Below, piece by piece: positions 1 through 27,051 of a stretch of DNA of 27,051 nt (within the stretch, counting starts at the first letter, position 1; each line of letters begins with the position of its first letter). Position numbers and translations under genes: made by a program. The stretch is taken from the IMG/VR virus record IMGVR_UViG_3300009170_000540, positions 1-27,051 of that record; one strand, given 5' to 3'. A model generated the notes under the pieces. That model was not told the DNA's origin. It did no database searches and saw nothing but the letters and a program-made list of their open reading frames with translations. The DNA is from a virus.

Positions 1-2
1 TG

Positions 3-182
3 ATGAGTACTGATTCATTGTTGGCAATGCACAATTTAATTAAGAATTTACTGAGACATGCTTCAGACAATGCAGAAGCTCCTATAATAAACGAAGAGGC
101 AGGTAGACCGGAATACTTCTCAGAAGCTGAATGGAAATACCTTTGTTTCGCTTGGAAGGAGATCTTAGAAGAAGATGAGTAA
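3..182 (+). CDS. Small hypothetical protein, 59 aa
   Basis: A complete short reading frame starting at ATG 3 and ending TAA 180-182. Its ATG overlaps a TGA at 1-3 that is probably the stop of a gene outside the window, and its end overlaps the DNA polymerase start by 8 bases, so it fits the coupled-operon pattern of the region. The product is acidic, with Trp-rich C-terminal residues (AEWKYLCFAWKEILEEDE). I do not recognise the family. Its ribosome binding site lies outside the window. Confidence 0.6.
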   Translation: MSTDSLLAMHNLIKNLLRHASDNAEAPIINEEAGRPEYFSEAEWKYLCFAWKEILEEDE

Positions 183-2055
183 ATGGCTATTTGATATCGA
201 AGCAAATGAGTTGCTCTTGAAAGCAACAAAAATGTGGGTTATTGTAGGTTATAATTTTACCACTAAAACTTATTCTCATTGGCTTGGTGATGACCCTTCT
301 TGGAAAGATACTTTCAACAATGCAACACATCTTATTGGTCATAATATCTGTGATTATGACATTCCGCTTTTATGGAAACTTTATGGATGGAAACCTCCTA
401 AGAAATGTAAGCTTCAAGATACTCTATTAATGTCTCAAACTTTGAATTATAAAAGATTTGGAGCGGAAGGTCATAGCCTCGAAGTATGGGGTAAACACTT
501 AGGTTTCCCAAAAATCGAAATTAATGATCCTTTATTCTTTACCAAGTATAGTCCAGAGATGCTTGTCTACTGTAAGAACGACGTTGAGCTTAATTTAAAG
601 ATTTATGATGTTCTTCTTGAAGAATATAAAGAGACAGTAAAAAAGAATCCTCAATTTGATGTGTATCTTCGCTCAGAGCATGCTGCAGCAAAGTGGGGAG
701 CAACAGCAAAACTACATGGCTGGCCTTTTGACAAAGAAAATGCTTACGCTCTATTCGATACGTTTACAGTAGAAATGGAACACGCACATCAACAGCTAGA
801 GGGTAAACTTGGCTATACCTGTGAACCTGTAGATAAAAAGAAAGGTATTGTAGAAGTCAAAAGTCCTAAATGGGTCAAGTCCGGTGCTTATGATAGACAT
901 ACTGCTAATTGGTTTGATGTAGATCCATTCTCAGGATATGAAGGTGAAGAACGTCCTATTGCTGGTGATTATTGTAGAGTACAAATAAGACCACTCAGTC
1001 TAGATTCTGTAAATGATGTTAAAGTGTTTCTATTTAGAAATGGTTGGGTACCCACTACTTGGAACTATAAGAAAGACGAAAAGGGTAAGAGAACTCGGGA
1101 GAGATCATCACCAAAGATCACTGAAGATAGCTTAGAATTTCTTGGAGGTGATGGTAAACTTTTCACCGAGTTTATGTCTACTAAGGCTAGATACGGTATT
1201 CTTAAGACGTGGTTAGAGAATATAGATGAAGATGATTATCTGCACGGTAATATGATGACTATCGGTACTCCTAGTATGCGTGCTACTCACTCTATTATTG
1301 TAAATGTGCCTGCTGTAGATAAGCCTTGGGGAAAAGAAATGCGAGCTCTTTTTAAATGTAAACCAGGCTGGAAGGTTATTGGTTGTGATTCTAGTGGTAA
1401 TCAAGCACGTGGTTTAGCACATTATTTAGGTGATAAAAGTTATATTAACACCTTGTTGCATGGTGACATCCATCAGTATAATGCAGATAAGCTAACAAGC
1501 ATTCTCAAGATAATGGGAATTAAGCATGTTGTCCCAAGACCTAATGCTAAACGTATCTTATATGCTTTTCTATTTGGTGCTTCAGGTGGCAAGCTTTGGA
1601 GTTATATTTTCGGGACTATTGATGAAGAAAAAGGAAGCATGCTAAAGAAAGAATTTATTAAAGCTGTTCCTGGATTTAAAGATCTTTTAGACAAGCTGGA
1701 GAAAATTTATGCTAGTACTAAGAAGTACGGGGACGGATATATTTATTCTATTGCTGGCAACCGTCTATATGTGGATAGTTTCCATAAGCTCCTCGTATAC
1801 CTTCTACAAGGAGCTGAAAAGGCAACTTGCTCAACAGCTCTCATGCTTACTGTCGAACGTCTTGAAGATGAGAATATTCCGTATATTCCACTTATTTATT
1901 ATCATGATGAAATCGATTTTATGGTGCCTGAAGAATATTCTGAAAGAGCTGCAGCCATTGGTAAACAAGCGTTCCATGACGGTCCTTTGTTGTATGGCAT
2001 TAGTATAATGGAAGGTGGAGCTAAAATAGGAGATAACTGGCGTGATGTTCATTAA
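175..2055 (+). CDS. Family A DNA polymerase with 3'-5' exonuclease
   Basis: Replicative DNA polymerase of the Pol I/T7 gp5 type, 626 aa. The N-terminal proofreading domain has all three exonuclease motifs: D7-x-E9 (FDIEA), N57...D62 (HNICDYD) and Y132-x3-D136 (YCKND). The polymerase domain has motif A at D405 (CDSSGNQAR), motif B with R455, K459 and Y463 (RPNAKRILYAFLFG), and motif C at H577-D578-E579 (YYHDEIDF). In motif A the position matching T7 Glu480 / E. coli Glu710, the ribose steric gate, is Gln410. It is upstream of the exonuclease, primase-helicase and ligase genes, as expected for a T7-like replisome. No separate thioredoxin-binding loop is obvious. The ATG start overlaps the previous gene. 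Confidence 0.96.
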   Translation: MSKWLFDIEANELLLKATKMWVIVGYNFTTKTYSHWLGDDPSWKDTFNNATHLIGHNICDYDIPLLWKLYGWKPPKKCKLQDTLLMSQTLNYKRFGAEGHSLEVWGKHLGFPKIEINDPLFFTKYSPEMLVYCKNDVELNLKIYDVLLEEYKETVKKNPQFDVYLRSEHAAAKWGATAKLHGWPFDKENAYALFDTFTVEMEHAHQQLEGKLGYTCEPVDKKKGIVEVKSPKWVKSGAYDRHTANWFDVDPFSGYEGEERPIAGDYCRVQIRPLSLDSVNDVKVFLFRNGWVPTTWNYKKDEKGKRTRERSSPKITEDSLEFLGGDGKLFTEFMSTKARYGILKTWLENIDEDDYLHGNMMTIGTPSMRATHSIIVNVPAVDKPWGKEMRALFKCKPGWKVIGCDSSGNQARGLAHYLGDKSYINTLLHGDIHQYNADKLTSILKIMGIKHVVPRPNAKRILYAFLFGASGGKLWSYIFGTIDEEKGSMLKKEFIKAVPGFKDLLDKLEKIYASTKKYGDGYIYSIAGNRLYVDSFHKLLVYLLQGAEKATCSTALMLTVERLEDENIPYIPLIYYHDEIDFMVPEEYSERAAAIGKQAFHDGPLLYGISIMEGGAKIGDNWRDVH

Positions 2056-2254
2056 ATTTGAAAGAGTAAAAACAATCGTAAGTAACTACGATTGTTATAT
2101 CATATACGGTATTGCTAAAGATTTTCCAAGAAACAGTCGAACACAACTTCACATAACTACGTTTAAAGACGTTTCCGACAAAGCATGGGAATTTATCTTA
2201 AAAAATGAAGGTAACGAGGAATTGATTAATGCAACTAATCAAAAAATTCGGTGA
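2045..2254 (+). CDS. Small hypothetical protein, 69 aa
   Basis: Overlaps the end of the polymerase gene by 11 bases. AGGAG at 2028-2032 serves this start; a GTG at 2042 just before the ATG is also possible. The product is a small soluble protein beginning MFIKFERVKTIVSNYD. Its C-terminal half (KDVSDKAWEFILKNEG) resembles the matching part of the next gene (SSDVAMAKAAWQFITRWN), so the two may be diverged tandem duplicates. Function unknown. Confidence 0.7.
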   Translation: MFIKFERVKTIVSNYDCYIIYGIAKDFPRNSRTQLHITTFKDVSDKAWEFILKNEGNEELINATNQKIR

Positions 2255-2257
2255 CAA

Positions 2258-2470
2258 ATGAAATATAATGAGTATGTTTTCACAGAAAATTTTGAGCAAG
2301 GAGCATCGTGGCTAGTCTATAGAATAATTGGACGTAATTCTGTTTCCGAAGATATCGTTTATGAATCCTCTGATGTGGCTATGGCAAAAGCAGCCTGGCA
2401 ATTTATCACTAGATGGAATACCTCTGAGCGTATTATTGCAGTATTTAAAGTACCAAATGAAAATCCTTAA
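2258..2470 (+). CDS. Small hypothetical protein, 70 aa
   Basis: Starts at ATG 2258, three bases after the stop of the preceding gene, and overlaps the next start (2457) by 14 bases. The pattern of a short N-terminal strand region followed by an AWQFI helix matches the upstream neighbour, suggesting a diverged duplication. No motif identifies a function. Confidence 0.7.
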   Translation: MKYNEYVFTENFEQGASWLVYRIIGRNSVSEDIVYESSDVAMAKAAWQFITRWNTSERIIAVFKVPNENP

Positions 2471-2624
2471 ACGAATCTTGTGTTTCTTTGAAATACACTG
2501 GTCTGGAACTACAGACGGTGGTATGATGGGAGATGCCAAGAAGTGTGACATTTGCGGCAAAGACTGGTATGGTCTAGGTTGGATTATCTTTGGGAGGAAG
2601 AATGGCAATAGAAGACTACTGTGA
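2457..2624 (+). CDS. Small CxxC protein, 55 aa
   Basis: Begins MKILKRILCFFEIHWSG and contains one Cys pair, CDICGKDWYGLGW, typical of half a zinc ribbon. The ATG at 2457 lies inside the end of the previous gene and the stop lies inside the next, matching local translational coupling. A longer frame upstream of this ATG is only a shadow of the previous gene. Function unknown; a nucleic-acid or protein-binding zinc knuckle is inference. Confidence 0.6.
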   Translation: MKILKRILCFFEIHWSGTTDGGMMGDAKKCDICGKDWYGLGWIIFGRKNGNRRLL

Positions 2625-2796
2625 TTTTTATTGGCCTGAAGATGAATACGATGATGTTGTCTGTAAATACTGTAAGAGAGGTGGCTTTACATGGGATCAA
2701 ACAGAAAAGGGCTGGAGACTTATAACAATCACTGGACGTATTCATTCATGCAAAGCTTATCTATGTGATGAATTCAAGAAGGAGAATACTGAATGA
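2602..2796 (+). CDS. Small zinc-ribbon-like phage protein, 64 aa
   Basis: The ATG at 2602 is preceded by GGGAGG at 2592-2597; a TTG at 2590 is in frame but lies before that site. The sequence shows CKYC followed about 25 residues later by HSC in the context GGFTWDQTEKGWRL...GRIHSC. This C-x2-C ... W..T..GWRL ... H-x-C pattern recurs in small phage proteins and probably binds zinc. Four acidic residues sit near the N-terminus (WPEDEYDD). Partner and role are unknown. Confidence 0.7.
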   Translation: MAIEDYCDFYWPEDEYDDVVCKYCKRGGFTWDQTEKGWRLITITGRIHSCKAYLCDEFKKENTE

Positions 2797-3137
2797 GTAA
2801 ACTTGTACAAGCAATTCGCAATACCAATCTTGAAGTACACAAAGCTGATTGTATGCCTCTTGCTACAATTACAAGAGATCTTAATGAGCAACCTGTAAGG
2901 GGTTTCGATTATCTTACTAAGTATAGAATCCATGTGGCAATCGCAAATGAAGTTTATATAAGACATCAAAGTGAATTGCCATTAGCAATTGAAGTTAGTA
3001 CAAGAGCAATTATCGAAGAAGTCTTTGGAGAGTTCCGTAGATATCATAGAGATCTCGAGTGTGCACTTTGGGATCGTAATTTTGATCTAGCAAGAAATAT
3101 TTTGAAAGATATGGAAAATCAAATGTACGGGTATTGA
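2793..3137 (+). CDS. Hypothetical protein, 114 aa
   Basis: Overlaps the previous stop by four bases (ATGA). The product is mixed alpha/beta by composition, with a charged helical C-terminal half (IIEEVFGEFRRYHRDLECAL, then a helix ending in KDMENQMYGY). No signal peptide, membrane segment or catalytic motif is visible. It sits between the zinc protein and the exonuclease in the replication operon. Confidence 0.75.
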   Translation: MSKLVQAIRNTNLEVHKADCMPLATITRDLNEQPVRGFDYLTKYRIHVAIANEVYIRHQSELPLAIEVSTRAIIEEVFGEFRRYHRDLECALWDRNFDLARNILKDMENQMYGY

Positions 3138-3144
3138 GGTAAAT

Positions 3145-3378
3145 ATGAACAAACGCTTATACGTTTTTGCAGAAAATTCTGAAATAGCTTTTCAATATAT
3201 GAAGGCTTTGAATTATTCTCCAGTACAGTACAGAATTATTAGAGGCGTAGAAGACGTATTATGCGTTGATGCCGAGTACGATCAGATTCGTACAGTTGGT
3301 GATTATTGGAAAAACAAAGAAGTTTCGTTTGCTTATGATGAGCTTCTTTTTAAGATCAAAAGGAAAAATATGTGCTAG
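3145..3378 (+). CDS. Hypothetical protein, 77 aa
   Basis: ATG 3145 follows GAGG at 3136-3139. The product starts MNKRLYVFAENSEIAFQYMK and ends in a basic tail (KIKRKNMC). The stop overlaps the GTG start of the exonuclease by 7 bases. No recognisable domain; it is conserved in position with replication genes here only by inference. Confidence 0.7.
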   Translation: MNKRLYVFAENSEIAFQYMKALNYSPVQYRIIRGVEDVLCVDAEYDQIRTVGDYWKNKEVSFAYDELLFKIKRKNMC

Positions 3379-4226
3379 CAATAATCGACGGTGATGTATT
3401 AGCTTATCATGCATGTGCGCCGAGATGGATGAAAAAAGCTAAAATTGAGGAAGGTATTTCTTATATCAAGCTAGACGAAAACGGTAAAAGAATTCCTCTT
3501 GAATTTACTAAAGAAGAAGATAGATACTATTTAGAAGAGTCTTGGGACAATTTCAAGAAAAAGTTACAAGAGTTGCTAGATGAAGTTTTTTGTGAAGAAT
3601 ATTTGATGGCCGTAAAAGGAGAGAATAACTATCGTAATTTAATTATGCCTTCTTATAAAATGAATCGTCACACTGATCCGAATAAACAAAATAGATTTGT
3701 CCCTACATTACGAAAATTAGCAATTGCAGAAGATCTAGCTGTAGCGGCAGATGGGATGGAAGCAGATGATCTTATAAGAATTTGGGCAGAAGAAGCAAGA
3801 GCCAAAGATATTGATTACGTTATTTGTAGTATTGACAAAGATCTTAAGTGTATTCCTGGCCAACATTACTCAATGAAGGTAAAGAAGTTATTTACAGTAA
3901 GTGAAAAAGAGGCCATCAGACATTATTACTGCCAATTGTTGAAAGGTGATCCTACTGATAATGTCCTTGGAGTGCCGCGTGTCGGCGAGGTCAAGGCCGA
4001 GAGAATTTTAAATCTTTGTAAAGATGAAGAAGAATATCAAGAAGCTGTCGTAGAACAGTATATGTTAGCGTATGGTGACGGCTGGTATGAACAACTGCTT
4101 GTAAACGGCAGAATGATTCATCTTATGAAACATACTAATGATTTTTTCAATCCAGCAGTTTGGCCAGTTGTTAGAGAACTGAGAAAGGAGCATTTGTCAA
4201 CTATCGGAAAAGAAAATGAAATTTGA
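3372..4226 (+). CDS. FEN-type 5'-3' exonuclease (T7 gp6-like)
   Basis: A 284-aa member of the 5'-nuclease (FEN/Pol I N-domain) family that removes RNA primers and degrades DNA 5' ends in phage replication. Metal-binding acidic clusters are visible in order: IIDGDVLAY (D6, D8), MEADDLIRIWA and CSIDKDLK. The helix-three-turn-helix DNA-binding segment follows as KGDPTDNVLGVPRVGEVKAERIL. The start is GTG 3372, inside the end of the previous gene, with AGG at 3361-3363 upstream; no earlier start keeps the first Asp motif at the N-terminus. It lies between the polymerase and primase-helicase genes, the usual T7-like company. Confidence 0.93.
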   Translation: MLAIIDGDVLAYHACAPRWMKKAKIEEGISYIKLDENGKRIPLEFTKEEDRYYLEESWDNFKKKLQELLDEVFCEEYLMAVKGENNYRNLIMPSYKMNRHTDPNKQNRFVPTLRKLAIAEDLAVAADGMEADDLIRIWAEEARAKDIDYVICSIDKDLKCIPGQHYSMKVKKLFTVSEKEAIRHYYCQLLKGDPTDNVLGVPRVGEVKAERILNLCKDEEEYQEAVVEQYMLAYGDGWYEQLLVNGRMIHLMKHTNDFFNPAVWPVVRELRKEHLSTIGKENEI

Positions 4227-4704
4227 GGGTGAATTACCATCTGTACCAAATAACATTATAAAATGGAAGAAATTTGATAATGGCCATTGGCGTTTTTGTG
4301 AACAGATGGGTACGAAAGAATATGTTGGTTTTATTTATGTGATTAGAGATAATTACTTAGCACGCTTTTATTTAGGTAAGAAGCTTTACAGAGGGATGGG
4401 CGTTGCAAATAAAGGAAAAGAGTCTAGCTGGAGGAAATATCTTTCCTCCTCGAAAGCTTTAGAAGTAATGTTTAAAGAGAGACCAATGGAGGAATTTGAT
4501 TTCATTTGTCTAGAACAATATAAGACAAAAGGAACATTATCATATTCTGAAACCTGGTCTCTATGTTTTGTTGAAGCACCTACAAATAAGACGTGGTATA
4601 ATACTTTGATAGAAAAAGTTTCTTGGCCTGTAAAGGAGCCTATTACTGTTAGGCATAAAGAACGTCTTGAAAAAGTAATTAAGATGGAGCCGTTTAATGA
4701 ATAA
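4216..4704 (+). CDS. GIY-YIG-like phage endonuclease
   Basis: A 162-aa protein whose core fits the GIY-YIG nuclease pattern as found in many phage replication regions. GFIYVI (residues 38-43) matches GIY, and FYLGKK (51-56) matches YIG. W72 and Y75 with SSS 77-79 fit the W..Y..SS step. The LSYSETWSL segment carries the expected catalytic Glu (E112), and WYN (127-129) fits the end of the domain. Such proteins are either free-standing homing-type nucleases or enzymes that act on host or recombining DNA; which applies here is not visible. It overlaps the exonuclease by 11 bases. Confidence 0.75.
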   Translation: MKFEGELPSVPNNIIKWKKFDNGHWRFCEQMGTKEYVGFIYVIRDNYLARFYLGKKLYRGMGVANKGKESSWRKYLSSSKALEVMFKERPMEEFDFICLEQYKTKGTLSYSETWSLCFVEAPTNKTWYNTLIEKVSWPVKEPITVRHKERLEKVIKMEPFNE

Positions 4705-4867
4705 AATAAATTTGATCCGTAAATACGATCAATACATGGAGCTAGCGGGAATGGCTCGAAAAGACCGTGATTATACAGATGAATTACGCTGGTATGATAA
4801 AGCAAGAGAGATTTTGGACAAAATTAAGGAAATAGAAAACACAGAGCTAGGAAAACAAAATGCGTGA
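4697..4867 (+). CDS. Small helical protein, 56 aa
   Basis: ATG 4697 overlaps the end of the GIY-YIG gene by 8 bases; stop TGA 4865-4867. The sequence is charged and helical (MNKINLIRKYDQYMELAGMA, then RWYDKAREILDKIKEIEN), likely a helical hairpin or short coiled coil. A similar helix pair is common in small phage proteins, but I cannot assign a function. Confidence 0.6.
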   Translation: MNKINLIRKYDQYMELAGMARKDRDYTDELRWYDKAREILDKIKEIENTELGKQNA

Positions 4868-5039
4868 CATACTCATAGTTATTGTTGCCTTAGGAGTGTT
4901 TCTTTGTGTAATATTAGGGATTAGTGAAATTATTTTTGAGGCTAGGGAGATTGGCTGGCATCTTACGTCTTGGCATTATACATCTTTAGTCATATATGGA
5001 GTAGTTTTGCTATCTCTGCTGTATACAAAGAAGAGTTAA
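4860..5039 (+). CDS. Small membrane protein, 59 aa, two TM segments
   Basis: ATG 4860 overlaps the previous stop by 8 bases; stop TAA 5037-5039. Two hydrophobic segments are evident: residues about 4-21 (ILIVIVALGVFLCVILGI) and about 42-55 (SLVIYGVVLLSLLY), with a charged loop between and KKS at the C-terminus. It is expected in the host inner membrane. It is placed directly before the primase-helicase gene, but no link is evident. Confidence 0.65.
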   Translation: MRDILIVIVALGVFLCVILGISEIIFEAREIGWHLTSWHYTSLVIYGVVLLSLLYTKKS

Positions 5040-5040
5040 T

Positions 5041-6687
5041 ATGGGAAAGATCATAATCTACAAACGACCTTGTCTTGATCAAGTGAATTGTAAATCACAT
5101 GATGCAAGACAAGTATATGCAGACGGTACATCGTTTTGCTTTTCATGTGAAACGTTTTTCCCAGCACAAGAAGGAGAAATTGTGGCAGAGTATAAACCTT
5201 CTTCAAATAAAATATCATTTGAAGAAATAGAAGGATTCAGAAGTAAAGGATTAGCTGATAGACAAATTTCTACAAAAGTAATGGAATTCTTTGGTGTAAA
5301 AGTTTCATTTAATCCAGATGGTGAAATGGATGCTCATTACTATCCTTATGAAAAAAATGTTTACAAAGTTAGAAAGCTTCCAAAAGATTTCTATTGGATT
5401 GGTAAATCACATAAATTATTTGGTCAAGAGAAATTTAATGGCAATGGTAAAAAACTTGTAATTACTGAAGGAGAGATTGATGCTTTATCAGTTGCGCAAG
5501 CTTGGTATGAACGCTATAAACAAGTGTATCCTGTTGTGGCGTTGTCATCGGCGTCAGGAACTAAGGCACTTCTTGAAAATAGAGATTGGGTTAGATCCTT
5601 TGAAGAAGTAGTTTTATGTCTTGATGAAGATGAGGCAGGTAAGAAGGCATTAGAAGAAAGTATCAGAATTATTGGTATTGACAAAATAAAGATTGTTAAG
5701 TTACCACTTAAAGATGCTAATAAAGTTCTTGTTGAGCAAGGCTGGAAAAACTTAATCAAATATATTTACGATGCAGCACCTTATACCCCTTCAGGTATTA
5801 TCAGTAAAGAAGATTTATGGAAAGCATTAGAAGCTTTTAATAGTATTCCTGCAACGCCTTATCCTCCGTGTCTAGAAGGTGTCAACGCTAAATTAAAAGG
5901 AATGAGACCTGGTGAGATTACTTTATTCATTTCTGGTACAGGTAGCGGCAAATCGACAATTCTTCGTGAAATAATGCTTCATATCTTAGCCACTACACCC
6001 GACAAAATTGGCATCGTATCACTTGAAGAAAGTCCAGCGGAGACAGCAAGAAAACTCGCTGGAATGGCGATCAATAAGAATCCTGCTAAAGAAGAGATTC
6101 CACTAAACGAACTTAAAATCGGATTTGATCAGGTGTTTGGAGAAGATCGTGTAATTCTACTAGATCACCAAGGTGCAATAGATGACAGTTCAATTATTGA
6201 CAAGTTGGAGTACATGTGCCTTAGTGGTGCTAAGTATCTCTTTATTGATCATATCACTATTCTTGTATCTGAAGGCGCTGGGGATAAGACGGGTAATGAA
6301 GCGCATGATAAAGTAATGAATGATTTACTTAGACTTGTCAAACGTCATCCTGTGTGGATTGGTCTTGTATCACATTTACGTAAAGCAACCAGTGGTGCAA
6401 AAAGCTTTGAAGAGGGAAGACTTCCTTCGATTGATGATATTCGAGGTTCAGGGTCTATTAAGCAAATTTCTTTCGATATTATTTCTTTTGCTAGGAATCT
6501 TACTGCTGATGATGAATACACAAGAAATACTATTTTAATGCAAGTTCTTAAGGCTAGGCAAACCGGTCTCACAGGTAGAGTTAACAATATGAGATATTCT
6601 TATGATACAGGCAGACTGGCCGCTTGTGAGCCAGAAGATGAAAACGATGAGTTTGAAAAGATCGAACCAACTTTGGAGTTTGAATAA
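5041..6687 (+). CDS. Primase-helicase (T7 gp4-like)
   Basis: A 548-aa fusion of DNA primase and replicative helicase. The N-terminal zinc region has C11, C17, C33 and C36. The TOPRIM fold shows ITEGEIDALS (E143) and VLCLDEDEAG (D195, D197). The RecA-like helicase has Walker A at about 298-306 (SGTGSGKST), the VSLEESP segment, the Walker B-like YLFIDHITIL, and HLRK with RGSGSIKQISFD farther on. It unwinds the fork and lays down RNA primers for the family A polymerase. The first Cys pair is spaced CX5C rather than the CX2C of T7 gp4; the second pair keeps CX2C. The C-terminal tail is acidic (EPEDENDEFEKIEPTLEFE), as in T7 gp4, where it contacts the polymerase. Confidence 0.95.
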   Translation: MGKIIIYKRPCLDQVNCKSHDARQVYADGTSFCFSCETFFPAQEGEIVAEYKPSSNKISFEEIEGFRSKGLADRQISTKVMEFFGVKVSFNPDGEMDAHYYPYEKNVYKVRKLPKDFYWIGKSHKLFGQEKFNGNGKKLVITEGEIDALSVAQAWYERYKQVYPVVALSSASGTKALLENRDWVRSFEEVVLCLDEDEAGKKALEESIRIIGIDKIKIVKLPLKDANKVLVEQGWKNLIKYIYDAAPYTPSGIISKEDLWKALEAFNSIPATPYPPCLEGVNAKLKGMRPGEITLFISGTGSGKSTILREIMLHILATTPDKIGIVSLEESPAETARKLAGMAINKNPAKEEIPLNELKIGFDQVFGEDRVILLDHQGAIDDSSIIDKLEYMCLSGAKYLFIDHITILVSEGAGDKTGNEAHDKVMNDLLRLVKRHPVWIGLVSHLRKATSGAKSFEEGRLPSIDDIRGSGSIKQISFDIISFARNLTADDEYTRNTILMQVLKARQTGLTGRVNNMRYSYDTGRLAACEPEDENDEFEKIEPTLEFE

Positions 6688-6953
6688 TGGATGAACAAAA
6701 GAAAGTAAAACATTATGTAGAGTGGAATGAACCATTCTATTATATTGATCCTGATGTGCCTGAAGAATATCTCACACATGTTAATAGAATTTCTAGACTG
6801 CTAATTGAAGATGCACTTACGTTACAAAAAGCCTATGTAAAAGAAAATAATTTACGTAAAAATAGAAATTTTCAATATGCGAATGATGAAGAGGCTTTAG
6901 AAGATTTTATAACAGTGAGATTTGGAAAAATTATTGAGGTACAAGAAGAATGA
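6687..6953 (+). CDS. Hypothetical protein, 88 aa
   Basis: ATG 6687 overlaps the last base of the primase-helicase stop and its own stop overlaps the reductase start by 4 bases. The product has an aromatic N-terminus (HYVEWNEPFYYIDPDVPEEY) and a charged helical remainder. No domain is recognised. The tight coupling suggests co-translation with the primase-helicase and reductase. Confidence 0.7.
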   Translation: MDEQKKVKHYVEWNEPFYYIDPDVPEEYLTHVNRISRLLIEDALTLQKAYVKENNLRKNRNFQYANDEEALEDFITVRFGKIIEVQEE

Positions 6954-8857
6954 CTACACCCTGGTCAACTGTCGGCTACTTAACTTTCAAGCGGACATAT
7001 GCCAGGAAGTTGACTGAAGATGGAGATGATAATGCTCCCACAGAAGAATTTCCTGATACTATTGAACGTGTGTTAGGAGCTTGTCGAACACAGCTCAAGG
7101 TAGGTTTTAATTACGAAGAAGAAGATCGTCTTCGTGACTATATGTTAAGTCTCAAATGTTCTGTTGCTGGTAGATTTCTATGGCAGCTTGGAACTGAAAC
7201 AGTAGATCGCTTAGGTTTAGCTAGTCTTCAAAATTGTGCCTTCGTAGTAGTAGATCAGCCTATTAGACCTTTCTGTTGGGCAATGGATATGCTAGCTTTA
7301 GGCTCTGGTGTTGGTTATAATATACAGCGTATACATGTAGATAAACTTCCAGCAGTTAGAGATTGGTTTAAGGCACCAACAAGAGTCACGCATGCAGGTG
7401 CAGACTTTATTATTCCGGATTCAAGAGAAGGTTGGGTAAAATTTCTTGGTAAAACATTAAAGGCGGCATTCTTAAGTGAACGAAGAGAAAATGGAACCTT
7501 CACTTTCTCGACTCAAGTTATCCGTGGAAAGGGATCTCCCATCAAAGGCTTTGGCGGCGTGGCTTCAGGCCCTGAAGATCTTGTGTGGGGAATCGGAAAG
7601 ATCTCAGAAGTCCTCGAAAAACGAAGAGGAAAGAAAATAAGACCTATCGATGCTCTAGATATTATGAATATTATTGGCCATATTATTGTAGCCGGTAATG
7701 TCAGACGTTCTGCGCAAATAGCAATAGGTGATCCTGATGATATCGAATTTCTTCTGGCTAAGAGATGGGATATTGGCAACATTCCCAAGTGGCGCTCAAT
7801 GTCCAATAATAGTGTTGCCTGCGACGATATCCGTGATTTGCACGAATATTTCTGGGATGGATATGAGGGTAAAGGAGAACCTTACGGTCTTATTAATCTT
7901 AGGCTTTCGCGTAAAGTCGGCAGACTTAATGAAACTGAGTACCCTGATCCAGAGGTAATGGGGTATAATCCTTGTGCAGAACAATCGTTAGCTCCTTTTG
8001 AAACTTGTTGTCTTGCTGAAGTATTTCTTCCTAATATTGAATCTAAAGAAGAATTCTTAGACATTTTAGAATTGTTATATAGAATTAATAAGCACTCTTT
8101 GATTTTGCCATCGCATCACCCAGAAACAGAATCAATTGTTCATAAGAACATGAGAATGGGTATTGGTTTGACAGGTATTCTACAAGCGACAAAAGAACAG
8201 AATAGCTGGCTCTCTGATGGTTATGAGTATCTACGCGATTTCGATGTAAGATACTCAATTATGAATGGCTTCAATAAGTCTATTAAGCTTACTACAATTA
8301 AGCCATCAGGGACATTGTCATTGTTACCGGGTGTAACTCCAGGAATTCATCCTGGATACGCTCAGTACATGTATCGACGAATTAGAATTGCTTCTGATCA
8401 TTCGCTGGTTAACGTGTGTAAAGCACATGGATATCCTGTTGAGTTTCAAAAGAATTTAGATGGCTCTGAAGACTATGGCACTGTTGTCGTAACATTTCCA
8501 TTTGCATATCCTGAAGGAACAAGACTTGCAAAAGATATGACTGCATTAGATCAGTTACGTGAAATTAAACGATTACAAGAAGTTTGGTCAGATAATAGTG
8601 TCTCATGCACAGTGTATTACAGGAAAGAAGAAATTCCTGAGATTAAAGAATATCTCTACAAACATTATCGAAACAATCATAAGAGTTTGTCTTTCTTGTT
8701 ACATTCTGATCATGGTTTTCTGCAAGCACCTTATCAAGAAATTACGAAGGAAGAATATGAAGTTCTTGTAGAAAAGACTATTATTATTACAGATGTCGAT
8801 AATGCGATGTTTGAAAGTGCTGATGAATGTGCAACAGGTGTATGTCCGATTAAATAA
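6950..8857 (+). CDS. nrdJ: Adenosylcobalamin-dependent ribonucleoside-triphosphate reductase
   Basis: A class II ribonucleotide reductase, 635 aa, converting ribonucleotides to deoxyribonucleotides for phage DNA synthesis. It resembles the monomeric Lactobacillus leichmannii enzyme (739 aa) but is about 100 residues shorter. The catalytic set is present: LQNC96 (redox Cys), NPC342AE344 (thiyl-radical Cys and Glu), C353 (second redox Cys) and a C-terminal C627ATGVC632 shuttle pair matching the leichmannii C731/C736 pair. Other family segments are NVRRSAQIAIGD and TTIKPSGTLSLLPGVTPGIH. No activase, small subunit or cobalamin riboswitch is visible nearby, so it depends on host cobalamin. A terminator follows directly. 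Confidence 0.93.
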   Translation: MTTPWSTVGYLTFKRTYARKLTEDGDDNAPTEEFPDTIERVLGACRTQLKVGFNYEEEDRLRDYMLSLKCSVAGRFLWQLGTETVDRLGLASLQNCAFVVVDQPIRPFCWAMDMLALGSGVGYNIQRIHVDKLPAVRDWFKAPTRVTHAGADFIIPDSREGWVKFLGKTLKAAFLSERRENGTFTFSTQVIRGKGSPIKGFGGVASGPEDLVWGIGKISEVLEKRRGKKIRPIDALDIMNIIGHIIVAGNVRRSAQIAIGDPDDIEFLLAKRWDIGNIPKWRSMSNNSVACDDIRDLHEYFWDGYEGKGEPYGLINLRLSRKVGRLNETEYPDPEVMGYNPCAEQSLAPFETCCLAEVFLPNIESKEEFLDILELLYRINKHSLILPSHHPETESIVHKNMRMGIGLTGILQATKEQNSWLSDGYEYLRDFDVRYSIMNGFNKSIKLTTIKPSGTLSLLPGVTPGIHPGYAQYMYRRIRIASDHSLVNVCKAHGYPVEFQKNLDGSEDYGTVVVTFPFAYPEGTRLAKDMTALDQLREIKRLQEVWSDNSVSCTVYYRKEEIPEIKEYLYKHYRNNHKSLSFLLHSDHGFLQAPYQEITKEEYEVLVEKTIIITDVDNAMFESADECATGVCPIK

Positions 8858-8862
8858 AACCT

Positions 8863-8887
8863 GGGGATCAGAAATGATCCCCTTTTT
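8863..8887 (+). terminator. Rho-independent terminator after the reductase
   Basis: A perfect 8-bp stem GGGGATCA (8863-8870) / TGATCCCC (8875-8882) with a GAAA tetraloop, followed by five T. It lies six bases after the reductase stop and ends the replication operon or attenuates it ahead of the ligase group. Confidence 0.9.
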
Positions 8888-8904
8888 AATTGAAGGAGAA
8901 AATA

Positions 8905-9117
8905 ATGACTGATATTAATGAAGAAGAAATGCTCAAAAAACTTGCAGCATTTATTCGAGAAGAAGAAGTTGATGAACATTTAGGGCTACCAAGTCATATT
9001 CTTGCAAATATAATGTGGAGTGGCATTGCTCATTTTGTAGACAATTTTAATGATCTTAATGATTACTTCGATGCAGTAAACGAACAGCTTCTACAAGAAC
9101 AGGCAGAGGGTGATTAA
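8905..9117 (+). CDS. Small acidic hypothetical protein, 70 aa
   Basis: ATG 8905 is chosen because GAAGGAG at 8892-8898 precedes it; a TTG at 8890 in the same frame would lie before that site and inside the terminator tail. The product is strongly acidic at both ends (MTDINEEEMLKKLAAFIREE and NEQLLQEQAEGD) and helical. The stop overlaps the ligase ATG by one base. Function unknown. Confidence 0.7.
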   Translation: MTDINEEEMLKKLAAFIREEEVDEHLGLPSHILANIMWSGIAHFVDNFNDLNDYFDAVNEQLLQEQAEGD

Positions 9118-10016
9118 TGTTCAAACCACTTTTAGCTCCTAATAATGATCCTCTAAGGGATCCTGATTATTTTAAACTTCTTAAATACCCTCTCCTCTGC
9201 TCGCCTAAATATGATGGAATTAGATGTATTGTAAAGAACGGAGTAGCTCTTTCCAGAACAGGTAAACCTTTACCATCGAGACAAGTTCAAAAAGAATTTA
9301 GTCATTTAGAACATTACGATGGAGAAATTATTGAAGGCAATCCTACTGATGCAGATGTGTATAATAGAACACAAAGCCATGTGATGTCAGAAAATAAACC
9401 AGGAGATTTGCGTTATTATGTTTTTGATTATACGCATCCTGGTTGTCTCAAATGGGATTATCATGCCAGACTTGACCTTCTCGAAGGCTCTTTTGCAGGA
9501 AGCTTTTGGGACAATGTGCATCTTGTTCGACAAACACGCGTCTTCATTTACGAGCATCTGATTGACTTTGAACAAAAGTGTCTAGCTGAAGGATACGAAG
9601 GCATTATGATGAGAGACCCTAATGCTTCATACAAACAGGGTCGCGGAACTTTTAAAGAAGGTATTATTTACAAACTGAAGCGTTTTCAAGATGCAGAAGC
9701 AGTGATCGTGGGCTTCAAAGAAGCAATGGTGAATGAGAATGTCCAGGAGAAAGACGAGCTCGGTTATGCGAAGAGGTCTTCATCGAAAGAAGGTCTTATC
9801 GCCGGAGAGACATTGGGTGCTTTTTACGTTGATTATCAAGAGCAAGTCCTGGAAATTGCTCCCGGTTCTATTATACACGATGATCGAAAGTTCATTTGGG
9901 ATAACAAAAAAATGTTCCTCGGAGAGTTGCTGAAGTTTCGGTTCTTCTCACACGGCATTAAAGACAAGCCTCGGTTTCCGCGAGCCGTAGGAATACGGCA
10001 CAGGAGTGATACATGA
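9117..10016 (+). CDS. ATP-dependent DNA ligase (T7-type)
   Basis: A 299-aa minimal ATP ligase that seals nicks left by lagging-strand synthesis. Motif I is K31-Y-D-G-I-R, with K31 the lysine that receives AMP. Motif III is YDGEIIEG, motif IIIa lies around YYVFDYTHP, motif IV is EGYEGIMMRDP, and motif V is IIYKLKRFQDAEAVIVGF. The C-terminal OB-fold part ends FRFFSHGIKDKPRFPRAVG, typical of T7-like ligases. The last 29 bases belong to a direct repeat that recurs at 10201-10229. Confidence 0.94.
   Translation: MFKPLLAPNNDPLRDPDYFKLLKYPLLCSPKYDGIRCIVKNGVALSRTGKPLPSRQVQKEFSHLEHYDGEIIEGNPTDADVYNRTQSHVMSENKPGDLRYYVFDYTHPGCLKWDYHARLDLLEGSFAGSFWDNVHLVRQTRVFIYEHLIDFEQKCLAEGYEGIMMRDPNASYKQGRGTFKEGIIYKLKRFQDAEAVIVGFKEAMVNENVQEKDELGYAKRSSSKEGLIAGETLGAFYVDYQEQVLEIAPGSIIHDDRKFIWDNKKMFLGELLKFRFFSHGIKDKPRFPRAVGIRHRSDT
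9988..10016 (+). repeat. 29-bp direct repeat, copy 1
   Basis: Exact match over 29 bases to 10201-10229. It starts TAGGAATACG, contains the AGGAG ribosome binding site and ends with the start ATG of the next gene. In this copy it encodes the C-terminus of the ligase in one frame. Confidence 0.95.
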
Positions 10017-10222
10017 CTATTAACGAATTAATTGAATTAATTGAAGATAATAGTATAGATAAAAATACTGAAGTAGAAGTCATTTGGCAAGGTGAATACA
10101 CTGGCGTAGCTAAGCCAATTATTGGCATTTCTTTCAGCAGATTATTGTTAGATGACAAGAATATATTAAGTAATAAAATTTTACTTCATTTGGAATACTA
10201 TAGGAATACGGCACAGGAGTGA
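10013..10222 (+). CDS. Small acidic protein in a repeat-bounded cassette, 69 aa
   Basis: Start and ribosome binding site (CAGGAG at 10001-10006) lie in repeat copy 1, and the C-terminal residues (YYRNTAQE) lie in copy 2, read in a different frame from the ligase C-terminus. The product starts MTINELIELIEDNSID, a pattern common in small phage proteins, followed by a beta-rich middle (EVEVIWQGEYTGV). The gene between the repeats is one 213-base unit, so loss or gain by recombination between the repeats would leave the neighbours intact. Function unknown. Confidence 0.75.
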   Translation: MTINELIELIEDNSIDKNTEVEVIWQGEYTGVAKPIIGISFSRLLLDDKNILSNKILLHLEYYRNTAQE

Positions 10223-10229
10223 TACATGA
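10201..10229 (+). repeat. 29-bp direct repeat, copy 2
   Basis: Second exact copy of 9988-10016. Here it codes for the end of the 69-aa protein and carries the ribosome binding site and ATG of the next gene. Confidence 0.95.
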
Positions 10230-10432
10230 GTTTAAAAGACGGTGATGTAATTTTCACTACTGAAGCAAATATGACTAATATTCTGGTAACACAATCATTT
10301 GGAGATTCTTGCACTTGGTGTGAAAAATTTATTCCAGAAAATGAATTATGTGGTAGGTATACCTTTAGTGATTCTGATGAGATAGAAAATATTGTACTTT
10401 GTTTAATTTGTCTGGGAGAAAGACAAGCATGA
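10226..10432 (+). CDS. Small zinc-ribbon-like protein, 68 aa
   Basis: Start ATG 10226 is served by the AGGAG inside repeat copy 2. Cysteines are paired as CTWC and CLIC, with a further Cys between them (NELCGRY), fitting a small treble-clef or zinc-ribbon fold. The stop overlaps the next ATG (ATGA). Role unknown; a DNA- or RNA-binding accessory is inference. Confidence 0.7.
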   Translation: MSLKDGDVIFTTEANMTNILVTQSFGDSCTWCEKFIPENELCGRYTFSDSDEIENIVLCLICLGERQA

Positions 10433-11442
10433 CAGGCATTAAATCGCATACCATTAAACTTCTTCTCCGAAAGAAAATTAAAGAATGGCTTGCTTCGATT
10501 GAGCATGAAGAACTTCGTAAGGAATTAGCAGAGAATGTTATTGTAACAGGTGGTTGTATCACATCTTTTCTTCTTGGTGAAAAGCCTAATGATTATGACT
10601 TTTATTTGAGAGATTTTAATACAACAGTAAGAGCAGCGGTATATTATGCTACTCAATTTAATAATACAATTAAACTGAAAGTAAATTCTGCTAAGCCTTA
10701 TAAAGTTCGTGTTAAAGTTTCTTATATCAAAAATATTCAAGATATAGAAGAAAAGAGAATTATATTCTATATGCAATCTGCAGGTATTGCTGCAGAGGAC
10801 CAAGAGAGTTATGAGTATTTTGAATCTTTACCTGAAGCTTCAACAATCGACTTTGCTGATTCAATTAGCACACATGCAGAACATTTGCTTGAAGAAGAGC
10901 CTGTAGAAACTATCGAAGAACTAAATGCTTCTTTGAAGGTGACAGGTAAAGATGAACATGAACGTAAACCGTATCGACCTGTCTTTTTAACTGATAATGC
11001 AGCAACACTTGCTAATCGTGTTCAATTAATTACAAGGTTCTATGGAGAGCCTAATGAAATCCATAATAACTTTGATTTTGTTCATGCAATGTGTTATTAT
11101 GATTACAAGCATGATCTGCTGGTTTTACAGCCTGAAGCTCTTGAAGCAATTCTTACAAAGACATTAATCTACAAAGGTAGCCTTTATCCTATAGCATCTA
11201 TTTTTAGAATTAGAAAGTTTCTTAACAGAGGTTGGAGGATCTCCGCTGGTCAGATGCTAAAGATTATCTTTCAAATCAATGAACTTGATTTAAACGATAA
11301 GACTATTTTAAGAGAGCAATTAATCGGTGTAGATGTAGCTTATATGGGTCAATTAATTGCAGCGCTTCAGAACTTAAAGACATATGAGAAAATTGATGGT
11401 ACTTATGTTGCAACATTAATTGATAAAATCTTTGACGAATAA
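10429..11442 (+). CDS. Phage nucleotidyltransferase-fold protein
   Basis: A 337-aa protein of a family common in phage genomes with replication genes. The N-terminal part has the polymerase-beta-like nucleotidyltransferase signature: VTGGCITSFLLG (G41-G42) followed by NDYDFYLRD with D55 and D57 as metal ligands. The C-terminal half carries the family's conserved blocks: VFLTDNAATLANRVQLITRF, NNFDFVHAMCYYD, YPIASIFRIRKFLNRGW and QLIGVDVAYM. The substrate is unknown; tRNA, RNA or a protein could be the acceptor. ATG 10429 is used since the GGGAG at 10414-10418 lies just upstream. Confidence 0.82.
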   Translation: MTGIKSHTIKLLLRKKIKEWLASIEHEELRKELAENVIVTGGCITSFLLGEKPNDYDFYLRDFNTTVRAAVYYATQFNNTIKLKVNSAKPYKVRVKVSYIKNIQDIEEKRIIFYMQSAGIAAEDQESYEYFESLPEASTIDFADSISTHAEHLLEEEPVETIEELNASLKVTGKDEHERKPYRPVFLTDNAATLANRVQLITRFYGEPNEIHNNFDFVHAMCYYDYKHDLLVLQPEALEAILTKTLIYKGSLYPIASIFRIRKFLNRGWRISAGQMLKIIFQINELDLNDKTILREQLIGVDVAYMGQLIAALQNLKTYEKIDGTYVATLIDKIFDE

Positions 11443-11460
11443 AATTCTAAAAATAATCAC

Positions 11461-11600
11461 TTCCACGGGGTCGCAGGTGAGACGCGGGGTGGGGCCATGC
11501 CTGCCCCCATGCCTGCACCCGTGCGCGGCACCTGGACCGCCTCCGGTGGCCTGGTGGCCTGTTTCGAGGCAGACCAGGGTACGTCCGACAGCCTAGCTGT
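11461..11600. other. GC-rich insert between genes
   Basis: By hand count 87 of the 120 bases at 11461-11580 are G or C, against a clearly AT-rich background on both sides. It contains short direct repeats (CCATGCCTGC at about 11496-11505 and 11508-11517; GGTGGCCT twice at about 11545-11560) and the hairpin GTGC-GCG-GCAC. It is the start of a 238-base gap between the nucleotidyltransferase and the next gene. Probably acquired DNA; its source is unknown. Confidence 0.7.
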
Positions 11601-11631
11601 TAGATTAACCCTCTTTCTGATGTGCGTATAG
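11497..11631 (+). CDS. Possible 44-aa ORF in the GC-rich insert
   Basis: Open from ATG 11497 to TAG 11629-11631, reading MPAPMPAPVRGTWTASGGL and on to LFLMCV. It spans the GC-rich insert and the AT-rich sequence after it. Only a run of G residues precedes the ATG, so translation is doubtful. It may be a remnant of a longer gene. Confidence 0.2.
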   Translation: MPAPMPAPVRGTWTASGGLVACFEADQGTSDSLAVRLTLFLMCV

Positions 11632-11656
11632 TCACTACGCTAAAGTGACATTTTTT
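11631..11656 (+). terminator. Possible terminator upstream of the repeat-protein gene
   Basis: GTCACT (11631-11636) pairs with AGTGAC (11644-11649) around a 7-base loop, followed by A and six T. It would end transcription from the replication operon just before the 196-aa protein gene, isolating that gene and the RNA after it. The stem is short, so confidence is moderate. Confidence 0.5.
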
Positions 11657-11680
11657 GATCTAATACTTAAGGAATACAAA

Positions 11681-12271
11681 ATGTCGGTAGATATCAAGCA
11701 GAAATTTGAAGTCAATGGTCAGTTCTTTGACACAAAGGCTGAGGCAATTGATTTCCTTCGTACGCCGAAGATCCGTACTGCGCTTCTGGCAGTAACAGCG
11801 AATAAGGTTGAACTGACCGATTGGCTCATTGAAAATCGTGAGACAGTCGAGATGGCCTTTGAAACTGGTAAGATTCGTCGTGTTACGAAGAGTGAGCGTA
11901 AAAAGCTTGAAAAGGCTGTTGATGCGCTGGTTGAGCTCTTCGGTCACGAGCCTAAGATCGCTTTCCTAGTAGAGCATGCTGAGGCAATCAAGTCAAGCTT
12001 TAGTTGGCCTGGCGTCAAGCGTATGACTGATGAGGAGAAGACAACGCTTGCACGTAATTCTCTTGTTGCAGCAGCTGACGGTCGTGAAGACGTAGCTGAT
12101 TGGATTCTTGCGAACAAGGATGCTCTCCTAGCTGCGTATGCTGCAGGTATTGAGAAGCGTGAGCTAAACCCGGCTGCTGCCGAAGGCCTTGCTGCTTATC
12201 GTGCTAAGAAAGCGGCTGAGAAGGCTGCTGCTGAAGCTGTTGCTGCGGAAACTGCGGCTGCTGCAGGTTAA
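11681..12271 (+). CDS. Three-repeat helical protein with Ala/Lys-rich tail, 196 aa
   Basis: ATG 11681 follows AAGGA at 11668-11672; a GTG at 11645 lies in the terminator stem and is not preferred. After an N-terminal strand region (KFEVNGQFFDTKAEAIDFLR) there are three degenerate repeats of about 40 residues, near 41-80, 89-128 and 134-174. They share the pattern W(L/I)..N.e.(v/l)..a...G..(k/r)R (for example WLIENRETVEMAFETGKIRR and WILANKDALLAAYAAGIEKR). The tail after 174 is almost all Ala, Lys and Glu. The gene is more GC-rich and more regular in codon use than its AT-rich neighbours, which suggests high expression. It is followed directly by about 700 bases of structured non-coding sequence. 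I know no function; RNA or DNA binding is inference. Confidence 0.85.
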   Translation: MSVDIKQKFEVNGQFFDTKAEAIDFLRTPKIRTALLAVTANKVELTDWLIENRETVEMAFETGKIRRVTKSERKKLEKAVDALVELFGHEPKIAFLVEHAEAIKSSFSWPGVKRMTDEEKTTLARNSLVAAADGREDVADWILANKDALLAAYAAGIEKRELNPAAAEGLAAYRAKKAAEKAAAEAVAAETAAAAG

Positions 12272-12656
12272 TTACATTGGTAAGACCAGCAAACGGAGAA
12301 TGGGCAGTGTGTGACACATTGGAAACGTAACACGGATACCTCACCGGCCACTGTAAAGCTACGGGAAGATCCTCCGGCTTTTGCCGAAGATCAATCCTCG
12401 CGAACGTGTTTTCCCGAGCGTTGTAGCGAATCGGGATCTAATTATGACCTCACTATAAACTGATACGGAAGGATGCGAGTAGTTTTTGATCACTCCAAAG
12501 ATGAAAGGCCTACGTAAGTAAATATACTGTCTGTTGAGATGTCAGACTGAGGTCTTCTTCACCGGCTAGCGGTACGGCCAAAGAGATTATACCCTTAAAG
12601 TCCCTCTGGGATGAAGCTAAGGCTTAAGCTCTAATGTACCGCACAAATTCTTGATT

Positions 12657-12691
12657 CCGGGTTTCGTCATTGATACTGACCCGGTAATGAC
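12657..12691 (+). other. H-type RNA pseudoknot in the large RNA
   Basis: Stem 1 is CCGGGT (12657-12662) with ACCCGG (12679-12684). Stem 2 is GTCATT (12666-12671) with AATGAC (12686-12691). The loops are 3, 7 and 1 bases, and both stems are 6 perfect base pairs, so the geometry allows both to form together. Confidence 0.75.
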
Positions 12692-12943
12692 AGCCTCTTA
12701 GCCGTGGGTGAATATCAGTATACAAAACAATCAATGAAGGTTTCGTATGCAAACGGCTCTAAATTTAGCTTGTCGTGTAGCACAATGTGCAAAACGGCAA
12801 ACAGGCATGGGTATGCCTTTCTGCAAGCCTGATCAGCTTGACTAATCAGATAAAGTTATTATTATAGCTATAGATATGAGAATAACAACCCCACTTCAAA
12901 AACAATTTGGCTAGGTATCTCCTTCCCTAGTACAAGTTGTTTT

Positions 12944-12969
12944 ATGCCCCTTAATTGGGGCATTTTTTT
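12944..12969 (+). terminator. Rho-independent terminator of the large RNA
   Basis: ATGCCCC (12944-12950) pairs with GGGGCAT (12957-12963) around TTAATT, and the T run extends to 12969. It directly follows the long stem at 12901-12941 and precedes the ribosome binding site of the next gene. Confidence 0.92.
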
Positions 12970-12982
12970 CGGAGGATATTAA

Positions 12983-13096
12983 ATGAAAAGAAAACCGCGT
13001 AAGTTAACAGATTGGATTTGGACTATAATGTTTGTTGCTGTTGCAATAGGTCTTACGCTTCTTCTAAGTTGTAATCCAACAAAAGGAATACTATGA
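12983..13096 (+). CDS. Tiny putative lipoprotein, 37 aa
   Basis: ATG 12983 has GGAGG at 12971-12975. The product has a basic N-terminus (MKRKPRKLTD), one hydrophobic segment and LLLSC at residues 27-30, a lipobox-like site, followed by only NPTKGIL. If processed, the mature peptide would be eight residues. It could equally be a simple one-pass membrane peptide. It opens a run of four tiny genes, three of them membrane proteins. Confidence 0.55.
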   Translation: MKRKPRKLTDWIWTIMFVAVAIGLTLLLSCNPTKGIL

Positions 13097-13227
13097 CAAG
13101 TTTTACTTCAATGTTTTTATTTTGGGTTGCGAAGAATGCAGTAGAATTTTTTATTGCAATTTTTGCATTAGTTGCGACTGTTGCATTTATTGCTTTTCTA
13201 GAATGGGAAGGAAATAGAAAGAGGTAA
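13093..13227 (+). CDS. Small one-pass membrane protein, 44 aa
   Basis: Overlaps the previous stop (ATGA). One long hydrophobic segment covers residues about 17-36 (FFIAIFALVATVAFIAFL), with EWEGNRKR at the C-terminus, suggesting the C-terminus is cytoplasmic. The ribosome binding site is AAGGA at 13083-13087. Function unknown. Confidence 0.6.
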   Translation: MTSFTSMFLFWVAKNAVEFFIAIFALVATVAFIAFLEWEGNRKR

Positions 13228-13232
13228 TTGGA

Positions 13233-13415
13233 ATGGGAATGGATAGAGAAAAGTGGTTAGCTATTCGTAATACACCACGAAAAGTTGGAAAAGAAAGATT
13301 GATTCATAAATCGACTAATTTTGTAAAGCATAAAGACGGCAATACTGGTATTGAAAGAACAGTAAAAGCCGCTCCTGGAAATACTTATCGACGTGTCCAA
13401 AACAAAGGTGGTTAA
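13233..13415 (+). CDS. Small basic protein, 60 aa
   Basis: ATG 13233 follows GAGG at 13221-13224; a second in-frame ATG at 13239 is possible. The product is very basic throughout (REKWLAIRNTPRKVGKERL, then RTVKAAPGNTYRRVQNKGG), with no hydrophobic segment, compatible with nucleic acid binding. It lies between two tiny membrane-protein genes. Confidence 0.6.
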   Translation: MGMDREKWLAIRNTPRKVGKERLIHKSTNFVKHKDGNTGIERTVKAAPGNTYRRVQNKGG

Positions 13416-13416
13416 T

Positions 13417-13515
13417 ATGACGCTTTGGGATGGCGTAAAAATTGGTTGTGGTATGTTTATTGCTTATATTCTTGCCATTGTGTTTCTTGGATGTACTGTA
13501 GGACTATTTCTTTAA
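13417..13515 (+). CDS. Tiny membrane protein, 32 aa
   Basis: ATG 13417 to TAA 13513-13515. After MTLWDGVK almost all residues are hydrophobic, with two Cys (IGCGMFIAYILAIVFLGCT). AAAGGTGG upstream can act as ribosome binding site. One membrane span; role unknown. Confidence 0.5.
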   Translation: MTLWDGVKIGCGMFIAYILAIVFLGCTVGLFL

Positions 13516-13526
13516 AGGAGTCTTAA

Positions 13527-14312
13527 ATGAAATTTCATAATTTTTACGTAGAACTGGTAAAGAAAGATTTAGTTCCTGACTCATTTCTATCTTTTGGTAA
13601 ATTTATGTTACCCGAGGGTGGCTATTGTAGTAGGAATACACAACATAATGCATTAATTGGAAAGAAATTAAATTTGCCTTTTGATAACTGTTTATTTGAA
13701 TGGATAACAGAGACCGAAAAACTTTCAATATGTATGCATGCGCGACATGTGAAAGTTATTTCTAAAGAGACAGGAGACATCCTCGAAACAATCGGGTTAC
13801 AGGCATATTTCAAAAATCCTGTAAATAATATATGGAAGATGTATCCACCTATTTTTATAGTAAGAGAACCTTGGTCTTTAGGCATAGTAGATGGTAGACA
13901 TCTTGTAAATGTAAAGTATGAAGACATAAAATATAATGGTAAGTCTGAGCTCGTTAGCGCATTGTTCTCACCGATACTAGAAGTGTTAAATATTCTTTCG
14001 TGTGCTAACGTTAAGACAGAAAGACATCCCAAACGACGACATCCAGTAAATGCCTTACCAATGGATGATTATTGGTTACTTAAAGTAGAGAGAAAAGCTA
14101 AGACTTATTCGGCAAAAGGAGGAACGCATCGTTCACCCAGAGAACATGCAAGGAGAGGCCACGATCATACATACCACACCAAAAATGGACCTATTACGCT
14201 GTGGTTAAATGATATTATAGTTAATCCTGGTGTCGGTGGCGTTATATCGAAGGAGTATGTAATCGCTAAACCTAAGTCTGAGGCTATGAAAAGTAATAGT
14301 ACCATTAACTAA
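13527..14312 (+). CDS. Phage conserved hypothetical protein, 261 aa
   Basis: ATG 13527 follows AAAGGAG. The N-terminal two thirds resemble no domain I know. The C-terminal part has a block seen in many phage hypotheticals, HRSPREHARRGHDHTYHTKN, then a Trp-containing strand (ITLWLNDIIVNPGVGGVISK) and KEY. That H-x-R-R-G-H block with following strands looks like a small domain of its own, possibly metal or nucleic-acid binding. The function of the family is not established. Confidence 0.8.
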   Translation: MKFHNFYVELVKKDLVPDSFLSFGKFMLPEGGYCSRNTQHNALIGKKLNLPFDNCLFEWITETEKLSICMHARHVKVISKETGDILETIGLQAYFKNPVNNIWKMYPPIFIVREPWSLGIVDGRHLVNVKYEDIKYNGKSELVSALFSPILEVLNILSCANVKTERHPKRRHPVNALPMDDYWLLKVERKAKTYSAKGGTHRSPREHARRGHDHTYHTKNGPITLWLNDIIVNPGVGGVISKEYVIAKPKSEAMKSNSTIN

Positions 14313-14361
14313 CAATTGAAAGTCGGTGTACTGTTGTGTTTGGTGGTCCTAACAGATACAC

Positions 14362-14381
14362 GCCGGATAATCGTAACCGGC
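14362..14381 (+). other. Hairpin upstream of the 99-aa gene
   Basis: GCCGG (14362-14366) pairs with CCGGC (14377-14381) around a 10-base loop, within the 89-base gap and 21 bases before the next ATG. No T run follows, so a leader structure is likelier than a terminator. Confidence 0.45.
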
Positions 14382-14401
14382 ATATTCAAAAGGAGATTAA
14401 A

Positions 14402-14701
14402 ATGAGTTATATTTCGCAAGATAAACTTGATGATGCAGAAGTTATTAAGACAATCCCATTACCTCCAGAGGAAACCAACCGTCATAGATTGATTATGGGA
14501 TCATTGAAAGAACAGCAAGATATTCTTTATAACATGTTAGCAAGACTTTCAGAAGATTCTTATAGGATACGTATGGACGAATGGAATCTTATTGCTCAAA
14601 AGTTTGGTTATAAAAACATGACTGATCTAGAGGCAGATGGATATCAATTAGTAATTCAATATGCACGTTATTGTGTAGAATTAAGGACTGCTAGTAAATA
14701 A
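14402..14701 (+). CDS. Hypothetical protein, 99 aa
   Basis: ATG 14402 has AAAAGGAG at 14389-14396; a GTG at 14336 in frame would lie before the hairpin and is not supported. The product is helical and acidic (MSYISQDKLDDAEVIKTIPL, then MGSLKEQQDILYNMLARLSE). It is followed by a structured gap. Function unknown. Confidence 0.75.
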   Translation: MSYISQDKLDDAEVIKTIPLPPEETNRHRLIMGSLKEQQDILYNMLARLSEDSYRIRMDEWNLIAQKFGYKNMTDLEADGYQLVIQYARYCVELRTASK

Positions 14702-14705
14702 ACAA

Positions 14706-14838
14706 TGGGACCGGTGAGAAAACAAAACCGATTTGCCAATGCCGGGCAATATTCAATAATTGGCGGGGTGTAAGAGATTGGATCTGTTACCGGATTCAAA
14801 TTGGGAACACCCTCTCAGTCGAAAGACAGCCGGTCCCA
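14706..14838 (+). ncRNA. Structured RNA, three-way junction
   Basis: A closing stem of 9 perfect pairs joins TGGGACCGG (14706-14714) to CCGGTCCCA (14830-14838). Inside it, GCCAAT (14735-14740) pairs with ATTGGC (14759-14764), and GGGGTGT (14765-14771) pairs with ACACCCT (14807-14813; the outer pair is G-T). The two inner stems are adjacent and could stack. No frame codes through the region. It is either a small RNA or the leader of the gene at 14892. Confidence 0.7.
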
Positions 14839-14846
14839 CCCTTTAA

Positions 14847-14870
14847 AATAGGAGGTGTAACATGAAGTAG
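14847..14870 (+). promoter_or_regulatory. Strong ribosome binding site with two-codon mini-ORF
   Basis: AGGAGGT at 14850-14856 is spaced ideally from ATG 14862, but the frame reads ATG-AAG-TAG and stops at 14870. GAGGT (14852-14856) can also pair with ACCTC at 14873-14877. It sits between the structured RNA and the start of the next gene at 14892, so it may be a ribosome-loading or attenuation site. Confidence 0.5.
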
Positions 14871-14891
14871 GTACCTCAAACGGAGCTATTC

Positions 14892-15182
14892 ATGTCTCGG
14901 TATTACGTAAATAAAAAGTTTCGAATTAAGCGAATTCGTTATATTTATGACGATATGCGGCCATTCGAAAGAAATGAATGGAGAAGGCGTCTTGATAAGT
15001 ATTGGCGATCTGCTTCTTTTCCTTGTGATTTCTCTAAGTCTCCATCTAGGTGGAATAGTCTTCACAGTACAAGACCAGCAAGACGTAAGGAATATAAGTT
15101 TCTCGCAAGTATTGATCTGGCTAATGCAGACTATCCTTTTAACTGGCCTGACTACCGTAAGCCTAATATATACTATTGGTGA
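14892..15182 (+). CDS. Basic, aromatic-rich protein, 96 aa
   Basis: ATG 14892 follows CGGAG at 14881-14885. The product is highly basic in its first 65 residues (KKFRIKRIRYIYDDMRPFER, RNEWRRRLDKYW), then richer in Tyr, Trp and Pro (YPFNWPDYRKPNIYYW). This suggests nucleic acid binding, but I do not recognise it. Its leader holds the three-way RNA structure and the mini-ORF, so translation is likely regulated. Confidence 0.7.
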   Translation: MSRYYVNKKFRIKRIRYIYDDMRPFERNEWRRRLDKYWRSASFPCDFSKSPSRWNSLHSTRPARRKEYKFLASIDLANADYPFNWPDYRKPNIYYW

Positions 15183-15203
15183 ATAATTTGGAGAGTTTAA
15201 ATT

Positions 15204-15440
15204 ATGATGTATGCATCACTTATTGGACCTCTTAATGGAATTTATTATCCATTACCTTTTGAAGATGACACTAAAAATCGTATTGCATTAAATACCTCCC
15301 GTCTTAAAAGTCTTTGGTGTTCTATTTATAATGAAGAAGAAACTAACACATGTATCCTAAAATATGGTGGATTTAAATTACCTGAGTTTTATGCTAATGA
15401 ACTAGACTATGATACTTATGTAGTTAGTCTTGTGAGGTGA
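15204..15440 (+). CDS. Hypothetical protein, 78 aa
   Basis: ATG 15204 (with a second ATG at 15207) follows GGAGAG at 15190-15195. The product starts MMYASLIGPLNGIYYPLPFE and contains no membrane segment or known motif. The stop lies just before the ATG of the helix-turn-helix gene. Confidence 0.65.
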   Translation: MMYASLIGPLNGIYYPLPFEDDTKNRIALNTSRLKSLWCSIYNEEETNTCILKYGGFKLPEFYANELDYDTYVVSLVR

Positions 15441-15442
15441 TT

Positions 15443-15718
15443 ATGATTATAAATTGCGAATCATTAAAACTTCCAGATCATACGCTATTAAGTTTGAAAG
15501 ACTTAATGGAGATTTTAGAAATAAAGAGGACTACTCTGTTGTCTAGAGTTCACAGAGGCAAATTTCCTAAACCTGATACAAGTTTAGAAGCGCTCTCTCG
15601 TAAGTGTAAAAAAGGTGCTGGTGTTGATTATCCTAGAGTAAAAATGTATGGAGATATTTCACATCGAATGTATTGGAGAGTAGGTACTATTAAGCAATGG
15701 CTAAAGGAGAACAAATGA
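15443..15718 (+). CDS. Helix-turn-helix DNA-binding protein (AlpA/MerR-like)
   Basis: A 91-aa protein whose sequence SLKDLMEILEIKRTTLLSRV, then HRGKFPKPD, matches the winged helix-turn-helix of AlpA/excisionase-type regulators. The second block YWRVGTIKQWLKENK matches the usual rYWr..tI..WL ending. It probably regulates phage promoters. ATG 15443 is chosen because GAGG at 15434-15437 lies 5 bases upstream; a GTG at 15437 overlaps that site. Confidence 0.75.
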   Translation: MIINCESLKLPDHTLLSLKDLMEILEIKRTTLLSRVHRGKFPKPDTSLEALSRKCKKGAGVDYPRVKMYGDISHRMYWRVGTIKQWLKENK

Positions 15719-15996
15719 GTACTAAAGAACATTATGACCGTGAAGGTGAAAAAGAAGCAGCTGCGCTTAGCACAGTCTCAGCAAAGCAAAACGAAAGCAG
15801 GGCAAAGGAACTCGACCATTTGCGCCTTGAGCTGGCGGAGGCGCGGCGATTGCTAAACAGCGGCACGATTCGGCTGGTGGTTCGGGACGGGAGCGGGCAA
15901 GTTGGATTCATGCTGTGGACGGAGATTGATCTCCGTACGTGCATCGCGGAGGCCATCGACGCCGCTATGGTCGAGCCGAAGGAGGTACCGAAATGA
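15715..15996 (+). CDS. Coiled-coil protein, chimeric composition, 93 aa
   Basis: ATG 15715 follows AAAGGAG and overlaps the previous stop (ATGA). The first 20 or so codons are AT-rich like the flanking phage genes, then base composition changes to GC-rich within the gene. A coiled-coil segment (RAKELDHLRLELAEARRLLN) is followed by a beta-like region (IRLVVRDGSGQVGFMLW) and ends VEPKEVPK. The coiled coil and the EVPK ending recur in the next gene. Function unknown. Confidence 0.65.
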   Translation: MSTKEHYDREGEKEAAALSTVSAKQNESRAKELDHLRLELAEARRLLNSGTIRLVVRDGSGQVGFMLWTEIDLRTCIAEAIDAAMVEPKEVPK

Positions 15997-16310
15997 TCCC
16001 GCACGAAGAAGCAGGCGAGAGCCCTATGGAGGTGTTTCGTGAACTCGACCGCCTGCGCCGCGAAGTCGAAGGGTGGAAAGAAGACGCCCACCGTCAGTTC
16101 GGCAACCGCGATTACTGGAAGGCTCAATATGACGCGAAGCAGGTCGAGCTGGCGGGGCTGCGGGAGTTGATGCGAAAAATACGCCCATATCTGACTCAGT
16201 GGAATAAGGAAGGGCTGAGCTCCACACCAATTCCACCGGATCCAGACACAGAATTCGGCAAACTGGTGATCGCCATCGACGTCGCTATTGCCGAGGAGGT
16301 GCCGAAGTGA
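15993..16310 (+). CDS. Coiled-coil protein, 105 aa, GC-rich
   Basis: ATG 15993 overlaps the previous stop and uses the GGAGG that also codes for the KEV of the previous C-terminus. Coiled-coil region FRELDRLRREVEGWKEDAHR resembles the neighbouring genes (ELDHLRLELAEARR, ERDRLRRDCKDFET). The ending IAEEVPK resembles the previous gene's. It lies entirely in the GC-rich island. Function unknown. Confidence 0.65.
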   Translation: MIPHEEAGESPMEVFRELDRLRREVEGWKEDAHRQFGNRDYWKAQYDAKQVELAGLRELMRKIRPYLTQWNKEGLSSTPIPPDPDTEFGKLVIAIDVAIAEEVPK

Positions 16311-16447
16311 AACGTGCGCTGCTATGGGATATTTTCGGGTTTGTAGCGTTAACCGTTGCGGTCATTAGCGACGAGGTTGGCTGGCTTGCGGTCGGCATGT
16401 GCTGCTTTCTGCGGGCGGATATTCTGCGTCTGGAGGTGCTGAAGTGA
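16307..16447 (+). CDS. Small membrane protein, 46 aa, GTG start
   Basis: GTG 16307 overlaps the previous stop (GTGA), with GGAGG at 16295-16299 in front. Two short hydrophobic stretches are visible, residues about 5-20 (LLWDIFGFVALTVAVI) and 25-34 (GWLAVGMCCF). The C-terminus RLEVLK and the stop/start junction repeat the pattern of the two previous genes. GC-rich throughout. Confidence 0.6.
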   Translation: MKRALLWDIFGFVALTVAVISDEVGWLAVGMCCFLRADILRLEVLK

Positions 16448-16962
16448 GCGACACAATCCCAACGACGTTCACGGTGCCGCTCGTTGACTTCACCAGACTG
16501 GCGGCAGAGCGCGACCGCCTGCGCCGCGACTGCAAGGATTTCGAGACTACTAACGAATTCCTGAACGAACGCATCAACGACTTGTACCGCGAGCTGGCGG
16601 AGTACAAATCCACTGCGCCATTATGCGCCAAACATCAGCCGACTGGAGGTAGTAGGGCAACGTGCCTGGTGTGCGCATTAATTGAAAATAATGCTTCATT
16701 GTCTCGTATTGATTATATTTGTGGCCCTCCAAATGAAATGGAAGTAAGTGGTTATGATGTTCATTGCGAACCTGAGCTAGTCATTAAAAATGTCGAAAGA
16801 TTAGTTGATGAACTTCGTAGGGAACGTGAATGCCAAGAAGCTTTCGCCAAACGCATTATGGGCGAAGAAAGATTTGATATGTCGCCCTGCCAAGCGCATC
16901 CGTTGCAATTAGTGGAGGAATACCTGAATGAAAAGATACAGGCGATTCGTTTTGTTGAATGA
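16444..16962 (+). CDS. Mosaic coiled-coil protein, 172 aa
   Basis: GTG 16444 overlaps the previous stop and follows GGAGG. The first 75 or so residues, with coiled coil AERDRLRRDCKDFETTNEFL, are encoded in GC-rich DNA. From about residue 80 the DNA becomes AT-rich and the protein changes character, with Cys pairs (CAKH, CLVC) near the junction and a second helical region (NVERLVDELRRERECQEAFA). This looks like a fusion of an acquired N-terminus with a resident C-terminus. The frame is intact. Function unknown. Confidence 0.65.
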   Translation: MSDTIPTTFTVPLVDFTRLAAERDRLRRDCKDFETTNEFLNERINDLYRELAEYKSTAPLCAKHQPTGGSRATCLVCALIENNASLSRIDYICGPPNEMEVSGYDVHCEPELVIKNVERLVDELRRERECQEAFAKRIMGEERFDMSPCQAHPLQLVEEYLNEKIQAIRFVE

Positions 16963-17146
16963 ATTCGGGAGAGGTCTTCATTACGTTCAAGGAACGCTTA
17001 TCTGGCGGAAACCGACGTCTTGGGAGGCTCTTGAGAATTTGACAAGTTTCCAAACGCGAAAAGAAGCAATTGAGAGCATGACTGCTTGGGGTCTGCGACT
17101 AGAAGTTGCCAGTGTTGAATTGACGTTTTACAGAGACGACAAATGA
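16928..17146 (+). CDS. Hypothetical protein, 72 aa
   Basis: ATG 16928 follows GTGGAGGAA and overlaps the previous gene by 35 bases. The product is basic at the N-terminus (MKRYRRFVLLNEFGRGLHYV) with a predicted sheet and one helix (TRKEAIESMTAWG). No family recognised. It is the last gene before tRNA-Lys. Confidence 0.65.
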   Translation: MKRYRRFVLLNEFGRGLHYVQGTLIWRKPTSWEALENLTSFQTRKEAIESMTAWGLRLEVASVELTFYRDDK

Positions 17147-17168
17147 GAACCGTGCCAGATTGATAGTT

Positions 17169-17244
17169 GAGGCCATAGCTCAGTCGGTAGAGCATCGGAC
17201 TTTTAATCCGTTGGTCGAGAGTTCGAATCTCTCTGGCCTCACCA
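17169..17244 (+). tRNA. tRNA-Lys(UUU)
   Basis: Complete cloverleaf: acceptor GAGGCCA (17169-17175) with TGGCCTC (17234-17240), anticodon loop CTTTTAA giving UUU, T arm with GTTCGAATC, discriminator A and encoded CCA (17242-17244). The codon AAA is frequent in this AT-rich genome, so the gene probably supplements the host pool. The outermost anticodon-stem pair is a T-T mismatch. Confidence 0.97.
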
Positions 17245-17263
17245 TTTTAAGAGAAAATCACTT

Positions 17264-17518
17264 ATGATTAGATGTAGATTCTATGCAAATAAAGATGATT
17301 GGCGTCCTGTTAAATGGCCTATTAAACATCCTTGTTGGTGTACTGGCTATAGTGATGAACACTCTATAATTGTTGCATATGCCGACAATGAAGAGGAAAT
17401 TTTAAGAAATTGGCCGGAAGCAGTTAAATTAGATTCAACGGAAGTTACTGAATATAAATTCAGTGAAAGATTTCCTCGTCCTGAATGGTTAAAGGAACGT
17501 AATAATTTTGGAGGTTAA
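17264..17518 (+). CDS. Conserved phage hypothetical protein, 84 aa
   Basis: ATG 17264, with only weak purines upstream. The sequence has the layout of a recurrent phage hypothetical: DDWRPVKWPIKHPCWCTGY, then IIVAYADNEEEILRNWPEA and FSERFPRPEWL. The conserved Trp and Pro residues suggest a small compact fold. No role is known. Its stop lies at the ribosome binding site of the next gene. Confidence 0.75.
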   Translation: MIRCRFYANKDDWRPVKWPIKHPCWCTGYSDEHSIIVAYADNEEEILRNWPEAVKLDSTEVTEYKFSERFPRPEWLKERNNFGG

Positions 17519-17519
17519 C

Positions 17520-18176
17520 GTGAGAATTTTAGGAATTTTGTTATGTTTGTTCGCTGCGAACGTGCAGGCACAGATGGTTGAAGTAGAATGGACTTGGCCT
17601 GTAAGTTATACAACAGGAGAAGCAATGCCCTTAGAGGATCTACAAGGTATTGTCTTAGAGAATGGTCCTTGTAATAGTACAGGAACAGGATTGGTATCCA
17701 TTGATGGTTTTATCATTGTTCCTCCTCCCGCTGTTCGTGCTACATTCCCTACTACACGTCTAGGAGAAGCTTGCTTAAGAGCGTATGTAACGACTAAATT
17801 GGGATTTAATAGTAATAGTGTATTTGTTCCGTATACAATCCCTGAAGAGCCTGCTGCAGATCCAAATGCTCCTGGGATTGTCAGAATCTCAATTGTATGG
17901 CCTGTATCCACTAGAAAAGTTGTTGGCAGGTTAGTAGCTGGTGCAATGACTACGGATAATTATGTGTATAGAAAAGCTACTACTACCAAGGGTTATATTG
18001 TCCTAGGTCGCGTTGCAGTAGGTTCCGAGTGTTCTTGTGAAGAAGGCTTTGATGCAGCTTGGCCAGCAGGAGCAGGGCAGTATTGTGATGTTGGCGGAAA
18101 TATTAATCTAGGAAGCACGAGCATTGTTCCTAATGGTACTGCATTTCCATCGGAGTCTTGGACAAGGTGTGATTAA
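17520..18176 (+). CDS. Secreted fibronectin/Ig-like phage protein, 218 aa
   Basis: GTG 17520 follows GGAGGT at 17510-17515. A signal peptide is clear: MRILGILLCLFAANVQAQ, cleavage likely after AQA or nearby. The mature part starts with a beta-sandwich pattern (VEVEWTWPVSYTTG ... FVPYTIPEEP) like the secreted protein at 18922 (AVVRWTDPTTNVDG ... SKLVEEP). The C-terminal region has a cluster of Cys (CSCEEGFDAAWPAGAGQYCD), compatible with disulfides in the periplasm. Virion surface, periplasmic or host-envelope roles are all open. Confidence 0.7.
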   Translation: MRILGILLCLFAANVQAQMVEVEWTWPVSYTTGEAMPLEDLQGIVLENGPCNSTGTGLVSIDGFIIVPPPAVRATFPTTRLGEACLRAYVTTKLGFNSNSVFVPYTIPEEPAADPNAPGIVRISIVWPVSTRKVVGRLVAGAMTTDNYVYRKATTTKGYIVLGRVAVGSECSCEEGFDAAWPAGAGQYCDVGGNINLGSTSIVPNGTAFPSESWTRCD

Positions 18177-18179
18177 TTT

Positions 18180-18485
18180 GTGAGACCTAATCTGACAGCA
18201 ATCATTTATGACAAGAGAGGGCGTGTTCTTTCTATAGGTAAAAACTCCTATGTTAAAACACACCCTCTTCAAGTCAAATATGCGATACGAATGAAAAAGG
18301 AACATAGTATCTACTTACACGCTGAGATACATGCAATTACAAGATGTACATATTTAGAGCGTGCGCATAAGATTGTAATTACTAGAGTTAATCGTAAAGG
18401 GGATTTCATGAATGCTAAGCCATGTGATATTTGCATGGCAGCGATCAGTGAAACACCTATCAAACATATAGAGTATACAACATGA
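18180..18485 (+). CDS. Cytidine/dCMP deaminase-family protein, 101 aa
   Basis: Zinc-dependent deaminase fold with H47-A-E49 (YLHAEIHAI) and C82-x2-C85 (KPCDICMAAI), the zinc ligands and catalytic Glu of the family. At 101 aa it is shorter than typical dCMP deaminases, but matches a short phage version. The likely role is conversion of cytosine to uracil nucleotides, which would complement the phage reductase in dNTP supply; the exact substrate is not visible. GTG 18180 is the start; its ribosome binding site is weak. Confidence 0.85.
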   Translation: MRPNLTAIIYDKRGRVLSIGKNSYVKTHPLQVKYAIRMKKEHSIYLHAEIHAITRCTYLERAHKIVITRVNRKGDFMNAKPCDICMAAISETPIKHIEYTT

Positions 18486-18856
18486 GCAAATTTTTTCATC
18501 ACGACGGCGAAGTGTTCGTTATTCTTAAGCCTGCTCCTTGGCTTCTTAATAGTAGGACAATCAAGGGAATTTACAATCGTGGAGATACTTTTGTTGCTAA
18601 TCTGAACACAGGTGAACTCCTTGTTTGGAAGAATAAACAGAAGGTAGAGCCTAGGTTGTATTATCAGCCGGATCATCGTAAGAGTGTTAGATTAAGTGAT
18701 GATCTCTCTGTGGCAATCATTCAAATTAAAGATCAATTTGCTTTGGGCAATATCTATGGAAAGCTTTGGTATACTAATAAAGAAGGAATTCGTTCTTGGA
18801 TTCATTCAGAAGGTAAACTAGAAAGCTTCTTAGAAAATATTAAAAGAGCACTATAA
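18482..18856 (+). CDS. Hypothetical protein, 124 aa
   Basis: Overlaps the deaminase stop (ATGA). Beta-rich, with repeated charged turns (FFHHDGEVFVILKPAPWLLN, then NTGELLVWKNKQKVEPRLYY). No known domain. Co-translated with the deaminase, but no functional link is visible. Confidence 0.7.
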   Translation: MSKFFHHDGEVFVILKPAPWLLNSRTIKGIYNRGDTFVANLNTGELLVWKNKQKVEPRLYYQPDHRKSVRLSDDLSVAIIQIKDQFALGNIYGKLWYTNKEGIRSWIHSEGKLESFLENIKRAL

Positions 18857-18863
18857 GCGATAC

Positions 18864-18921
18864 ATCTCGCCATTTACAGAATAATTAAGATAAAAGTTAA
18901 CTTCGTTTAAATGAGCGAGAT
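18864..18921 (+). promoter_or_regulatory. Stem pairing directly against a start codon
   Basis: ATCTCGC (18864-18870) is the exact complement of GCGAGAT (18915-18921), which ends immediately before ATG 18922 and contains the only purine-rich ribosome binding region. The loop is AT-rich. If formed, it would hide the start of the secreted Ig-like protein. Confidence 0.5.
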
Positions 18922-19740
18922 ATGAAAAAGACAGGCTTTGTAGTTTTAATGTTAACGTCCTTTAGCGTATTTGGGGGATCCGCAGTTGTTCGTTGGACTG
19001 ACCCTACTACTAACGTAGATGGTACAGCTATTCCTACAACTGGTCCAGGATCCCTTGTCTCTTCCAGAGTACGCTGGGGAACATGTTTAGCAGGTAATCT
19101 CTTCGGAGAACAGTTAGGAAGTGTTACGGTAGCAGCACCGGCTACTTCTGCAGAAGTCGCTCCATTAAGTCCAGGGCTGTACTGCTTCAGTGTATTCTCA
19201 AAAAATACTTATAATGTAGAATCAGAATCAAGTCTAGTAGTGTCCAAGTTAGTTGAAGAGCCAAACTTAGCACCAACACTTGCACAGCCAGGTACTCAGT
19301 ATACAGTACGTGGAACAACTGTTTCTTTACAATTATTAGGCCAGGATAGTAATGGTGATGCATTGACTTATTCTGCTGTAGGTGTACCTCCTGGTATTTC
19401 TTTAAGTACAGCAGGTCTGTTTACTGGTATTCCAACAACTGTTGGTTCTTACACTGTTGTTGCTACTGTTGAAGATCCTGCAGGACTTAATGATTCCAAG
19501 TCTTTCACATGGAATGTTACTAATCCTCCTCAGCCGAATCCGCCTGTTGTTACTGTTGAGACATTTGCCTATCAATTGAGCACTAAAAAATTGAATAGAA
19601 TTGTAGGTAGTGTACCTTTAAATACTCCATGCTCTTCTACTGTTAGCCTCAGATTTAATGGTAAAAATTACTATCAAGTCCCAAATACGAGTGTAACTAC
19701 AAATACTAGAATTAAAGCATTTATGGTAGCTTGCGCATAA
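18922..19740 (+). CDS. Secreted Ig-like domain protein, 272 aa
   Basis: Signal peptide MKKTGFVVLMLTSFSVFGGS, then a fibronectin-like beta region (about 20-112) similar to the protein at 17520. Residues about 115-203 form a putative-Ig (He_PIG/cadherin-like) domain with the typical string GDALTYSAVGVPPGISLSTA and the ending GSYTVVATVEDPAGL. A C-terminal region has two Cys (NTPCSS and VACA). Such domains mediate adhesion or decorate surfaces; as a secreted protein made during infection it could act in the periplasm or on the cell surface. The start codon is masked by an upstream stem. Confidence 0.8.
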   Translation: MKKTGFVVLMLTSFSVFGGSAVVRWTDPTTNVDGTAIPTTGPGSLVSSRVRWGTCLAGNLFGEQLGSVTVAAPATSAEVAPLSPGLYCFSVFSKNTYNVESESSLVVSKLVEEPNLAPTLAQPGTQYTVRGTTVSLQLLGQDSNGDALTYSAVGVPPGISLSTAGLFTGIPTTVGSYTVVATVEDPAGLNDSKSFTWNVTNPPQPNPPVVTVETFAYQLSTKKLNRIVGSVPLNTPCSSTVSLRFNGKNYYQVPNTSVTTNTRIKAFMVACA

Positions 19741-19748
19741 TATTAACA

Positions 19749-19833
19749 GCGACTGTGGCGGAACAGGCAGACGCAACGGACTTAAAATCCGTCGGTGAAA
19801 ACCTTGTGGGTTCGATTCCCACCAGTCGCACCA
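19749..19833 (+). tRNA. tRNA-Leu(UAA)
   Basis: Acceptor GCGACTG (19749-19755) pairs with CAGTCGC (19823-19829), then A and encoded CCA. The anticodon stem ACGGA/TCCGT holds the loop CTTAAAA, giving UAA. A long variable arm (CGGTGAAAACCTTG) and GGTTCGATTCC in the T arm fit a class II leucine tRNA of 85 nt. TTA is a common codon here. Confidence 0.96.
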
Positions 19834-19847
19834 CTTTAGAGGTAGAT

Positions 19848-19973
19848 ATGGCTAAGAGAAATTCTCGTTGGAAAGAAGGTAATAAGCGTTATCCAGAAGG
19901 AACTGATCTAAGTAAATATAAGGAAGCAGAAGGTTGGTATAAGGGCGCAAGGGTTTATAAAAAGGCTAAATAA
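19848..19973 (+). CDS. Tiny basic protein, 41 aa
   Basis: ATG 19848 follows AGAGG at 19837-19841. An in-frame extension upstream runs through tRNA-Leu and is not real. The product is Lys- and Tyr-rich (MAKRNSRWKEGNKRYPEGTD) and ends YKKAK; no hydrophobic segment. Function unknown. Confidence 0.55.
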   Translation: MAKRNSRWKEGNKRYPEGTDLSKYKEAEGWYKGARVYKKAK

Positions 19974-19988
19974 TATTTGCGGAAAAAT

Positions 19989-20010
19989 GGGTATCTTATA
20001 TGATATACCC
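19989..20010 (+). other. Intergenic hairpin
   Basis: GGGTAT (19989-19994) pairs with ATACCC (20005-20010) around a 10-base AT-rich loop. No T run follows, so it is not a clear terminator. It marks the left edge of the more GC-rich accessory segment. Confidence 0.4.
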
Positions 20011-20053
20011 TAGCCTACCAACCTTTCCCAATGACAGTCCAATAGGAGGACTT

Positions 20054-20347
20054 ATGAAGATTACGTTTCATGGTTTCGTCTGGATGATCGGCTTCATGCT
20101 TGGTGTAACGATGAATTATTTCATCATTCACCAGACACCGGAGTTACTGAACTTGCTCGAAGGTGAAGGCTGGCAGAGTCATGTTGCCTACTACACCAGC
20201 GGCGGTTTGGTAATGGGATTCCTCTTGTATGGTTTCTCCAAAGCAATTGGAGAAGTCTTCAAGAGCATCGGCATGTTGTTTTCTTGGATTGCACGGAAGA
20301 TTCAGAAGCGGCGTACACTTCGTGCCTGGACTCACATTCAGGCGTAA
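20054..20347 (+). CDS. Membrane protein, 97 aa, two TM segments
   Basis: ATG 20054 follows AGGAGG at 20044-20049; an in-frame ATG at 20000 lies inside the preceding hairpin and is not preferred. Two membrane segments: residues about 5-24 (FHGFVWMIGFMLGVTMNYFI) and about 47-64 (SGGLVMGFLLYGFSKAIG), the latter followed by an amphipathic stretch and a strongly basic tail (ARKIQKRRTLRAW). Basic-inside topology puts the C-terminus in the cytoplasm. The DNA here is clearly more GC-rich than earlier genes. Confidence 0.7.
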   Translation: MKITFHGFVWMIGFMLGVTMNYFIIHQTPELLNLLEGEGWQSHVAYYTSGGLVMGFLLYGFSKAIGEVFKSIGMLFSWIARKIQKRRTLRAWTHIQA

Positions 20348-20359
20348 GGAGAAAGTAAC

Positions 20360-20566
20360 ATGTGGTGTGTATTGATCCCTCCACGCACGCGCGAGATTGA
20401 TGGTGATCTTGTGACGGAACCAGCTCGGGTTATACCTAAGGCTGCAGAAGAAGACGCAATAGAAGCAGTCCATAGGCTTCGTCTAGAAATGAATCGCGCC
20501 ATGTTCATCATGGACATTCCTAATTGGCTCTTTGCTTCCCTCAAGGATGAGGTAAGAGAACGTTGA
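20360..20566 (+). CDS. Hypothetical protein, 68 aa
   Basis: ATG 20360 follows AAGGAG at 20346-20351. The product begins MWCVLIPPRTREIDGDLVTE and is helical in its second half (AAEEDAIEAVHRLRLEMNRA). No recognised domain. It precedes a 190-base structured gap. Confidence 0.65.
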   Translation: MWCVLIPPRTREIDGDLVTEPARVIPKAAEEDAIEAVHRLRLEMNRAMFIMDIPNWLFASLKDEVRER

Positions 20567-20757
20567 GCTGACCTGGTGCCAAACAGGTAAAATAGTAGGC
20601 CACCTGACACTGCTGGACGGAATTCATTCCGTATTGTGTTCCATTGAGCCCTCCAAAACTCAATGGATAATCCATGTAACAGTGGAACGTTTCCAGTGCC
20701 GTGCCGCCGGACGTGAGTAACCGGCACTTCTTAGTGATATACTAAATTAGGAGATCG
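20567..20757 (+). ncRNA. Structured leader or small RNA with alternative stems
   Basis: No coding frame. ACCTG (20571-20575) can pair with CAGGT (20584-20588), which can instead pair with ACCTG (20602-20606), so two hairpins exclude each other. CGGAA (20618-20622)/TTCCG (20627-20631) has a TTCA loop. CCATTGAG (20641-20648)/CTCAATGG (20659-20666) is a perfect 8-bp stem, in competition with GTTCCA (20638-20643)/TGGAAC (20683-20688). GTGCCG (20701-20706) pairs with CGGCAC (20722-20727). It lies upstream of the gene at 20760. Confidence 0.55.
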
Positions 20758-20759
20758 AA

Positions 20760-20954
20760 ATGAAACCACTGCTGTATCGTTGTGATGACTTCCGTAAGCA
20801 GTGTCGATTCTGCGTTACGGACAATGGTTTCCTCAATTGGATTCCTTGTCCTGACCATCTGGGGGAATATGTCAGTCTCAAGAAGGAGCTGTTGCGTTCA
20901 CGAGCAATCTCTTTTAAAAAGGCAGGCATACCTACCCTTGCGGTTGTGAAATAA
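20760..20954 (+). CDS. Small Cys-containing protein, 64 aa
   Basis: ATG 20760 follows TAGGAG at 20748-20753. Cysteines at CDDF, CRFC and CPDH within the first 32 residues (YRCDDFRKQCRFCVTDNGFL) suggest a metal site. The rest is basic and helical (SLKKELLRSRAISFKKAG). Its 190-base leader is structured. Confidence 0.65.
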   Translation: MKPLLYRCDDFRKQCRFCVTDNGFLNWIPCPDHLGEYVSLKKELLRSRAISFKKAGIPTLAVVK

Positions 20955-20971
20955 GCCGCCGTTAATTTTGA

Positions 20972-21093
20972 TTTACACATACGAGTTATGAATACCGAAA
21001 GGTAAAAAGTAACTGCCCGTAACTAACACACGCAGGATGAGGCAGATGCGTGGGCGGATGAATGTAATCCTGTAAGCATCCTCTTGTATGTGT
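20972..21093 (+). ncRNA. Structured leader RNA closed by a 9-bp stem
   Basis: TACACATAC (about 20972-20981) pairs with GTATGTGTA (about 21086-21094). Inside are TACC-GAAA-GGTA (a GNRA tetraloop hairpin near 20995-21006), flanked by AGTTA/TAACT, then CACGCA/TGCGTG around 21030-21053 with an outer GCCC/GGGC, and CAGGAT/ATCCTG. It runs directly into the pseudoknot at 21096. Confidence 0.55.
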
Positions 21094-21095
21094 AT

Positions 21096-21125
21096 CGAGT
21101 TTTGCGGTTCTCGTAAATAAACCGC
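21096..21125 (+). other. H-type pseudoknot, copy 1
   Basis: Stem 1 CGAG (21096-21099) with CTCG (21110-21113); stem 2 GCGGTT (21104-21109) with AACCGC (21120-21125). Loops TTTT and TAAATA. Four bases later AGGAG begins, the ribosome binding site of the next gene, so folding could control initiation. Confidence 0.7.
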
Positions 21126-21143
21126 GTCAGGAGATTTCAATGG

Positions 21144-21371
21144 ATGAAGCAAGAACAGCCGTCAGAAAGATTCTGGAGAAAGATTATCCAGAAATTAATC
21201 GATTTCATCATTAGGGACGCCGAACGCAGTCTTTTACGGAGAAATTCAATGGAGTTGAATGAGTTGATAGACATCACGGCGGACAATCCGTCGTTGTGGG
21301 TGAAGTGGTTTCTTGCATCGGAGTATCCCGAATTGAGCCACTACCGTGGTCCCAACCCGGAGCTCTTTTAG
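21144..21371 (+). CDS. Small protein, 75 aa, or two overlapping peptides
   Basis: Two starts follow AGGAG 21129-21133. ATG 21144 opens a 75-aa frame (MKQEQPSERFWRKIIQKLID ... YRGPNPELF). ATG 21140, better spaced, gives a 24-aa peptide ending at 21214 (MDEARTAVRKILEKDYPEIN then RFHH). A third start, ATG 21249 with its own CGGAGA, gives the last 40 residues alone. The 24-aa peptide (ILEKDYPEINRF) and the 40-aa part (FLASEYPELSHY) look related, which favours two separate small genes. I cannot decide between these readings. Tandem stops TAG-TAG end the frame. Confidence 0.45.
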   Translation: MKQEQPSERFWRKIIQKLIDFIIRDAERSLLRRNSMELNELIDITADNPSLWVKWFLASEYPELSHYRGPNPELF

Positions 21372-21376
21372 TAGAT

Positions 21377-21404
21377 CGAGTTTGCGGTCTCGTTAAAATA
21401 CCGC
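21377..21404 (+). other. H-type pseudoknot, copy 2
   Basis: Stem 1 CGAG (21377-21380) with CTCG (21389-21392); stem 2 GCGGT (21384-21388) with ACCGC (21400-21404). Same layout as 21096-21125, with loops TTT and TTAAAAT. It begins 5 bases after the upstream frame's stop. Loop and stem lengths differ from copy 1 while pairing is kept. Confidence 0.7.
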
Positions 21405-21439
21405 GCCTCCATCTCACGGTCGAGACCCAGAGGTTAAAG

Positions 21440-21499
21440 ATGGGTCGAAAGCAAACTATGAGAAATTCAGCGAAACGGGTGCTCACGATGCAACCTTAG
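21440..21499 (+). CDS. Possible basic peptide, 19 aa
   Basis: ATG 21440 follows AGAGG and reads MGRKQTMRNSAKRVLTMQP. The basic composition is reasonable for a small phage peptide, but length gives no support. It lies between pseudoknot copy 2 and the structured region. Confidence 0.25.
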   Translation: MGRKQTMRNSAKRVLTMQP

Positions 21500-22015
21500 T
21501 AGTTGTCCTTGAGGTCATTGCCTGGACTAAAATTATAGGCTGGAGATATCTCAAAATCTCCTCAATCGTACGCCCATATGAGCCTGAGAAACCATGTGGG
21601 AAGCTGTGTTGACATGCAACCGTTCGGTAGACACAACGCGGGTCAGCCGTGCCCGGGGTAAAAACGGTGGGTCTGGAAGATCGTCGGTGGGGAGTCTCCC
21701 CTTAATGTCTTCTTGATTGCAAATCGACCGACTACAGCTTGGAGGGTCATTATGGCCATCGCCTTCAAGCCGAGTATATGATGCCACACGCATTGTCACG
21801 TGCGTCACGAGTCGATTGTGCTTAGCCCGCTAACTGCTAAGCACACGAAGCTCCAAGTAGACACTGTTGCGGACAGGACAAATCCGATCTTCGTCTGGTC
21901 CTCTTTGAGGAACGAAGAAAGCACGAGGACAGGTGCTCTAGAAATGTAGTCCGCGGTGTCGGGGATCACCACAGAAGAAACTCCCCGAGCTATACTTATC
22001 CAACAGGAGAACCCA
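21500..22015 (+). ncRNA. Candidate large structured RNA or long leader (about 500 nt)
   Basis: A 516-base gap without a supported gene but with many perfect stems: GGAGAT/ATCTCC (21542-21547/21556-21561); GTCGGT/ACCGAC (21683-21688/21727-21732) enclosing GGGGA-GTC-TCCCC (21689-21701); GCTTGGAGG/CCTTCAAGC (21737-21745/21762-21770, one G-T); TGTGCTTAG/CTAAGCACA (21817-21825/21837-21845); CGGA/TCCG (21870-21873/21883-21886); CTTCGT+TCCT with AGGA+ACGAAG (21889-21917); AGCAC/GTGCT (21920-21924/21933-21937); TCGGGGA/TCCCCGA (21959-21965/21982-21988), with GGTG/CACC able to form a pseudoknot across it. The ribosome binding site of the next gene follows, so it may be a 5' leader or a processed RNA. 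Confidence 0.6.
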
Positions 22016-22234
22016 ATGTCGTATCTTGCAAATGACGTAAAAATTCCCGGCGCTATTCTCGGAGATGGTTGGACTGAAGTAAATCTTTGGTACGTCCGTG
22101 GCGTTGCAGAATCCTACGACGGCAAGCCGATGCTTTTCTTTCCCACAAAGGAAACGGCGGAAGCATATGCACGAACTGTGCATTTAGGTCCGGGACATGT
22201 GTGGATGGCTACGTTCCGCAGGGACGATGGTTGA
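22016..22234 (+). CDS. Hypothetical protein, 72 aa
   Basis: ATG 22016 follows CAGGAG at 22003-22008; an in-frame extension to 21956 crosses a strong stem and lacks a site. The product is a compact mixed fold (MSYLANDVKIPGAILGDGWT ... FFPTKETAEAYARTVHLGPG). The pattern of KETAEAYAR after a strand suggests a small alpha/beta domain. Two terminators follow, so its transcript appears to end here. Confidence 0.7.
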   Translation: MSYLANDVKIPGAILGDGWTEVNLWYVRGVAESYDGKPMLFFPTKETAEAYARTVHLGPGHVWMATFRRDDG

Positions 22235-22240
22235 GACTTT

Positions 22241-22263
22241 AGACTTCCCCAAAAGGGAGGTCT
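22241..22263 (+). terminator. Terminator hairpin, first of tandem pair
   Basis: AGACTTCCC (22241-22249) pairs with GGGAGGTCT (22255-22263; one G-T) around CAAAA, followed by ATTTCTT. Confidence 0.75.
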
Positions 22264-22270
22264 ATTTCTT

Positions 22271-22300
22271 AGAGCCTTAAAAAGCTCTTTTTTTTTTTTT
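22271..22300 (+). terminator. Terminator with 13-T run, second of tandem pair
   Basis: AGAGC (22271-22275) pairs with GCTCT (22284-22288) around CTTAAAAA, then the T run reaches 22300. Together with the hairpin just upstream it should stop transcription from the structured RNA region. Confidence 0.85.
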
Positions 22301-22314
22301 CGAAGGAGAGCCTG

Positions 22315-22539
22315 ATGAATTTTAATGAATTGGAAGCATTAACTGTTATTTCAGCGAAAGCGTCTTGTGAGAAAATTCTAGTTAAACTTGAAAATGATCT
22401 TGGTGTACGTGTTCCACCAGATCAGCGCTCTGCACTCCTTGCTCTTATGGGGCTTAGTTTTATTGAAGGTGTGCAGTGGACATCTGATCACATCGCTGAA
22501 CAACTTATTCAGAAACTAAGTGGAACGGAGGCGAACTAA
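22315..22539 (+). CDS. Hypothetical protein, 74 aa
   Basis: ATG 22315 follows AAGGAGAG. Helical protein (MNFNELEALTVISAKASCEK ... VQWTSDHIAEQLIQKL) with no known motif. The stop overlaps the next ATG by one base. Codon use returns to AT-rich after the terminator pair. Confidence 0.7.
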   Translation: MNFNELEALTVISAKASCEKILVKLENDLGVRVPPDQRSALLALMGLSFIEGVQWTSDHIAEQLIQKLSGTEAN

Positions 22540-22769
22540 TGTCTCGACTTTCAAATTGGCTACGTGAGGCTAGTGCAAATGATAGCACAGATTCTCTTAT
22601 AACGCGCTGTAATGTAGCAGCTAATCATGTCGATGCTGTTGATAAGAATTTAGAGGAGTATAAGACGTTAGTAGATAAAGCTCTTAAAACTTCAGAAGAA
22701 TTCAAGAATCTTTATAAAAGAACATTTGATTATCGTGTTCTATGTCGTATTAAGGAGTGGTTTAAATGA
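22539..22769 (+). CDS. Hypothetical helical protein, 76 aa
   Basis: Overlaps the previous stop by one base and the next start (ATGA). The central part is a likely coiled coil (VDAVDKNLEEYKTLVDKALK). Ends RIKEWFK. No function visible. Confidence 0.7.
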   Translation: MSRLSNWLREASANDSTDSLITRCNVAANHVDAVDKNLEEYKTLVDKALKTSEEFKNLYKRTFDYRVLCRIKEWFK

Positions 22770-22918
22770 GCGAGAAATCATTTGAGGATTATTTTGAGGA
22801 TGAAGGTATCGAGGATGAAGGTATTGAGGATGATGAGGACTGGATTGAAGAAGAGACTTGTGAAGAATGTGGGGAAGTATTAGACGATTGTAATTGTGAG
22901 GAAGATGATGAACTTTGA
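22766..22918 (+). CDS. Very acidic zinc-knuckle-like protein, 50 aa
   Basis: ATG 22766 to TGA 22916-22918, preceded by AAGGAG. More than half the residues are Asp or Glu (EDEGIEDEGIEDDEDWIEEE), followed by a Cys cluster CEECGEVLDDCNC and an acidic end. The acidic part is encoded by a short tandem DNA repeat. Four Cys could bind one zinc. Extreme acidity is seen in DNA-mimic proteins, but this is only a suggestion. Confidence 0.65.
   Translation: MSEKSFEDYFEDEGIEDEGIEDDEDWIEEETCEECGEVLDDCNCEEDDEL
22796..22833 (+). repeat. 15-bp tandem repeat inside the acidic gene
   Basis: GAGGATGAAGGTATC (22796-22810), GAGGATGAAGGTATT (22811-22825), then GAGGATGA. In-frame, each unit codes EDEGI, so copy number can change without a frameshift. 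Confidence 0.85.
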
Positions 22919-23171
22919 TCAAATGATTGAAGCGCTTCGTAATGCAGGATATGCAGTCGCTTTATTCAAGCCTGGTACATTACCAGAAGAAATAGATTTA
23001 AATTATATTGAACAAGAAATGGTAAACCATATCAAAAGAGATATATTATATTTAGAGCTTGATGAGCCTGACGAGCCCGATGGTATGAGCGATGTAGAAG
23101 CAGATGCTGATACATTAAAATCTATTGGATGGGGTACAGATGAAGACTACGGAGGTTGGAATGAAACTTGA
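22908..23171 (+). CDS. Hypothetical protein, 87 aa
   Basis: Of two adjacent ATGs (22905, 22908) the second has better spacing from GAGGA at 22898-22902. The product starts MNFDQMIEALRNAGYAVALF and has an acidic middle (LELDEPDEPDGMSDVEADAD). Overlaps the next gene by 11 bases. Function unknown. Confidence 0.65.
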   Translation: MNFDQMIEALRNAGYAVALFKPGTLPEEIDLNYIEQEMVNHIKRDILYLELDEPDEPDGMSDVEADADTLKSIGWGTDEDYGGWNET

Positions 23172-23385
23172 AGAACTAATGGCAGACTCTACAGTTACAC
23201 ATGTTCGTAGAGAGTATTGGGCACTCCCAGATGATCATATTATTTTGCCACCATTTATAGATGGGTGTCGTGGTCCTTGGTTTACTTTAGTTGCTTTTGA
23301 TGGTGTTAGCACTATAAAAGTAGACCTTCCTCTTGTAACAGATTCTAATACAGACTGGGTAAGGTATGAACCAAAAGGGAACTAA
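23161..23385 (+). CDS. Hypothetical protein, 74 aa
   Basis: ATG 23161 follows CGGAGG at 23151-23156. Beta-rich by composition (EYWALPDDHIILPPFIDGCR, GPWFTLVAFDGVSTIKVDL). No domain recognised. Confidence 0.65.
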   Translation: MKLEELMADSTVTHVRREYWALPDDHIILPPFIDGCRGPWFTLVAFDGVSTIKVDLPLVTDSNTDWVRYEPKGN

Positions 23386-23386
23386 G

Positions 23387-23650
23387 ATGTTACAGAATCT
23401 TTTAAACCCAGAAAAGCTTGATGTTGTACTTATTTACAAGTCTAATTTTTTTAAAACATGGGTATGGCGTCTTCAGACTTGGAGAAAGGATGTTCTTTGT
23501 GGTTCTTCTGAAATGTTTGAATCTAAACTTAAAGCAAAGAAGAATATCGAAAGAGTTACTGGTGGTAAAATAGAAGGGCTTAAAAAATGGCGTTTCGGTG
23601 CAGACGAGGCAAACGACGTTTATTATCGAGGATTTTTAAGGAGAAGCTAA
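23387..23650 (+). CDS. Small protein with DUF1508/YegP-like segment, 87 aa
   Basis: ATG 23387 follows AAGGGA at 23375-23380. The segment WVWRLQTWRKDVLCGSSEMF, then ESKLKAKKNIERVTGG, has the layout of the small YegP/DUF1508 fold: W.WRL, a strand ending in SSE, then SK..a.k.i..V. It lacks the second copy found in many family members. The function of that family is not known. The assignment is by eye. Confidence 0.55.
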   Translation: MLQNLLNPEKLDVVLIYKSNFFKTWVWRLQTWRKDVLCGSSEMFESKLKAKKNIERVTGGKIEGLKKWRFGADEANDVYYRGFLRRS

Positions 23651-23868
23651 TGGACTTTGATGCATACAGGGTAGGGCTTTGTAATGCTTCAGTATGTAGT
23701 AGTTTAGATATCGAAGAAACAACTAGGAAACTTAATCAAGAATATCCTACGGGAATTGTTTCAAAATGGAAACTATCAGAGGAGCCTACATTTCGCACTG
23801 GTGAACCAAATGGTTGCCCTTGTGACCTCTATCCAGAGACACATAAACACTATCTATTTAGTTGCTAA
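23650..23868 (+). CDS. Conserved phage protein with Cys/His ending, 72 aa
   Basis: ATG 23650 overlaps the previous stop; AAGGAGA precedes. The C-terminal part GEPNGCPCDLYPETHKHYLF then SC matches a recurrent phage hypothetical with a CPC and HYLF.C ending, possibly a metal site. The N-terminus contains two more Cys. Function unknown. Confidence 0.65.
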   Translation: MDFDAYRVGLCNASVCSSLDIEETTRKLNQEYPTGIVSKWKLSEEPTFRTGEPNGCPCDLYPETHKHYLFSC

Positions 23869-23886
23869 GGACGCATGGAGTGAATA

Positions 23887-24066
23887 ATGCTGATCATTAC
23901 ACGACGTACAGATGAATCATTGGTAATAAACGACAATATTGAGGTTGTCGTTTTAGGTGTAAGAGGAGACTACGTTCGTATCGGAATTGAAGCACCAAAA
24001 AGTATTCCCGTCCATCGATACGAAGTTTGGGAGAGAATCCAAAAGGAAAAAGCTAATGAGTCTTAA
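23887..24066 (+). CDS. csrA: Phage CsrA/RsmA translational regulator
   Basis: A 59-aa full-length CsrA. It starts [20 protein letters not shown] and continues with [24 protein letters not shown] and [12 protein letters not shown]4, R6, R7 and the VHR motif with R44, which form the RNA-binding surface of E. coli CsrA (61 aa), are all kept. CsrA dimers bind GGA in hairpin loops and near ribosome binding sites to block or stabilise mRNAs. In a phage it could redirect host carbon and biofilm control, or act on phage transcripts; GGA-bearing hairpins lie at 21870-21937. ATG 23887 follows GGAG at 23877-23880. The end overlaps the next gene by 11 bases. Confidence 0.92.
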
Positions 24067-24433
24067 TTGGCAATTGTCAAAGATCAAAGATTATGAGACA
24101 GTCTGTTGGATTAATGAAGGAGATCAGCGCAAACTGAGTCCATTGACTGAATGTATAATCTGGGGGACTTTCGCATTAGATATAGGGAAGATTACAGAGA
24201 AGAATGTTAATGAATGGATGTGGCGAATGGCATTCTTAAAGCAATTGAATAAAGGTAATTTGGTTTACGAAAGACATTCCGATGGAGTATCGAAAGGACG
24301 TTCATTTACACGAGAAGAACTTGTGCAGCATATTGGGTTGCTTACAAATGTTACAACAATGACAAGAGCTCAATTTGTACATAAATGGATTAAAATTCTA
24401 AGACGAAATTGCGATGCGCTAGCACAGTTATAA
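24056..24433 (+). CDS. Conserved phage hypothetical protein, 125 aa
   Basis: ATG 24056 has AAAAGGAAAAA upstream and overlaps csrA. The product has the layout of a phage hypothetical often found in replication or middle regions: [49 protein letters not shown] and [16 protein letters not shown]. All-helical by composition. The role of the family is not known. Confidence 0.75.
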
Positions 24434-24440
24434 CAATAAT

Positions 24441-24495
24441 ACCCAAGATTCCCTTAAAGGGAGTCTTGGGTGTTCCTTTATTTTTTTTTTTTTTT
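24441..24495 (+). terminator. Terminator with 15-T run
   Basis: ACCCAAGA (24441-24448) pairs with TCTTGGGT (24464-24471), extended inside by TCCC/GGGA; the T run is at 24481-24495, eight bases after the stem. It ends the csrA operon. Confidence 0.85.
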
Positions 24496-24504
24496 GGGGT
24501 GAAT

Positions 24505-24756
24505 ATGGTTTGCATGATTGTAGCAGCAACAAGAAAACTAGCAGAAACATTTGCTGTAGAAAATAATATTAAGGATTGGAGATATGTATATGATGCCGAA
24601 TGTATAAGAGGATTAAAACCTTTTAATAATAAAATCCTATTACATTCATCATGGGATGAGAAGAATTCTACAAGACGAATTGTAGGATTATTAAGAATGG
24701 ATCCTTTCTGGCGTATTCATATTGATAATCAGATTACCGCAGATGAGGTAATGTAA
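24505..24756 (+). CDS. Hypothetical protein, 83 aa
   Basis: ATG 24505 follows GGGGTG; in-frame sequence before it crosses the terminator. Starts MVCMIVAATRKLAETFAVEN and is mixed in character (WRYVYDAECIRGLKPFNNKI). Overlaps the next ATG by one base. Function unknown. Confidence 0.7.
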   Translation: MVCMIVAATRKLAETFAVENNIKDWRYVYDAECIRGLKPFNNKILLHSSWDEKNSTRRIVGLLRMDPFWRIHIDNQITADEVM

Positions 24757-25253
24757 TGACAGAGAACAGTGTTGTTCTATATAAGGACAGTTGTACAAAA
24801 CTGGCAGAAATATTAACACCAACACCTAGTTATGAACAAATAAAAGCTTTAGAAGATTTTATTAACTTAATACCTGGTGTTATTACTGATTACCCTACAA
24901 CACATCGTTTTTGTGATGGACTATATTCTAGAGAAATTGAAATTCCTGAAGATATGATTATTGTTGGTAAGATGCATATTAGAGAAAATTTTTTAGTTAT
25001 TCTTGAAGGTGATATGACAGTTTGGACTGAGACAGGTATGAAGAGATTGAATACACCACAAATATTACTTACAAAACCAGGGACTAAACGTGTATTCTAT
25101 GCACACAAGTATTCTCGGATTGCAACATTCCACGGCATATATGCTGACACAAAAGAAGAAGCAGAATCACAACTTTTCGCAGTAAACGAAAGAGAGTTTT
25201 TAAATTTATTAGAAGGTGGTCTAAAGGGTTATTTAGAACATTCTAATGAATGA
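24756..25253 (+). CDS. Cupin-like phage protein, 165 aa
   Basis: The core SREIEIPEDMIIVGKMHIRE, FLVILEGDMTVWTETGM, LLTKPGTKRVFYAHKYSRIA and TFHGIY fits a cupin beta-barrel: glycine turn, H-x-R-E entry, PGTKR strand and a late His. Several phages carry a similar cupin-like protein of unknown role. Only part of the usual metal-ligand set (His in KMHI and TFHG) is visible, so catalysis is uncertain. It is the last gene before the AT-rich gap. Confidence 0.72.
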   Translation: MTENSVVLYKDSCTKLAEILTPTPSYEQIKALEDFINLIPGVITDYPTTHRFCDGLYSREIEIPEDMIIVGKMHIRENFLVILEGDMTVWTETGMKRLNTPQILLTKPGTKRVFYAHKYSRIATFHGIYADTKEEAESQLFAVNEREFLNLLEGGLKGYLEHSNE

Positions 25254-25614
25254 AATTATTGTGCATATTTATTAGGGCACACTGTTAAATTAACGTATAG
25301 ACGGCCCTCCCCGGTTATTAAGAAATCCCTAAGACATCCCTATGACTCAGCATGTTTATGTTTATCTATATACATATACTAATAGATATATCTTAATATA
25401 AGTAATAATAAAGATATAATATTAATATAAAAATAAAAATAATGATTAAGAAGATGTTAAATTAATGAACTAAAGAATAACAAATCAAATGTTAATATCT
25501 TTAAAAGCTAAAGAACGTTATTTGGGATCTAATTGGGATATCTTAAAGATAGTCCTGGGATACAATTAAAAAGCAAAAATTTGCAAAATTTTCTATATGC
25601 GAGGAAACGTTTTC
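25254..25614. other. Extremely AT-rich intergenic region before the terminase genes
   Basis: A 361-base gap. TGTGC/GCACA at about 25259-25288 can form a hairpin. About 25365-25460 is almost entirely A and T. Nearer the gene, GGGAT occurs three times (25528-25565), GGATATC/GATA+TCC forms a hairpin near 25538-25556, and AAAATTT-GCA-AAATTTT near 25575-25591 is an inverted repeat. No gene is supported. A promoter for late genes is expected here; a replication origin or packaging site is possible. Confidence 0.55.
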
Positions 25615-26154
25615 ATGGATGCTGATTATGTTAGTCGATTCGACCACGATAAGAAAAAATGGGTCAAGGTAAAGAGAACAGAGCTCCATGAGGCTGGTGC
25701 GATTGCTTCAGGAAATCTCCCTACTCCTCTTACTAAGGCTAATTCTGTCGCTGGTACTCCAGAGACATTTTCTGCACCACGTTATCAAGGTGGTGGTGTA
25801 AGAAGTGTAAATGTTTTACGTATGTTACGTTTTGACCCTATTGAAGAGTTAGTAGAACAGTATAGACGCTTAGAGAAAGAACTTTTATGGCATGAACAAG
25901 TACGTAGCTGTGAAGTTGTCCCATTAAACAGCGAGGGTAAAGTACGTAATTACTCCGCTGATGCTCATATGCGTGTTTATGAACGTATGCAAAGTATCGC
26001 ATCTGAACTTATGCGCTATGGCTATGGACGTGTCCCTGAGACACTAGATGTAAACTTAAATAGACCAGCTAAACTTGTTGTCAATCTGACTAAGAAAGGT
26101 GAAGTATTCACCATTAACGATAATAGTGATAGTGAGATCACAGATGTCGATTAA
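25615..26154 (+). CDS. Probable terminase small subunit, 179 aa
   Basis: It sits immediately before the large subunit and overlaps it by 11 bases, the usual order terS-terL. ATG 25615 has GAGGAAA at 25599-25605; an earlier ATG at 25597 has none. A helical segment (EELVEQYRRLEKELLWHEQV, then MRVYERMQSIASELMRYGYG) could form the oligomer core that recognises DNA. No clear helix-turn-helix is visible, so the call rests mainly on position and size. Confidence 0.65.
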   Translation: MDADYVSRFDHDKKKWVKVKRTELHEAGAIASGNLPTPLTKANSVAGTPETFSAPRYQGGGVRSVNVLRMLRFDPIEELVEQYRRLEKELLWHEQVRSCEVVPLNSEGKVRNYSADAHMRVYERMQSIASELMRYGYGRVPETLDVNLNRPAKLVVNLTKKGEVFTINDNSDSEITDVD

Positions 26155-27051
26155 TTTACACCCTGGACAATCAGAAGTTTATGAAGACTTATTCGTCAAT
26201 AAGATACATCGCTTTATTACTGTTTGTTGCTCTCGTGGTTGGGGTAAGTCTTTTGATGCTGGTGTATGTGCTGCTACTGCTGTCTTTGAACTTTTAGAAT
26301 TAGACTGGCGTGTACCTAATAAACGTGTAGCGATTATTGCACCTACGCATGACCAAGTAACAGACATTTACTATCCAATGTTAGCTTATGATATTGGATT
26401 AGAGTCGTTTGCTGTCAAGTCTTCGAGAGATTTAGGTAGATTCTTATTTCCTAAGAATGTTGAATTACACTTAATCTCATATGAAGCTGTAGAGCGCATG
26501 AGAGGTAAAGGCTATTACTTTGTTGTATGGGACGAACCTTCTTCTTGTGTAAAAGGAATTACGCCTCAAGAAGCTTGGGAAGGTATTATTCAACCTTGTA
26601 TTGTAACTCGTTGGTCTCCTCAGAGACAACAATTATATAAGGCAAGATCACCTGGTCGTGGTCTTGTTATTGGTACACCTGAAGGATATAACTACTTTCA
26701 CAAGATGTTTCATTTTACTGAAACAGACCCATTGTGGGGTTCTTATCATTATGATTATACACAATCTCCTTTGATTGATCCAGATGAAGTAGAACGTATT
26801 AAACACAATATCGACCCTATTGTTTTTGCAAGAGAATATGAAGCATCATTTGCTGATTCTGGTAATAATGTATTCTATTGCTTTGATCGTAAGACACATG
26901 TTACAGACGAGCTTGAGGATTTTGACGATCCCGTATGGGCTAACGAAGATGGTCCTCAAGATGATGAAGAACTACCGCTTGAATATGGTGAAGACGTCCT
27001 TGCATTTATCGATTTCAACGTAGGTCTTCAATGTACCTCTTTCTGGGCTAA
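26144..27051 (+). CDS. Terminase large subunit, N-terminal part (cut by window)
   Basis: Open frame from ATG 26144 to the window end, 302 codons. The ATPase domain shows Walker A CCSRGWGKSF near residues 28-37 and Walker B YYFVVWDEPS. Downstream, SPGRGLVIGTPEGYNYFHKM fits the coupling motif region. The first nuclease Asp is likely in FIDFNVG just before the window ends. The motor packages phage DNA into the prohead and cuts it. The rest of the nuclease lies outside the window. Confidence 0.93.
   Translation, partial: MSINLHPGQSEVYEDLFVNKIHRFITVCCSRGWGKSFDAGVCAATAVFELLELDWRVPNKRVAIIAPTHDQVTDIYYPMLAYDIGLESFAVKSSRDLGRFLFPKNVELHLISYEAVERMRGKGYYFVVWDEPSSCVKGITPQEAWEGIIQPCIVTRWSPQRQQLYKARSPGRGLVIGTPEGYNYFHKMFHFTETDPLWGSYHYDYTQSPLIDPDEVERIKHNIDPIVFAREYEASFADSGNNVFYCFDRKTHVTDELEDFDDPVWANEDGPQDDEELPLEYGEDVLAFIDFNVGLQCTSFWA

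Follow-up and report, generated by a model that had tools for sequence, protein, structure and literature searches.

A terminator-bounded noncoding region in a phage genome, with structured domains of which some recur, also rearranged, in other phages

What does a phage genome encode in a long stretch between two genes where no protein is made? The window, a 27-kb viral record (27,051 nucleotides), carries genes for DNA polymerase A, an exonuclease, a T7-type primase/helicase, a B12-type ribonucleotide reductase and an ATP-dependent ligase. Related IMG/VR contigs (named L005, L007, etc.) served as relatives; they code for a T7-like RNA polymerase, and in most of them a further ORF, about 1550 aa long, weakly resembles RNA polymerases. 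The region in question lies between two phage genes, from the stop of the 5' ORF at 12271 to the end of the terminator U-run at 12969, so the span 12272-12969 given in a preliminary description of the sequence was correct. A tRNA-Lys and a tRNA-Leu are located 4.2 kb and 6.8 kb downstream, respectively. The region is noncoding, structured and closed by a conserved intrinsic terminator, and would give an RNA of about 670 nt. Its features and those directly upstream are as follows:

11599-11612, plus strand: promoter-like element GTTAGATTAACCCT, located 5' of the ORF before the RNA, with one mismatch to GTTAAnTTAACCCT
11681-12271, plus strand: ORF of 196 aa directly upstream of the RNA, all-helical; it marks the locus
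12279-12352, plus strand: domain A, in which GGAGAAUGG pairs with CCUCACC; inner stem GUGU/ACAC
12357-12437, plus strand: domain B1, a pseudoknot of GCUAC (12358-12362) with GUAGC (12423-12427), the latter in the loop of CCCGA (12413-12417)/UCGGG (12431-12435)
12446-12554, plus strand: domain B2, closing helix GACCUCA/UGAGGUC and inner hairpin GUCUG/CAGAC
12564-12642, plus strand: domain C, a pseudoknot of GGCU (12564-12567) with GGCC (12576-12579) around GCGGUAC (12569-12575)/GUACCGC (12636-12642), which encloses two stacked stems
12652-12696, plus strand: D, predicted H-type pseudoknot of CCGGGU/ACCCGG with GUCAUU/AAUGAC, from a single sequence
12697-12852, plus strand: E-F, predicted hairpins and a small pseudoknot of CAAGC/GCUUG with CUGAU/AUCAG (12824-12849), from a single sequence
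12898-12943, plus strand: terminal hairpin, with UCUCCUU, complementary to Shine-Dalgarno sequences, in its loop
12944-12969, plus strand: intrinsic terminator, stem AUGCCCC/GGGGCAU followed by U7

No supported gene was found in 12272-12969, where the longest ORF is 50 aa, and at the RNA locus of L005, the closest relative reaching it, no ORF exceeds 32 aa. The alignment of the window with L005 contained gap runs of 1, 11, 3, 1 and 7, 1, 13 bases, which exclude a conserved frame. The reported lack of a gene therefore held, and the conserved coding frame across homologues that had been named as counter-evidence was not found in the L005 alignment. The accompanying statement that the genome leaves almost no other gaps is only partly right: another 238 bases without a gene, in part 64.6% GC, span 11443-11680. 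Positions 11443-11600 of the window are noncoding (GC 64.6%), lie upstream of the promoter element and are kept in L005 and L007 (CGCAGGTGA, GCCTGGTGG); this may be another RNA or a replication origin. Relatives of the 196-aa ORF were present at 57 IMG/VR loci. The ORF had no Pfam match and no PHROG match at E<=0.001, and its AlphaFold2 model (mean pLDDT 81.7) had no PDB match at E<=0.001.

Helices were present, as noticed earlier, and there is more than one pseudoknot: B1, C, D (12657-12691) and F (12824-12849). Folding of the whole region gave z scores of -1.95 and -2.65, whereas 288-nt stretches from other parts of the window scored -0.57 +/- 1.31; the energy stood out only for C (z -2.2) and for the terminal hairpin together with the terminator (z -5.9). 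The number of 5+5-bp pseudoknots in the window was not clearly above that of shuffles. Positions 12272-12640 have a GC content of 46.6% and positions 12640-12900 one of 40.4%, compared with 39.0% for the whole window, but the upstream ORF is higher at 49.4%, and the claim that much of the region is richer in GC than the surrounding genes is only partly right. Because the folding energy is only mildly low, it is no proof of an RNA by itself, and the comparison with other phages decides.

In that comparison, a search of related phages followed by a covariation test as had been proposed, five phages (the window, L005, L007, L013 and L103) had domain C at this locus. In their alignment, which was built on the model's nested helices and leans towards them, 19 of 24 pairs were changed on both sides and 93.3% of cells were paired; none of 500 shuffles reached this, and slid controls were 25-41% paired. 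The pseudoknot, which is outside the covariance model, was kept in all five phages with one compensatory pair. The copies in L013 (E 7.5e-7) and L103 (E 4.6e-4) had been found with a three-sequence covariance model of C, and each occupies the same locus; L013 has the main helix GCCUAGC/GCUAGGC for GCGGUAC/GUACCGC and the pseudoknot GGUU/GACC for GGCU/GGCC. A possible sixth copy was detected at the same locus in L125 (E 0.1).

Domain B was compared between the window and L005, which has AGCCUUG/CAAGGCU and AGCUG/CAGCU at the B2 positions, that is, compensatory changes. Across B and C, 14 of 61 pairs were doubly changed between these two sequences, from which the structure itself had been derived, and none of 500 shuffles reached that count. 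Both L005 and L007 keep the CCCGA-GUAGC-UCGGG part of B1. The GCUAC arm was shared by the window and L007, which retains all four segments (GCUAC, CCCGA, GUAGC, UCGGG), and was displaced in L005. The B1 core motif CCCGAn(3-8)GTAGCRAATCGGG occurred in just six IMG/VR stretches, including L005's contig and L007. Exact-motif matches for C and B1 in IMG/VR beyond these two were rejected, since the rest of the module was absent and most of them looked coding.

Domain A was found further afield, in Cobetia phage Carin-5 (77% over 73 nt), where a terminator-like hairpin follows it on the 3' side. It also occurs in Vibrio phage 1.121.O, within a noncoding gap of 1378 bases (~1.4 kb) that holds a terminator. 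Over the three sequences 4 of 11 pairs were doubly changed, a count reached by 7 of 500 shuffles; a gapped motif of the domain had no match in IMG/VR. No relatives of D were found, and it therefore has no covariation; E-F was absent from L005 and was not found elsewhere. A 32-nt match to E in L008's contig lies inside an open frame of 162 codons and was regarded as chance.

At the 3' end, the terminator reported earlier proved real: it is conserved in L005, with a compensatory pair. The sequence CTCCTT was present 5' of the terminator in 9 of 24 relatives, namely in 9 of the 15 with a gap longer than 60 nt and in none of those whose gap is shorter; of 16 other terminators, 1 is preceded by it. 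A last hairpin with a UCUCCUU-type loop, followed by the terminator, is thereby common to nine phages. The terminal loop may pair with Shine-Dalgarno sequences.

Among the relatives the domains are gained, lost and reordered. In L005, the parts corresponding to window 12356-12646 and 12896-12969 are kept and directly adjoin, the 5' element and 12647-12895 are missing, and the RNA is only about 360 nt long. The order is B-C in the window and L005 and C-B in L007. The L013 locus consists of a short pseudoknot, C and the terminal hairpin, that of L103 of at least five short pseudoknots and C, and that of L053 of a tRNA gene and then the terminal hairpin. We read the region as a mosaic of exchangeable, independently conserved domains, a feature that the preliminary description had missed. 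Since pieces recur reordered or in a quite different phage, phages seem to swap RNA parts as they do protein domains.

The vibriophages showed a comparable arrangement. The 3' part of the 1.121.O gap shows homology to the gap that separates ORF140 and ORF139 in ICP1, which yields that phage's most abundant transcript, of about 800 nt by RNA-seq (PMC7567579). A lncRNA upstream of lysis genes has been reported in ICP1 and some related phages, and the figure there shows the 1.121 lysis locus (PMC9040626). Segments of 1.121.O, 1.101.O, 1.161.O, 1.084.O, V6Aob, K470 and ICP1 match one another as a patchwork, with swapped order in at least one case (ICP1 186-351 and 509-570 match V6Aob 604-766 and 407-468). 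Vibriophage gaps of 0.9-2.1 kb (L331 380-2469, L330 820-2073, L332 972-2039, L333 1154-2018) are likewise patchwork kin of one another and of the ICP1 lncRNA gap. The window and the ICP1/vibriophage lncRNAs have in common a large terminated noncoding RNA region, a mosaic order and domain A in 1.121.O; the window RNA differs in following a replication-type gene cluster and in sharing A alone, with 1.121.O and not ICP1. The window and ICP1 themselves share no sequence at E<=0.3, and their link is indirect, via domain A of 1.121.O.

The motif GTTAAnTTAACCCT was located 5' of the upstream ORF in nearly all relatives listed, with 2-7 copies in each relative's genome that lie almost exclusively on one strand, and the relatives encode single-subunit RNA polymerases; it is likely the promoter of such a phage polymerase. 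No promoter-like site above chance was found between the ORF and the RNA. Because the sole supported promoter lies upstream of the ORF, a longer transcript probably runs through the ORF and has the RNA as its 3' part. Of the original proposal, a large structured RNA with its own terminator, the structure, with covariation, and the terminator are borne out, whereas its standing as a separate gene is uncertain.

On balance we lean towards a stable, trans-acting noncoding RNA of about 670 nt whose domains (A, B, C, D-F and the terminal hairpin) fold independently and are mostly pseudoknotted. Transcription, probably by a phage polymerase, would start from the element at 11599, pass through the ORF and end at the terminator, and the RNA would then accumulate as a stable species, perhaps after processing. 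With less certainty, it might work in trans, each swappable domain binding host or phage factors at a site of its own, and the UCUCCUU of the terminal loop might be available for pairing with Shine-Dalgarno sequences, as are the C-rich loops of staphylococcal RNAIII.

The main alternative, though rather unlikely, is a cis-acting 3' UTR, in which the pseudoknots and the double terminal hairpin block exonucleases and stabilize the mRNA of the upstream ORF. In favor of this, the RNA begins at the stop codon, no promoter element other than the one 5' of the ORF is supported, and the small pseudoknot of the relatives' locus typically lies 5-29 nt past stop codons in more than 100 phage contigs. About 670 nt of elaborate, swappable domains, however, far exceeds what an exonuclease block needs, and the distantly linked ICP1 RNA, although so abundant, is not described as a 3' UTR (PMC7567579).

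The small pseudoknot is a 26-nt H-type fold (GAC-CU-nRRYA-U-GUC-YNNAAAC-URYYY) present in more than 100 IMG/VR and 59 GTDB contigs, with sites at L007 13477-13507, L103 3650-4232, L008 19265-19325 and L049 4659 and 5039; the genes that it follows include one for a major head protein and several for Hsp20, and the motif was not found in the window. Covariation is strong in its S2, with 37 doubly changed cells vs 16.6 shuffled over 32 variants, its S1 is flipped to GUC:GAC in L103, L143 and L057, and no Rfam 15 match covered it in the 20 loci scanned. It is perhaps an mRNA 3'-end stabilizer, and its resemblance to coremin (xrRNA) is a lead only. The pseudoknot also occurs upstream of genes whose beginnings look like those of integrases (L153, L205, L215, L274, L275, L279, L288, L295 and others, several of them Weissella), in several copies in some of those genomes; the downstream gene in L151 was identified as an integrase. 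Near 4586 in L272 it adjoins a CRISPR-like repeat, perhaps inside a phage-derived spacer.

The suggested kinship with GOLLD and ROOL stood insofar as this is a large phage noncoding RNA, but cmscan with the Rfam models (the window at gathering thresholds, 12200-13050 at E<=5) placed it in neither class. The only Rfam matches were tRNAs or chance matches, mostly on the terminator, and a cobalamin riboswitch, prompted by the GCCACTGTAA stretch and the B12-type ribonucleotide reductase gene, had no match at E<=5. The GOLLD and ROOL models also had no match at E<=1 in ICP1 and 1.121.O. Both classes assemble nanocages (PMC12286853), and it is improbable that the window RNA forms RNA-only multimers in the same way. 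It resembles GOLLD in phage origin, length, pseudoknots and tRNA genes in the same genome, and ROOL in phage origin, pseudoknots and length (~660 nt); besides the missing covariance-model matches, domain content varies freely among the relatives, down to the short RNA of L005. The STAXI motif (RF01728) has repeated pseudoknots, as in L103, but the window domains differ from one another, and this motif also gave no Rfam match.

Still less probable is that the domains are RNA decoys against host defenses, for example mimics of type III antitoxins. ToxI RNAs are pseudoknots, H-type like those predicted here, and an arms race would suit domain swapping and the run of short pseudoknots in L103; unlike ToxI, the window RNA has no direct or tandem repeats (12272-12975), no toxin or defense target was found, and there was no Rfam match. 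Chance folding of relict intergenic DNA without RNA function, to which the weak folding energy and the lack of relatives of D-F would be congenial, is very improbable and, as far as B, C and the terminal hairpin are concerned, already largely refuted, given covariation far above shuffled and slid controls and the conservation of the terminator and terminal hairpin.

We know of no function established for the large phage noncoding RNAs GOLLD, ROOL and the ICP1 lncRNA. As a tentative wider proposal, such mosaic RNAs may consist of self-contained domains exchanged between unrelated phages at fixed, terminator-bounded loci, each acting on a different host factor. Domain exchange would explain why large phage RNAs align poorly and escape Rfam. 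The question becomes testable domain by domain, with A, B and C at 75-200 nt being of a size that suits structure determination, pull-down and deletion, and the arrangement suggests that phage genomes be searched by domain instead of by whole RNA.
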